DNA from: an uncultured Gammaproteobacteria bacterium
Lineage (GTDB): Bacteria; Pseudomonadota; Gammaproteobacteria; Pseudomonadales; Azotimanducaceae
Reading direction: 5' to 3'
Assembly: GCA_913043815.1 (NCBI GenBank)
Contig: CAJWNY010000008.1
Coordinates: forward strand, 1-55,791
Length of the DNA: 55,791 nucleotides
Position numbers and translations under genes: made by a program. The notes beneath the pieces were generated by a model that did not search any database, was not told the DNA's origin, and was given only the letters and a program-made list of their open reading frames with translations. Numbering within the stretch: the first letter of the stretch is position 1; every line of letters begins with the position of its first letter. Below, piece by piece: positions 1 through 55,791 of the stretch.

Positions 1-205
1 AATTAGTGCAGAGTGCGCGATGTAGTAGGTTTGCCGATATCGTAGTGATCGGATATTTCTGTCTTCATTCCGTTAAAATTCATCCGCACGAAAAACCAAG
101 CTAAGGGCAGGAAGAAAGGACGGTGGAGGGAAGTGCCCGACGAAATGTGCGACTGAGTATTTCAGTCTCGTTCAGATTAATAAAACGACAAATGAGTAAA
201 CAAAT

Positions 206-439
206 ATGACAGCCAAAGATCCACTAGGCGCCTTGTTCGAAATACTGAGCAGCCAAATGCCTCAGGCCTCACTAGTGCACGTAAAAGAAAAGGTTAACAA
301 ATTATTCAGCCATCTAGAGTTAGTGCCGAAAGAGGATTTCGAGGCACATCGTGATGTTGTGGAGACGCTAAAACAGCAAGTCGAAAATTTAGAGCAGCGA
401 CTAAAAGCTCTTGAACAATCAAGCTCTATAAGCCCGTAA
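206..439 (+). CDS. ubiK: UbiK family ubiquinone biosynthesis accessory factor
   Basis: A 77-residue protein of the BMFP/YqiC (UbiK) family, the small coiled-coil factor that associates with UbiJ and the Ubi complex in aerobic ubiquinone synthesis. The diagnostic block is LVPKEDFE near residues 39-46, followed by a heptad-rich helix (about 48-72) rich in Leu, Glu and Gln, which matches the trimeric coiled coil of the family. The N-terminal amphipathic helix is present, and the length is close to the usual 80-100 residues. The ATG is the only sensible start. It stands alone; the 205 bases before it hold no recognisable gene and presumably carry its promoter. Family identity is fairly sure; the role is from family knowledge. 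Confidence 0.85.
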   Translation: MTAKDPLGALFEILSSQMPQASLVHVKEKVNKLFSHLELVPKEDFEAHRDVVETLKQQVENLEQRLKALEQSSSISP

Positions 440-989
440 TTGCAATGAACACCGTGGGCCCCATATTCAGCTGCATTCCAATCGGCTTTAATGCGCTTTG
501 CATTTCTGATAAAAGTCATCTCGGTTCAAAATTCCAATAGACAACTATTGTCTGACTTGGCGAATGCGCAGTAGAAGAGGCAAAAACAATCGATGTGTCT
601 CTAGCAAAGCCCGACTTAGCGAATGCTGCTAACTAGGGACAGCTTTATTTGAGTCGTGCTAGCGTCTTTAAATGAGGGGGAACAGTCTTCTCGACCGACT
701 TGATTCTATTAATTGCCGATCCTCCATTGCGAGGAGTCAACATCCGCGACCACATGGAATGTATGACACGTATATCTTCCAGTTTTTCTTGAAAACAACC
801 AATGAGCAGTTTTATCTATCAGCCAAGAGGCGGTACAAAATCTAGCGCGCTACTTGGAATATGGTAGATTTGGATTGGCGGAGGACCATCAGTAAAGTCA
901 ACTTTTCGGAGGCACTAGGTTTTAGGTGCATCGATTGCAAGGGTGAAAGTAACTAACTGCTTTTACCTATTCCCCGTGAAAGCAAAAAA
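440..989. other. Intergenic stretch, no gene recognised
   Basis: No convincing coding frame on either strand. A 14-base imperfect direct repeat (GACTTGGCGAATGC at 554-567 and GACTTAGCGAATGC at 613-626, one mismatch) is the only repeat seen; its meaning is unknown. The right end borders the possible FNR-type promoter at 990. Confidence 0.5.
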
Positions 990-1030
990 TTGATCTAAGT
1001 CAATGTCGGTGTTAGGTCGGCAAATATAAA
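990..1030 (+). promoter_or_regulatory. Possible FNR/Anr-type promoter
   Basis: TTGATCTAAGTCAA at 990-1003 matches the FNR/Anr consensus TTGAT-N4-ATCAA at nine of ten specified positions. A -10-like TATAAA lies at 1025-1030. If transcription starts near 1038, the box is centred at about -41.5, the classical class II activator position. No protein gene follows on this strand before the terminator at 1076-1098. The sequence match is seen; activity is inferred. Confidence 0.4.
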
Positions 1031-1037
1031 GAATGTT

Positions 1038-1100
1038 GAATGCCAACACGCATCATAGTAATCGATTACAGAAGAAAGGTTCCCTTAGGAACCCTTTTCG
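1038..1100 (+). ncRNA. Candidate small RNA of about 60 nt
   Basis: This is the span between the predicted start of the FNR-like promoter and the hairpin terminator at 1076-1098. It contains no start codon with a ribosome site. A short 5-bp stem (TGTTG at 1034-1038 with CAACA at 1044-1048) sits at its 5' end. It would be analogous in arrangement, not in sequence, to oxygen-regulated small RNAs such as FnrS. The terminator U-tract is short (CTTTT), which lowers confidence. Confidence 0.25.
1076..1098. terminator. Bidirectional intrinsic terminator
   Basis: GGTTCC (1078-1083) pairs with GGAACC (1088-1093) around a 4-nt loop, flanked by AAA on the left and CTTTT on the right, so it can work in both directions. 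On the minus strand it lies about 35 bases past the stop of the porin gene and is probably its terminator. On the plus strand it could end the candidate small RNA. Confidence 0.55.
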
Positions 1101-1132
1101 CGTAACGCGTAAGCACTATAGAGCTTGCGAGA

Positions 1133-1762
1133 TTAGAAGCTTTTACCAATAGACAAAGTAATTCCCTCACCGTCTGCATTATCGGTACCTTCTAACTCAT
1201 CACTTGGGAAAATCAGCGCTACGCCCAGATCAATCTCTGAAACTGACGTGGCGTAACCCACTTCAAAATAGTCGCCGTCGAACTCATCACCGAAGGAACC
1301 ATAAAGACCATAGAACCCAGCTCCTAAGTCTATAGATACTTCGAGAAAATCGTAATCTGTGCCGCCATCTCCTTCCCATTCGCCAATAGAGTAACCGATG
1401 CTCAAGGGGCCATAACCGGCGCTTAAGTTCACTTCTTCATAAGTTTCGTCGAAACCGCCTGTGTAGTAATACCCAGTAAAGCCAACGCCATAGTTAAGAT
1501 CACCTATCTCGCCGCCATATCCTAGATAACCATCAACTTCTAATCCGTCGCCGACATCAGCCGTCCATGCACCAACATAGAAACCATTTTGCTCATAATC
1601 GACTCCAGCACTTGCAGAAGCGTTTTTTTGGTAGATACCTCTGTAATAGTATTCGGAAACAAATCCGACGTTATAAGAAACGTCTGCGTTTGTAACTGAT
1701 GACGTCAAAAACGAACCCGAAACGAGCGCGCTGACGGATAAGATTTTTGCTAATGTTTTCAT
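1133..1762 (-). CDS. TorF-family putative outer-membrane porin
   Basis: A 209-residue exported protein with a clear signal peptide (MKTLAKILSVSALVSG, cleavage likely after a small residue near 25) and a body of alternating aromatic and Gly/Asp-rich strands ending in Phe, typical of an outer-membrane beta-barrel. The pattern NVGFVSEYYYRGI just after the signal and the length fit the Gcw_chp/TorF putative porin family of marine gammaproteobacteria. The frame is open for 59 codons further upstream, but the ATG at 1762 has a good GGAGAG ribosome site and begins the signal peptide. It is a single gene, probably ended by the hairpin at 1076-1098. The substrate is unknown. Confidence 0.75.
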   Translation of the reverse strand: MKTLAKILSVSALVSGSFLTSSVTNADVSYNVGFVSEYYYRGIYQKNASASAGVDYEQNGFYVGAWTADVGDGLEVDGYLGYGGEIGDLNYGVGFTGYYYTGGFDETYEEVNLSAGYGPLSIGYSIGEWEGDGGTDYDFLEVSIDLGAGFYGLYGSFGDEFDGDYFEVGYATSVSEIDLGVALIFPSDELEGTDNADGEGITLSIGKSF

Positions 1763-2246
1763 GGTCTCTCCAGACTTATTAAATTCATGGATTTTAATTT
1801 GCTCTCTTAGAGAACTAATGTGGTGAAGACAAATGCAATATGAAGACCAACTTTCCAAAAGATTTACTCGAAAGGAGAAAGGCCCAGCGCAGCAAGCTTT
1901 TCTAAGGCATATTAGAAATTGTATTTGATCTACATACAACTCGGGCCAAAAACATGCCCTACATTAGTGCGTGAGTAACAGGATGAACTGACTTGCTGCA
2001 CGGCTTCTGTGCGACAAACTTGCAAAAAGCATTGGTAGAGTAAACCAGGCTTCGCCTCATGCTGAACGTGAAAACCTAGATATATAATCCTATTTCAAAC
2101 GAATTCGTTAAGGCCTCACTCGATCTCCATAGTCCTAATAGATGACCCAGGCTTGTGCAACACGCATCAGCTTGCTTCAAGCTAAGCTAAACCTTTCGAG
2201 TCAATTCAGGACTATCCACATTAATTTTTCAGCGTTCTGATAAATT
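1763..2246. other. Intergenic stretch, no gene recognised
   Basis: Holds the promoter region of the porin on the minus strand and the 3' end of the cupredoxin unit. No coding frame, RNA gene or strong hairpin was recognised. CTATCCACA at 2213-2221 is one base from a DnaA box but stands alone. Confidence 0.45.
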
Positions 2247-2840
2247 TTAGAGTTGGGTTAAATACTGTTCTAACCGTTGTTGATTCATAACGAAAGAGCC
2301 CTTCATTTCTCCGGCGGCCGATTCTATTTCTTTCATATTCAGGGCTTCACCTACCTGAATAACGCCCACCATTGCCATAACAACATGGGGATCGCACTGG
2401 TAGACGTAGACTCCCTCTGTATCCAAGGTGACGCTAATATCTTTACTCAGATCTCCAGCCCAAGCAGCAGCACCATCAGGAATCATTCCTTCAATCGACG
2501 CAGAGTTATGAGCAAGGTCTATGGCCTTGAAGTGAATCGTATCACCAACAGATACCTTGATTGCTGCAGGCTCAAATATCATTGACCCTCCTGGACCAGA
2601 ATTCAGCATCCTTACTTCATGCTCATTTCCAGTAGATAGCGAAATTTTTGGTAGCTGAGCGGTCGTCGTATCGGGCATTGGAGTAGTCATTGCCGTTTCT
2701 GTTTTTTCTAACCGAGCTAGCTTCCCATGAGGAGCTAATCGCACGCTAATTTCATCGTCAGTGCCTGGTGGTATCGCTGAAGCAGCAGCTCCAAAAATTA
2801 CGAGGGCAGTTAACATCAAGCTGGAAAAGATCAGTCTCAA
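2247..2840 (-). CDS. Pseudoazurin-like periplasmic cupredoxin
   Basis: A 197-residue exported type-1 blue copper protein. A signal peptide covers about 1-22 (ending AAASA). After a Thr/Pro/Met linker (about 45-65) the plastocyanin-like domain follows, with copper ligands His111, Cys149, His152 and Met157; the 38-residue gap from His to Cys and the C-x2-H-x4-M spacing equal those of pseudoazurin. A C-terminal extension of about 30 residues follows the domain. The start is TTG (2840), supported by AGGAG about 9 bases upstream; the next Met would remove half the signal. It is likely a soluble electron carrier. No nitrite or nitrous oxide reductase is in the window, so its partner could be the cytochrome oxidase or an enzyme elsewhere. 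Confidence 0.8.
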   Translation of the reverse strand: MRLIFSSLMLTALVIFGAAASAIPPGTDDEISVRLAPHGKLARLEKTETAMTTPMPDTTTAQLPKISLSTGNEHEVRMLNSGPGGSMIFEPAAIKVSVGDTIHFKAIDLAHNSASIEGMIPDGAAAWAGDLSKDISVTLDTEGVYVYQCDPHVVMAMVGVIQVGEALNMKEIESAAGEMKGSFVMNQQRLEQYLTQL

Positions 2841-2909
2841 GGGAAGTCTCCTAATTACTTTTTAAATTATTTAAGGATCTGAAGTGTTTGGGCGGCGCAT
2901 AGTGTATCT

Positions 2910-4079
2910 CTATGGCCGCGTCGCGTCGAACAACTCCCGGCCAATCAGCATGCGGCGGATTTCACTTGTCCCCGCTCCAATTTCATAGAGCTTCGCATCG
3001 CGCAGCAATCTTGCTGCAGGGTAGTCGTTAATATAACCGTTGCCGCCTAGAGCCTGCACCGCCTGCAATGCATGCTGAGTAGCCTTTTCCGCCGCGAACA
3101 AAATACAGCCAGCGGCATCAAAACGTGTGGTACGTTGATCGTCGCAAGCAACTGCAACAGAGTACACATAGGATCTGGCCGCATTCATTTCCGTATACAT
3201 ATCGGCAACTTTGCCCTGCATCAGCTGAAACTCGCCAATAGATTGGCCAAATTGCTTGCGTTCATGCATATAAGGCATAACAACATCCAAGCAACCTCGC
3301 ATGATACCTAGCGGGCCGCCAGCAAGAACTACGCGCTCATAATCCAAACCACTCATCAAAATACCCACACCTTGTCCTACATTGCCAAGCACTTGAGTTT
3401 TTGGTACCCGGCAGTCATCGAATATGAGTTCTGCGGTGTCCGACCCGCGCATGCCCATTTTGTCGAGCTTGGCACCCGTACTAAAACCTTGCATAGACTT
3501 TTCAATAAGAAAGGCGGTTATACCTTTTGAACCGGCGTCGGGATTGACCGAGGCATAAACTACCAACACATCGGCGCCGGGACCGTTGGTTATCCACATT
3601 TTACTACCATTCAAGATATATTCGTCACCATCTTCTACCGCGCGCAACCCCAAACTTACAACATCGGAACCCGAGCTATGCTCGCTCATGGCCAGCGCAC
3701 CGAGAAATTCTCCTGAAACCAATTTAGGAAGATAAGCATTTTTTTGTGCATCACTACCAAAACGAGAAATTTGGTTTACGCAAAGATTTGAGTGGGCGCC
3801 GTAAGAAAGGCCCACAGATGCAGAAGCTCTACTAATTTCTTCCATAACAACAGTATGAGCGAGGTAACCCATGTCAACCCCGCCGTAAGCCGGATCTACA
3901 GTCATACCCAATACACCAAGGTCTCCAAACTTGGTCCAGAGATCTCTTGGAAATTCGTTGTCTTTGTCAATTTGCGCTGCTCGAGGCGCTAACTCTTTGG
4001 CACAGAACTGCGCAACGCTATCGCGCAGTTGTTGCACTGTTTCACCAAAGCCGAAGTCAAAATCAGGCAATGCAGTCAT
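2910..4079 (-). CDS. ivd: Isovaleryl-CoA dehydrogenase
   Basis: A 389-residue FAD acyl-CoA dehydrogenase. It oxidises isovaleryl-CoA to 3-methylcrotonyl-CoA in leucine degradation, passing electrons to ETF. The N-terminal helical domain is followed by the FAD signatures ([20 protein letters not shown]) and a C-terminal helical domain ending [18 protein letters not shown]. Glu248 in [16 protein letters not shown] is the catalytic base, and its position in that helix is characteristic of the isovaleryl branch. The ATG at 4079 is preceded by GAGGGAGG; the frame can extend to a TTG at 4097, but that would overlap the ribosome site. The methylcrotonyl-CoA carboxylase genes that often accompany it are not here. 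Confidence 0.88.
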
Positions 4080-4282
4080 GAAAAACCTCCCTCTCAAATA
4101 GTCGAGAATTCTAACGCAACCGAGGCATCAATGACTCTATTTGGGTTCAATTACTCTAGAAAATGTCTTCGACAAACGCGAAAACCTCAAAATATTTGGC
4201 GCGACATAATGCTCAAAAGCCCTGCGCAGCGGCGGCTTAAGCATTACAATAAAAATCTCAGATAATAGGAAGCAGGACAGTT

Positions 4283-4909
4283 ATGGCTGGAAATTTGGAC
4301 AGTTTGTTGGATAACAACAAGGCTTGGGCAAAGCGCGTATCTGAAGAAGACCCAGAATTTTTTGCTCGGCTGGCCAAACAACAACAGCCAGAATATCTAT
4401 GGATAGGTTGTTCCGACAGCAGAGTCCCCGCCAACCAGATCAGCGGACTGCTACCTGGAGAGGTTTTTGTGCATCGCAATGTGGGCAATATTGTTATGCA
4501 TACCGACTTAAACTGCGTCAGTGTTATTGAATATGCGGTTAAAGTTTTAAAGGTACGGCACATTATTGTTTGCGGCCATTACCAGTGCGGCGGAGTTAAA
4601 GCCGCAATAGAGGGCAACGCAGAGGGCAATGTGCAACAATGGCTTACAGGTATAAGGGCGCTTTGGAATAACCACAAAGAGCGTCTGCAAACTTTAACTT
4701 CCGAGCAGGCATTGGCGCAATTATGTGAGCTCAATGTGGCGCACCAAATGACCAGCGTGTGTAAGATCGATGTTGTTCAAGAGGCATGGAATAGGGGACA
4801 ACCGCTCAGCATTCACGGCTGGATCTATGCGATCGAAGACGGCTTACTTAAAGATTTGGGCACCAGTATTAGCGACCGGTCGGAATATGCTCGGCTAATA
4901 GAAGCTTGA
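4283..4909 (+). CDS. can: Beta-class carbonic anhydrase
   Basis: A 208-residue cytoplasmic beta carbonic anhydrase interconverting CO2 and bicarbonate. The zinc ligands are Cys43, His99 and Cys102, with the Asp45-Arg47 dyad in GCSDSRVP and the second motif GHYQCGGVKAA. Length and the C-terminal IHGWIYAIEDGLLKDLG block match E. coli Can. The start has an AGGA site about 6 bases upstream. It is divergent from ivd; the 203 bases between them must contain both promoters. It is monocistronic, followed by about 245 bases without a gene. Confidence 0.92.
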   Translation: MAGNLDSLLDNNKAWAKRVSEEDPEFFARLAKQQQPEYLWIGCSDSRVPANQISGLLPGEVFVHRNVGNIVMHTDLNCVSVIEYAVKVLKVRHIIVCGHYQCGGVKAAIEGNAEGNVQQWLTGIRALWNNHKERLQTLTSEQALAQLCELNVAHQMTSVCKIDVVQEAWNRGQPLSIHGWIYAIEDGLLKDLGTSISDRSEYARLIEA

Positions 4910-5155
4910 TCTGGAGGTGGCGCCAAACCTAAGTTCACCGCTCGTTGAAAATAGGCGCCAGTGATGGCATCGAACAGCTTTAGCCCCTACTTGCCAAGTG
5001 TCTACCCTTGCTGCCACAGCGGCCAGGCACTGAGTAGGAGATAACTGACAACACAGGCCTAAACCTCGCAGATCACCAGAGACAGAATTCGAAAAGTCGC
5101 TGTAGTAGTCAGCAAATAGGAAAAGTAAACTTCGACCCTCCACGCAAGCTAATGG

Positions 5156-6574
5156 TTAAACCAGACCACTATGTTTCGCCCATGCCTGTGTTTTAGCTAA
5201 GCCAACCGCGAATTTATCCACCATTTCGTGAACCTGGGCTTCGGAGATAATCAGGGGTGGGCAAAAAGCGACAGCGTCACCAAGGTTCCGCAAAATCACC
5301 CCGGCGTCCTGACAAGCCGACGAGCAAAAAACGCCAATACCGTCAGACGCTTGGAATGGCACACGCGGCTGGGTTTGTTTCACTAACTCAACGGCAGCAA
5401 TCAGCCCGGCTCCTCGCACTTCACCAACCAACGGCTGCCCTATAAATTGTTGCATGCGCGTCTGGAATATTTCACCCATCTTGCGCGCATGTTCGAACAA
5501 ATTGGTTTCTTGCATAATCTCAAGGTTACGCAGTGCTACGGCTGCACAAACTGGATGCCCTGAATAGGTAAAGCCGTGGCCAAAGTTTCCAAGCTCGTCA
5601 GATTTAGCCGCAAACGCTTCATACATAAATTCCGGAATAAGCACTGCGCTGATCGGCAAATATGCTGAAGACAATGCTTTCGCAAGGCTCATTGTAGTCG
5701 GCTTAATGCCAAAGGTTTCGGCGCCAAACGCATTTCCAGTACGGCCGAAGCCGCAAATAACCTCATCGTCGATGAAAAAAATATCGTACTTTTCTAAGAC
5801 TGCCTGAATCTTCAGATAATAATTTTCTGGCGGTACAATAACTCCGCCTGCGCCTAATATCGGTTCGGCTATGAAAGCAGCTACGGTTTCTGGTCCTTCA
5901 TGAAGAATCATCTGCTCTAAGTCATTAGTGACCCGCTCGACGAATGCAGCCTCACTTTCATCTTCACGACCTTCGCTATAATAGTGGGGGCTGGTTGTGT
6001 GCAAAACGCCTGCAATCGGCAGATCAAATGCGTTGTGGAACGCCGGCAAACCGGTTAGCGAGCCGCTGGCTACAGTAACCCCGTGATAGCCACGTTTGCG
6101 GCTGATAATCTTTTTCTTCTCCGGCCGTCCAACTGCGTTGTTGTAATACCAAATGAGCTTCATCTGGGTATCATTTGCATCACTGCCAGAAGATCCAAAA
6201 AATACTCGCCCGGCGTCGAAGGGCACCATAGCTTTCAATTTTTCTGCTAGTAAAACGGAGGGCTCATTCGTCCGTCCTGCGAATAGCTGAGAGTAGCTCA
6301 TTTTACGAATTTGCTGGGCCGCAACATCTGCTAACTCTTCGTTGCCATAGCCAATGGCCGTACACCAGAGACCCGCCATGCCTTCTAAATACTGATTACC
6401 CTGATTGTCCCAAATATACACACCCTCAGCGCGCTCGTGAACCTTAGGGCCCAACTCGCCATGCTGTTTCAAATTAGTCGAGGGGTGAAGTAGATGCTGG
6501 AGATCTTTTCCTTCAATTGAGTCTTTCGAAAATTCGTTATGAAAGGCCAAGCCTGATTGTTTTGTCGGTCGCAT
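5156..6574 (-). CDS. Class III (omega) aminotransferase, PLP-dependent
   Basis: A 472-residue fold-type I aminotransferase. The PLP lysine is Lys299 in SLAKALSSAYLPISA, and Asp270 of FIDDEVICGFGRTG binds the pyridine nitrogen. GSSGSDAND (128-135) binds the phosphate and HGFTYSGHP lies in the C-terminal half. The sequence style is that of omega-transaminases acting on terminal amines such as beta-alanine, taurine or putrescine with pyruvate as acceptor; the donor cannot be fixed from sequence. The start ATG has AAGGTAGA upstream. It lies 55 bases upstream of nothing transcribed with it except possibly the SDR, which precedes it on the same strand (gap 54 bases), so the two may form a small catabolic unit. 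Confidence 0.85.
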   Translation of the reverse strand: MRPTKQSGLAFHNEFSKDSIEGKDLQHLLHPSTNLKQHGELGPKVHERAEGVYIWDNQGNQYLEGMAGLWCTAIGYGNEELADVAAQQIRKMSYSQLFAGRTNEPSVLLAEKLKAMVPFDAGRVFFGSSGSDANDTQMKLIWYYNNAVGRPEKKKIISRKRGYHGVTVASGSLTGLPAFHNAFDLPIAGVLHTTSPHYYSEGREDESEAAFVERVTNDLEQMILHEGPETVAAFIAEPILGAGGVIVPPENYYLKIQAVLEKYDIFFIDDEVICGFGRTGNAFGAETFGIKPTTMSLAKALSSAYLPISAVLIPEFMYEAFAAKSDELGNFGHGFTYSGHPVCAAVALRNLEIMQETNLFEHARKMGEIFQTRMQQFIGQPLVGEVRGAGLIAAVELVKQTQPRVPFQASDGIGVFCSSACQDAGVILRNLGDAVAFCPPLIISEAQVHEMVDKFAVGLAKTQAWAKHSGLV

Positions 6575-6628
6575 AGTATCTACCTTATGGTTATATATAC
6601 TTGTTTGCTCGGAATTACATATAAACCG

Positions 6629-7441
6629 TTAGATTAGTTCGACAGGATCTAAGCCGAACTCCTCAATGATCACATCTGCATAATCGATACGCCCGGTTAG
6701 CTCTTTTGGATCGCCATAACAAAGTCGCAAGCAAGCTTCTGCCATATGCTCTACCGGGGTTACTCGATTCTTGCTTTCCTCCGTGATCAACTTGTGGTGA
6801 ATAACACCGGGCGTGGCAACTAACCCGGGGGAAATTACATTGACGGCCACACCGTAATCATAAAGCTCAGAAGCTAAGCCGGTAGTAAATCTTTCTAACG
6901 CCGCTTTACACATGCCGTATACTGTGCCACCGCGCCCCGATACTTTTTTGTTAGGATGAAGTGCAGCATGGGATGAAATATTTAAAATCCAGCCCGAGCC
7001 ACGCTCCTGCATTTGCGGGGCAACTATTTGTGCCAGTTCAAATGGCGCCCAAACCTGGACGTCCATCATCAAGCGAAAACGTTTCTCCGGAAAATCTACA
7101 ACTGGGATGAAATAAGTAATTGCAGCGTTGTTAATCAAAATGTCGATCGCGCCGTAGGCATCCATAGTGGCGGCAGTTAGATTGGCCCGATCCTCTGCTA
7201 CTGCCAAGTCAGCTTTTACTGCCAAAGCTTCACCACCCGCAGCCTTTATATCACTGACCGTTTGATTAATGCTGCCGGGCAAAAAATGTTCACCGCTCTC
7301 GACGGTGCGAGCAGACACAACAACCTTTGCTCCTTCCATTGCGAAGCGACGCGCGAGAGCGTCACCAATACCTCTGCTAGCGCCAGTTATAACCGCGACT
7401 TTACCGGCTAAAAGACCACTTTTATTTATTGCAGCTGTCAT
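6629..7441 (-). CDS. Short-chain dehydrogenase/reductase (SDR)
   Basis: A 270-residue classical SDR. The cofactor motif TGASRGIG is at 19-26, NNAA at 104-107, catalytic Ser about 156, and YGMCK gives Tyr175 and Lys179. The segment after the second strand (about 50-75, LPGSINQTVSDIKAAGG) is longer than in simple SDRs and resembles the HSDL2/citronellol dehydrogenase-like group, suggesting a hydrophobic alcohol or acyl-CoA substrate, but this is only a resemblance. The ATG at 7441 is chosen because GAGGTGAGAG precedes it; a GTG three codons upstream lies within that ribosome site. It precedes the aminotransferase gene on the same strand. Confidence 0.8.
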   Translation of the reverse strand: MTAAINKSGLLAGKVAVITGASRGIGDALARRFAMEGAKVVVSARTVESGEHFLPGSINQTVSDIKAAGGEALAVKADLAVAEDRANLTAATMDAYGAIDILINNAAITYFIPVVDFPEKRFRLMMDVQVWAPFELAQIVAPQMQERGSGWILNISSHAALHPNKKVSGRGGTVYGMCKAALERFTTGLASELYDYGVAVNVISPGLVATPGVIHHKLITEESKNRVTPVEHMAEACLRLCYGDPKELTGRIDYADVIIEEFGLDPVELI

Positions 7442-7590
7442 CTCTCTCACCTCTTTATTCGAAAATTTTATTATTTTGCCGCTTGATATTTATTGCATTT
7501 TTTTAGACACGCACGCTGGCGCTCTCTTTCAGAATACATCACACACCCGAGCCAGACCGATGAATCTACTGTGAGTGGATCTCACCAAAT

Positions 7591-8691
7591 TTATTCCTCA
7601 ATATAGACTCTGGTCAACCGTCGACTTAAGCCTGTAAGGACTTCGAAGGTAATAGTTCGCGCTTGGGTTGCTACCTCGTCTACTGAGATCTGCGCGCCCA
7701 TCAATTCGAACCAATCGCCTTCAACCACATCAAGGTCACCTACATCTACAATAGTTGCGTCCATACTAATGCGGCCTACGATATAGCAATATTTGCCGGC
7801 AAAGTAAGCGCGTCCATTATTTGATAAAAGCCGTGGCAGGCCATCTGCGTATCCCACATTTAGTACAGCTAAACTGCTGTCTCTTGGCATTATGTGGGTA
7901 CTGCCGTAGCCAACCGGTGTACCTGCTGCTACCTGGCGAACCTGAAGGACTTGGCCAAACAGACTGGCTACGGGTTTTAGTCCCTTACTGTGTTTTGACC
8001 CAGCTGAGGAAAACGGATTACCACCATAGAGTCCGATGCCAACTCTGTCCAAATGCTCGATATCGCTGACGTGGATTTTTAATGCCTCGTTCGCTTGCAG
8101 GGTCAGAGAACCCGCCGAATTGGCGAGACTCAAGCGGAGCATAGGGTAATGCTCTCTCAAAGCGCCAAAAACGGCGTTTAGACGCTGGGACTGCAGAGCA
8201 TTAAAGCTATGCTCGAACTCGTCAGCGCGCGCAAAATGGCTGACGAGCAGATCTAGTTTGAGGTTAAGCCCGCGAATGTCATTAACAACACTCTCTACCG
8301 ACATACCTAACCGAGACATGCCGGTATCAACATGCAGTGCTGAGGGCGCTTGTGTATTGGACCAGTAGCGACACTGCTCTACTGTATTGAGAACTGGTAT
8401 CAGGTTGTAAGTAAGAAATTCTTCAATAGTTTCTTCGGTCTTCGGGCTGACGCCGGCCAGCACAAAAATTTTCGCCTCAGCTAAAACCCTACGCAGCGCT
8501 ACCCCTTCACTGACAAAAGCAACAAAATATTCCCTGCAACCTTCATCCCAAAGTTTTTTCGCAACAGCCTCAACGCCCAATCCATAGCTGTCGGCCTTAA
8601 CCACGGCCGCAAACTGAGCAGGGCTACCACGATGAAACTGAGCATAGTTGTGGGCGAGGGCACTCAGATTAATTGTCAAGCGACCGGTCAT
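7591..8691 (-). CDS. alr: Alanine racemase
   Basis: A 366-residue PLP enzyme converting L- to D-alanine for peptidoglycan. The PLP lysine is Lys32 in AVVKADSYGLG (most homologues have KANAYGHG, so two conserved positions differ), and the second base is Tyr262 in VGYGSTH. Other family blocks present are HVDTGMSRLG, LANSAGSL, RVGIGLYGG and GRISMDATIVD. Start ATG at 8691 lies 8 bases after the stop of the diheme cytochrome gene upstream, so the two are probably cotranscribed. Whether it is the biosynthetic (alr) or catabolic (dadX) enzyme cannot be decided; no dadA neighbour is present. Confidence 0.9.
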   Translation of the reverse strand: MTGRLTINLSALAHNYAQFHRGSPAQFAAVVKADSYGLGVEAVAKKLWDEGCREYFVAFVSEGVALRRVLAEAKIFVLAGVSPKTEETIEEFLTYNLIPVLNTVEQCRYWSNTQAPSALHVDTGMSRLGMSVESVVNDIRGLNLKLDLLVSHFARADEFEHSFNALQSQRLNAVFGALREHYPMLRLSLANSAGSLTLQANEALKIHVSDIEHLDRVGIGLYGGNPFSSAGSKHSKGLKPVASLFGQVLQVRQVAAGTPVGYGSTHIMPRDSSLAVLNVGYADGLPRLLSNNGRAYFAGKYCYIVGRISMDATIVDVGDLDVVEGDWFELMGAQISVDEVATQARTITFEVLTGLSRRLTRVYIEE

Positions 8692-8699
8692 AAATATCT

Positions 8700-9347
8700 T
8701 TAGTTAAGGCTATTGATGTATGCGACTACGTCATTCATCGACTCATCGGTAGGCAAAGTGGCAGTCATGGCGCGCATTTGGCGGCCGCCATGATCTGCGT
8801 TGTGATAGCCACGCTGGCCTTTCTTAAACTTTTTCAGTTGGGCAACTAAGTACCAGTCGCTTTGACCCGTTAAACGCGGTGCCGCCATTGCCTCAACACC
8901 TTCACCTTGCCCGCCATGACAAGCAGCACAGACCGAATACGCAGCCTCACCTTTAGTCGCATCTCCTTGAACAGTCGACGTGGCGGTTTTATCCGGTAGC
9001 GAAGAGACATAGGCTGCTAGATTAGCAAGGGCTTCAGGAGACTTTAATCGCGGCCCCTTCGACATTGCAGCCATCTGCATGCCTTTTTTATCGCCTGCCA
9101 CAGTGCCGCGTACGCCATTTTGAAAATGTTGCAACTGCTTGAGCGTATAAAATTCCAATTGCCCAGAAATTTTGGGCGCGCCCATAACCTGATTGCCGCT
9201 GCCATTAACACCATGGCAGGAGGTACATAATGGGTACATAGATTTTCCCGCGGCTGCGTCACCAGGAACAGTCTCCGCTAGGGCATTGACAATTTGGCCA
9301 GTTGCCAGAAGCAATCCCGCCAAACCTAAAGTTTTTAGAAACTTCAT
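8700..9347 (-). CDS. Periplasmic diheme cytochrome c (c4-like)
   Basis: A 215-residue exported diheme c-type cytochrome. A signal peptide (about 1-24, ending NALA) is followed by two tandem class I cytochrome domains with haem motifs CTSCH (Cys41, Cys44, His45) and CAACH (Cys140, Cys143, His144). Candidate axial Met residues lie in GMQMAAMS and GRQMRAMTATL. The arrangement is that of cytochrome c4 relatives, which shuttle electrons to terminal oxidases. It is the first gene of a two-gene run with alanine racemase, which has no obvious functional link. A second, more typical c4 lies at 22086-22721. Confidence 0.83.
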   Translation of the reverse strand: MKFLKTLGLAGLLLATGQIVNALAETVPGDAAAGKSMYPLCTSCHGVNGSGNQVMGAPKISGQLEFYTLKQLQHFQNGVRGTVAGDKKGMQMAAMSKGPRLKSPEALANLAAYVSSLPDKTATSTVQGDATKGEAAYSVCAACHGGQGEGVEAMAAPRLTGQSDWYLVAQLKKFKKGQRGYHNADHGGRQMRAMTATLPTDESMNDVVAYINSLN

Positions 9348-9557
9348 AACTACTCCTAATGCGTCACAAAAACCCTATGTCTTATCATCCCTAGACGCCT
9401 AAATAATCCCATCTAGAAGTGCAGAATACAGCGCAATAACAACTCCAAAACTATACCACGGGTTAATAATACTCCCCATAACAAGCCGCTATATACCCAT
9501 ATTGTAAGATTGTGCTGGTAAGCTAGATTGGAACATCAATAAGGAATGCTCAACACC

Positions 9558-10712
9558 ATGAGTCAGAGCAAAAGCCAAGCAAAGCTTCCAAGCGACCGTG
9601 CAAAAAAAAGCGACAAAACTCCCGATAATAGAGGCCGAATTCTAATTCTAGATCACAGTTCAGTAGTGCTTAAAGATAACCCTTTAGGCGATCCATTCGA
9701 ACGCCCAGTAAATGTCTACTTGCCAGCAGCGTATGATAATCAGCCAAAAAAGCGCTTCCCCGTGCTCTTCGATTTAGCAGGCTTTACTGGCAGCGGGCGG
9801 GGGCATCTGAACTGGCGGAATTTCGATGAAAACCTGCCTGAAAAACTGGATCGATTGATTGCCACTAAGGCCATGCCACCTGCGATTGTAATCTTCCCAG
9901 ATTGTTTTACTTGTTTGGGCGGCAATCAGTACATCAATTCAAGCGCGATAGGGCAGTATGCAGACTATCTGAACTTGGAGCTCATTCCCTTTGTAGATCA
10001 AGAACTCAGAACACTTGCCTCAAGAGAGCACCGCGGTTGTTTTGGCAAATCATCTGGCGGCTACGGTGCGCTGCGAATGGCTATGGACTACCCGCAGTAT
10101 TGGGGCGGCATTGCTAGTCACTCCGGCGATGCTTATTTCGATTTTGTCTACAAAGCCGAATGGCCTGAAGTGCTCACTCATTTGCAAAAGTACTCAGAAC
10201 CTCAGCTCAAAGAAGGGTTACGCAGTAATGTTTCGGGCCAAGCCAAACCTGGGCAAGATGATGGCCGTGTTAGACGGTTTCTCGACGACATTTGGTCGCG
10301 CAATCCAAACGGATATGACCCAATGTCGGGCAAAGACATAATGGCGTTGATGTTGGTGGCCATGGCCGCAAGCTATGACACTGATCCAAAATTGCCCAAT
10401 GGTTTTGGCTTACCCTTCGACCTTGAAAGCGGTAAGTTTTTGCTAAATCGCTGGCGCAACTGGCTGCGTCACGATCCTATTCACATGAATTCGCGGCAGA
10501 AGAAAAACCTAAAAACTCTCAAAGGTATTTTTATCGACTGCGGTTGGCGCGATCAATTTCACATTCACTATGGGAGCCGCCAGCTTTCGCAAGTTTTGCA
10601 GGAAGCCGGTGTAAAACACCGCTACGAGGAATTCAATGGCACCCACTCGGGAGTGGACCATAGATTGGACACCAGCCTGGCGTTTTTGGCGAAGAAGTTA
10701 AGACAACGCTAA
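9558..10712 (+). CDS. Alpha/beta-hydrolase esterase (esterase D-like)
   Basis: A 384-residue putative esterase of the esterase D/PF00756 group. The nucleophile is in GKSSGGYGA (Ser165 counted from this start). An Asp in IDCGWRDQFHI and the His of GTHSGVDHR complete a plausible triad. No signal peptide or membrane helix is seen, so it appears cytoplasmic, with a Lys/Ser-rich N-terminal tail of about 25 residues. AAGGA sits 12 bases before this ATG; an earlier ATG at 9546 directly abuts that site and is less likely. It is convergent with the next gene, with a 38-base gap and no clear terminator. The substrate is not known. Confidence 0.72.
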   Translation: MSQSKSQAKLPSDRAKKSDKTPDNRGRILILDHSSVVLKDNPLGDPFERPVNVYLPAAYDNQPKKRFPVLFDLAGFTGSGRGHLNWRNFDENLPEKLDRLIATKAMPPAIVIFPDCFTCLGGNQYINSSAIGQYADYLNLELIPFVDQELRTLASREHRGCFGKSSGGYGALRMAMDYPQYWGGIASHSGDAYFDFVYKAEWPEVLTHLQKYSEPQLKEGLRSNVSGQAKPGQDDGRVRRFLDDIWSRNPNGYDPMSGKDIMALMLVAMAASYDTDPKLPNGFGLPFDLESGKFLLNRWRNWLRHDPIHMNSRQKKNLKTLKGIFIDCGWRDQFHIHYGSRQLSQVLQEAGVKHRYEEFNGTHSGVDHRLDTSLAFLAKKLRQR

Positions 10713-10750
10713 AAAGAGGCGGGACGATGCTGCGACTCTGTATGGCCGTA

Positions 10751-11695
10751 TCATCGGGCAGCTAATACCGCTTCTAGGGTGGCGTCCAGCGAGGTTAATT
10801 TTTCCATACCCAAAAGTTTCATGGTCGGCTCTGAATCAATGTTATCGTCATGGTCGAGTACCCCCAACATGGCAGTAGTGATGGGCGGATTACCGAGAAA
10901 TTGTTCTAAAACCCACGCCACCAAGTAGCCTACGCCGATCGGCAAAGATACAAATATCGGAGTTTTCTCAAAAAGGTCTGCGCCGCGTTGATAAAGCTGT
11001 TTGCGTGTCAGACATTCAGGACCACCAAGGTCATACCCTCCAACTAACTGTTGTGTCGACGCCGCACATATAGCGTTAACCACATCCCCAGCGTAAATGG
11101 GCTGCTCCAAACTTTCCCCGCGAAAAACAAAGCCGTTGTTGCCCGTAGCGCGACGCCTCAGAGCGCCGCTTGCATAATCCCCTTCACCCAGCACCATCGG
11201 CACCCGCAGTGTACAAGAGCTAGGACCACCGGAGGCGAGAATGACTTCGGCCTGGCCTTTTGAGGCTAGGCAGGCATTGGCCGCATCAGGTCTAGAGCCA
11301 ACAATGGAAAGGTAGGTTATATGATCAACAGAAGTGGCCGCAAGGGCTTCAACGAGCGCGAGACAGCTGTCTTCGTGGGCCGCCTGATATGTGGAAATAG
11401 TCGTTGCTTTCAAAATACCGACTAAGTGCACAGCCTTATCACAGCCCTGGGCAGCACCTTGCAGTTGCGCGACGTTCGTATAATCGGCCACCACCACAGC
11501 CAGACGCGTACTATACACCTCAGACAAGTCACCTCCAGGAGACGTAAGGCGTTGCATCGTTTGCAATGCTTTGTCACTCCGCACTACCGCCACAATGTCG
11601 TCCCTAGTAGACTTTAACAAATACACAATTAGGCGCCGGCCTAAGTTACCATTGGCGCCTGTTATCAACCATTTACCTGATACTTCTGAGACCAT
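10751..11695 (-). CDS. NDUFA9/NmrA-like atypical SDR
   Basis: A 314-residue NAD(P)-binding protein of the extended/atypical SDR type. The Rossmann motif TGANGNLG (12-19) is followed by a strand with VVRSDKA, then a KAVHLVGI strand, but the catalytic Tyr-x3-Lys is not obvious, as in the NDUFA9-like and NmrA groups. Such proteins often bind NAD(P)H structurally or reduce quinones; no specific function can be assigned. A short hydrophobic segment near residues 250-270 may contact the membrane. The ATG at 11695 is chosen; the frame also opens at a TTG 16 codons earlier. It is divergent from the lipoprotein gene, and the two possible ATGs overlap head to head at 11693-11696. Confidence 0.65.
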   Translation of the reverse strand: MVSEVSGKWLITGANGNLGRRLIVYLLKSTRDDIVAVVRSDKALQTMQRLTSPGGDLSEVYSTRLAVVVADYTNVAQLQGAAQGCDKAVHLVGILKATTISTYQAAHEDSCLALVEALAATSVDHITYLSIVGSRPDAANACLASKGQAEVILASGGPSSCTLRVPMVLGEGDYASGALRRRATGNNGFVFRGESLEQPIYAGDVVNAICAASTQQLVGGYDLGGPECLTRKQLYQRGADLFEKTPIFVSLPIGVGYLVAWVLEQFLGNPPITTAMLGVLDHDDNIDSEPTMKLLGMEKLTSLDATLEAVLAAR

Positions 11696-11726
11696 GCTTT
11701 TTCTAAACCTTAATGCAATTTCGAGT

Positions 11727-12224
11727 ATGACCGGCCAAACCAACGCAACACCTTACAGCGAGCCAGCTACGGTAAGCAATTCCCCAAACGGGATCATAGC
11801 GCTTTTGTGTACTTTTCTGCTCAGTGCCTGTGGTGGACCAATTGGACCTATTGCTGGTGGCAGTCTCGAGGGCGAGTTAACGCCTTGGCCAAATGATTGG
11901 TCGATTGCAGAAGACTGTGAAAACGTTTTACTGGAAACCAATCCTGCAAAGCCCTATTCGGTAACCATTTGGGGCGTAGGAGACCAGCAAAATTTCTATG
12001 TCGCAGCGGGCAAGCGAAGCAACCGCTGGGCCCAGAATATTGAACAAAATCCCCAAGTCATTTTGGACGTAGACGGCAAGCTTTATGCAGCGAAAGCTCA
12101 GCGCGTAGTCGAGAACGTCCTATTCGAAAAAATCAGACGGGGCTTCGTTGTAAAATACGATATCGATCCAGACCCTGACTTTAAGCAAAAAGGCGCAGTT
12201 TACCGCTTGGTACCTGCGCGATAA
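11727..12224 (+). CDS. Putative lipoprotein with split-barrel-like domain
   Basis: About 165 residues. A hydrophobic signal (about 22-34) ends in LLSACGG, a lipobox with the lipid-modified Cys at about residue 35, so the protein should be a lipoprotein. The remainder (TIWGVGDQQNFYVAAGKRSNRWAQ, then NPQVILDVDGKLYAAKAQRV) recalls the FMN/deazaflavin split beta-barrel fold or DUF2255, but this is a weak resemblance. The start is uncertain: ATG 11727 is used, ATG 11694 is possible and would touch the start of the divergent gene. The N-region is long and not basic, which is odd for a lipoprotein signal. It is probably cotranscribed with the phosphatidyltransferase 11 bases downstream. Confidence 0.55.
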   Translation: MTGQTNATPYSEPATVSNSPNGIIALLCTFLLSACGGPIGPIAGGSLEGELTPWPNDWSIAEDCENVLLETNPAKPYSVTIWGVGDQQNFYVAAGKRSNRWAQNIEQNPQVILDVDGKLYAAKAQRVVENVLFEKIRRGFVVKYDIDPDPDFKQKGAVYRLVPAR

Positions 12225-12235
12225 TCACAAACTCA

Positions 12236-12760
12236 ATGATCCAATCGTGGGCCAATTTATTAACGCTGTTGAGGCTTTTCTCTACACCTTTGCTAATTTG
12301 GCTAATTATCAGCGAAAGGTGGTGGTTCGCAGCTACAATACTTTTCGTCGCCATTCTTAGCGATATTTTCGATGGCAAAATAGCCCGTAAAATGAATCAA
12401 GCCACCGCCTTTGGTGGACTGTTTGACCACGCCACCGACGCAATCCTTGTCAGCGCGGCGTCATGGGCGTTAGCACAACTTGGCCTTATAAACGGGATGT
12501 TGTGGGTGTTGATTTTGGTCGCGTTCGCTCAGTACACTCTTGACTCCAAGGCCTTGAGCGGGCAGAAACTGCGCAGCAGCAAGCTGGGAAGATATAACGG
12601 CATAGCCTACTTCGCATTAATCTGCGTTTGCATAGCTTCCCAATGCTTGCGTCTACAAATACTTAATCCAATGCTGAGCTGGGCGGCTTGGACACTTGTC
12701 GCAACATCGCTGCTTTCAATGGGCGATCGCCTATACAGTTTGCTTAGGCGAGATGCCTAA
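12236..12760 (+). CDS. CDP-alcohol phosphatidyltransferase family protein
   Basis: A 174-residue integral membrane enzyme. The complete CDP-alcohol phosphatidyltransferase signature is present: Asp43-x2-Asp46-Gly-x2-Ala-Arg51-x8-Gly60-x3-Asp64-x3-Asp68, where the Asp residues bind the metal and CDP. Four to five hydrophobic helices surround it. Family members transfer a phosphatidyl group to glycerol phosphate, serine, inositol or similar alcohols; which one cannot be told. The short length is closest to minimal PgsA/YnjF-type proteins. It starts 11 bases after the lipoprotein gene with no strong ribosome site, suggesting coupled translation. Confidence 0.8.
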   Translation: MIQSWANLLTLLRLFSTPLLIWLIISERWWFAATILFVAILSDIFDGKIARKMNQATAFGGLFDHATDAILVSAASWALAQLGLINGMLWVLILVAFAQYTLDSKALSGQKLRSSKLGRYNGIAYFALICVCIASQCLRLQILNPMLSWAAWTLVATSLLSMGDRLYSLLRRDA

Positions 12761-12798
12761 CCGCAAATATTCTTTTACCGTTAATCTCCTCTAGGCGT

Positions 12799-14010
12799 CT
12801 ATTTTTTACCGGCTATGGCGTAGGCTTGGGCCTTAAACTCATGACTGAATGGATGCCAAAATCCTGGCATGCGCTGGGTCAAGCAAAAGCCGGTTAGGTC
12901 TGCTTCAGGTGCCATCCAGCTGTGGGTTCCTGCCATACCACCCCAGTGATATTCACCCTGAGCACCAGCAGGGTCGCTTTCCTGCAGGCTTTCTTTCAAC
13001 GCAAATCCAAGACCAAAAACAGTTCCCGGCATTGCCCACATTGGAAATGCAACATTTACCCCTTCAGCTAATTGATTAGTTCGCATCAGACCTAAAGTTT
13101 CTTCTTTCAGCATTCGCTGGCCGTTCCATTCACCACCATTCACTAGCATCTGCAAAAACGCAACGTAGTCGGATACCGTCGAAACCAACCCACCACCGCC
13201 ACTTAACCATTTGCGTCGATGGTTATACTGACCTGCAACAGGGTCGTCGGCTTTCACCAATCCAGATGCCATAGGCTTGAAAATATCTGTTGGCGCATAC
13301 ATTGTGGTAAAACGAGGGGCTTTTTCTACTGGCACCCAAAAATCAGTATCGATCATAGCTAAAGGCGTAAATATTTTGTCTCGCAAAAAATCGTCAAACC
13401 TTTGTCCAGACAACACCTCAACCAAACGCGCGCAAACATCGGTAGCCACCGAATAACGCCAATTGGTACCAGGTTCATAAGCAAGAGGCAACTTAGCGAT
13501 GCTTGCACAAAATTCTTCTAGATCAAGGCTGAAATCACTAAGGACATTAACCGTGTTGTTGTAAGCTTGATCAATAACAGATTCTGGCTCAATAAAACCG
13601 TAACTTAAGCCCGCACTATGGCTTAGGATATGGCGGATTAAAATCGGGTTCTTTGCAGCGACAACGTCATCGGCCGAACTCGCATCAGCAGCGAGCACTT
13701 TCATGTCGGCAAAATCTGGCATGAATTTACCTAACGGGTCGTCCAGCTTAAAGAGGCCTTCCTCATAAAGCATCATCAGCGCCACTGAAGTCACTATCTT
13801 TGTGCTCGAGTACATACGATAAATCGCGTTCTCCTGCAGCGGCGATTTGTCTTCTAAATTCATATACCCGAAAGTTTTGAAATCAACTATCTTGGTGCCC
13901 TGCATGACCAGTGTGGCACAGCAGGACAAAATATTTTCCTCCACGTAGAACCGCATGCGATCGTGCATGGGAGAAAAATCCAGCGCAGAACTTTCTATCA
14001 TTAATGTCAT
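12799..14010 (-). CDS. Serine hydrolase, beta-lactamase class C/esterase VIII type
   Basis: A 403-residue protein of the penicillin-binding/beta-lactamase superfamily. The SxxK motif is Ser68-Ser-Thr-Lys71, the second motif is Tyr186-Ser-Val, and the third, usually KTG, is replaced by HWGG (355-358). The W/H-G-G form is characteristic of EstB-like family VIII carboxylesterases rather than true AmpC beta-lactamases. No signal peptide is seen, again favouring an intracellular esterase. The ATG at 14010 is chosen with AGAG about 9 bases upstream; the frame extends 17 codons to a TTG. It lies downstream of the M20 peptidase on the same strand with a 107-base gap. Confidence 0.78.
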   Translation of the reverse strand: MTLMIESSALDFSPMHDRMRFYVEENILSCCATLVMQGTKIVDFKTFGYMNLEDKSPLQENAIYRMYSSTKIVTSVALMMLYEEGLFKLDDPLGKFMPDFADMKVLAADASSADDVVAAKNPILIRHILSHSAGLSYGFIEPESVIDQAYNNTVNVLSDFSLDLEEFCASIAKLPLAYEPGTNWRYSVATDVCARLVEVLSGQRFDDFLRDKIFTPLAMIDTDFWVPVEKAPRFTTMYAPTDIFKPMASGLVKADDPVAGQYNHRRKWLSGGGGLVSTVSDYVAFLQMLVNGGEWNGQRMLKEETLGLMRTNQLAEGVNVAFPMWAMPGTVFGLGFALKESLQESDPAGAQGEYHWGGMAGTHSWMAPEADLTGFCLTQRMPGFWHPFSHEFKAQAYAIAGKK

Positions 14011-14117
14011 CAACCAATTCTCTATCTTTAGCTTTCGAGGAGTAAATCTTACCACGGGCAAACCTTCTCATCGCTTAGTCAACAATAACTAAACAGGCGG
14101 AGCCGTATTTTAGTGAA

Positions 14118-15533
14118 TCATTCCGACTGCGATGCGAAATCTACTAACAATTGATACATTGTGCGTACCCCCTTTTTCAGGTTTGCGACCCCCAGACGTT
14201 CATCGTTACCATGCACTCCTGAGAACTCTCCCGGCGCATAAACAAAAGGTGAATAGCCATAGCTGGTAATGCCTAAATCACGAAAAAAGTGCGAGTCGGT
14301 AAACCCCCCTGCGACCGTAGGAATAACGGGAGCGGCAAACGCCTGCTCGGATACCCTAACAATCGCCTTGTACAGCGGCGTGTCGGTACGGCTTATTGCC
14401 GGAGTGAAGCCCATAATGCGCTCAATAGTTATTTGCTTGTCGTTAATAATATTATTCAAATCTACAAGAAACGCTTTCGGATCTTGGTCTGGCAACAGTC
14501 GACAATCTAACTCTGCATGTGCTTGGGCTGGCACCACATTGATTTTACTGCTGCCTTCTAGAGTAGTTATCGAGCAAGTATTACGCAGTAGCGCATGGCC
14601 ACCGGGATTATTTAATTTCAGGCCTAACAGATAATCGGGATTTTCTACGGCTTTAGACAAGTTAGCAAAATTGGAGCGATCAGCATCAGATTGATAAGGC
14701 GCTAAGCCTTCAAACATTTGGGCAACAGGAGGAATAACGTTCACCGGAAACTCCGTTTCGCTTACGCGCTTTAGACCACGGATAAGTCGAGTAACTGATG
14801 TTTGCATCTGTGGTGCAGAACCGTGACCAGGCTTACCTAATGCTGTTAAACGCAACCAAAGGGGCACCTTTTGCGTCACCTCTACCATTACCGCAATGTC
14901 TGCGCCAAAGCTGCGCCCTGAACCACCCTCATTGAGCACATAACCGACGCCAGTGAAAATCTCTGGTCGGTTTTCAATAAGCCAGCCAGCACCAAAAAAA
15001 CCGCCAGCTTCTTCGTCCGCGGTGGCGACAAATAGAATGTCTCGATTGAGTTTTATCCCGCTATCCGCCAAGGCTAAAAAGGCCTGAAGATGCGCAATGC
15101 CTAAACCCTTGGTATCAATCGCTCCACGCCCATAAATATAGCCGTTGGCAACATCGCCAGATAAGGGGTCTACGGTCCAAAATTTTAAGTCTGCTGGAAC
15201 TACATCAATGTGATGAAGCAGGACCAAGGCGGGTTTCTTTTTACCGTCTTTATCCGCAGAGCCCTCAAGTCTTGCCCAGAGATTGCCCCGCCCTTTAGCT
15301 GACTCAGCCGACTCATAAGCAATGCCGGCGTCATCAAGCAACGTAGATAAGTAGGCAACGCCACGATATTCATTACCCGGTGGGTTAACCGTATCAATTT
15401 TTAGGTACTGGGAAAGACGAGGTACGGCCTCCTCAGCATAAGTCGCAACATCTGCTTTTGCGCCGTGCGAAAGAACTAAAGAAACGGCTAAAGCGGCCAA
15501 ATTTCTCACCACCGCGCTACTTTTACGCCTCAT
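14118..15533 (-). CDS. Exported M20 family zinc peptidase
   Basis: A 471-residue M20 metallopeptidase with a signal peptide (about 1-28, ending GAKADV). The two-zinc site is complete: HHID (His108, Asp110), GRGAIDTKG (bridging Asp140), ADEEAGG (catalytic Glu174, Glu175), NEGGSG (Glu202) and a C-terminal FTDSHFF His. The dimerisation insert lies between about 215 and 340. It resembles PM20D1/carboxypeptidase S-type enzymes that release or hydrolyse N-acyl amino acids; the substrate is not fixed. The ATG at 15533 has AGGA 7 bases upstream; the open frame upstream lacks support. It is divergent from the LLM gene (82-base gap). Confidence 0.85.
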   Translation of the reverse strand: MRRKSSAVVRNLAALAVSLVLSHGAKADVATYAEEAVPRLSQYLKIDTVNPPGNEYRGVAYLSTLLDDAGIAYESAESAKGRGNLWARLEGSADKDGKKKPALVLLHHIDVVPADLKFWTVDPLSGDVANGYIYGRGAIDTKGLGIAHLQAFLALADSGIKLNRDILFVATADEEAGGFFGAGWLIENRPEIFTGVGYVLNEGGSGRSFGADIAVMVEVTQKVPLWLRLTALGKPGHGSAPQMQTSVTRLIRGLKRVSETEFPVNVIPPVAQMFEGLAPYQSDADRSNFANLSKAVENPDYLLGLKLNNPGGHALLRNTCSITTLEGSSKINVVPAQAHAELDCRLLPDQDPKAFLVDLNNIINDKQITIERIMGFTPAISRTDTPLYKAIVRVSEQAFAAPVIPTVAGGFTDSHFFRDLGITSYGYSPFVYAPGEFSGVHGNDERLGVANLKKGVRTMYQLLVDFASQSE

Positions 15534-15615
15534 ATTTATTCCTATTGAAAAAATGACTAGCAACAAACATGCACAAGTATCCATAATCTGGCAACAAAAA
15601 TTACCGGAGGAAAAC

Positions 15616-16662
15616 ATGCGAATTTCGACATTGATGAGTTATTCGGGGGGATTTAAAGAGGCCGTTTCAGAAATAAAGGAGTTAGAGAAGGCCGGACTGG
15701 ACGTTGTGTGGGTACCGGAGGCCTATTCCTTTGATGCGCCAACAGCCATGGGTTATTTAGCTGCAGAAACTGAGCGCGTGATTATCGCGTCAGGCATATT
15801 GCCGATTTACACACGTACGCCAAGCTTGTTAGCCATGACCGCAGCAGGCCTAGACTATTTGTCTGATGGCCGCGCAATGCTCGGGCTAGGCGCCTCTGGC
15901 CCACAAGTTGTTGAGGGCTTTCATGGGGTGCCCTACAACGCCCCAGTTGCTAGAACACGCGAAGTGATAGAGATTTGCCGCAAAGTGTGGAAGCGCGAAA
16001 AAGTCCAGCATCTTGGCAAGCATTACCAGATTCCACTGCCTCAAAATGAAGGCACCGGTTTAGGCAAACCATTAAAATTAATTAACCACCCTGTGAAAGA
16101 CGATATTCCAATTGCCATTGCATCTTTAGGACCAACCAGTGTTGCTGCGACTGCAGAACTGGCTGACGCCTGGTTGCCGGCGTTCTACACACCTGAAGCA
16201 GCTCGCGCTGTTTGGGGTGAATCATTAGACCGAGGTAATGCCATGAGAGGTGGTGATAGAGCACCTTTGGATATTTTTGCAGGTGGCAGTGTTGCCATTG
16301 GCGGCGGTATGGAGGAGCTAAGAGAACGCGCTCGCCCTGGTGCAGCGTTATATATTGGAGGCATGGGCGCCCGTTCAAAGAATTTTTATAATGACATTTT
16401 TGCCAAGAGTGGTTACAAAGACGAAGCGAAAATCATTCAAGACCTTTACCTAGCCGGAGATAAGAAAGCTGCTGAAGAAGCCATTCCCGCTGACTATCTT
16501 GCCAAGAGTTCACTTATCGGACCTGAGAGCTTTGTTAAAGAGCGTCTTTACGCACTGAGAGAATCTGGCGTGACTTCGTTAAACGTCAACTTTGCAGGGC
16601 AAAGTGCTAATGAGCGAGTAGCTCAGTGCGAGAAACTACGTAACCTCGTTGACTCGATGTAG
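15616..16662 (+). CDS. LLM-class (luciferase-like) flavin/F420 oxidoreductase
   Basis: A 348-residue TIM-barrel protein of the luciferase-like monooxygenase superfamily. Features include the N-terminal ISTLMSYSGGF strand, GLDVVWVPEAYSFDAPTAMGYLA, the LGLGASGPQVVEGFHG cofactor loop and a C-terminal GVTSLNVNF strand. The sequence is closest in style to the LLM F420-dependent group common in actinobacteria and scattered in marine gammaproteobacteria. Whether the cofactor here is F420 or FMN cannot be read from sequence, and no F420 biosynthesis gene is in the window. The ATG at 15616 has a strong GGAGG 6 bases upstream; an earlier ATG at 15553 does not. Confidence 0.8.
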   Translation: MRISTLMSYSGGFKEAVSEIKELEKAGLDVVWVPEAYSFDAPTAMGYLAAETERVIIASGILPIYTRTPSLLAMTAAGLDYLSDGRAMLGLGASGPQVVEGFHGVPYNAPVARTREVIEICRKVWKREKVQHLGKHYQIPLPQNEGTGLGKPLKLINHPVKDDIPIAIASLGPTSVAATAELADAWLPAFYTPEAARAVWGESLDRGNAMRGGDRAPLDIFAGGSVAIGGGMEELRERARPGAALYIGGMGARSKNFYNDIFAKSGYKDEAKIIQDLYLAGDKKAAEEAIPADYLAKSSLIGPESFVKERLYALRESGVTSLNVNFAGQSANERVAQCEKLRNLVDSM

Positions 16663-16694
16663 GCCAACTCAAAAATGGTCAAGATCTCTCAGGT

Positions 16695-17498
16695 TCAATG
16701 AAGACGGATCAGGCCCTCTTGAACCGTAGATGCAACCAGCTCGCCGTGCTCCGTAAAGATATTCCCTCGAGTATATCCTCTGGCTTCGGACGTGCTGGGA
16801 GTGTCAATCGCATAAAGCAGCCACTGATTGACATCTACTGGCCGATGAAACCACATGGCATGATCAAGGCTGGCTACCTGCATAGCCTCGCGCTTAAAGC
16901 TGCCTCGATGCGGCAGCCTCGCGGTTCCCAACAACACGTTATCTGATTCGTAAACTAGCAAACAAGCCGCTAAAGCAGGATCTACAGGCACAGAACCAGT
17001 ACTTTTAAACCAGACAAATTGCTCTGGCGGCTGTGGTGTTTCCGACTGCAAACGCCGAAATTCATGCCGCCACGTAACAAATGGTGCGTCAAATAAAGCC
17101 TTAGGGATTTTAATCTCAGGGGGCGGCTGTAAATCGGGCATGACTATCTGATGATTTAAACCTGACTCTGGCACTTGAAAAGATGCGTCCATATTAAATA
17201 TAGCTTCTCCGCGCTGGGTCACCAGTATACGGCGGGCTGAAAAAGATCCGCCATCCCGAGTACGTTCCACACGAATAATGGCCGGCATGGACGGATCTCC
17301 AGGGCGCAAAAAATAGCCATGCAGCGAATGCACAAAGCGATCAGGCGCTACTGTTTTGATCCCCGCCATTAATGCTTGGGACAAAATCTGGCCGCCAAAA
17401 AGTCTTGTGGTCCTGCTCGACGGGTGTTGTGCGCGAAACACGTCCTCTTCAATTTGCTCGATATCAAGCAAACGCAAAAGTTCAGCTAATTTGTTAAT
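16695..17498 (-). CDS. tesB: Acyl-CoA thioesterase II (probable ATT start)
   Basis: A double-hotdog thioesterase hydrolysing acyl-CoA to fatty acid and CoA. Family blocks are LFGGQILSQAL, HGYFLRPGD, RDGGSFSARR, SLDHAMWFHRP and ASTVQEGL. Counting from the canonical TTG at 17477, Asp205 and Gln253 correspond to E. coli TesB Asp204 and Gln278. That TTG has no ribosome site. Seven codons upstream an ATT (17496-17498) is preceded, at 7 bases, by AGAGGA (17506-17511), and the added residues NKLAELL extend the conserved N-terminal helix. An in-frame TAA lies just above, so no ATG or GTG is available. I therefore place the start at the ATT; the conservative alternative is TTG 17477 (260 residues). 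Confidence 0.85.
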   Translation of the reverse strand: MNKLAELLRLLDIEQIEEDVFRAQHPSSRTTRLFGGQILSQALMAGIKTVAPDRFVHSLHGYFLRPGDPSMPAIIRVERTRDGGSFSARRILVTQRGEAIFNMDASFQVPESGLNHQIVMPDLQPPPEIKIPKALFDAPFVTWRHEFRRLQSETPQPPEQFVWFKSTGSVPVDPALAACLLVYESDNVLLGTARLPHRGSFKREAMQVASLDHAMWFHRPVDVNQWLLYAIDTPSTSEARGYTRGNIFTEHGELVASTVQEGLIRLH

Positions 17499-17505
17499 GA
17501 ATTAT

Positions 17506-17511
17506 TCCTCT
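17506..17511 (-). promoter_or_regulatory. Ribosome binding site deciding tesB start
   Basis: AGAGGA on the minus strand, 7 bases before ATT (17496-17498) and 28 bases before TTG (17475-17477). The spacing fits initiation at ATT and not at TTG. Confidence 0.5.
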
Positions 17512-17637
17512 TCTTCCCCTCGCAGAGCGGACATGACCAGATTAATCGGAACATTTTAAAACCAGATTATCCTGACTTTACAATTTAGTGCTTGCGACTT
17601 TTTCCCAAAGACTTAGTCCAGACAGTGAGTCCTGGCA

Positions 17638-17979
17638 CTAGTCCTGACAATAAGGGCCGTAAAATGGGTCTTGGGCTAATGTAGTTCGGCGGCTTCTGGT
17701 ATCAATCATATCAAGATAGTTCCACAGCAAATTGCAGGACAAGTCTGTTTGATCCTCGGGATTGCCCAGTGCATCAAAAATAACCTCGGTATCCTCGCTG
17801 ATAAGCAGATCGTCAGGAATTGAGCACAACATGTCCAATGCATCACGCACTGCGGCGTCAACCACGCTCATTTCGGCCTTTGCTTGCAGAGACCAAAGCC
17901 ACATTGCTTCACTGTCGATACTGCCTTGTCGCCATAATTCAGCCTGTTGCAACATTTTTACTCGATCCAGCACTTCCAT
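17638..17979 (-). CDS. Conserved-looking hypothetical protein
   Basis: A 113-residue protein I do not recognise. It is acidic and helix-rich, with no signal peptide or membrane helix, and carries a Trp-rich stretch near residues 15-30 (MWLWSLQAKAE). The C-terminus has DPFYGPYC. The ATG at 17979 is well supported by GGAGACAAG about 5 bases upstream. It is isolated: tesB is downstream on the same strand and the esterase/metallo-beta-lactamase fusion is divergent from it. No function is proposed. Confidence 0.6.
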   Translation of the reverse strand: MEVLDRVKMLQQAELWRQGSIDSEAMWLWSLQAKAEMSVVDAAVRDALDMLCSIPDDLLISEDTEVIFDALGNPEDQTDLSCNLLWNYLDMIDTRSRRTTLAQDPFYGPYCQD

Positions 17980-18110
17980 AACTTGTCTCCACAAGACTGT
18001 TGTCCCGGCGGAGGCCGCGACGTTACTATCAAGACCTATTCTAAAACGATATTGGCCTAGAACCTATGCAAAGACCCATAAATACTCGTGTGCCGCTGCA
18101 AAAGGTGCAA

Positions 18111-20060
18111 ATGATAAGAATAAGCCTCATTGCGCTGGCTTCATTCTGCGCATTAATGAGTTGCCAAAAACAAGAACTCACCAGCCCAAAGTCCATCGCA
18201 GAAAGCGAGGTGGTAGCAGTTGGTAACTGGCAAACGCTATTCCCTGAGAGTAAAACTACTTGCTCTGATGGTTCTCCTTACAAATTTTTTGTCCGCAAAG
18301 GCTCGCCCGAAAAGCTTCTGGTGTATCTTGAAGGCGGTGGCGCCTGCTGGTTTAGGCAGAACTGCGACCCACAAATACAGCCCAGTTATACAATCAACCT
18401 AGCGAACACTACTTACCCCTATTTTGGCATTTTCAACGTCGCAAACGTGAATAACCCGTTTCAAGCTCACACTGTAGTTTATGCGCCCTACTGCACCGGT
18501 GATGTCCATATCGGCGCCAGCGATACAATATATCCACCTGTTGAAGCGGGGCAAAAAGATTTAATCGTTCGTCACCAAGGCCGAGCAAATATGCAAGCGG
18601 TGTTAGATTGGACTTTCGCGAACGTTAAAAGTCCCGAAAATATATTCGTCACTGGCTCATCTGCCGGCGCAATGCCCTCGCCGCTATACGCTTCTATTAT
18701 CGCCGATCATTACCCCGAGGCCCGAGTCGCTCAATTGGGGGATGGAGCCGGTGGCTACCGGCTCATGAACGAGGCAAATCGGCCCCACGAGCAATGGGGC
18801 ACCTTCAATTTCCTTAACGACGAAAAAGGCTTTGAGGAGCTGAATTCAGAAGACATGACTTACGAGTCGTTATATGTCGCTGCGGCACAGCGCCACCCGG
18901 AAATTCTTTTTGCTGAATACGATGCAGCTGAAGACGCCGTACAAAAAAGATTTCTTGCCCTAGGTGGTCAAAAAAATGTCCAACTTTTGGACTCGTTGAA
19001 AGCAAACCATCAAGACATCCGGGCAAAGGCTGATAATTTTCGCAGCTTCATTGGCGGTGGTGCTTCCCACACTGTGTTGCAAAAACCGGAATTTTATACG
19101 TGGGCCGCAAATGGCACAGGCATTAGAGACTGGGTAGCTAATATTGAAAGCTTTGCGGATGTAGAAAATGTGTTGTGCGTTGATTGCACTCGTGAAAGCT
19201 ATGTAGGCGCAGCCATTGACCCTGTCCTGCAAGACCTTTGGGATAGCTGGGAAAATCCAGCGACCCAATATGTCGCGCCCTTCAAAATTTTCGACAACGT
19301 TTACTATGTTGGCATCGACTGGGTTGCCGCCTACCTGATAGATACGGGCGATGGCCTAGTACTCATTGATAGCCTGTACGGGAAGTGGGTGCCCTTGTTG
19401 GTGAACAACATTCGGGCCATGGGCTTTAATCCAGGTGACATCAAGTATGTCATTAACACCCATGGGCACTTTGATCATGCTGGTGGCTCGGCTTACTTTC
19501 AAAAAGTCTACGGCGCAGCAATAGTCATGACCGCAGAAGACTGGGCAATAGCCAGAGCAGAACCGGACTTGCCACAGTTTTATATGGCTAAACCCAACGT
19601 CGATGTTGTGGCTGAAGACGCCGACGTAATTGCTCTAGGTGATAATGCCTTCGAACTTTTCAATACCCCTGGTCACACCACTGGCGTGTTATCTATTCGT
19701 TATAAGGTACGCGAAGGTGAGCGAGAATATACAGCCATGACGTTAGGTGGTGTAGGGTTAAATTTCTCCGGCGTGGAGCGCACTGAGACTTACATCAACA
19801 GCTACGAGCGCCTGCAATCTATTCAGGAAGGCACCTCCGTGAGCCTGCCAAATCACGCAGCGATGGGCAAAGTTTTCGCTCGCCGCGACTTACTCGCTAT
19901 TCGAGAAGGTGGTGAAGCAAATCCATTCGTTAACCCAGATAGCTATAAGAAGGATTTAAGTGCGTTCTTATCTGCGGCAAAGATTAAATTAAAGCAAGAA
20001 AAATCTGGCACCGCTCCAACTGCGGTGGAAGCTTTAACAAAGGCTATAACCGACTCTTAG
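18111..20060 (+). CDS. Lipoprotein fusing pectin acetylesterase/Notum-like and metallo-beta-lactamase domains
   Basis: A 649-residue two-domain protein. A lipoprotein signal MIRISLIALASFCALMSC places the lipid-modified Cys at 18. The N-terminal half (about 40-360) matches the pectin acetylesterase/Notum family: LEGGGACW (74-80, oxyanion hole), GSSAGA with nucleophile Ser184, and GGASHT with His320. The C-terminal half (about 385-600) is a metallo-beta-lactamase fold with THGHFDHAGG (His451, His453, Asp455, His456), PGHTTG (His522) and NHAAMG (His582), a full two-zinc set resembling subclass B3. The single frame has no internal ribosome site or stop, so the join is real at sequence level. The ATG at 18111 has AAAGGTG 5 bases upstream; the ATG at 18066 is less likely. 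Substrates are unknown. Confidence 0.82.
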   Translation: MIRISLIALASFCALMSCQKQELTSPKSIAESEVVAVGNWQTLFPESKTTCSDGSPYKFFVRKGSPEKLLVYLEGGGACWFRQNCDPQIQPSYTINLANTTYPYFGIFNVANVNNPFQAHTVVYAPYCTGDVHIGASDTIYPPVEAGQKDLIVRHQGRANMQAVLDWTFANVKSPENIFVTGSSAGAMPSPLYASIIADHYPEARVAQLGDGAGGYRLMNEANRPHEQWGTFNFLNDEKGFEELNSEDMTYESLYVAAAQRHPEILFAEYDAAEDAVQKRFLALGGQKNVQLLDSLKANHQDIRAKADNFRSFIGGGASHTVLQKPEFYTWAANGTGIRDWVANIESFADVENVLCVDCTRESYVGAAIDPVLQDLWDSWENPATQYVAPFKIFDNVYYVGIDWVAAYLIDTGDGLVLIDSLYGKWVPLLVNNIRAMGFNPGDIKYVINTHGHFDHAGGSAYFQKVYGAAIVMTAEDWAIARAEPDLPQFYMAKPNVDVVAEDADVIALGDNAFELFNTPGHTTGVLSIRYKVREGEREYTAMTLGGVGLNFSGVERTETYINSYERLQSIQEGTSVSLPNHAAMGKVFARRDLLAIREGGEANPFVNPDSYKKDLSAFLSAAKIKLKQEKSGTAPTAVEALTKAITDS

Positions 20061-20111
20061 GGAATTAAATGGGGGCAATTTGACAAAACTAATCAGCGGC
20101 GAGAAATATAT

Positions 20112-20672
20112 ATGACGCTTAGGTATTTTGCTTTTTTCATCTGCCTGGCCGCGTTTTGCAGCAACAATGTTGCTGCTGCAATGAACAAGGTTACTGAAAA
20201 ATATACTGGTGACTGGGTCATCAATGTGGCAGAAACAGATTTGTTACGCGAAGAATTAGATGAGAAACCAACCGTTCTAGGCGGACCGAGTCGCATGCGA
20301 GTATCTGTCATGGGATTACCTCTTCCTAACGGGCGCTCCAAAGCCGGTCCTCAGTCCCCTTTGAGCGCAGCAGATCCTGCTGTTTTACGTTCGCGAACAA
20401 TGACCATATCTGTGGCAGCAAACAAGATCAGTATCCATTACCCCGAAGTCAGCGGGAATGATTCAAAAGAAATTCTGCGTAAAGGCCATTATCGCGGTCG
20501 AGACAGTAAGTGGTCGAAAAAAAAGATTGAACAAAAGTATAAAACCACTGAGCGTAAGGTGGCTAAGACATGGTCAATACGCGGCGATGGTCGATTATTG
20601 GCAGTGGTCACCATTAAAAGTCCAGGTTCAAAAAAACGTACTTTTAGCCGCGTGTTCGATAAATCTCACTGA
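20112..20672 (+). CDS. Exported protein of unknown function
   Basis: A 186-residue protein with a clear signal peptide (MTLRYFAFFICLAAF, cleavage near residue 23 after VAAA). The mature part is basic, with a Lys-rich stretch around 130-155, and beta-strand-like segments (RTMTISVAANKISIHYP; TWSIRGDGRLLAVVTIKS) suggesting a small beta-rich periplasmic fold, possibly lipocalin-like. I do not recognise a family. It starts 51 bases after the fusion lipoprotein on the same strand and may be cotranscribed with it, so it could act in the same envelope process. Confidence 0.65.
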   Translation: MTLRYFAFFICLAAFCSNNVAAAMNKVTEKYTGDWVINVAETDLLREELDEKPTVLGGPSRMRVSVMGLPLPNGRSKAGPQSPLSAADPAVLRSRTMTISVAANKISIHYPEVSGNDSKEILRKGHYRGRDSKWSKKKIEQKYKTTERKVAKTWSIRGDGRLLAVVTIKSPGSKKRTFSRVFDKSH

Positions 20673-20830
20673 CGTTTGACAGCTTTAGATTCGCTCTTTG
20701 ACCAAGCTGCTGTAACTAACTGACAAATTGCAGAGTTGCTGTAAAGCAGCAACCCGATGTTTCACTGCCCCACTTGGCTGATATTACGGAAAAATCTGCG
20801 AAGGCATTGAACTTAGAAGGCGGAGCTTCT

Positions 20831-21265
20831 ATGGTCGGTCTACCATTCAATGCGCATCGATTGATCATGGCTTTTAAACTGCCTTCCGAAATTTGTGAAT
20901 TCCGATTTATCTTGGGATCAGGCCCGGGCGGCCAACACGTCAATAAAACTGCCAGCACTGTGGAACTTAGAGTCACTGTGAGTAAGCTACATTTACCACC
21001 CGGCCCTTTATCAAGACTTATAGATCAACAAGCCAAGCGTATTAATAAACTTGGTGAATTAGTTATTCAATCTGGCAATCATCGGTCTCAGCTTATGAAC
21101 CGGCAAGAGGCCGTATCGCGGGTGGAAAAGTTCATAGACGAGGCGTTGATCCGACCCAAATCTCGAGTAGCAACACGGCCCACGTTAGCCTCAAAGAAGC
21201 GCCGGTTAGAAGGGAAAAAAGTACGTGGCAGCGTAAAAAGTCAGCGGAAGAAACCCAGTTGGTGA
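20831..21265 (+). CDS. arfB: Alternative ribosome-rescue hydrolase ArfB
   Basis: A 144-residue codon-independent peptidyl-tRNA hydrolase (YaeJ/ArfB) that frees ribosomes stalled without a stop codon. The GGQ motif lies in GSGPGGQHVNKTAS (about 33-35), and the basic tail needed to sense the empty mRNA channel is present (KKRRLEGKKVRG and on). The length fits the family (about 140). The ATG at 20831 has GGCGGAG about 6 bases upstream; a TTG at 20774 would add 19 poorly fitting residues and an ATG at 20867 has no ribosome site. Flanked by an unknown exported protein and dsbA. Confidence 0.88.
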   Translation: MVGLPFNAHRLIMAFKLPSEICEFRFILGSGPGGQHVNKTASTVELRVTVSKLHLPPGPLSRLIDQQAKRINKLGELVIQSGNHRSQLMNRQEAVSRVEKFIDEALIRPKSRVATRPTLASKKRRLEGKKVRGSVKSQRKKPSW

Positions 21266-21317
21266 ACTTGGCTGCGGAGTTAGGTAGCTGGAGCAGCAAC
21301 CAAAAGGAGGGTTATAA

Positions 21318-21431
21318 ATGAGTGCGTTTGGAATTAAACCCACTCGCTACCTTTATCTGACCTGGTTGCTTAAAGGGCAGCTTTTTCCTTCGCAATTAGA
21401 AAGTCTACAACCTCAAGCATGCCTTCATTAG
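21318..21431 (+). CDS. Possible 37-residue small protein
   Basis: A 38-codon frame beginning ATG at 21318, preceded at 7 bases by AAAGGAGG, the best ribosome site in this part of the window. The predicted peptide starts MSAFGIKPTRYLYLTWLL and has a short hydrophobic patch. It runs antisense into the last 62 bases of dsbA. The region also folds as a hairpin (GAGTG/CACTC and GTTT/AAAC around 21321-21346) that could be a terminator, so the frame may be accidental. Confidence 0.3.
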   Translation: MSAFGIKPTRYLYLTWLLKGQLFPSQLESLQPQACLH

Positions 21432-22044
21432 AGCCTGCCATGCGACCATCTACCCGATACTTACCATTAACAACCATCGTTGGTACCCCCGTAATACCGT
21501 AGGCGGCGCTTTTCGCACGGGCTTGAGAAACTCTACTTTTTACCGAAAAAGCAGAATACGCTTTACTGAAATCGATGGCGCTTACACCCGCATGCTCAGC
21601 AAATAGCTCTGCTAGAACCTGCTCGTCGCGAATATCAAGCTGGTCTATATGAATTGCTTCAAACAGGGGTTCGTGCATTTTGTCGCCAATAGCAAGCGTT
21701 TCAGCGGCGTAAAACGCCTGGGCCATGAGGCTCCACTGCGTTGAAAAGACCGCTGGGACCCGTTTGAACTCTACACCAGCGGGCTTAGTTTTTTCCCAGC
21801 GCCCGAGCATTGGGTCAAAGCTGTAGCAGTGAATACACCCGTAACCAAATACCTCTACCACTTCAACTTGATCCGTTAATCCAGTGCTGACTGGCACGGT
21901 GATCGCTTCATAGTGAACACCTTCAACATATGCTTCGCCAGCGATCGCTGTTGGCAGAGAAACCGCCGCGATCAATAGAAAACTGCCGTACATAGCGCCG
22001 ATAACCTTCTTCGTTTGAATCTGGAATAAATTACTTATATGCAT
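21370..22044 (-). CDS. dsbA: Thiol:disulfide oxidoreductase DsbA
   Basis: A 224-residue periplasmic disulfide oxidase with a signal peptide ending near residue 36 (PTAIAGEAY). The thioredoxin fold with helical insert carries the active site Cys70-Ile-His-Cys73 and the cis-proline loop GVPT (Pro188). The usual dipeptide is Pro-His; Ile-His is a variant expected to alter redox potential. The ATG at 22044 is taken; a TTG at 22068 is possible. It follows the cytochrome c4 gene closely on the same strand (about 40 bases), so the two are likely cotranscribed, a conserved arrangement near engB/polA in gammaproteobacteria. Confidence 0.9.
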   Translation of the reverse strand: MHISNLFQIQTKKVIGAMYGSFLLIAAVSLPTAIAGEAYVEGVHYEAITVPVSTGLTDQVEVVEVFGYGCIHCYSFDPMLGRWEKTKPAGVEFKRVPAVFSTQWSLMAQAFYAAETLAIGDKMHEPLFEAIHIDQLDIRDEQVLAELFAEHAGVSAIDFSKAYSAFSVKSRVSQARAKSAAYGITGVPTMVVNGKYRVDGRMAGSNEGMLEVVDFLIAKEKAAL

Positions 22045-22085
22045 ATCTGAACCCAAAATAGTTAACAAAGGACCTAATCAGGGGC

Positions 22086-22721
22086 TTAGTGCAAGCCACT
22101 AATGTAATCAGCGAGAATAGCAATTTGGCCATCACTCAAACCCGCAGCAACACCTCGCATCATGTTCCCGTATGCGTTGCCAGCGCCTCTTCTGCCTTCT
22201 CGATAATCCGTCAACTGCTCTATCGTATAACCTGGAGACTGGCCACTTATGGCTGGGAAACCGGCTTGAGCATTGCCTGCACCATTTGGTCCATGGCATG
22301 CAGCGCATGCTGCCACACCCTTAGCGATAACACCGCCTTTGTATATGCGTTCGGCAGCATACACATCTTCGTCAATTCCTTTGGCTTCGGAATGCTTGGC
22401 GGGCAAAGACGCATAGTAAGCCCCAAGGTCTGCTAAATCCTTCTCGGATTTGCCGATAAGTTGCGCTGTCATTAAGGCAACATTGCGCTCTCCGGACTGA
22501 AACATCTTCAATTGGCGTGTAAGGTACACCTCATTTTGTCCTGCCAAACTTGGATAGTTTGGCGCAATAGCTGTTGCACCATCTTGTCCGTGACACGCGG
22601 CACACGTAATAGCTTGTGCTTGACCTGCGGCTACGTCACCAGCGGCGATAGCTGCGCTATTGAAAAAGCCTAAAAGAATGGAAATCGTTGTTATTTTTGC
22701 AATGCTTGTGCGAACACTCAT
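22086..22721 (-). CDS. Cytochrome c4
   Basis: A 211-residue exported diheme cytochrome c4. Signal peptide about 1-26 (ending AAIAAG); two domains each with CAACH (Cys40/Cys43/His44 and Cys139/Cys142/His143). Met candidates for the sixth ligands lie in NVALMTAQL and YGNMMRGVAAGL. Cytochrome c4 donates electrons to cbb3 or other haem-copper oxidases at the periplasmic face. It is the first gene of a pair with dsbA and divergent from engB, a neighbourhood common in gammaproteobacteria. Confidence 0.9.
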   Translation of the reverse strand: MSVRTSIAKITTISILLGFFNSAAIAAGDVAAGQAQAITCAACHGQDGATAIAPNYPSLAGQNEVYLTRQLKMFQSGERNVALMTAQLIGKSEKDLADLGAYYASLPAKHSEAKGIDEDVYAAERIYKGGVIAKGVAACAACHGPNGAGNAQAGFPAISGQSPGYTIEQLTDYREGRRGAGNAYGNMMRGVAAGLSDGQIAILADYISGLH

Positions 22722-22979
22722 GTATTCAAATTCCGTAGTTTACTTAGTGATACAACCTTTGATGCGGCTCATTCGTTAGAGACGCAATGTCCACTAACGC
22801 GCCGCCTAAAGTTAAAAATTTAATCTCTTAAGCTTTAACAATTGTTAAGTTCAATTCCAAACCTCGACTCACTTTAAGGATGTTACACTGGCGCATAATC
22901 GCCAATAGATGCATCTAACCTCCTTGCGCTATCGGTCAAAATCAAAACCAAGCTAAGAGACCGCGGATTATATATCAAG

Positions 22980-23666
22980 ATGACAAAAAAAGAGTCACTA
23001 CCTGAACGACTTGAGGCCACCTTTCTTACCAGTGCGCCGGATTTAAAGCGATGTCCCACTGGTTTTGGTGCAGAAGTAGCCTTTGCAGGGCGCTCCAATG
23101 CAGGTAAATCTTCAGTCTTGAACCAAATCTCTGGTAATAAAAGAACCGCTAAGGTCAGTAAAACTCCTGGACGCACTCAGCTGTTAAATTTTTTTGACAT
23201 CAGAACCGGCGGGAGAATTGTCGATTTGCCCGGATATGGCTATGCAAAGGCAGGCAAAGCAGCGCAAAAAACTTGGCAAAAGTCAGTCAATCACTACTTG
23301 TCCTATCGCAATCACTTGGCGGGCATTATCTTAGTGATGGACATTCGTCACCCGAACCAGGCCTTTGATATGGAAATGTTGGAGTGGAGTACAAAAAGCG
23401 ACATTCCTATTCACATATTACTCAACAAAGCTGACAAGCTAAGTGGTGGAGCGCAAAAACAGATTCTGCAAAAAATCCGAAGCAGTTATAGCGATTATCC
23501 TTATGCCACAGTGCAGTGTTTCTCCGCCATGCGCGGACTCGGAAAAGAAGAACTGATCACTAAACTGCTCGGCCTACTGGCTACGCCAATCGACGGAGAC
23601 GAATTGGAGGAAACCCCAGAGCATCTAATAGAAGATCTAACTAGCGAAACAGAGGAAGAATTTTAG
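22980..23666 (+). CDS. engB: Ribosome biogenesis GTPase EngB (YihA/YsxC)
   Basis: A 228-residue TrmE-Era-EngA-EngB GTPase needed for 50S assembly. G1 is GRSNAGKSS (37-45), G2 the TPGRTQ region, G3 DLPGYGYA and G4 NKAD. There is an acidic tail (about 205-228) rich in Glu and Thr. The ATG at 22980 has only a weak ribosome site, but the N-terminus aligns with the family. It is convergent with polA with 8 bases between stops and no separate terminator. The E. coli polA-yihA interval carries Spot 42 RNA; there is no room for it here. Confidence 0.93.
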   Translation: MTKKESLPERLEATFLTSAPDLKRCPTGFGAEVAFAGRSNAGKSSVLNQISGNKRTAKVSKTPGRTQLLNFFDIRTGGRIVDLPGYGYAKAGKAAQKTWQKSVNHYLSYRNHLAGIILVMDIRHPNQAFDMEMLEWSTKSDIPIHILLNKADKLSGGAQKQILQKIRSSYSDYPYATVQCFSAMRGLGKEELITKLLGLLATPIDGDELEETPEHLIEDLTSETEEEF

Positions 23667-23674
23667 CGCCCATA

Positions 23675-26431
23675 CTAGTGCGCTTCATCCCAATTCATAC
23701 CTACACCCGTTGCGACAGTAAGAGGTACGGAAAGCGTAACTGCTCCGCACATACGCTGCACTACTTCTTCAGTGAGCGCCTGCAAATCTTTATCATTAAC
23801 CTCAAAAACCAATTCATCGTGGACTTGTAAAATCATCCGCGCATCTAAATCTGCACCGGCCAACCAGTCTTGTACGGAACCCATTGCGATCTTGATTATG
23901 TCTGCTGCGGTGCCTTGCATAGGCGCGTTAATAGCTGTTCTTTCCGCTGCTTGGCGGCGGGGCACCGCCTTGGCATTTATTTCTGGCAGATACAACCTGC
24001 GACCAAAGATTGTTTCAACAAAACCTTGCTCCGCGGCAAGCGCCTTAGTCTCTTCCATGTAGCGCAAAACCCTAGGATAACGGGAAAAATATCGGTCAAT
24101 GTAGTCTTGGGCTAAGGTTCTGGAGATGCTCAATTGCTTACCCAAACCAAATGCGGACATTCCATAAATGAGCCCAAAGTTAATCGCCTTAGCGCTGCGC
24201 CGCTGATCATCAGATACTGCGTCCGGTGCGACATCAAATACTTCACTAGCAGTTGCTCTATGAATATCTTGGTCCTCGGCAAATGCCATTGTCAGGCCTT
24301 TGTCGCCGGACAAATGGGCCATGATCCGCAATTCAATTTGCGAATAGTCTGCGGCCATAATTTTGTAACCCGCTGGCGGCACAAAAGCTTGTCGGACGCG
24401 CCGCCCCTCTGCATTACGAATTGGAATGTTCTGTAAATTAGGGTCTGATGAGGATAGGCGACCCGTTGCAGTTACCGCTTGATGATAGGAAGTATGTATA
24501 CGCCCCGTCTCAGCATTAATATCTAATGGTAACTTATCCGTATAGGTAGATTTTAGTTTTGCCAAACCACGATAATTTAGCAGAGTTGCGGGTAACTCAT
24601 AATCTCGAGCCAGATCTACCAAAACAGCTTCAGCAGTAGACGGCTTTCCACCAGGGGTTTTCTTTAGTATCGGCAGACCCAACTTTTCGTAGAAGATTGT
24701 CTGCAACTGCTTTGGGCTGTCTAGATTAAAAGTTTCACCCGCTTGCTCCCAAGCTTGCTCAACTAATTCTTTCAGCCTGTCAGCCAACTCTGCGCCGTGC
24801 TGCTTAAGCATACGGCCATCTACTAGCGCGCCCTGACGCTCTACCTGGGAGAGTATCGGCACCAACGGCATATCAATATGGGTGAAGACATACAGCAATG
24901 TCGGCACCAATTGAATTTGTGGATATAGGCACTCATGCAATTGCAGCGTTATGTCCGCATCTTCAGCAGCGTACTCACCTGCGGTTTCTAAAGGGATCTC
25001 ATTAAAGGTTAATTGCTTAGCGCCCTTGCCCGCAACTTCCTCAAAATGAATAGTTTTTCTGTGTAGATAAAATTCCGCTAACGCATCCATGTTGTGGCGC
25101 GTTGCTACGCTATTCAAAACATAAGATTCAAGCATAGTGTCGAAAAGTGGCCCGGCAAAGTTGACCCCGTAGCGTGCTAATACACTCATGTCGTATTTGA
25201 TGTTTTGACCGATTTTGCCAATTCTTGGATTTTCTAGCAAAGGCGTTAATGCGGCTAGAGCTTGCTCTAGAGATAGCTGGTCAGGCGCCCCCGGGTAGTT
25301 ATGAGCTACTGGCAAGTAAGCAGCTCTGCCAGCCTTGGCTGAAAACGAGAAGCCAACCAATTCTGCAAGCATATAGTTAACACTTGTGGTTTCTGTATCG
25401 AAGGCAAAAACTTCAGCAGATGACAATTCCTGGACCCAAGAGTTAAGTGCGTCAACGCTGGTAATCAGCTCATAGTCACGATGATATTCAACTGCCGGTA
25501 GTGCTAATGACGCAGGTTCGGCGATTGGCACGTTTTCGGCCTTGCTTTGACTGCGATCTAATTCATCGGACCAGGCTTTGAATTCAAATTGCTTGAAGTG
25601 ATTTTGCAACACTTCCACATCGGTGGGCGTAGCATGCAACTGTTCAATAGACAGCTCTAAATCTACATCACACTTAATTGTGGTGAGGGCTTTAGATAAA
25701 GGTAGCTGCTCTAAGCTGGCGCGTAAATTTTCACCAATCTTGCCTTTTATCTCATCTGCTTGCGCGATGACTTCATCTAAAGAGCCATATTCATTTAGCC
25801 ATTTAGTAGCTGTTTTAGGACCAACTTTCGGCACCCCAGGAATATTGTCAGCGGTATCTCCCATTAAGGCTAAGTAATCAATGATCTGCTCGGGAGTAAC
25901 GCCAAATTTATCGATCACACCTTGGCGATCCATGGTGGTTTCGGTCATGGTATTTACAAGGGTTACGTGGTCGCTAACCAATTGCGCCATATCTTTATCA
26001 CCAGTGGAAATCACTGTGGCGCGCTTGGCTGCGCTTGCTTGAGTAGCGTAGGTGCCAATTACATCATCCGCCTCTACACCTTCCACACAAATCAGCGGTA
26101 AGCCCATTGCTCTTATCAGATCGTGTATAGGGGCAATTTGCTCTCGCAAATCCTCGGGCATGGACGCTCGATTAGCCTTATATTCTGCGTATAAATCATC
26201 ACGAAAGGTTCTACCTGGCGCGTCGAAAACTACCGCAACTAAACTACCCGGGTAATCACGAGCTAGTTTGCGAATCATACTAATAACACCGCGTATAGCG
26301 CCTGTAGGATGGCCACTAGAATTGCTCAGGTCCGGAAGGGCATAATAAGCTCTAAATAAGTAAGAGGAGCCATCAACCAGCACTAATGGTGCTCGGTGTT
26401 CCTTGGGAATAGACGGTAGATTATCCGACAC
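23675..26431 (-). CDS. polA: DNA polymerase I
   Basis: A 918-residue family A polymerase with all three activities. The N-terminal 5'-3' exonuclease (about 1-290) shows VDGSSYLFRAYYALP and GVEADDVIGTYA. The 3'-5' proofreading domain (about 320-520) keeps the FDTETTS acidic pair, so it looks active. The polymerase domain has motif A (ADYSQIELRIMAH), motif B (RRSAKAINFGLIYGMSAFGL) and motif C (LQVHDELVFEV). The start is GTG at 26431 with AGGAAC about 8 bases upstream. It is divergent from the DUF2782 gene, with only 35 bases between starts, so their promoters must overlap each other's coding ends. Confidence 0.96.
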   Translation of the reverse strand: MSDNLPSIPKEHRAPLVLVDGSSYLFRAYYALPDLSNSSGHPTGAIRGVISMIRKLARDYPGSLVAVVFDAPGRTFRDDLYAEYKANRASMPEDLREQIAPIHDLIRAMGLPLICVEGVEADDVIGTYATQASAAKRATVISTGDKDMAQLVSDHVTLVNTMTETTMDRQGVIDKFGVTPEQIIDYLALMGDTADNIPGVPKVGPKTATKWLNEYGSLDEVIAQADEIKGKIGENLRASLEQLPLSKALTTIKCDVDLELSIEQLHATPTDVEVLQNHFKQFEFKAWSDELDRSQSKAENVPIAEPASLALPAVEYHRDYELITSVDALNSWVQELSSAEVFAFDTETTSVNYMLAELVGFSFSAKAGRAAYLPVAHNYPGAPDQLSLEQALAALTPLLENPRIGKIGQNIKYDMSVLARYGVNFAGPLFDTMLESYVLNSVATRHNMDALAEFYLHRKTIHFEEVAGKGAKQLTFNEIPLETAGEYAAEDADITLQLHECLYPQIQLVPTLLYVFTHIDMPLVPILSQVERQGALVDGRMLKQHGAELADRLKELVEQAWEQAGETFNLDSPKQLQTIFYEKLGLPILKKTPGGKPSTAEAVLVDLARDYELPATLLNYRGLAKLKSTYTDKLPLDINAETGRIHTSYHQAVTATGRLSSSDPNLQNIPIRNAEGRRVRQAFVPPAGYKIMAADYSQIELRIMAHLSGDKGLTMAFAEDQDIHRATASEVFDVAPDAVSDDQRRSAKAINFGLIYGMSAFGLGKQLSISRTLAQDYIDRYFSRYPRVLRYMEETKALAAEQGFVETIFGRRLYLPEINAKAVPRRQAAERTAINAPMQGTAADIIKIAMGSVQDWLAGADLDARMILQVHDELVFEVNDKDLQALTEEVVQRMCGAVTLSVPLTVATGVGMNWDEAH

Positions 26432-26466
26432 TGATTACGTTCCTATAATTTGTAGAGAATTAGAAA

Positions 26467-26892
26467 ATGAGCAAACGCACTTTACCTGTGCTTGGACAAA
26501 AAAGAACAGGCTATTTCTTAAACCGAAAACAAGTCCTAAACGTTCGCGCAAGTTCTGCCAGGTGGCCCCGGCATCGGTCGTCCAATAAGCGTACTCTAGG
26601 CCAATCATTTAGCCGATATTCTGGGCTAGCGGGGATAATCTTTGCCAGCTTATTATTGCTATCTAGTGCAACCCGCGCCCAAACTAATAGAGGCCCAGAT
26701 GTCGTTATTGTGGCTGAAGAAAATCGCCTTCTTTATGAGTTTAGACAAAACGGTCAACTTAGATATATCCGTGTGGTACCCAAGCGAGGCAAGCCCTACT
26801 ACCTTGTGCCAACCGACGCTACTGAGGGTAATGGCGACTTAGAGCGAGTAGATAGTTTGATCACAAGTTGGGTGTTATGGGAATTCGATTAG
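26467..26892 (+). CDS. DUF2782 domain membrane-anchored protein
   Basis: A 141-residue protein. The C-terminal part (about 77-141: VVIVAEENRLLYEFRQNGQL, KPYYLVP, SWVLWEF) is the DUF2782 domain, whose genes lie beside polA in many gammaproteobacteria; function unknown. A hydrophobic helix at about 52-70, ending in a possible cleavage site after TRA, would export the domain. The basic N-terminal stretch of about 50 residues before the helix is longer than usual. The ATG at 26467 is the only candidate, with AGAGAA upstream. Confidence 0.78.
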   Translation: MSKRTLPVLGQKRTGYFLNRKQVLNVRASSARWPRHRSSNKRTLGQSFSRYSGLAGIIFASLLLLSSATRAQTNRGPDVVIVAEENRLLYEFRQNGQLRYIRVVPKRGKPYYLVPTDATEGNGDLERVDSLITSWVLWEFD

Positions 26893-27154
26893 TCCGAGTG
26901 ATTAACGCACTTAGGCTTATTCGTTGCTGTATTGCCAACTTTAAAGACATTTAAACTGTTCAGTTTGAGTAAGGGCAATGAACTCTTGCTTGGCATATTT
27001 GTACGAGTTCTTTGTGAGCAAAAGCTCAACTAAAGCAAAAAAGATCAACTAAGCTTCCAAACTCGTGCCTTGTTACGCTTCAGTTATAATCAAATCTAAG
27101 TCGGGCTCTAGACCTAAAAACCCATTCTGCTCATTAGACAAAGTAGAACTAGCG

Positions 27155-28477
27155 TCATAAATCCGCCGCTAAACGTATACCAGAAAACTGCCAACTGTCT
27201 CCAGGATAAAAAAAGTTTCGATAACTGGCACGAATGTGTGAAGAGTCTGTAACGCAAGACCCACCACGCAAAACCAACTGGCTACTCATGAATTTGCCAT
27301 TATATTCTCCCAGCACGCCTTCAAGAGTTTTGAAACCCGGATAAGGGCCATAGGCACTTGAAGTCCACTCCCAGACGTCGCCAAAGAACTGCTCCGTTGA
27401 AGCCTCACAGATCATTGGATGAAAGCGATTTGAATCAGCGAAATTACCCACCTCCGGTTTTCCGTGGGCGGCCCACTCCCACTCAAATTCTGTCGGTAGC
27501 CGCGCACCGGCCCAACCTGCATAGGCCATTGCTTCATAACCGCTGATATGAGTTGCCGGCGCATCTAACTGCAAGGGGTGCAAGCCATCCATCCGATATT
27601 CGGACCAGCTACCAGAACCCATTCGATGCCAATAAAGTGGGTGGTGCCGAGGTATTTCCTGCAACAACGCCCAACCTTGGGCTAACCATAAATCTGCCCG
27701 TTGATAGCCACCATCATGGATAAATTGCAGATATTCGCCGTTGCTGACAAGTCTGTTGGCGATACCAAAAGGAACTAGAAAGCTTTGATGTCTGGGGTAC
27801 TCATTATCAAAAGCAAAGCCAGATACTGCACCAATTTCCACCAAACCCGGCGCGTGTTCATTAAAAGAAATATTCTTCAGCGGCCCTGCAGAGCCGGTGG
27901 AAACTATGCTGGAGGGTTGATGATAGCTGGGGAATAACGGGTTATTACCCAAATTATATTTTATATCGGTTAACAACAATTCCTGATGCTGCTGCTCGTG
28001 ATGCAGTCCTAGCTCCACAATTTGCGCAATTTCAGATGCAGTGTCGTCGGCGAACTTTCCTTCGCTAATAAGAGCTAAAAGGGCTTCGTCAATGTTTGTT
28101 CTGTAGGCATAAATTTCTGCTACTGTTGGACGAGAAATGCTGCCTCTCTTTGCACGTGGGAAAGGATCCCCAATTCCATTGTAATAAGAATTAAAAAGAA
28201 ACTCAAAAGAAGGGTGATACGTGGAATAGTCTTTCGCGTACCTTTGCAAAAGAAACGTTTCAAAAAACCAAGTAATATGGGCTAAATGCCACTTTGGAGG
28301 GCTGGCATCTACCATTGGTTGGACACCAAAGTCTTCTAACTGCAAGGGTTTGCATAAATCCAAAGACCTGCGTCGAACATCTTTGTAACGCAACGCCAAC
28401 GCTTCAAGCTCGTTATCTAGAGCAGCGCGGTCAATCTTCCCTGTGTCAGTCTGATAAGACTGGTACCGCGAATGCAT
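27155..28477 (-). CDS. egtB: EgtB-like sulfoxide synthase (ergothioneine-type)
   Basis: A 440-residue non-haem iron enzyme of the EgtB family, which joins trimethylhistidine to a thiol by C-S bond formation. An N-terminal DinB-like four-helix domain carries His67 (PPKWHLAHITWFFE) and the H-x3-H-x-E motif His160-x3-His164-x-Glu166. The C-terminal formylglycine-generating-like domain shows RLPTEFEWEWAAHG, GDVWEWTSSAYGP and LRGGSCVT. Start ATG at 28477 has AGGAT about 6 bases upstream and lies 7 bases after the SCO stop, so it is translationally close to the oxidase assembly genes. The partner methyltransferase egtD is not in the window. A selenoneine synthase (SenA) is an alternative that sequence alone does not exclude. 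Confidence 0.83.
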   Translation of the reverse strand: MHSRYQSYQTDTGKIDRAALDNELEALALRYKDVRRRSLDLCKPLQLEDFGVQPMVDASPPKWHLAHITWFFETFLLQRYAKDYSTYHPSFEFLFNSYYNGIGDPFPRAKRGSISRPTVAEIYAYRTNIDEALLALISEGKFADDTASEIAQIVELGLHHEQQHQELLLTDIKYNLGNNPLFPSYHQPSSIVSTGSAGPLKNISFNEHAPGLVEIGAVSGFAFDNEYPRHQSFLVPFGIANRLVSNGEYLQFIHDGGYQRADLWLAQGWALLQEIPRHHPLYWHRMGSGSWSEYRMDGLHPLQLDAPATHISGYEAMAYAGWAGARLPTEFEWEWAAHGKPEVGNFADSNRFHPMICEASTEQFFGDVWEWTSSAYGPYPGFKTLEGVLGEYNGKFMSSQLVLRGGSCVTDSSHIRASYRNFFYPGDSWQFSGIRLAADL

Positions 28478-28484
28478 ATAAATC

Positions 28485-29144
28485 CTAAAATTGCGCGTCT
28501 AAAGTTAGATAGGTCAGCCTAATGGTCTCTGCTTTGTGTGGCAACTTGATGAAACCATGATAGTGGCCTCGCGGATTTATAATCACAATATTACCCGTAT
28601 GGTCCACCGTATAGCCTTGGGCATCTGAACCGGGCACCGGAGAGCGGAGGGGCATCTTGGCAAATGCAACATTTACTTGGTCCGTGAACTCCACCAAATC
28701 AGCCCTCTCGCCCCGTACGCCTAAGAAACTCGGAGAGAACGCGCCTACATATTGCCCCAAACGTTTTAGCGTATCGGCATCAGGGTCTACGGAGACTAAA
28801 CGAACTTTAAAACGCTCTGCCAGTTGAGGGTCTTGTTGATTTAATTGATTTTCGACCTGACCGAGTACCGAAAGTGACGTTGGGCAAACATCAGGGCAAT
28901 TGGTAAAACCAAAAAATATAAAGCTCCAGTGTCCCTCTAAGCTCTGACGGTTGAATGCAGCACCCGTATGATCAAGCAGCTCAAAAGGCCCAATATCTCT
29001 GGGGGTAGGCAAAATGAAGACGCCTTGGGAGCGCATCTCATCCGCAGAAAGTTCCGGTACGCGCAGCTTACTAAAGACGAACATAGACAATACAATGGAA
29101 ATGAAAACAACACATAAACCAACTGTAGACTTAATATTTTGCAT
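28485..29144 (-). CDS. SCO1/SenC copper chaperone for cytochrome oxidase
   Basis: A 219-residue membrane-anchored thioredoxin-fold protein that helps insert copper into the CuA site. One helix at about 7-24 anchors it; the copper ligands are Cys83 and Cys87 (CPDVC) and His182 (VDHTGN). The family block FIFFGFTNCPDVCPTSL is intact. It begins 4 bases after the ctaB stop and ends 7 bases before egtB, inside the minus-strand assembly operon (SURF1 to egtB). Confidence 0.92.
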   Translation of the reverse strand: MQNIKSTVGLCVVFISIVLSMFVFSKLRVPELSADEMRSQGVFILPTPRDIGPFELLDHTGAAFNRQSLEGHWSFIFFGFTNCPDVCPTSLSVLGQVENQLNQQDPQLAERFKVRLVSVDPDADTLKRLGQYVGAFSPSFLGVRGERADLVEFTDQVNVAFAKMPLRSPVPGSDAQGYTVDHTGNIVIINPRGHYHGFIKLPHKAETIRLTYLTLDAQF

Positions 29145-29148
29145 TAAA

Positions 29149-30075
29149 TTAGACCGTCACTCGTTGTAATTCTATGGGTGCGATGTCTATTCCTTGTACC
29201 AACAAATAATGGTCTAGCAATAGAACCAAAAACAACGCGCCCAAATAGACTATCGAGTAACGAAAAGTCTCCATTGGCGCGCGCGGATTGTTATTACGCA
29301 TAAGGACAATCGCCCAATATAGAAAACCACCCCCCAAGGCTAAAGCGCCGGCAAGATAAAGCAGGCCAGACATACCAATCAGGTAAGGCAAGATTGTGCA
29401 AAGAACCAGCAAGATTGTGTACAGCAAAATATGCAGCCGCGTATACGCCTCGCCGTGAGTAACCGGCAACATTGGCATGCCTACTTCCGCATATTCGTCT
29501 TTGCGCTCAAGCGCTAAAGCCCAAAAATGCGGTGGTGTCCAAACAAAAATAATCAACACTAAAAGTAAACCACCTGGATCAATACTATTAGTGACTGCGG
29601 TCCATCCAAAAAGTGGGGGAGCAGCGCCAAACAATCCACCAATAACGATATTTTGCGGTGTAGCTCTTTTTAAAAAAAACGTGTAGACAAGTCCGTAGCC
29701 TACCCAAGACGCTAGGTTAAGCCATGCGGTTAGAGGATTAATCAGAAACCAGAGAATGCTAAGACCGAGAATCCCGGTCGCGGCAGAGAAAATAATTGCA
29801 TCGCGGTTAGATACCCTGCCCGTAGCAACTGGCCGGCTTTGGGTCCGCGCCATTCGTGCATCGATATGCGCGTCGGCAATATGATTGACCACTGCTGCGG
29901 AACCAGCCACGAGCGCAATCCCAATGTTGCCAAAAAATAAAACATCGAGAGGAACGCTTGCCGAAGTTGCGAGAAACATGCCGGCAACAGAACATATCAA
30001 CATGAGCAACACCACGCGAGGCTTGCACATTTCCAAAAAGTCTCGCCAAGACGCGCCAACAATAACTTCAGACAT
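29149..30075 (-). CDS. ctaB: Protoheme IX farnesyltransferase (haem O synthase)
   Basis: A 308-residue UbiA-superfamily membrane enzyme that farnesylates haem B to haem O for the oxidase. The prenyl-diphosphate motif is Asn64-x3-Asp68-x3-Asp72 followed by MARTQSRP, and the second loop is RKDEYAEVGMPMLPV. About eight to nine hydrophobic helices are seen. It lies between ctaA (32-base gap) and SCO (4-base gap) in the assembly operon, consistent with haem A supply for the aa3-type oxidase. Confidence 0.95.
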   Translation of the reverse strand: MSEVIVGASWRDFLEMCKPRVVLLMLICSVAGMFLATSASVPLDVLFFGNIGIALVAGSAAVVNHIADAHIDARMARTQSRPVATGRVSNRDAIIFSAATGILGLSILWFLINPLTAWLNLASWVGYGLVYTFFLKRATPQNIVIGGLFGAAPPLFGWTAVTNSIDPGGLLLVLIIFVWTPPHFWALALERKDEYAEVGMPMLPVTHGEAYTRLHILLYTILLVLCTILPYLIGMSGLLYLAGALALGGGFLYWAIVLMRNNNPRAPMETFRYSIVYLGALFLVLLLDHYLLVQGIDIAPIELQRVTV

Positions 30076-30107
30076 TTAAATAACTTACTTGAGTAAAAAA
30101 CTGCGGC

Positions 30108-31088
30108 TCAAACGAACCGTAATTTGGGGGCAAAGTTTACTGTAACTAGAGACAATAGTAACAGCGCTCCGACAGTATTGTGTGCCGTGGCGTTAAGTAA
30201 GGGTAAAACCCAAACAACGTTTAAGATACCTAAACAAATCTGCAGCAAAAGAAGGCCGCCCATTAAGTAAGCCATCAATGGTTTTGAAGCTAGCAGCCTC
30301 AAAACCAATGATCCGACGATAAGCAATACGAATATGGCCCCAATACGGTGTACCCAATGAATAGCTGCGCGAGCCTCACTATCCATCAATCCACCGAGGT
30401 AACTTGGCCCGACACTCTGGAATATATCAAAGCCTTGGGCTAAGTCTATGGTCGGCGAATAACTACCATCGCAACTGGGAAAGTCATAGCAGGCTAAGGC
30501 GGCGTAATTAGAAGACACCCAACCACCGAGCACTATTTGGAGAACCACCGCTGCGAATGCAATATTCGTGTGTAAACTAGGTATCGGTAGGTTGCTGACC
30601 AGACGAGACATGCCGCCTTGGCGAAGATATATCAGCCATATAAGGCTTAACGTGGCAAATCCACCAAGCAAATGCGCGGTGACGATCTGTGGCCAAAGCT
30701 TCAAGGTGACCGTCCAAGCACCGAAGGCCGCCTGGCAAAGAATGAGCACCATCAACGCAGACACCATGATGGTTGGCGTGCGCTCTTTTGTGTTTCTCCA
30801 AGTAATTATCAGCATAGTAAAAACAATAAGCAAAAGGAGGCCGGCTATGTATCGGTGGCCCATTTCCCACCAAGCTTTTTCAATCTCTACCGGAGCATCT
30901 GGGAAACGTGCCTCTGCGGTAGAAATCGCAGATACTTCCTCGGGTACCGTTAAAAACCCGTAGCAACCGGGCCAATCTGGGCACCCCAAACCTGCATCAG
31001 CTAACCGAGTGTAAGCACCCACAGACACCACGAGTAGTGCCCAAATTACGCCAAAGCCTGCTAGTTTTCTGAGTCGAGAGTTAACCAA
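30108..31088 (-). CDS. ctaA: Haem A synthase (COX15/CtaA)
   Basis: A 326-residue eight-helix membrane enzyme converting haem O to haem A. The conserved His residues are present: His78 (GHRYIAG), His139 (TAHLLGG), His244/His247 (IHWVHRIG) and His303 (TAHNTVG), with the Cys36/Cys42 pair in GCPDWPGC. The start is TTG at 31088 with AAAGGTG 7 bases upstream, the only option below an in-frame TAA. It overlaps the stop of the preceding gene by 8 bases, so translation is probably coupled. Confidence 0.93.
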   Translation of the reverse strand: MVNSRLRKLAGFGVIWALLVVSVGAYTRLADAGLGCPDWPGCYGFLTVPEEVSAISTAEARFPDAPVEIEKAWWEMGHRYIAGLLLLIVFTMLIITWRNTKERTPTIMVSALMVLILCQAAFGAWTVTLKLWPQIVTAHLLGGFATLSLIWLIYLRQGGMSRLVSNLPIPSLHTNIAFAAVVLQIVLGGWVSSNYAALACYDFPSCDGSYSPTIDLAQGFDIFQSVGPSYLGGLMDSEARAAIHWVHRIGAIFVLLIVGSLVLRLLASKPLMAYLMGGLLLLQICLGILNVVWVLPLLNATAHNTVGALLLLSLVTVNFAPKLRFV

Positions 31089-31623
31089 TTTGTGACACCT
31101 TTAATAGTCGTTTAAGGTCCTGCAAAATATCTTTGGGGTTAGTGACAATTGCATAGCGAAAAACTAAGTTGCCATTGGGATCAATTATGTATATCCCCTG
31201 CGGAACTGGCTGATTTACGATAGTGATAATTTTTAAGTTTGGCTGGTTTTCGGGTATAAAGTTTCCCGAATAATTAGAGAACCCGCGTCGCACGCGTTTT
31301 GCTTCTCTGTTTAACAAGATGTGGGTTGCTTGCAGGTTTTTCAATGCCTTGGCGCAATCTTCTGTGCAATTCTCTGTAACAGTCCAAAGCCACCAGTCGC
31401 TAGAGGTAGACACCTTTATGCCCTTGCTGTCCTGCCATCCTATGTCCTCAATATTTAGCGGCGGATTTACGAAGGCGCCATTATTAGTGGTGCCCCACCC
31501 TGAACTGTCTTGAGCGAGGAAAAAAAGCAAATAAGAGCCGCCAAGAGATAATGTAGCCGTTATTAAAATTAGCGTTAGTTGGCGACGGCCGCTCAATGGT
31601 TTCTTTGCTGTTCCATCCTGCAT
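31081..31623 (-). CDS. Membrane-anchored SCO-like thioredoxin-fold protein
   Basis: A 180-residue protein regularly found among oxidase assembly genes but without an assigned role. One helix (about 16-36) anchors a periplasmic domain in which ENCTEDCAKAL places Cys86 and Cys90 in a C-x3-C pair like that of SCO proteins; the C-terminal part (QGIYIIDPNGNLVFRY, then LKRLLK) has the thioredoxin-like end of the family. The distal copper-ligand His of SCO is not seen. The start ATG has AGGAG 7 bases upstream. It is placed between SURF1 and ctaA, overlapping ctaA. A role in copper or thiol handling for the oxidase is inferred. Confidence 0.72.
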   Translation of the reverse strand: MQDGTAKKPLSGRRQLTLILITATLSLGGSYLLFFLAQDSSGWGTTNNGAFVNPPLNIEDIGWQDSKGIKVSTSSDWWLWTVTENCTEDCAKALKNLQATHILLNREAKRVRRGFSNYSGNFIPENQPNLKIITIVNQPVPQGIYIIDPNGNLVFRYAIVTNPKDILQDLKRLLKVSQIG

Positions 31624-31688
31624 AATTTACTCCTGTTCTATGCTGTTGCTTGCGAAAACTGTCGGGCGGCAAAGCCAAAACAGCGGGT

Positions 31689-32372
31689 TTAGTTATGTTT
31701 AAATCCGTATATAACGAACCCTAAAATGAGCGTAATGCTCAAACCAAACCAAGTTAAGGCGTAGCCTTTATGGGTCACATCACTAAACACTTGGGCAAAT
31801 GGCGCAGCGGCTAACACGCCAGGCTGCCCTCCTTCCAGGCGCAATTCCACCGGGTAAGCATCGACTAGTTGAGCCATACGATCTATTTCCAAACGTTGAA
31901 TTTGTTTTGGCCATTGCTCGCCCCATGGTATATCAGCCAAAATAGGGATTTGCCCTAGATCAGGCCAAACTGTAGCTACCATCGATAGCTCACCTAACGG
32001 AATGGCTATAACTGGTAACTTACTGCGATCACGGCTACCGGCAACAAATCCTCGATTAACAAGAAACCGCTCGTGGTTTTCGTTTAAGAACGCTTGTATG
32101 ACCCAATAACCAACAACGCCATCATGAATTTGGTTATCTAGTAAATAGTACATAGATTCGTATTCGCCACGTAAACGGATCGTTTTAAATGGCGTGTTCA
32201 ACGCGATGCGCGTCGGTTTTACCGGTAAGCCGGCTAATTGCTCTAAATATTTATTTTCTAAACCGCGCTTTTCGGCGCCACGATCCACCTGCCAATTGCC
32301 CAACATAAGCAATACTGGAAACAAGATGACGGTAAAGACCGTCATGCGCCAACCTGGTGAAAACTCTTTCAT
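31689..32372 (-). CDS. SURF1 family oxidase assembly protein
   Basis: A 227-residue SURF1/Shy1 protein assisting haem A delivery to subunit I. Two membrane helices, near the N-terminus (10-26, with GNWQVDRG following) and at the C-terminus (about 206-223, ALTWFGLSITLILGFVIY), flank a periplasmic domain with FLVNRGFV. It is the first gene of the minus-strand run to egtB and is divergent from the DUF2909 gene, with 59 bases between starts. Confidence 0.88.
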   Translation of the reverse strand: MKEFSPGWRMTVFTVILFPVLLMLGNWQVDRGAEKRGLENKYLEQLAGLPVKPTRIALNTPFKTIRLRGEYESMYYLLDNQIHDGVVGYWVIQAFLNENHERFLVNRGFVAGSRDRSKLPVIAIPLGELSMVATVWPDLGQIPILADIPWGEQWPKQIQRLEIDRMAQLVDAYPVELRLEGGQPGVLAAAPFAQVFSDVTHKGYALTWFGLSITLILGFVIYGFKHN

Positions 32373-32431
32373 TGCTTAACGCCTGCATCTATATGCTTTA
32401 GACTATATTTCTTCAAGCCAGAGATATCTCA

Positions 32432-32671
32432 GTGCTCAAAATCATTATTGTTGTATTGCTCTTGTGTGTCATTGCCAGCCTCGGCAGTGGCTTAGTATTT
32501 TTGTTTAAAGATACTGACAAACCTGACAGTAGGCGCTTATGGTACGCGCTTGGGGTTAGAGTCACGTTCGCAACGTTACTGATTTTAGCCATTGGCTATG
32601 GGTTCTACACCGGTGAACTGCGCATGGGAATAAACGCTCCCTGGCACGGTATTCCACAACAAGACGAATAA
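32432..32671 (+). CDS. DUF2909 twin-transmembrane protein
   Basis: A 79-residue protein with two membrane helices (about 2-25 and 42-61) of the DUF2909 family, which lies in cytochrome oxidase clusters of marine and pseudomonad gammaproteobacteria. The loop KDTDKPDSRRLWYALGVRV is characteristic. The start is GTG at 32432, with GAGA upstream. It is the only plus-strand gene in the oxidase region, pointing at ctaE across the terminator at 32725-32747. Role unknown. Confidence 0.82.
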   Translation: MLKIIIVVLLLCVIASLGSGLVFLFKDTDKPDSRRLWYALGVRVTFATLLILAIGYGFYTGELRMGINAPWHGIPQQDE

Positions 32672-32724
32672 CCTCCACACTGCCATTCCGACACGCAATT
32701 TTTTGTGAAATTTCAGGCAAATAA

Positions 32725-32747
32725 AAAGGGCTGATTAAAAGCCCTTT
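32725..32747 (-). terminator. Intrinsic terminator of the cta structural operon
   Basis: AAAGGGCT (32725-32732) pairs with AGCCCTTT (32740-32747), an 8-bp stem with a 7-base loop. Read on the minus strand it is followed by TTTTTATTT, a good U-tract, about 60 bases past the ctaE stop. It may also stop the DUF2909 transcript from the other side, though without a U-run. Confidence 0.8.
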
Positions 32748-32807
32748 CCACTCGTTACTTCTATCAGCCGTACCTGCGCTAATAGCAAAGCAGGACGCGC
32801 TGTTTTG

Positions 32808-33728
32808 TTATAAAACGTAAACGAAGATAAACAGACCGACCCAAACCACGTCTACGAAATGCCAGTACCAACTTGCTGATTCGAAACCAAAGCAATCATT
32901 GGCAGTAAAGTGCCCTTTTATCGCCCTTATGAGCTGTACAAAAATAATAAACGTGCCCATTGTCACGTGAAAGCCGTGAAACCCCGTAAGGAGAAAGAAG
33001 GTAGAACCATAGATTCCACTATCTAGAGTAAGTCCCAAAACAGCATAGGCGTGAATATATTCTTCAACTTGAAGAATCAAAAATATAATGCCCAGAACAA
33101 CGGTGACGGCTAGCCAGCCAATAAGCTTTTTGCGATTTTCTGCTTTAATTGCGTCGTGAGCGAAGTGAATCGTAACGCTAGAGGTCAAAAGAATAACCGT
33201 ATTGTAAAAAGGTAGATAGGCTCCCCAATTCGTCACGCCCGGTGAAGCCATGCTTTCGCCAGGATTGATAAACAACTCGGCGTTTGGATTTGCGACAACT
33301 GGCCATGTGGATTCGAAGGCAGGCCACAAGTAATCGCCGATGATTCCTTTATCGCCCTCGCCGCCCAACCAGGGCACGACCAAAGCGCGAACGTAAAACA
33401 ATGCGCCAAAAAAAGCAGCGAAGAACATCACTTCAGAGAAAATAAACCAGCCCATACCCCAAACATAACTCTTTTTCAGCGTGGCATTGTTCATGCCAGC
33501 GGCATTTTCTTCGACAACCTTTGAAAACCAGCTATACAACACGAAACTTACGACGAGGAAGCCAATGATGCTCTGGGTCCAACCCCCGGCGCTTCCATTT
33601 TTTATATCGTTTAAAAAGCCAGCAAGCCCGGTAACCAAGAGCATTAGGCCAAAGGCCAGAAACACAGGGTACCAACCTTGTTCGGGCACATAGTATGTTG
33701 AGTTGTCTAACTCTGTTGAACTACTCAT
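32808..33728 (-). CDS. ctaE: Cytochrome c oxidase subunit III
   Basis: A 306-residue seven-helix subunit III of the aa3-type oxidase. Recognisable blocks are GMGWFIFSEVMFFAAFFGALFYVR, cut here to its key features SEVMFF and FWALFY-like, then EYIHA, LTGFHGFHVTMG and WYWHFVDVVWVGLF at the C-terminus. The strong ribosome site GGAGGAG precedes the ATG. It is the last gene of ctaC-ctaD-ctaG-ctaE and ends just before the terminator at 32725-32747. Confidence 0.95.
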   Translation of the reverse strand: MSSSTELDNSTYYVPEQGWYPVFLAFGLMLLVTGLAGFLNDIKNGSAGGWTQSIIGFLVVSFVLYSWFSKVVEENAAGMNNATLKKSYVWGMGWFIFSEVMFFAAFFGALFYVRALVVPWLGGEGDKGIIGDYLWPAFESTWPVVANPNAELFINPGESMASPGVTNWGAYLPFYNTVILLTSSVTIHFAHDAIKAENRKKLIGWLAVTVVLGIIFLILQVEEYIHAYAVLGLTLDSGIYGSTFFLLTGFHGFHVTMGTFIIFVQLIRAIKGHFTANDCFGFESASWYWHFVDVVWVGLFIFVYVL

Positions 33729-33753
33729 TTATCTCCTCCACTGGATTATTGCG

Positions 33754-34356
33754 TTATCCGCCGGCAACCGGGCTAACTTGATTGCTTGTGCTTTGAATGT
33801 CATCTGGCAGCCCCACGCGATCTGTCACATCAAACAATGCATAGCTCAAATTGATGCTCTGAACATTTCGGGGTAACCCTAGGTCTACGATGAACCGCAT
33901 TGGCATGTCCAAGAATTCTCCGGGCATCAAAAGCTGTTGTTCAAAACAGAAGCACTCTGTTTTATGGAAATATTCGGCCGCAGACGATGGAACTAACGAA
34001 GGGATCGCTTGAGCGATCATAGGTTTTCCGGTGGTATTCTTGACATAAAAACTTACGGTGGTCGCTGCGCCTGGATGCACTCTGACGGAACCTTTTTGCG
34101 ATCTGAACTCCCAGGGCATTCCCTCGTTAGTATTCGTTAGAAAATTTACTTTTATTAAACGCGATGTATCTGGACGCACTTTGGCTTCGTCGAAGACATA
34201 AGGGCCGCCTGTTTTACCATTGAGGCCCGTAACTTCGCAAAACAAGTCGTATAACGGGACCAAGGCTGCCACGAAACAGCACATGCCCACTACTACTAGA
34301 GACAATTTTTTAACCGTCGCTTTGATATCTTGCGATTGCTTTTCTTCAAGAGACAT
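33754..34356 (-). CDS. ctaG: Cytochrome c oxidase assembly protein CtaG (Cox11)
   Basis: A 200-residue Cox11-type copper chaperone for the CuB site. One N-terminal helix (about 17-38) anchors it in the membrane; the periplasmic immunoglobulin-like domain carries the copper ligands Cys135 and Cys137 in ECFCFEQQ, and Cys40 follows the helix in LFCEVTGLNGKT. It is placed between ctaD and ctaE, the usual order. Confidence 0.94.
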   Translation of the reverse strand: MSLEEKQSQDIKATVKKLSLVVVGMCCFVAALVPLYDLFCEVTGLNGKTGGPYVFDEAKVRPDTSRLIKVNFLTNTNEGMPWEFRSQKGSVRVHPGAATTVSFYVKNTTGKPMIAQAIPSLVPSSAAEYFHKTECFCFEQQLLMPGEFLDMPMRFIVDLGLPRNVQSINLSYALFDVTDRVGLPDDIQSTSNQVSPVAGG

Positions 34357-34390
34357 TTAGAAAAATTTCCCTGAACAAATACACCAATAT

Positions 34391-35995
34391 TTAAGCATAA
34401 GACTCTTTATCAGTCACTTCAGGTGGATAGGTAAAACTATGATACGGAGCAGGTGAAGGTAAGACCCACTCTAAGCCTTTAGCCCCTTCCCAGGCGCGTC
34501 CTACCGCAGGTTTCCCTGAGCGAATTGTTTTGATCAAGACGTAAAGGAAGAACAGCTGGGAGAACCCAAAAATAAAGGCCCCAATACTTGAAATCATATT
34601 AAAATCGGCGAACTGTAACGCATAGTCTGGAATACGACGCGGCATCCCAGCTAAACCAGAAAAATGCTGGGGGAAGAAAGTTACATTTACGCCGATAAAC
34701 GACAACCAAAAATGCAATTTACCCAGAGATTCGTCATACATTTTCCCAGTCCACTTTGGGATCCAGAAATAAACCGCAGCAATGATAGAGAACAAAGCAC
34801 CAGGAACGAGAACGTAGTGGAAATGAGCTACAACGAAATAGGTGTCGTGATATTGATAGTCAGCAGGAGTAATAGCTAACATAATTCCAGACAATCCTCC
34901 GATCGTAAACAGAACCACGAATGCAATTGCGAACAACATGGGCGTTTCAAACGTCATGGATCCACGCCACATGGTTGCAATCCAATTAAAGACTTTCACG
35001 CCTGTGGGAACGGCAATAAGCATTGTGCTGTACATGAAAAATAGTTGGCCCGCTAAAGGCATGCCGACGGTAAACATGTGATGCGCCCAAACGATGAAAG
35101 ATAAAAATGCAATTGAGGCAACTGCATATACCATCGAGGTATAGCCAAATAATCGCTTACGGGCGAAAGTTGGAATGATATGAGAGACAATACCAAACGC
35201 GGGCAATATCATAATATAGACTTCGGGATGACCAAAAAACCAGAAAATATGCTGGAACATTACTGGGTCACCGCCACCTGCTGCATTGAAGAAACTGGTA
35301 TTGAAGTGAATGTCGAACAACATCATCGTTACTGCGCCAGCCAAAACAGGCATTACAGCGATCAGCAAGTAAGCGGTAATCAACCAAGTCCATACGAACA
35401 TAGGCATTTTCATTAATGTCATGCCGGGCGCACGCATATTAAGGATTGTAGCGATGATGTTGATACTGCCCATAATGGATGATGCACCCATTAAGTGCAC
35501 TGCAAAAATAAAGTAGGTTACGGAATCTGGTGCATATGTTGTGGAGAGCGGAGCATAAAACGTCCAACCAAAGTTGGGGCCGCCACCTTCCATGAACAAT
35601 GTAGAAATCATCATGCTGAAAGCAAAAGGCAAAATCCAGAATGAAAGGTTATTCATTCTAGGCAGCGCCATATCAGGTGCGCCTACTTGCATTGGAATCA
35701 ACCAGTTCGCCAAGCCGACAAAGGCCGGCATGATGGCTCCAAACACCATTATCAGGCCATGGTTGGTTGTCATTTGGTTAAAGAAAGCGGGTTCGATAAA
35801 CTGTAGCCCCGGCTGAAATAGCTCGGTTCTAATAACTAAAGCCATTGCTCCGCCGATAAAAAACATAGCCAGACTAAACCAGAGGTATAGAGTGCCGATA
35901 TCCTTGTGGTTAGTAGTATAAAGCCAGCGCAAGATACCTTTAGCGGGGCCGTGCGCGTGGTCGTCGTGATGATCTGCGTGGATAATTTCACTCAT
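34391..35995 (-). CDS. ctaD: Cytochrome c oxidase subunit I
   Basis: A 534-residue twelve-helix haem-copper subunit. Ligands can be placed: His79 and His393 for haem a, His391 for haem a3, His256 with Tyr260 (cross-link pair), His305 and His306 for CuB. Glu258 in GHPEVY and the K-channel lysine in TGVKVFNW identify the A1 subfamily proton pathways. The His-rich N-terminus (HADHHDDHAHG) could bind metal. Start ATG has AAGGA 6 bases upstream, 9 bases after the ctaC stop. Confidence 0.96.
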   Translation of the reverse strand: MSEIIHADHHDDHAHGPAKGILRWLYTTNHKDIGTLYLWFSLAMFFIGGAMALVIRTELFQPGLQFIEPAFFNQMTTNHGLIMVFGAIMPAFVGLANWLIPMQVGAPDMALPRMNNLSFWILPFAFSMMISTLFMEGGGPNFGWTFYAPLSTTYAPDSVTYFIFAVHLMGASSIMGSINIIATILNMRAPGMTLMKMPMFVWTWLITAYLLIAVMPVLAGAVTMMLFDIHFNTSFFNAAGGGDPVMFQHIFWFFGHPEVYIMILPAFGIVSHIIPTFARKRLFGYTSMVYAVASIAFLSFIVWAHHMFTVGMPLAGQLFFMYSTMLIAVPTGVKVFNWIATMWRGSMTFETPMLFAIAFVVLFTIGGLSGIMLAITPADYQYHDTYFVVAHFHYVLVPGALFSIIAAVYFWIPKWTGKMYDESLGKLHFWLSFIGVNVTFFPQHFSGLAGMPRRIPDYALQFADFNMISSIGAFIFGFSQLFFLYVLIKTIRSGKPAVGRAWEGAKGLEWVLPSPAPYHSFTYPPEVTDKESYA

Positions 35996-36004
35996 GCCTA
36001 TTCC

Positions 36005-37138
36005 TTACTGACCTTTAGATAAATTAATGACGTCTTGAGGCTGGGAAACATCCCCGACGTCGTTGCCGAATGCATTACGCTGATAATGGACGACAGATGC
36101 TAGTTGTACTGCATCAAGCTGCTTCCCAAATGCCTGCATTGCACTCCCGGATATACCATTGATCACTAGACTTAGGTGATCGTCGCGAGAACCGTTGGCA
36201 ACAATAGAGCCAGCAATAGCTGGAAAAACTGGGGGTACACCCTCACCATTCGCCATGTGGCATGACGAGCAATAAGTGCCATAAGTCGCCTCTCCCTGAA
36301 CCATTAGCTCGTCGTGGGTCAACGATTTGCTCATGGTTTCTTGACGCACTATTTCTGAAGAGACCTTAGTTGCATACCAGGCGTCGAACTCTGCTTCGGG
36401 CATTGCTTCAACAACAATCGGCATGAAACCATGGTCCTGCCCACACAATTCAGTGCATTGACCTCGATAAATACCAGGGGTTTCAACAATTGCCCAAAGT
36501 TCATTCAACATGCCAGGAACCGCATCCCTCTTAATGCCAAAATCAGGGACCCACCAAGCGTGGATTACGTCCTCTGAAGTAACCAAAAAGCGAACCTTTC
36601 TATTTATTGGGATTCTTAAATGTTCATCGACTTCTAGGAGGTACGTATCGGCTTTTTCCGACCGATTGGTAATCTGCGATCTAGGAGTTGCTAAACTAGA
36701 AAAGAACGAGTACGAATTATTGTAGTCCTCATCCAAATACTTATATTGCCATTTCCACTGGTAGCCACGAACTTCGATATTCATATCTTCGCCGCCCGTA
36801 TCGTACATTTGCACTAACACTTGGGTTGCGGGAATCGCCATCACGATAAGAATGAGCGTAGGGACAATCGTCCAAGCAAGCTCTAACTTTGTACTTTCAT
36901 GAAAAGTTGCTGGCACTGCACCCTTGGACTTGCGATGCTGAAAAACTGACCAAAAGAGCACGCCGAAAACGACTACGCCAATTGCTACACAGATATAAAA
37001 AATTGTCATGTGTAAGTCGTACACTTGGCGACTGATGTCTGTCACGCCCACACGCATATTCCATTCGTCCGCCAGAACCGTGCCTGAAGCTATAAACGCC
37101 AAGGTGCCGGTTAGCATCCGCAAAATCTGGTTTTTCAT
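36005..37138 (-). CDS. ctaC: Cytochrome c oxidase subunit II with C-terminal cytochrome c domain
   Basis: A 377-residue subunit II. After a signal peptide (about 1-23) and two membrane helices (about 43-65 and 88-108) the CuA domain has His193, Cys228, Glu230, Cys232, His236 and Met239. A class I cytochrome c domain follows from about 275, with CSSCH (Cys290, Cys293, His294), making this a caa3-type enzyme able to receive electrons through its own haem. The frame opens 48 codons further upstream, but the ATG at 37138 begins the signal peptide and has GAGACAGAG upstream. It is first in the ctaC-D-G-E operon. Confidence 0.94.
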   Translation of the reverse strand: MKNQILRMLTGTLAFIASGTVLADEWNMRVGVTDISRQVYDLHMTIFYICVAIGVVVFGVLFWSVFQHRKSKGAVPATFHESTKLELAWTIVPTLILIVMAIPATQVLVQMYDTGGEDMNIEVRGYQWKWQYKYLDEDYNNSYSFFSSLATPRSQITNRSEKADTYLLEVDEHLRIPINRKVRFLVTSEDVIHAWWVPDFGIKRDAVPGMLNELWAIVETPGIYRGQCTELCGQDHGFMPIVVEAMPEAEFDAWYATKVSSEIVRQETMSKSLTHDELMVQGEATYGTYCSSCHMANGEGVPPVFPAIAGSIVANGSRDDHLSLVINGISGSAMQAFGKQLDAVQLASVVHYQRNAFGNDVGDVSQPQDVINLSKGQ

Positions 37139-37594
37139 TCTGCTCTGTCTCACTTTCAGTTCTATTTCAAAAGTCCGTAACAAATTCGTAGTCAACTTTC
37201 TTAGCAACAACTTTTGCTTAGTCTTTAACAACGAATTTTTAAATAATATGCAAACTGCTTGAATGCCAGCAGTGCTGGGCATTTCTTATCTTGGCCGAAT
37301 GTTGCATCCTTGCGGCCTAATCCTTGCCTTAGCAACTTAATAAATGAAGCGCAATTCTAAGATGCATCAAGCAAAGGGTGGCGATTTCTAACGGTATTTG
37401 AGCGTGGCTAGGACCAAATACTGCTACCCTCTAAAACGAGGGGGCTTGAAACGGGGCGAGATTATAGCAATTCGCCACCTTAGAGCAACTCGAAGTTTGG
37501 TTTTTGATCCTTGTACCAAGCTAAAAGTTCTTGGACAAAAGCTATGTAAGCCCATGAAATGCATAAGATCCAAGCAATGGACCGTTAGGCATAT
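37139..37594. other. Intergenic stretch upstream of ctaC
   Basis: Contains no recognised gene. It must hold the promoter of the oxidase operon on the minus strand. An inverted repeat at 37262-37283 (AATGCC-AGC with GCTGGGCATT, one bulged base, 3-base loop) is the strongest structure. It is followed on the plus strand by TTTCTTATC, but no plus-strand gene precedes it; it may instead end aroE-yheV transcription. Confidence 0.45.
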
Positions 37595-37879
37595 TCATCT
37601 TTTGGGAGAATTGGGGTCCATCAACCGAACCACTTGAGGTTCTGCTGCTTGCACTTTCGCTCGTTCAAATCTTGCTCGAGGCAACACAACGCCATTTGGC
37701 AGTGCTTCCGACTCCATAATTTCGGTAAAACCACAACTCACGCAACGACGTTGAACTTGGTCCTTACCTTGCGCGACGCCATCTGCAAGATTAGTGGGTA
37801 CGGCTTCCAGAACTGTGCGATCCAGTTCTCGACATTCGGGGCAAACCGCCCCTGATACGAATCGCTTTGTCGTTTTCAA
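37595..37879 (-). CDS. yheV: YheV family zinc-ribbon protein
   Basis: A 94-residue protein of the YheV/DUF2387 family, with a zinc ribbon formed by Cys13/Cys16 (CPEC) and Cys46/Cys49 (CVSC). Molecular role unknown. The start is TTG at 37879, with AGGAG 6 bases upstream, and it overlaps the aroE stop as TTGA, so translation is likely coupled to aroE. The C-terminus is Pro- and Arg-rich. Confidence 0.82.
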   Translation of the reverse strand: MKTTKRFVSGAVCPECRELDRTVLEAVPTNLADGVAQGKDQVQRRCVSCGFTEIMESEALPNGVVLPRARFERAKVQAAEPQVVRLMDPNSPKR

Positions 37880-38715
37880 ACCTGAACTCCTAATCGATAT
37901 CTTAAACTTTCGTAAATTTCGTCAGTACCTGGCATAACACCACGCCAAATATTGAAGCTCTCAGCGGCTTGCTCCACCAACATGCCTAGTCCATCTACAC
38001 TGTCTAGCGCGCCATGGTTTTTAGCCCACCGTGCAAATGCCGCTTTATCGCCATAACTCATGTCATAACAAAAGGCCCGCTTCACCACATTGGGCGGTAA
38101 GGTGATTCCATCTGCCAGCAAGCCTAAAGAAGTACTATTTACCACTAAATCATAGGTTCCAGCCTTGGTCTCCGCCAACTCTGAAAGATCCACACAGCTT
38201 AGACCGTCATGAGCGCGCCGGTTGGAGAACAGTGCACACAACGCTTGAGCATTGGCCAGAGTACGGTTTGCGATAGTGATTCTAGCCGGATTTGTGCCCA
38301 GAAGCGGTTCAATTATGCCACGGCAGGCACCACCGGCGCCCAAAATGAGTACAGATTTTCCATCCAGTTGAAAGCCATGGCGGTGGGTTAAATCACGGAT
38401 AAAACCAATGCCGTCTGTATTGAAGCCCGTAATGTCCTCGTCCTTAATAGAGAGTGTGTTCACTGCATTGGCTATTTCGGCAAGCTTGTTTAATTTGTTC
38501 GCCGCGTTGAAGGCTTCAACTTTAAACGGCACGGTTATATTTAACCCTTTACCGCCTGAGTCCACAAAATCTTTGAGGAAATCGGCAAAACCCGTTAGCT
38601 CTACCTTTACTTTTTCGTAAGTCATCAACTCCCCGTTCTGAGCGGCAAAAGCTTGATGAATTTGCGGCGAAAGTGAATGTTCGATGGGATTGCCGACAAC
38701 ACAATAACGATCCAT
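37876..38715 (-). CDS. aroE: Shikimate dehydrogenase
   Basis: A 279-residue NADPH enzyme of aromatic amino acid synthesis, reducing 3-dehydroshikimate to shikimate. GNPIEHSLSP (8-17) binds the substrate; Lys65 (TVPFK) and Asp101 (NTDG) are the catalytic pair. The cofactor loop is GAGGACRG, with the NRT motif giving NADP preference. In related genomes hemF and tsaC sit directly next to it; here a long gap and a selenoprotein gene intervene. Confidence 0.94.
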   Translation of the reverse strand: MDRYCVVGNPIEHSLSPQIHQAFAAQNGELMTYEKVKVELTGFADFLKDFVDSGGKGLNITVPFKVEAFNAANKLNKLAEIANAVNTLSIKDEDITGFNTDGIGFIRDLTHRHGFQLDGKSVLILGAGGACRGIIEPLLGTNPARITIANRTLANAQALCALFSNRRAHDGLSCVDLSELAETKAGTYDLVVNSTSLGLLADGITLPPNVVKRAFCYDMSYGDKAAFARWAKNHGALDSVDGLGMLVEQAAESFNIWRGVMPGTDEIYESLRYRLGVQV

Positions 38716-39098
38716 ATACTTTCGTTCCTCTACTTTTGGACTGAAGCGCTTTTGATCAGGGCCTGCCCATTTATTAGTTATATTTCCTGAAGTATTTACA
38801 GGTTACGCATACCGGCTGGAATCCGAATCGTTAATAGAGCGTCTTTTGTCCTGTACTGAGATGCTTCCCTATAAAAGAACGCTTGGCTCCAAAAAAGTTA
38901 CCGCCGTGCGCGATAAAATGCTCAATCATACTTGCAGCAATACCTAGCTCTATATGGGCAGACGAAGCAAAAACGTCTTCAACGATACCCACCCAAAACA
39001 GAAACTAGATTTAGCTTGATAAAACACTAGGCTCCTAGGCGCTTTCGCAGGTTTCTAAATCAGCTCTTTCGTCCAGAGTCTGCACTCCTGTAATGTTC

Positions 39099-39117
39099 CC
39101 AATTTTCATAAAATTGG
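39099..39117. repeat. Perfect 8-bp inverted repeat
   Basis: CCAATTTT and AAAATTGG separated by CAT, a perfect AT-rich dyad about 440 bases upstream of the selenoprotein start. It could be an operator or a weak hairpin; no copy was noticed elsewhere. Confidence 0.45.
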
Positions 39118-39455
39118 TGATTCTTTGTTACATGTCTAGTGACTCTGTATCAAACAAAATTAGACACTGCGATAAGTTTACCCTTTATTCGGCTGCCTCT
39201 TTCTTTTAATTACAGATAGGTCCGGGGCGAACTGCTCAATTACTAGTTTAGTTGTCAATTTTCATATCCCTGAGTCGTTAGCTCCGAGACAGGTCTTATC
39301 ACCACCACTAAAAACACGTCAAAGCGACACGAATCCCGGGCCGTTAACTCATCCGTGAGCTCCCTAACTTGGACACTCCTGCCAATCTAAGATAGATTAA
39401 GTGTGCATTAAAAATACTAAATGAAGGGGACGGCTCTTCGTTCAGCAGCGGCTAC

Positions 39456-39484
39456 TTGACGCTATCTTCAAGATGCGGTGTACC
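39456..39484 (+). promoter_or_regulatory. Possible sigma-70 promoter of the selenoprotein gene
   Basis: TTGACG (39456-39461) and TGTACC (39479-39484) are separated by 17 bases, giving a good -35 and a weak -10 about 50 bases before the start codon at 39538. The prediction rests on spacing and the -35 match only. Confidence 0.3.
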
Positions 39485-39537
39485 CTCTTGAACAGTCTTT
39501 AAGAGCTTCACTGGCCAACAACTTTACGGAGACTTAC

Positions 39538-40140
39538 ATGCAAACAACAAAAATTAGCTTTGTGAAAGTGCTGCATCACGTCATGTTTGCGGCGGCATTA
39601 GCGGCATTAAGCCAATTAGCTAATGCAGACTCGGAATACGCGGCAGATTGGGGGCCAAGTATCGGGTCTACTGCTCCCATGCTGTCGGCGATTGACCAGG
39701 ATGGGAACCCGCAAAACCTAGAAAGCCTGAGCAGCGATAAGGGTCTGTTGTTCATTTTCAATCGATCCGTTGATTGGTGACCATTCTGCATCCGTCAGTT
39801 CGTGAAACTGAACGATTTAAAAAACCAGTTTGATGCCCTTGATGTAGGCGTTGTTGGTATGACCTACGATTCACCGGAGATAATCAAAGCGTTTGATGAA
39901 AAGTGGAATATCGAATTCCCCGTGCTTAAAGATGTGGATCGTCAGCATGTCGACGCTTGGGGGATTCGAAACCTAGAGTATGGACCGGGTACCTTTGGTT
40001 ATGGCATTCCCTATCCGGGTGTTGTCTTGATGTCTCCAGAGGGCCAAATACTCGCAAAGTGGGCTGAAAAAGGCTATCGCTCCAGAGCTGATTGGAAACA
40101 GGTTTTGCGCGAGGTACGAACAATTGTGGCTGATTTATAG
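39538..40140 (+). CDS. Exported peroxiredoxin-like selenoprotein, in-frame UGA = Sec81
   Basis: A 200-residue protein read through UGA at 39778-39780. A signal peptide (1-30, ending LANA) is followed by a redoxin/AhpC-like thioredoxin fold: IGSTAPMLSAIDQDGN, LLFIFNRSVDW, then U81-P-F-C84, then GVVGMTYDSPE and FPVLKDVDRQ. Cys-containing relatives have W-C-P-F-C at this point, so UGA replaces the first catalytic Cys exactly. The frame is uninterrupted on both sides, and the second half has no start of its own. The ATG at 39538 has GGAG 7 bases upstream. A SECIS-like hairpin lies at 39793-39814. The likely role is thiol peroxidase or disulfide exchange in the periplasm. The required SelB, SelA and tRNA-Sec genes are not in the window. 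Confidence 0.88.
39793..39814 (+). promoter_or_regulatory. Bacterial SECIS-like stem-loop
   Basis: CGUCAGUU (39793-39800) pairs with AACUGA-CG (39806-39814, one bulged A) around the loop CGUGA (39801-39805). The stem starts 12 bases after the UGA and the loop starts 20 bases after it; a G is the second loop base. These agree with known bacterial SECIS geometry, in which SelB binds a short hairpin just inside the coding sequence. Folding was done by eye. Confidence 0.65.
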
Positions 40141-40176
40141 GGCTTCTTTTACCTCAAATTCAACGAGAATCTTTCC

Positions 40177-40575
40177 ATGAGAAGTTTCAGAGTTAATATT
40201 GGTTGGGTCGGAATCATCCTGCTTGGGCTCGCGCATGGAGTACTCGAGGATCTGATGTTCATCAAAGTATTAGTCGAATACGCGCCTGTTAGCTGGGACT
40301 TAACCGGCCAATTTTATTTCGTGTTTACCGTACCTCTCGCACAGTTAATGACCTTTGCTATCACCGGAACGCTAGCTTGGCATTTCCTGGACCTACACCA
40401 GATACCCAGACTCATCACGTTTTGGTTGACTTGGGTCATCGCTCGCGCAACATTTTTAGCGATTGTGCAGAACCCAGTTGGTGATATCTCGATTTATCTG
40501 GCGTGGATTACTTTATGGTGTTGTCTGGTAGGGCTATACGCGCGCTCGAAAAGTGTTGCGCCAACGCAGGATTGA
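40177..40575 (+). CDS. Four-helix membrane protein of unknown function
   Basis: A 132-residue hydrophobic protein with four predicted helices (about 9-29, 46-70, 79-98, 104-124) and short polar loops. Charged residues inside the first helix region (HGVLEDLMF) could be functional. I recognise no family. It begins 36 bases after the selenoprotein stop, probably cotranscribed, so it might be a membrane redox partner or quinone-linked reductase of it, but the sequence shows no Cys pair (only Cys-Cys near 114). A weak GAGAA ribosome site precedes the ATG. Confidence 0.65.
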   Translation: MRSFRVNIGWVGIILLGLAHGVLEDLMFIKVLVEYAPVSWDLTGQFYFVFTVPLAQLMTFAITGTLAWHFLDLHQIPRLITFWLTWVIARATFLAIVQNPVGDISIYLAWITLWCCLVGLYARSKSVAPTQD

Positions 40576-40908
40576 GGCGGACTTGCGCAGCTGTTGCGTG
40601 GGGTATTAAGTCTAATGAGATTTCGACAAAGAGAGCAGGCGATCTCATTTGGTCGGGTTATCCCCGTACGGGCAATAGAGAACGACACAACTCATTTTTT
40701 ATTAATTTTTTGTATAAGTCCGCTCGGATCCTTCCCCGAAAATTCTCCCAGCTGTTTAAGGCGCGCCGCCCGATTCCAACCGGCTGAACCAATAGCTAGC
40801 ATTTAAAAAGTGCCTGATCAGATAATGAGTTTTTCCTCTAAATAACTAGGACAGGTTCAAAAGAAGAAAGGCCTTGGACATAAGCCAAATGAGCGGGCCG
40901 CGCCTCAG
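40576..40908. other. Intergenic stretch, no gene recognised
   Basis: The frame of the membrane protein stays open after its TGA to about 40806, but the translation shows no family likeness. A 10-base palindrome CCCGTACGGG lies at 40663-40672. No terminator was recognised between this gene and convergent tsaC. Confidence 0.45.
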
Positions 40909-41457
40909 TTACCTCAGCGTTTGTATTCCGGCACCCTTGAATTGCAATATTTTGCTAGGCCCCTGAGCATATCCAATTTCGCCCTCCAGGACCAAATCGA
41001 CTAGGTGCGCAAACTGGGCCGATGCTTCAGCGTAGGTCATTAGCGGAGGTTCTCCGGATAGGTTGAGAGAAGTAGATACTATTGGGCGGCCCATCTTTTC
41101 GGCAATCAACCTCGCCTGATGATGGTCGGGCACACGACAAGCGACGGTTGCACGGCCACCACTAACCCATGAAGGATACTTTGAGCTAGGCAAGATCCAA
41201 GTCACGTGACCGGGCCAACTATCTTCTATGCGTTGCTGATCATCGGCGCTAAGTGTTTTTAATTGGTCGGCAAAAGATTCTGACGAATCACCTAAGAGCA
41301 ACAAGCCCTTATCTTCTGAACGAGTTTTGATTTCTAAAATTCGCTGAACAGCTACGTAATTCAACGGGTCACAAGCAAGACCCCAGACGCCCTCTGTGGC
41401 GTGAGCGAGGACGCCGCCGCCTCGTAAAACGGCGACGGCATCAAAGATGCTGCTCAA
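40909..41457 (-). CDS. tsaC: Threonylcarbamoyl-AMP synthase TsaC
   Basis: A 182-residue YrdC/Sua5-domain enzyme making threonylcarbamoyl-AMP for the t6A37 tRNA modification. The active-site blocks are HATEGVWGLACDP (relatives usually have a Pro where this has Ala before TE), KTRSEDKGLLLL, WPGHVTWILP and VSTSLNLSG. The start is TTG at 41457, which overlaps the purE stop as TTGA; no separate ribosome site is seen, so coupled translation is likely. Length equals the short TsaC form. Confidence 0.88.
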   Translation of the reverse strand: MSSIFDAVAVLRGGGVLAHATEGVWGLACDPLNYVAVQRILEIKTRSEDKGLLLLGDSSESFADQLKTLSADDQQRIEDSWPGHVTWILPSSKYPSWVSGGRATVACRVPDHHQARLIAEKMGRPIVSTSLNLSGEPPLMTYAEASAQFAHLVDLVLEGEIGYAQGPSKILQFKGAGIQTLR

Positions 41458-41954
41458 GAGACAAGCGATTTCTGTACAGAGGCGTTTTGCGCTTCGACTT
41501 TTTCTCGATTCGCGCTCCGATCAGCAACAACCACTTTGTGCAAATCGTCATTGCTAATAGCTAACATCTGCGCTGCCAAGTATGCAGCATTTTTTGCCCC
41601 TGCCTTGCCGACAGCAACTGTGGCAACGGGAATGCCGCCAGGCATCTGTACTGTGGACAACAATGCGTCAAAACCCTGCAGTGGGCCGCTATCTATAGGC
41701 ACGCCGATAACAGGACGTTGGGTGTGAGCAGCTACTGCGCCCGCCAAATGCGCGGCCATACCCGCGGCGCAAATGAAAACTCTGCAGCCACGATCTTCAG
41801 CGTCGGCAACATATTCCGCTGTGCCTTGAGGAGTTCGATGCGCGCTGGTTACGCGCACTTCAAATTTGATTCCCAAGGTGTCTAACATTGTAGTAGTCGC
41901 TTGCATGACCGGCCAATCTGATTCAGAACCCATTAAAACTGCAACCCAAGACAT
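41454..41954 (-). CDS. purE: N5-carboxyaminoimidazole ribonucleotide mutase
   Basis: A 166-residue class I PurE, which moves the carboxylate of N5-CAIR to CAIR in purine synthesis. Signature blocks are MGSESDWPVM, SAHRTP (catalytic His), AAGMAAHLAG and GVPIDSGPLQGFDALLS. The ATG at 41954 is preceded by AAAGGAT at about 8 bases; the frame continues 29 codons upstream without support. purK, its usual partner, is not next to it. The order purE-tsaC with a 4-base overlap replaces the dprA-tsaC order of pseudomonads. Confidence 0.93.
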   Translation of the reverse strand: MSWVAVLMGSESDWPVMQATTTMLDTLGIKFEVRVTSAHRTPQGTAEYVADAEDRGCRVFICAAGMAAHLAGAVAAHTQRPVIGVPIDSGPLQGFDALLSTVQMPGGIPVATVAVGKAGAKNAAYLAAQMLAISNDDLHKVVVADRSANREKVEAQNASVQKSLVS

Positions 41955-42127
41955 GACTTTTATCCTTTTAACAATGGAAGACAAATATACCCGTCTAAAC
42001 CCTGCCGAACAAACCCCGCGAGCTTCAATCCAACTAAACATTGACTGGTATCTTGGGGGTCATGACAGCGGACTTGTGTTATTTCATTATGATCCGTACC
42101 GCAGGGACTTAAAATCGTAAGCTCACG

Positions 42128-42457
42128 CTAATCCACCGCGCGCAGTTGGATTGCTTCGATGCTGGTTGCTAAAGCTTCGGTGATTGGGCCACCTCGAATA
42201 GGAGTTAATCGGCTTATCGCGATTTCATCTAACGTCGCAGTCCAACCCACTTATTCCAAAGCTTCGCGGGCGCTTCTTGCCGCGGCTGCGCCTTGTCTCG
42301 TAAAACTGCGGCACCTCTTACGGACCTCACTAAGTTGTAGACGAAGCGCCGCGAAAATATCCCTGCCTTTTCTTAATGCCTTAAGCCCAGTAATCACGTA
42401 GCTGCAGCGTTCAATTAAAGAGCTTCCACCTCCGCCTTTAGCCCTATTTAGCGGATT
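42128..42457 (-). pseudogene. Interrupted reading frame of unknown family
   Basis: On the minus strand a 110-codon frame is broken by a single TAA (42251-42253). Both halves look protein-like: the first contains ITGLKALRKGRDIFAALRL and a basic, Ala-rich helix, the second LTPIRGGPITEALATSIEAI. No ATG is found; a GGAGG-like stretch precedes the frame. It sits where lysM/dprA usually lie before def. It may be a decayed gene or chance. The family was not recognised. Confidence 0.25.
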
Positions 42458-42642
42458 TTATTATTGAACACTCAGTATATGGCTAGGTTGCGCAATGGGA
42501 TAAGAAAGGAGAATCGGCGGGCTCCGAGTGCCAAAAGCGCAATTGGCCATATTTCTTATAAGTAATTGACCAGCAAAGTCTCGGTATCTTTCAGCGTAGG
42601 CGTTATACTGCGGCCTTAATTATATTGGGCTTTAGTTAACAC

Positions 42643-43143
42643 ATGCCTTTGCTGCGAATTTTACATCACCCAGACCCACGCTTACGCAAAAAAGCTAAAG
42701 CCATCGCCGAGTTCTCACCTGACGTGGCGACTCTTGCGGCGGATATGCTAGAAACAATGTATGCAGCGCCGGGTATTGGCTTGGCAGCAACGCAAGTTGA
42801 TGTGCATCAACGACTCATTGTGGTGGATATTTCTGAAGATAACGACCAGCCTCATGTTTTGATCAACCCAAAACTAAGATTGATCGGAGAAAACATTCCA
42901 TGGGAGGAGGGTTGCCTTTCAGTGCCTGGGATATACGAAACCGTGCAACGTTCAGAGCATATTGAGGTGTCCGCCCAAGATGTAACCGGCAAAGAGATCA
43001 CTATGGAAGCCTCTGGAATTCTTGCCATTTGTATACAACATGAGTGCGACCATTTAGATGGCAAGCTATTCGTAGACTACCTATCTAGCCTAAAACGCAG
43101 CCGCATCAACAAAAAACTTAAGAAAGATAAAGAAGAGGCGTGA
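42643..43143 (+). CDS. def: Peptide deformylase
   Basis: A 166-residue metalloprotease removing the N-formyl group from new proteins. All three motifs are intact: GIGLAATQ (44-51), EEGCLSVPG (88-96, metal ligand Cys91) and HECDH (His133, Glu134, His137). It is first in def-fmt-rsmB-trkA, in which each stop overlaps the next start by 4 bases. The upstream 690 bases hold its promoter, and TATACT at 42604-42609 is a possible -10. Confidence 0.95.
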   Translation: MPLLRILHHPDPRLRKKAKAIAEFSPDVATLAADMLETMYAAPGIGLAATQVDVHQRLIVVDISEDNDQPHVLINPKLRLIGENIPWEEGCLSVPGIYETVQRSEHIEVSAQDVTGKEITMEASGILAICIQHECDHLDGKLFVDYLSSLKRSRINKKLKKDKEEA

Positions 43144-44111
43144 CAACCCTAACTACTGCATTTGCAGGTAGCCCGGAATTCGCAAAAAATATTTTGCAGA
43201 GCCTGCAGAACTCGCGCTTCGCCCCAACGGTGGTATTAACCCAACCGGACCGGCCCAGAGGTAGAGGGCGTAAACTTCAAGCAAACCCTGTTAAAACTCT
43301 AGCCCAAGAACACAACATCCCTGTTTTACAGCCAATTAATTTCAAACTCCAGGACAGTTTAAACGCACTTGCCTCGTTTAATCCAGACGTCCTGATTGTT
43401 GCGGCCTACGGGCTTATTTTACCCCGATCAATATTGACGCTTCCCAAGTATGGCTGCATCAATGTTCACGCCTCACTATTACCACGTTGGCGGGGCGCGG
43501 CGCCGATTGAAAGAGCCATTATGGCTGGAGATACGGCTACGGGGGTGGGCATTATGCAAATGGAAGAGGGTTTGGATACAGGGGCTCTATTTGCTGAGCG
43601 GAAATTAGTTATCTCTGCGCAAACTTCAACACTGCAACTGGAAGAGCAGCTAGCAATCAGTGGTGCAGAACTGCTTATTGATGTATTGAGCAAATTGCCC
43701 ATGGACGCAAAACCCCAAAATGAGAAGGGCGTTACCTACGCATCTAAACTCACTGCGGATGACAGGCAGATCTTTTGGCAAAACTCTGCCGTCGACATAG
43801 AGCGGCAAATCCGCGCCCTTGCTGACAGAATGCCAGTAACGGCCAAACTACCCGAGGTAGAAGTTCAGTTTTTAGCCGCCAGCGTGCTTGACGGGGAGCC
43901 AAAAGAGGCCAAGCCGGGCACCTTGCTTATCGCGCGTAAAGGGCGCTTGATAATTCAATGTGGTGCTGGGCAATTACAGCTTCAACGACTTCGAATAAAT
44001 AAGGGTAAAGGCTTACCAATGGATACGGCGGCGGCAATTAACGGCTTTCAGCGCTTCTTACCAGAGGGTGCGCAATTTGACGCAAACAACTTTGTCGACT
44101 CCAACCTGTGA
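43140..44111 (+). CDS. fmt: Methionyl-tRNA formyltransferase
   Basis: A 323-residue enzyme formylating initiator Met-tRNA. The catalytic domain shows FAGSPEFAK, the Asn-x-His pair in CINVHASLLPRWRGAAPI, and GVGIMQMEEGLDTGALF with the catalytic Asp. A C-terminal OB-like domain (about 210-315) follows. The start is GTG overlapping the def stop (GTGA), the usual coupling. Confidence 0.94.
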   Translation: MTTLTTAFAGSPEFAKNILQSLQNSRFAPTVVLTQPDRPRGRGRKLQANPVKTLAQEHNIPVLQPINFKLQDSLNALASFNPDVLIVAAYGLILPRSILTLPKYGCINVHASLLPRWRGAAPIERAIMAGDTATGVGIMQMEEGLDTGALFAERKLVISAQTSTLQLEEQLAISGAELLIDVLSKLPMDAKPQNEKGVTYASKLTADDRQIFWQNSAVDIERQIRALADRMPVTAKLPEVEVQFLAASVLDGEPKEAKPGTLLIARKGRLIIQCGAGQLQLQRLRINKGKGLPMDTAAAINGFQRFLPEGAQFDANNFVDSNL

Positions 44112-45538
44112 GTTTTTCTTGGCAAACCAAAGGAACGGCTCGAGACCCTAAATCAAGGGTAGGAATAAATAAAAAAAACGAAAGCGCAAGAACGCGCATG
44201 GAAGTATGCAAAGCCCTCAAAAATATTGTTGAAGGCGGCCGAACTATAGATTGGATACGGGCAGAAAAGTCCGAGTGGATCGCAACGCCACTGCATAGAG
44301 AACTGATTTACGGAACAGCTCGTCACTATCTTTCTTTGCAGCAATCCGTAACCGAGTTGCTTAAAAAGCCAATGCGCGACAAAGACAGCGATCTGTTCCA
44401 ACTTTTATTAGTGGGCGCTTACCAACTAAAGTACACCGGTATAGCCAGCTATGCGATTATCAATGAGAGCGTTAACGCGTGTGTTGTATTGGGTAAACCC
44501 TGGGCTAAGGGCGTAGTTAACGCCGTACTCAGACAGTTGCAACGAGCTGCCGAAACAAGCCAACAACATTCTGCTCAAGGTGAAACTTCAGCCGCTGAGC
44601 AAGCACTTGCTGCCGCGACCGCTGATCACCCCGAGTGGCTGAAAGACAAGCTGAAAATACAATACCCTGCCGAATGGCAGACTCTTGTGATTGCCAATAA
44701 TCAGCGCGCGCCTATGACTCTGCGCATTAATACCGCAAAGGTAGAACCGGCTTTTTACAAAGCCAAGCTCAGAGAAAACGATATATCGTTTTCTGAAACT
44801 AGCATGATCGAGACTATCATTCTCGACACCCCACAAAATGCAGAAACACTGCCAAGCTGGTCAGAAGGAGAGGTTGCCGTACAGGATCTCTCGGCCCAGC
44901 TTGCATCACATACGCTCATGACTATGCTGCCTCCACAGATTGCTGAGCCAAGTATCCTAGATGCCTGCGCCGCGCCTGGAGGAAAACTATTTCACCTACA
45001 CGAGCGCTTAAACGCTCGGTTCAAAAACCACAAGTTGTTTGCTTTGGACAACAAAAAAAAACGCTTAAACGAAACTAAGGTCATTGGCAGTCGGTTAGGC
45101 CACAGCGACGACCCCAGATTAACCATGCTGTGCGCGGACGCAACTATGGACGATTGCTGCGGCAATTTACTCTTCGACGCAATCTTGTTGGATGCCCCCT
45201 GTTCCGGCAGTGGCACCATTCGTCGCAACCCGGATATTCGACTATTGCTAAAGTCCGGGCACTTAACTTCCCACCAAGAGGTACAACTAAAGTTATTACA
45301 CAACCTATGGCGCAGGCTAAAAGAGGGGGGTACGCTTCTTTATTCGACCTGTTCTATTTTCGAAGAAGAAAACGATCACGTGATAGAGAAGTTTATCAGT
45401 ACCCAAGCAGGCGCAAAGTCGGTCGCATTGAGTATGAAACATGGACGCACTACCTTACTGGGTTGGCAGTTATTGCCATCGTCAAGAAGTACTGACGGGT
45501 TTTATTACGCTGGTCTGACCAAGGTTAAAGGAACATGA
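44108..45538 (+). CDS. rsmB: 16S rRNA m5C967 methyltransferase RsmB
   Basis: A 476-residue methyltransferase. An NusB-like RNA-binding domain (about 30-150) precedes a Rossmann-fold catalytic domain with DACAAPGGK (285-293), DAPCSGSGT (Cys365) and LYSTCSIF (Cys415, the nucleophile position). The GTG start overlaps the fmt stop; the first 30 residues, basic and polar, are an extension beyond the usual N-terminus, and an internal ATG (residue 31) is an alternative. Confidence 0.93.
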
Positions 45539-46908
45539 AAATTCTTATTTTGGGCGCCGGACAGGTAGGTGGAACACTGGCTGAAAGCCTAGCTAAAGAA
45601 TCCTTTGATATTACCTTGGTAGATCAAAATAGCGAACGACTTCAAGAATTGGGCAGCCGCCTAGACATCCAAACCGTTGAAGGCTCTGCTTCCCACCCAG
45701 ATGTTTTGCGCAAAGCCGGTGCGGACGATGCCGACATGCTTATTGCCGTGACCTCTAGCGACGAAATCAATATGGTTGCTTGTCAGGTTTGTTACTCGGT
45801 GTTCCGTACACCCATGAAGATTGCGCGGATCCGCTCTTCGGCCTACCTCAGTAAGGAAGGGTTTTTTCACAAAAATCATATGCCCATCGATCGCCTGATT
45901 AATCCGGAACAAGTAGTTACAGACCAAATAAACGAATTGCTTAGCCACCCTGGCGCGCTAGACGTTTTAGACTTTGCCAAAGGCAAAGCCCAACTCGTGG
46001 CAATGCGCGCATATAATGATGGCCCCTTGGTTGGTCACGCATTAAGTTTGCTACGCAAACACATGCCAAAAGTAGATACTCGGGTAGCTGCTATCTTTCG
46101 CCGCGGGCAGTCAATAATGCCCGAGGGCAGAACCGTTATTGAAGCGGATGACGAAGTATTTTTCATCGCTGCCAGAGAACACATTAGCGCCGTTATGGGC
46201 GAGTTGAGAAAGGCAGAACAACCTTACCGGAGAGTGATGATTGTTGGCGGAGGAAATATTGGTGCTCGATTAGCAGCCTCCATTGAAAATGAATACGCAG
46301 TGAAAGTGGTAGAGTACTCAAGACCCCGTGCGATTATACTCGCTGCTCAATTAGATAAAGCTGTCGTAATTCATGGCGACGCAACAGATCGAGATTTATT
46401 ATTAGAAGAGAACATCGAACAATGTGATGCGTTTTGCGCTCTGACCAACGATGATGAGGTTAATATTATGTCCTCGTTAATGGCAAAGAGACTAGGCGTT
46501 AGACAAGTTATCACGCTGATTACTAAGCCTGCCTATGTTGACTTGGTCCAAGGCGGCGAAATAGATGTCGCAATATCCCCACAGCAAGCCACTATTAGTA
46601 CTGTTTTATCCTATGTCCGACGAGCAGATGTGGCCCGTGTGCACAGTTTGCGCCGTGGTGCCGCCGAAGCAATGGAAGCCATTGCCCATGGCGACGCTAA
46701 AAGTTCGAAAGTGGTAGGGCGCAAAATCAGTGAAATTAAGCTGCCGGTGGGTGTGACTATCGGCGCACTTGTCAGAGGAGAGGACGTTCTTATTGCTCAC
46801 GATGATGTCATCGTTACATCCGACGATCATGTGATTTTGTTTATGGTAGACAAGAAGCAAGTTAAAGCGGTTGAGCGTTTGTTCCAAGTTGGATTAACGT
46901 TCTTTTAA
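45535..46908 (+). CDS. trkA: Trk potassium uptake regulatory protein TrkA
   Basis: A 457-residue peripheral membrane protein made of two tandem RCK units, each an NAD-binding Rossmann fold ([10 protein letters not shown] near residue 7 and [10 protein letters not shown] near 239) followed by an RCK-C domain. It gates the TrkH channel. The ATG overlaps the rsmB stop (ATGA), and trkH follows after 19 bases. Confidence 0.95.
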
Positions 46909-46927
46909 GTAGGAGCAGCAAAACCTA

Positions 46928-48373
46928 GTGCATCTATCCGTTATCTTTCGAGTCACTGGTACGCTGTTAACTTTTTTTAGCTTCACATTTTTGTTGCCTA
47001 TCTTTGTTGCTTTGGCGTTCGATGAAAGCAATGCCAATACATTTATCACAGCTTTTTTCATAACCCTAATCAGCGGCTTAGTGCTTTGGTTGCCTTTACG
47101 TGGTAACCGAGAGCTCCGGGGCGGTGACGGCTTTTTAATAACAGCTCTGTTTTACATCGGTTTAGGCATCTTCGGGGCAATCCCTTTTTATATTGATCCG
47201 TCCACACAGTTATCTTTTACAGACGCGGCCTTTGAATCGATGTCTGGTTTAACTACTACTGGCGCAACTATTTTAATAGGTCTAGATGATCTACCCAAAT
47301 CCCTGCTCTTTTACCGCCAACTTTTACAATGGTTTGGCGGCATGGGTATCATCGTTCTGGCTGTAGCTATTTTTCCAATGCTGGGTATTGGCGGCATGCA
47401 GTTGTATAGAACAGAGTCTCCAGGGCCAGTAAAAGACAACAAATTAACTCCGAGGATTACCGAGACAGCTAAAGCCCTTTGGTACATTTATCTGGGTTTA
47501 ACGGTTTCGTGCGCGTTGGCTTATTGGGTTGCTGGCATGGATGTTTTTGATGCGATAGGCCATAGTTTTACAACTGTAGCTATTGGCGGTTTTTCTACCC
47601 ACGATGCCAGTATTGGTTTCTTTAACAGCGGCGTGATCGAAGCCGTAGCCTGTCTGTTTATGGTGCTATCCGGGATCAACTTTGGTCTACATTTCTTGGT
47701 TTGGCGACGACGTAACCCATTCCACTATTTTCAAGATTTCGAGGTTCGCGCTTACCTAACGTTTTTGGTGCTCATCGCGGTCGCGGTTTGCAGCATTCTT
47801 TTGACTAATACTCCGGACAGTGTTTCACCTGTTCGCGATGGCATTTTTCACGCTATTTCTATCACCACAACTACTGGATTTGTTACCCAAGACTTCTCCC
47901 AATGGCCCTCAGTGGCGCCAGTAATATTGCTACTGGCCGCGTTCGTCGGCGGGTGTGCCGGTTCTACTGCTGGCGGGATTAAAATGATTAGAGTGGTGAT
48001 GATTTATTTGCAAGGTATGCGCGAAGTAAAACGGCTCATTCATCCAAATGGCGTTTTCCCGATTAAGCTTGGCAAAAATGCGGTGCCCGATAGGTTGATT
48101 GAAGCTGTCTGGAGTTTCTTCAGCGTTTACGTATTACTGTTTTTGTTCTCGGTGACGGTGATTATGGCCTCGAGTGATTTAGATTTTTTGACCGCTTTTT
48201 CAGCGGTCGGCGCTAGCCTCAATAATCTCGGCCCCGGGCTTGGTGAGGTCGCAATAAACTATTCCGGGCTAGACGCCGATGTGAAGTGGGTGTTGATGTT
48301 TAATATGATGCTGGGACGCTTAGAGATTTTCACGCTCTTGGTACTACTTACACCTGCTTATTGGCGTCGGTAG
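46928..48373 (+). CDS. trkH: Trk potassium transporter subunit TrkH
   Basis: A 481-residue potassium channel subunit with four repeated M1-P-M2 units. Filter loops are seen in [32 protein letters not shown] and LNNLGPGLG. The start is GTG at 46928 with AGGAG about 12 bases upstream. Its last 16 bases overlap, in the convergent direction, the end of the acyltransferase gene. Confidence 0.94.
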
Positions 48374-49299
48374 ATATCCTCTTTATCAGGTCCTAAACGG
48401 CGAAAGCGCTTATAGGACCACTGGTACTGGGCTAAGTCTTTTTCTGCAATCTTTTGCACACTGTTGTTTAGCGCGGCGGCATAAACCTCATCGTCTGAAC
48501 TTGATATCCCCGACTCAGGTAGCTCAAAGGAAATGTTGTAACCAATACCGTTGCGGTCGATTGTTCTCCATGCGCTGGCCATAATTATTTTTGGATTACC
48601 TACTTTCGCGATTCTTTTTGCTAGAGACATTGTTAACGCATCTTGACCAAAGAATTTGCTCATGACGCCACGGCCATCTCCAGTGGGCACTTGGTCAGGA
48701 AGTAGCACGACCACATGGCCCTTTTTCATGCCTCTTACCAAGCCGCGCAAACCCGAGGCTGTTGTTGGAAACAATGTAGCGCCTTGGCGCTCTCGTGCTT
48801 GAAGAATAATTGGTTCTAAAGCGGATAATTTTGGCGGCGTGTAAAGGGCACTAACAGCATAGTCGCTGCCTAAATATAAACTCATAAACTCCCAGCAACC
48901 AAAGTGTGGCATTAGCAGCAATACTCCATTGCCCTCTGTCCAAGCCTCGCGTAACAAATCTTCACCCTGAACGCTGACGATTTGGGCCATCAATTCTTCG
49001 ATAGGCCTATGCAATAGGTGCGCAAACTCAATCGGTAACAGAATGGTCTGCGCAAGAGATTGGAAGACAATTTGGGCCCGTTCTTGGGGAGGGTGGTGAG
49101 GCAGACTATGATCAACATTAATTTTGCTGATTCGATAGGAAGCAACATTGAAAAAAATCATAACGTACGCAAGGCCATGGCCAACAGCTAAACCCCAACG
49201 TTGCGGAATAAAACTAAGTAGCCAAAAGGTCGACCTAAAAAAGGTAACCAAATAATTTCTCCAACAAGCTAATAGGGAGGCCAAAAATAGGGCGTTCAA
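48358..49299 (-). CDS. LpxL/HtrB-type lipid A acyltransferase
   Basis: A 313-residue membrane-associated acyltransferase of the lauroyl/myristoyl family that completes lipid A. The catalytic H-x4-E motif is His132-FGCW-Glu137, and the later block LLPDQVPTGDGRGV matches the family. A hydrophobic N-terminal helix (about 35-52) anchors it. The start TTG at 49299 is 11 bases after the tag stop and has no clear ribosome site, so coupling to tag is likely; later TTG codons are possible. Which acyl chain it transfers cannot be told. Confidence 0.85.
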   Translation of the reverse strand: MNALFLASLLACWRNYLVTFFRSTFWLLSFIPQRWGLAVGHGLAYVMIFFNVASYRISKINVDHSLPHHPPQERAQIVFQSLAQTILLPIEFAHLLHRPIEELMAQIVSVQGEDLLREAWTEGNGVLLLMPHFGCWEFMSLYLGSDYAVSALYTPPKLSALEPIILQARERQGATLFPTTASGLRGLVRGMKKGHVVVLLPDQVPTGDGRGVMSKFFGQDALTMSLAKRIAKVGNPKIIMASAWRTIDRNGIGYNISFELPESGISSSDDEVYAAALNNSVQKIAEKDLAQYQWSYKRFRRLGPDKEDIYRRQ

Positions 49300-49310
49300 C
49301 GGGAATGATG

Positions 49311-49943
49311 TTAATTTTTTGCTAAAGCCGTCTTAAGCAGTTTCTGGCAATTTATATGTCGCCAGCAGCGTGGATGGTGATCATTGACCATGCCGGCGCT
49401 TTGCATAAAGGCATAACAAATTGTCGGGCCAACAAAGCGAAAACCCTTTGCCTTCAAAGCCTTCGACATTAAGTTTGACTCGTCAGTCTGGGCTGGGACA
49501 TCACAAGCTTTACGGGTAAGCAGCTCAGGCGGAGCAAACTGCCAAAGAAAACCGCTAAAGTCATCAATATCTAAAGCACATTGCGCATTGCCGATCATCG
49601 CGTTTAGCTTGCCGCGATGGCGAATAATGCCCGCATCCATAAGCCAAGACTTAACATCATCTGCGCTTGCGACCGCCAATTTAGACATATCAAAACCGAA
49701 AAACAACTTATGCATATGCTCGCGTTTAGTTAAAACGGTAATCCATGACAGCCCGGCTTGCATGCCCTCTAAGACGAGTAGCTTAAACAGAGCTCCGGGG
49801 TCTTTAAGAGGCACGCCCCATTCTTGGTCATGATAGTCTTCATACAAGTCGCTGCCCTCGCACCAGTTGCAACGATATTTGTTTATCGAGGCATGTTTAG
49901 ATGTTTTAGTGAGGCCATCTTTAGAAGAATCTCGGACAGTCAT
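49311..49943 (-). CDS. tag: DNA-3-methyladenine glycosylase I
   Basis: A 210-residue helix-hairpin-helix glycosylase removing 3-methyladenine. The zinc site is Cys25, His38, His189 and Cys193 (RCNWCEG, YHDQEWG, NDHHPRC), and the substrate pocket block AGLSWITVLTKRE is intact. The ATG at 49943 has GAG at 7 bases; the frame extends to a TTG ten codons upstream. The glyQ-glyS genes usually found between tag and gyrB are missing here. An inverted repeat TGCCGCA/TGCGGCA at 49966-49981 lies just upstream. Confidence 0.92.
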   Translation of the reverse strand: MTVRDSSKDGLTKTSKHASINKYRCNWCEGSDLYEDYHDQEWGVPLKDPGALFKLLVLEGMQAGLSWITVLTKREHMHKLFFGFDMSKLAVASADDVKSWLMDAGIIRHRGKLNAMIGNAQCALDIDDFSGFLWQFAPPELLTRKACDVPAQTDESNLMSKALKAKGFRFVGPTICYAFMQSAGMVNDHHPRCWRHINCQKLLKTALAKN

Positions 49944-50027
49944 AAATAGCTCTAAAACAGTGTTTTGCCGCAAATGCGGCAGATACCCTCGAGCTGGAAT
50001 GCTCCGGGCACCGTTATTGAAATTACG

Positions 50028-52532
<2,505 letters not shown>

Positions 52533-52545
52533 CTATATATCAGAG

Positions 52546-53640
52546 CTATTTCAGGTTCAGGGCACCCTGTTTCACGTGGAACACTCTTGTTTCTTCTAGG
52601 CCTTTATGTTTCAACAATTCTGATGGCGTATCTGTAGTCGTCGCAATCACCTGACAATCAAGTGACATTAACGCCTTAAGAAAGCTTTGCCTGCGTTCAT
52701 CATCCAATTCTGCGCCAAAGTCATCGATCAGTATAACCGGCTTTTTGTTATATACCTTTGCAAAAAGGGCGGCATTGGCAAGAATCGCGGCACTAGCAAT
52801 AACTTTTGCCTGACCCCTAGAGGCAGTATCTCTTGCAATTGAGTCTTCAAGCTTGAACTCTAAATCGGCACGGTGGGGGCCATAGTGACTGACGCCAGAC
52901 CTTATATCACGACTAAACGCTGTGGTCAGCTTCCGCCTGCCCTCCGCCTCGCTAGTCCCATAACCTCCGTCAAGGTAGCTTAAAGTACAAGATATTTCTG
53001 GATCGAGTAAATACAACATTTCCTTAAAATGTGGATTCATCTCTGCAAGAAACGCATGCCGCCAATTGCTTATCTGCACACCACCGGTTATCAATTGTTC
53101 CGCCCAAGGGTCCTCTTCAAATGAACTATTATGATTGGCTTTCATCCACGCTGCCCTCTGAATAAGCACTCGTTTGTAGCGTCTAGAGACACCGAGGTAA
53201 CGGTGTTCCACGTGAAACAAACCCCAATCTAGAAACTCTCTCCTAGCGTTGGGGCCGTCCAGAATAAGATCGATAACGCCTGGTAACAGAACCTGCACAG
53301 GCAAGAGCCTCGCCAGATCAGAAGATCGTTTAACGCTTTCACCATCAATGCGAAGTACCGACGTGCCGTTCAACGATTTTGCAACAGCGAGCGACCGTGT
53401 GCGACCAGAGTCACTGCCCACTTCGGCCCTAACACAAGCTTCCTTACTATCGGTTTTTACGATGTTTTTTAGCTTTGTCGTACGAAAAGATCGGCTACGA
53501 GCAATCAGATATATAGCCTCTAATAGCGCCGTCTTGCCTGCACCGTTGGCACCATAAATTAAATTGAAACCTGCGCCAAGATTAAGTGTGATTTCATCTA
53601 TATTACGAAAAGCGTACGCACTGACGCTTAGTAGATGCAA
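52546..53640 (-). CDS. recF: DNA replication and repair protein RecF
   Basis: A 364-residue SMC-like ATPase that loads RecA at gaps. Walker A is GANGAGKT (30-37), the signature region RGQAKV lies near 277, and Walker B is ILIDDFGAELD. The start TTG at 53640 has AGGA 6 bases upstream and is the only option. Two parS sites are embedded in its coding sequence. Confidence 0.94.
   Translation of the reverse strand: MHLLSVSAYAFRNIDEITLNLGAGFNLIYGANGAGKTALLEAIYLIARSRSFRTTKLKNIVKTDSKEACVRAEVGSDSGRTRSLAVAKSLNGTSVLRIDGESVKRSSDLARLLPVQVLLPGVIDLILDGPNARREFLDWGLFHVEHRYLGVSRRYKRVLIQRAAWMKANHNSSFEEDPWAEQLITGGVQISNWRHAFLAEMNPHFKEMLYLLDPEISCTLSYLDGGYGTSEAEGRRKLTTAFSRDIRSGVSHYGPHRADLEFKLEDSIARDTASRGQAKVIASAAILANAALFAKVYNKKPVILIDDFGAELDDERRQSFLKALMSLDCQVIATTTDTPSELLKHKGLEETRVFHVKQGALNLK
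52568..52583 (+). other. parS centromere site 1
   Basis: TGTTTCACGTGGAACA, identical to the bacterial ParB-binding parS consensus read on the opposite strand. It lies near the 3' end of recF, beside the origin. Established knowledge: ParB-CTP clamps load at such sites to organise segregation. Confidence 0.93.
53204..53219 (+). other. parS centromere site 2
   Basis: TGTTCCACGTGAAACA, an exact parS consensus in the orientation opposite to site 1, 636 bases away in the same gene. No further copy was noticed in the window. Confidence 0.93.
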
Positions 53641-53678
53641 AACAGTCCTGTTTTAAAAAACCTAATGGACAAAACCTA

Positions 53679-54785
53679 CTAGAGTCTCATCGGCATAACT
53701 ACGTATAAAGCGCCTTCTTTGGAAGGATCTTCCAGCAACGCTGAACTATTTGCGTCCGACACGCTTATTTGTACGTCATCTCCCAAAAGCACACCCAACA
53801 CGTCTAATAAGTAACTCACGTTGAAACCGATTTCCAACTGCTCACCATCAAACTGCACAGGCACGGTTTCCTCGGCCTCGTCCTGCTCAGGGTTATTAGC
53901 CTTAATGGTCATTTGATCATCTGCGATAACAAGACGAACACCTCGATACTTTTCGTTCGATAGTATCGATGCGCGCTGAAAGCCCTGTCGTAGCGTATTT
54001 CTATCGCCTGATATCGTTCTGGAAGCATCCTTCGGCACAACCTTGTCGTAATCGGGAAATTGGCCATCAACTAATTTAGTTGTAAGCGTAAAGGCGCCCT
54101 TGGTTACCCTAAGGTGATTAGTTCCAAGCTGAAGCTTTAATTCTTCATCTTCCTCGTCTAACAAACGGCTGAGCTCTAACACCGCCTTTCTCGGCACAAT
54201 TGCTTGCTTACGCGATTCTATCGCCTTTTCAGGTGAGCAGGGCTTAGTAGACATCGCCATACGATGGCCGTCGGTAGCGACCGCCCGAATGTAGTCATTG
54301 CCAATTTCTAACAGCATTCCGTTTAAGAACACTCTTACGTCTTGCTGTGCCATTGCAAAAGATACTTGATCGATTAATCCAGCCAACGCTGTCGGTTCTA
54401 AGGGTACAAGAATATCGGCATCGCCACCTTCCACTTTAGGAAAGTCGCTTGCGGGCAGAGTTGCTAATGTAAACCGGCTCCTGCCGCTACGAATAGTTAC
54501 CCTATCCCCCTCAACTGACAGAGAAACCTCAGCCCCGTCTGGCAATGAACGCCATATATCCGCTAACTTTCTCGCTGGAATAGTTACTTCCCCAACTTCC
54601 TGAACTTCAACATTGCAATGAGCAACCATTTCAACTTCTAAGTCGGTACCAGTTAGAGATATCCCGTTTTCTCCTGCCTGAACAAGGAGGTTAGACAAAA
54701 CAGGCAGTGTTTGACGGCGTTCCACCACACCCGTCACCAACAGAAGTGGTTTTAACAATTGCTCTCTTTGCAGTGTGAATCTCAT
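53679..54785 (-). CDS. dnaN: DNA polymerase III beta sliding clamp
   Basis: A 368-residue clamp subunit with three repeated domains. Characteristic blocks are LPVLSNLLVQ, TDLEVEM, ATDGHRMA and the C-terminal YVVMPMRL. The ATG at 54785 is preceded by GCGAGG at 7 bases. It begins 10 bases after the dnaA stop, the standard dnaA-dnaN-recF order. Confidence 0.97.
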   Translation of the reverse strand: MRFTLQREQLLKPLLLVTGVVERRQTLPVLSNLLVQAGENGISLTGTDLEVEMVAHCNVEVQEVGEVTIPARKLADIWRSLPDGAEVSLSVEGDRVTIRSGRSRFTLATLPASDFPKVEGGDADILVPLEPTALAGLIDQVSFAMAQQDVRVFLNGMLLEIGNDYIRAVATDGHRMAMSTKPCSPEKAIESRKQAIVPRKAVLELSRLLDEEDEELKLQLGTNHLRVTKGAFTLTTKLVDGQFPDYDKVVPKDASRTISGDRNTLRQGFQRASILSNEKYRGVRLVIADDQMTIKANNPEQDEAEETVPVQFDGEQLEIGFNVSYLLDVLGVLLGDDVQISVSDANSSALLEDPSKEGALYVVMPMRL

Positions 54786-54795
54786 TTTGGCCTCG

Positions 54796-55791
54796 CTAAC
54801 CCGATAAAAGTCGTGACAAATTTTTGTAATCTTCAGCTATATCTAGAGACGTAACTCTCAGCTCTACAATCTTCCTACAAGCATGCAAAACGGTTGTATG
54901 GTCTCTACCTCCAAATGCATCTCCGATCTCTGGTAACGAATGGTTAGTTAATTCTTTTGCTAGCGCCATGGCCAACTGCCTTGGTCTGGCTATTGATCTG
55001 TTGCGGCGCTTTGAAAGTAAATCGCCGATCTTAATATTAAAATATTCTGCAGTTGTGCGTTGAATATTATCAATTGAAATCTGTCTATCTTGGATCGCAA
55101 ACAAATCGCGCAAGGCGCGACGCACTTGCTCTATCGAGATACGGGTACCGGTAAATCTAGCGTTAGCAATCACCCGTCTCAGCGCACCTTCTAACTCGCG
55201 AACGTTAGACCGAATGCGCTCAGCTATAAAAAAAGCTACTTCCTGGTCTAACGCAACCTCGTCTGCTTCTGCTTTTTTCATTAGTATCGCAACACGTGTT
55301 TCTAAATCTGGTGCCTCGACTTCTACTGTGAGACCCCATACAAAACGAGACTTTAACCTGTCTTCTAAACCATCGATTTCACGAGGGTATTTATCACTGG
55401 TTAAAATCATCTGAGCACCACGCTCAAGCAATGAGTTAAACAAGTGAAAAAATTCTTCTTGGGACCTTAATTTTTTCGCAAAGAACTGAATGTCATCTAT
55501 CAACAGGGCATCTATAGAGCGATAATACTGCATAAAGTCCAGCATAGTACCTGTTTGTAGCGCCTTTACCATGTCTTGTACAAACCGCTGAGAGTGCAGA
55601 TAGAGCACATTTGCCTCAGGTTTTATGCGTAAAATCTCGTTACCTACCGCTTGCATAAGGTGTGTCTTCCCCAGACCAACACCGCCATACATCAAAAGAG
55701 GATTGTAAGATTTTCCTGAATTATTAGCCACCTGAGACGCGGCGGCTTTAGCCATTTCGTTTGATTTACCTTCAACGAACGTGTCAAAAGT
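54796..55791 (-). CDS. dnaA: Chromosomal replication initiator DnaA (N-terminus beyond window)
   Basis: 332 residues of DnaA; the frame is still open at the right edge, so the N-terminal DnaB/DiaA-binding and linker domains lie outside. The AAA+ domain shows [10 protein letters not shown], Walker [11 protein letters not shown] and Walker [10 protein letters not shown]; the C-terminal DNA-binding domain carries the signature [14 protein letters not shown]. The gene is ordinary in what can be seen. oriC is probably upstream, outside the window. Confidence 0.97.

Follow-up and report, generated by a model that had tools for sequence, protein, structure and literature searches.

Does the in-frame UGA at codon 81 of the frame at 39538..40140 direct the insertion of selenocysteine (Sec), or does it end one truncated gene ahead of another? 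The window, by which we mean the whole 55,791-nucleotide stretch analysed here, corresponds to contig C8 in a draft genome (G000) of 2.85 Mb and 133 contigs with a stated completeness of 90%. The frame, which we name prxU, begins with an ATG at 39538 and closes with a TAG stop at 40138-40140. It contains a single in-frame TGA in the setting VDW-U-PFC, and the initial annotation had correctly placed this UGA at codon 81 within W-U-P-F-C. We put the probability that prxU encodes a genuine, probably exported selenoprotein at about 87%. The features of the gene are as follows.

39538..40140, plus strand: prxU (name coined here), probably exported selenoprotein of the AhpC/TSA family, 200 residues with predicted Sec81
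39528..39531, plus strand: GGAG, ribosome-binding-like site 6 nt 5′ of the ATG, by direct reading
39538..39627, plus strand: probable signal peptide, residues 1-30, from the N-terminus by eye and similar N-termini in relatives
39778..39780, plus strand: UGA, predicted selenocysteine 81, with TGA in 116 of 127 homologous stretches examined
39787..39789, plus strand: Cys84, partner residue of U-x-x-C, invariant in the 42-row alignment A3

Read through the UGA, prxU belongs to the AhpC-TSA domain family (PF00578; E 2.8e-20, 73 bits against a cut-off of 26). This match spans residues 42-171, and the frame is thus protein-like on either side of the UGA, in line with the earlier claim. The downstream half had also been said to lack a start of its own; a GTG at 39802 does open an ORF of 112 aa, but that GTG is Val89 and lies inside the loop of the SECIS element discussed below. 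Residues 1-30 contain no Cys and end A-N-A before DSEY, as judged by eye, and the structure model has a helix at residues 8-37. Judging from the sequence of its N-terminus, the protein is very likely exported. Upstream, between aroE and the prxU frame (38716-39477), about 760 bases are without an ORF of 60 aa.

A prxU search of 195 related genomes gave matches in 175. From the matches listed, 130 stretches were examined (30 loci and 100 fetched); the rows listed beyond these include more open frames of about 380-480 aa that each have a single TGA. The codon-81 column is covered by all but three of the 130. The 127 covering stretches, among the matches listed, carry TGA in 116 cases and TAA or TAG in none, and the surrounding frame is kept in nearly all. 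The other 11 have Cys (L074, L147), Ser (L141), TGG (L083) or, in seven Bcp/Prx-type proteins, Thr or Ser. The Sec form accounts for 94 of the 96 rows L020-L049 and L060-L125. A relative with 80% identity carries the same UGA, and the L050 locus, from an assembly labelled marine gamma proteobacterium HTCC2089 (assigned to the OMG group by NCBI), encodes a protein 79% identical to prxU. Class-wide, where at most nine candidates were scored per genome, matches at E <= 1e-20 come from 12 of 369 genomes, namely the host and 11 others. All 11 of these more distant relatives lack a stop and have WCPxC at the Sec place, and several have signal-like N-termini by eye. A UGA kept across relatives with Cys at the same place in others is the pattern of a bacterial selenoprotein, and the check for unrelated stops or frameshifts at the site in relatives found none. 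L044 and L077 carry extra stops, but these fall at match residue 2, seemingly ahead of the start.

The tree, built without the truncated U rows L033, L039, L040 and L099 and with six of the 11 class-wide Cys rows, groups 93 rows (support 99/95): 90 Sec rows and, nested among them, a single Cys, Ser and Trp row each. Further Sec rows come just outside this group. This nesting suggests that the Cys, Ser and Trp forms are losses of Sec, with the caveats that the exact position of L074 is weakly supported and that the branch of L141 is very long. The related genomes, from the same family, also hold a longer class (L126-L139), whose members are for the most part open frames of about 380-450 aa, have a single TGA and mostly read WUPPC. 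An apparent 393-base insertion in G034 proved to be a run of N. On viral contigs, 26 stretches matched a pattern, of which two were confirmed as weak partial matches (L188, L189), with a short query-related stretch of 33 residues at 50% identity.

These comparisons bear directly on the reading of the UGA as a normal stop codon, or as the product of a pseudogene mutation or of a sequencing error, that leaves two truncated genes. Such a reading agrees with the mechanical ORF list under table 11, which splits the region into ORFs of 100 and 112 aa, and with a hairpin that, taken alone, is no more stable than chance. It does not agree with a TGA that recurs in 116 of 127 examined stretches from separate assemblies, never as TAA or TAG and with the frame kept in nearly all, nor with the one copy that has TGG there (L083, G055:C49), which carries two more in-frame stops and seems decayed. 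In our view conservation already refutes this reading, whose chance we consider negligible. Only slightly less improbable is that the UGA stands for Trp or some other standard residue, by an altered code or programmed readthrough. The frame would be open under any such reading, but the Cys at this place in more distant relatives, the decayed look of the Trp copy and the SECIS-type stem-loop under selection all argue against it, as does the fact that UGA ends other frames in the genome and lineage (L165, L166, L172; L030). So does the complete Sec machinery of the genome, described next. On the sequence evidence, then, Sec insertion at codon 81 is a near certainty.

A search of the same genome for selA, selB, selD and tRNA-Sec, suggested with the initial annotation, recovered all four. 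The tRNA-Sec scores 72.7 bits (cut-off 47) and has the anticodon tca according to ARAGORN; selA scores 459.8 bits, and selB scores 359.9 bits on contig C130, with a 39-residue N-terminal selB piece at the edge of contig C58, beside selA. The selD match (257.2 bits) lies in a frame of 732 aa with a CGGC motif, the N-terminal half of which looks, by eye, like an NAD(P)-dependent oxidoreductase. This frame would fit the CxxC-containing Ndh-SelD fusions reported from the GOS data (PMC2398784). The tRNA-Sec (L001, on C130) sits outside selB, and an ORF that by eye resembles dienelactone hydrolase separates the two, a layout unlike the nested or overlapping tRNA-Sec/selB arrangement reported for some Gammaproteobacteria (PMC13188914). 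A clear selA is present in 80 of the 90 genomes that have a Sec row, with G103, G106 and G188 not counted as positive on account of weak partial matches only. The ten without a clear selA are all multi-contig drafts of 58-96% stated completeness, the least comfortable case being G010 at 96%.

The host genome appears to be rich in selenoproteins and to use Sec in several of them. An AhpC/TSA search gave 13 matches, five with one in-frame TGA: prxU, an HWUPYC protein, an FWUPPC protein, an SSWUGC protein related to the NCBIfam family WAxxUGC, and a GPx-like protein with NVASRUG. The four besides prxU, all AhpC/TSA- or GPx-related, lie on contigs C37 (L173, NVASRUG), C45 (L165, HWUPYC), C60 (L169, FWUPPC) and C65 (L171, SSWUGC); their names come from scans of matched pieces with scores below full-length cut-offs.

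If Sec is inserted at codon 81, a SECIS element should serve it, and we assign this role to the following stem-loop.

39795..39811, plus strand: bacterial SECIS stem-loop, stem 39795-39800/39806-39811, from covariation and synonymous invariance

A hairpin had been reported 12-20 bases past the UGA, which is roughly right, as the stem starts 14 nt and the loop 20 nt after it. The hairpin is indeed present, but its weight as single-sequence evidence was overstated, since its stability is at chance level: alone it reaches -6.5 kcal/mol in 40 nt (z -0.37), with 72 of 200 shuffles as good. The energy is the same in 45 nt and -7.0 kcal/mol in 57 nt, and a 73-nt stretch folds at -15.8 kcal/mol, but into other structure. 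The case for Sec insertion is therefore made by comparison among relatives and not by single-sequence folding. In the 21 closest relatives among the matches listed, 65 columns are fully conserved, the UGA counted, and these vary synonymously except for five Trp, the UGA and codons 86-91. The latter (CGT CAG TTC GTG AAA CTG) are identical in 21/21; they correspond to positions 16-33 counted from the U of the UGA and hold nearly the whole hairpin (18-34).

For covariation we aligned 94 of the 116 U rows (92 distinct), leaving out the 14 rows L126-L139 of the roughly 400-aa class, seven HWUPYC rows, and L158, which has more stops downstream and looks frameshifted. Across these 94 relatives the six stem pairs are intact in 99.1% of 552 cells, 91 stem cells being changed on both sides, while slid versions of the stem pair in 6.0-46.7%. 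Pair 18-34 is seen as CG, UA, GC, AU, GU and UG, and pair 22-30 as UA in 59 rows and CG in 33. None of 500 shuffles reached the covariation score, and RNAalifold predicts the same structure unprompted; the counts of pairs with a double change and of further pair types were not above shuffles (457/500 and 455/500 as high). With all 114 distinct U rows considered, pair 18-34 holds in 110 and pair 19-33 in 104. The apical loop (39801-39805, with G39802 and U39803) has its G in 94/94 rows, followed by U in 92/94 (L020-L125). As a control, four of 15 homologues without Sec keep at least five of the six pairs, so the hairpin alone is no proof of present use. One of the four, the decayed TGG copy L083, keeps 6/6 pairs, probably as a SECIS relic in a decaying gene. 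The HWUPYC rows (L142, L143, L145, L146, L150, L151, L155) form a second Sec class, whose hairpin has another register with arms CGCCG/CGGCG.

The published bSECIS model, as given in a passage of a recent review, has an upper stem of 4-16 bp and an apical loop of 3-9 nt, with G among the first two bases of the loop and, in many cases, G or U next to it; a spacer of 16-37 nt separates the UGA from the apical loop, and the minimum free energy is at most -7.5 kcal/mol (PMC13188914). The prxU element agrees in stem (6 bp), loop (5 nt), loop G and spacing (20 nt, 39781-39800). It misses the energy limit, although the stretch and energy set may differ from those of the model; over a 24-nt stretch the 94 U rows average -7.8 kcal/mol. 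According to the same review, some putative SECIS elements fail the model (PMC13188914). It is thus for its covariation in the aligned sequences, and not for full agreement with that model, that we call the stem-loop a SECIS. Rfam returned no SECIS match on 39600-40000, only a chance SNORD74 (E 2.5), and a genome search with a 48-nt covariance model turned up no further strong site, its one other match (E 0.34, 17.6 bits) being taken for chance.

In bacteria, SelB binds the SECIS and brings Sec-tRNA-Sec to the ribosome, where Sec is inserted. Here, SelB would bind the prxU SECIS and deliver Sec-tRNA-Sec, placing Sec at codon 81, and the signal peptide would direct PrxU to the periplasm. The selenolate of U81 would then be the nucleophile and C84 the resolving residue, forming a U81-C84 selenenylsulfide on a peroxiredoxin scaffold. 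PrxU might thereby work as a fast thiol/disulfide (or peroxide-linked) oxidoreductase, with the neighbouring protein TM132, described below, as its probable partner, either membrane dock or reductant.

What chemistry this active site performs can be approached from its fold and alignment. Structure comparison places prxU closest to Bcp, AhpE and Prx chains, with ResA chains also among the best Foldseek rows. Peroxiredoxins have T-x-x-C/U with the peroxidatic residue second, whereas prxU has U-x-x-C, with U81 at the Thr place and C84 at the place of the peroxidatic Cys. The UGA had been described as replacing the first catalytic Cys; this holds for CxxC redoxins (ResA, WCxxC) and not for peroxiredoxins. 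Because of this placement, we think a U-C couple of the thioredoxin type more probable than a classical peroxidase, and on the sequence alignment we somewhat favour UxxC oxidoreductase chemistry. The less probable, though still serious, alternative is a true periplasmic Sec peroxidase of the peroxiredoxin type, in which U81 or C84 reduces peroxides and the other resolves. The nearest folds, the alignment of C84 with the peroxidatic Cys of Bcp-type rows and the GPx-like gene with an in-frame TGA in the same genome speak for it. Against it, Sec itself occupies the Thr position of the peroxiredoxin TxxC, and the TxxU-type row L154 has its TGA at the C84 place instead of the U81 place.

With UxxC oxidoreductase chemistry as our preferred reading, prxU can be set beside known systems. 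Compared with the Sec peroxiredoxin (TxxU) and Bcp/PrxQ, prxU has its Sec shifted three residues towards the N-terminus, to the Thr position of TxxC. ResA/TlpA has a WCxxC-type motif at the same place (prxU against 3c71, E 3.5e-8), but prxU has Sec for the first Cys, and peroxiredoxin chains fill its top structure rows. Export is a known trait of ResA. The SelL-related redox protein NF040769 is related to prxU (E 2.2e-9), which at 37.2 bits against a cut-off of 120 is not a member of that family. Prx-like proteins in which UxxC takes the place of TxxU were described from the Sargasso Sea in 2005 (PMC1088965). The GOS survey of 2008 counted this family as 'Prx-like 1' (PMC2398784), and reviews of 2022 (PMC9312934) and 2026 (PMC13188914) include it, its name in reviews being 'Prx-like thiol:disulfide oxidoreductase'. 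Like these marine selenoproteins, prxU combines an AhpC/TSA domain (pfam00578), here scoring over the cut-off, with UxxC at the active site (PMC1088965, PMC2398784, PMC13188914), and it fits this known kind as far as an assignment by domain and motif only can tell. The novelty first claimed for prxU was in this respect overstated, as UxxC Prx-like selenoproteins are catalogued in the passages cited, while its being a real selenoprotein stands. Those passages name no export, lineage or membrane partner for the published proteins. A literature search for the literal motif WUPFC returned only papers titled on lung cancer and dairy cows. PrxU offers a clear example of Sec use by a protein that is probably exported, and its gene is one that ordinary gene calling would probably split.

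A candidate membrane partner is encoded just downstream.

40177..40575, plus strand: TM132 (name coined here), probably membrane-bound protein with four predicted helices

The predicted structure of TM132 has four helices (pLDDT 82.8), and W114-C115 is invariant in 18 rows. TM132 is present in 20 of the 21 genomes of the prxU subfamily (L020-L040), the exception being G017, whose contig ends within prxU; the only other clear TM132, in G021, starts at base 2 of its contig. Adjacency to prxU could be checked in 20 subfamily genomes and holds in 20/20, a count made up of 18 loci with both genes readable, L039, and G011, where TM132 lies beside a C-terminal prxU piece on another contig. The gap is 10-120 nt depending on the ATG used, the start codons of four being unsettled. 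At the nine loci just outside the subfamily (L041-L049), no TM132 was found within about 1.5 kb (tblastn E <= 1e-5). Pfam and NCBIfam offered no family of use for TM132, PDB sequences no match (best E 0.5) and PDB folds none at E <= 0.001 (best E 0.86); the lack of a fold match is no demonstration that the fold is new.

Functional coupling of PrxU and TM132 is likely in our estimation, and TM132 may be a dock or electron donor for PrxU. A more specific proposal, which we consider rather unlikely as it stands, is that the two form a dedicated two-gene envelope redox module in which TM132, with its invariant Cys in the last helix, passes electrons to PrxU or docks it. Titles and abstract beginnings of the literature on exported, periplasmic or Prx-like selenoproteins contain no prxU-TM132 pair, and in the parts of the literature searched we did not meet a Sec-dependent envelope electron relay of this kind. 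To our knowledge, how cell-envelope selenoproteins are reduced is an open question, and a true partnership with TM132 would give a handle on how they stay reduced. The data provide a SECIS whose bases can be probed singly, together with a named candidate membrane partner. What is new here is an uncharacterised TM132 beside prxU in all 20 checkable genomes of the subfamily.
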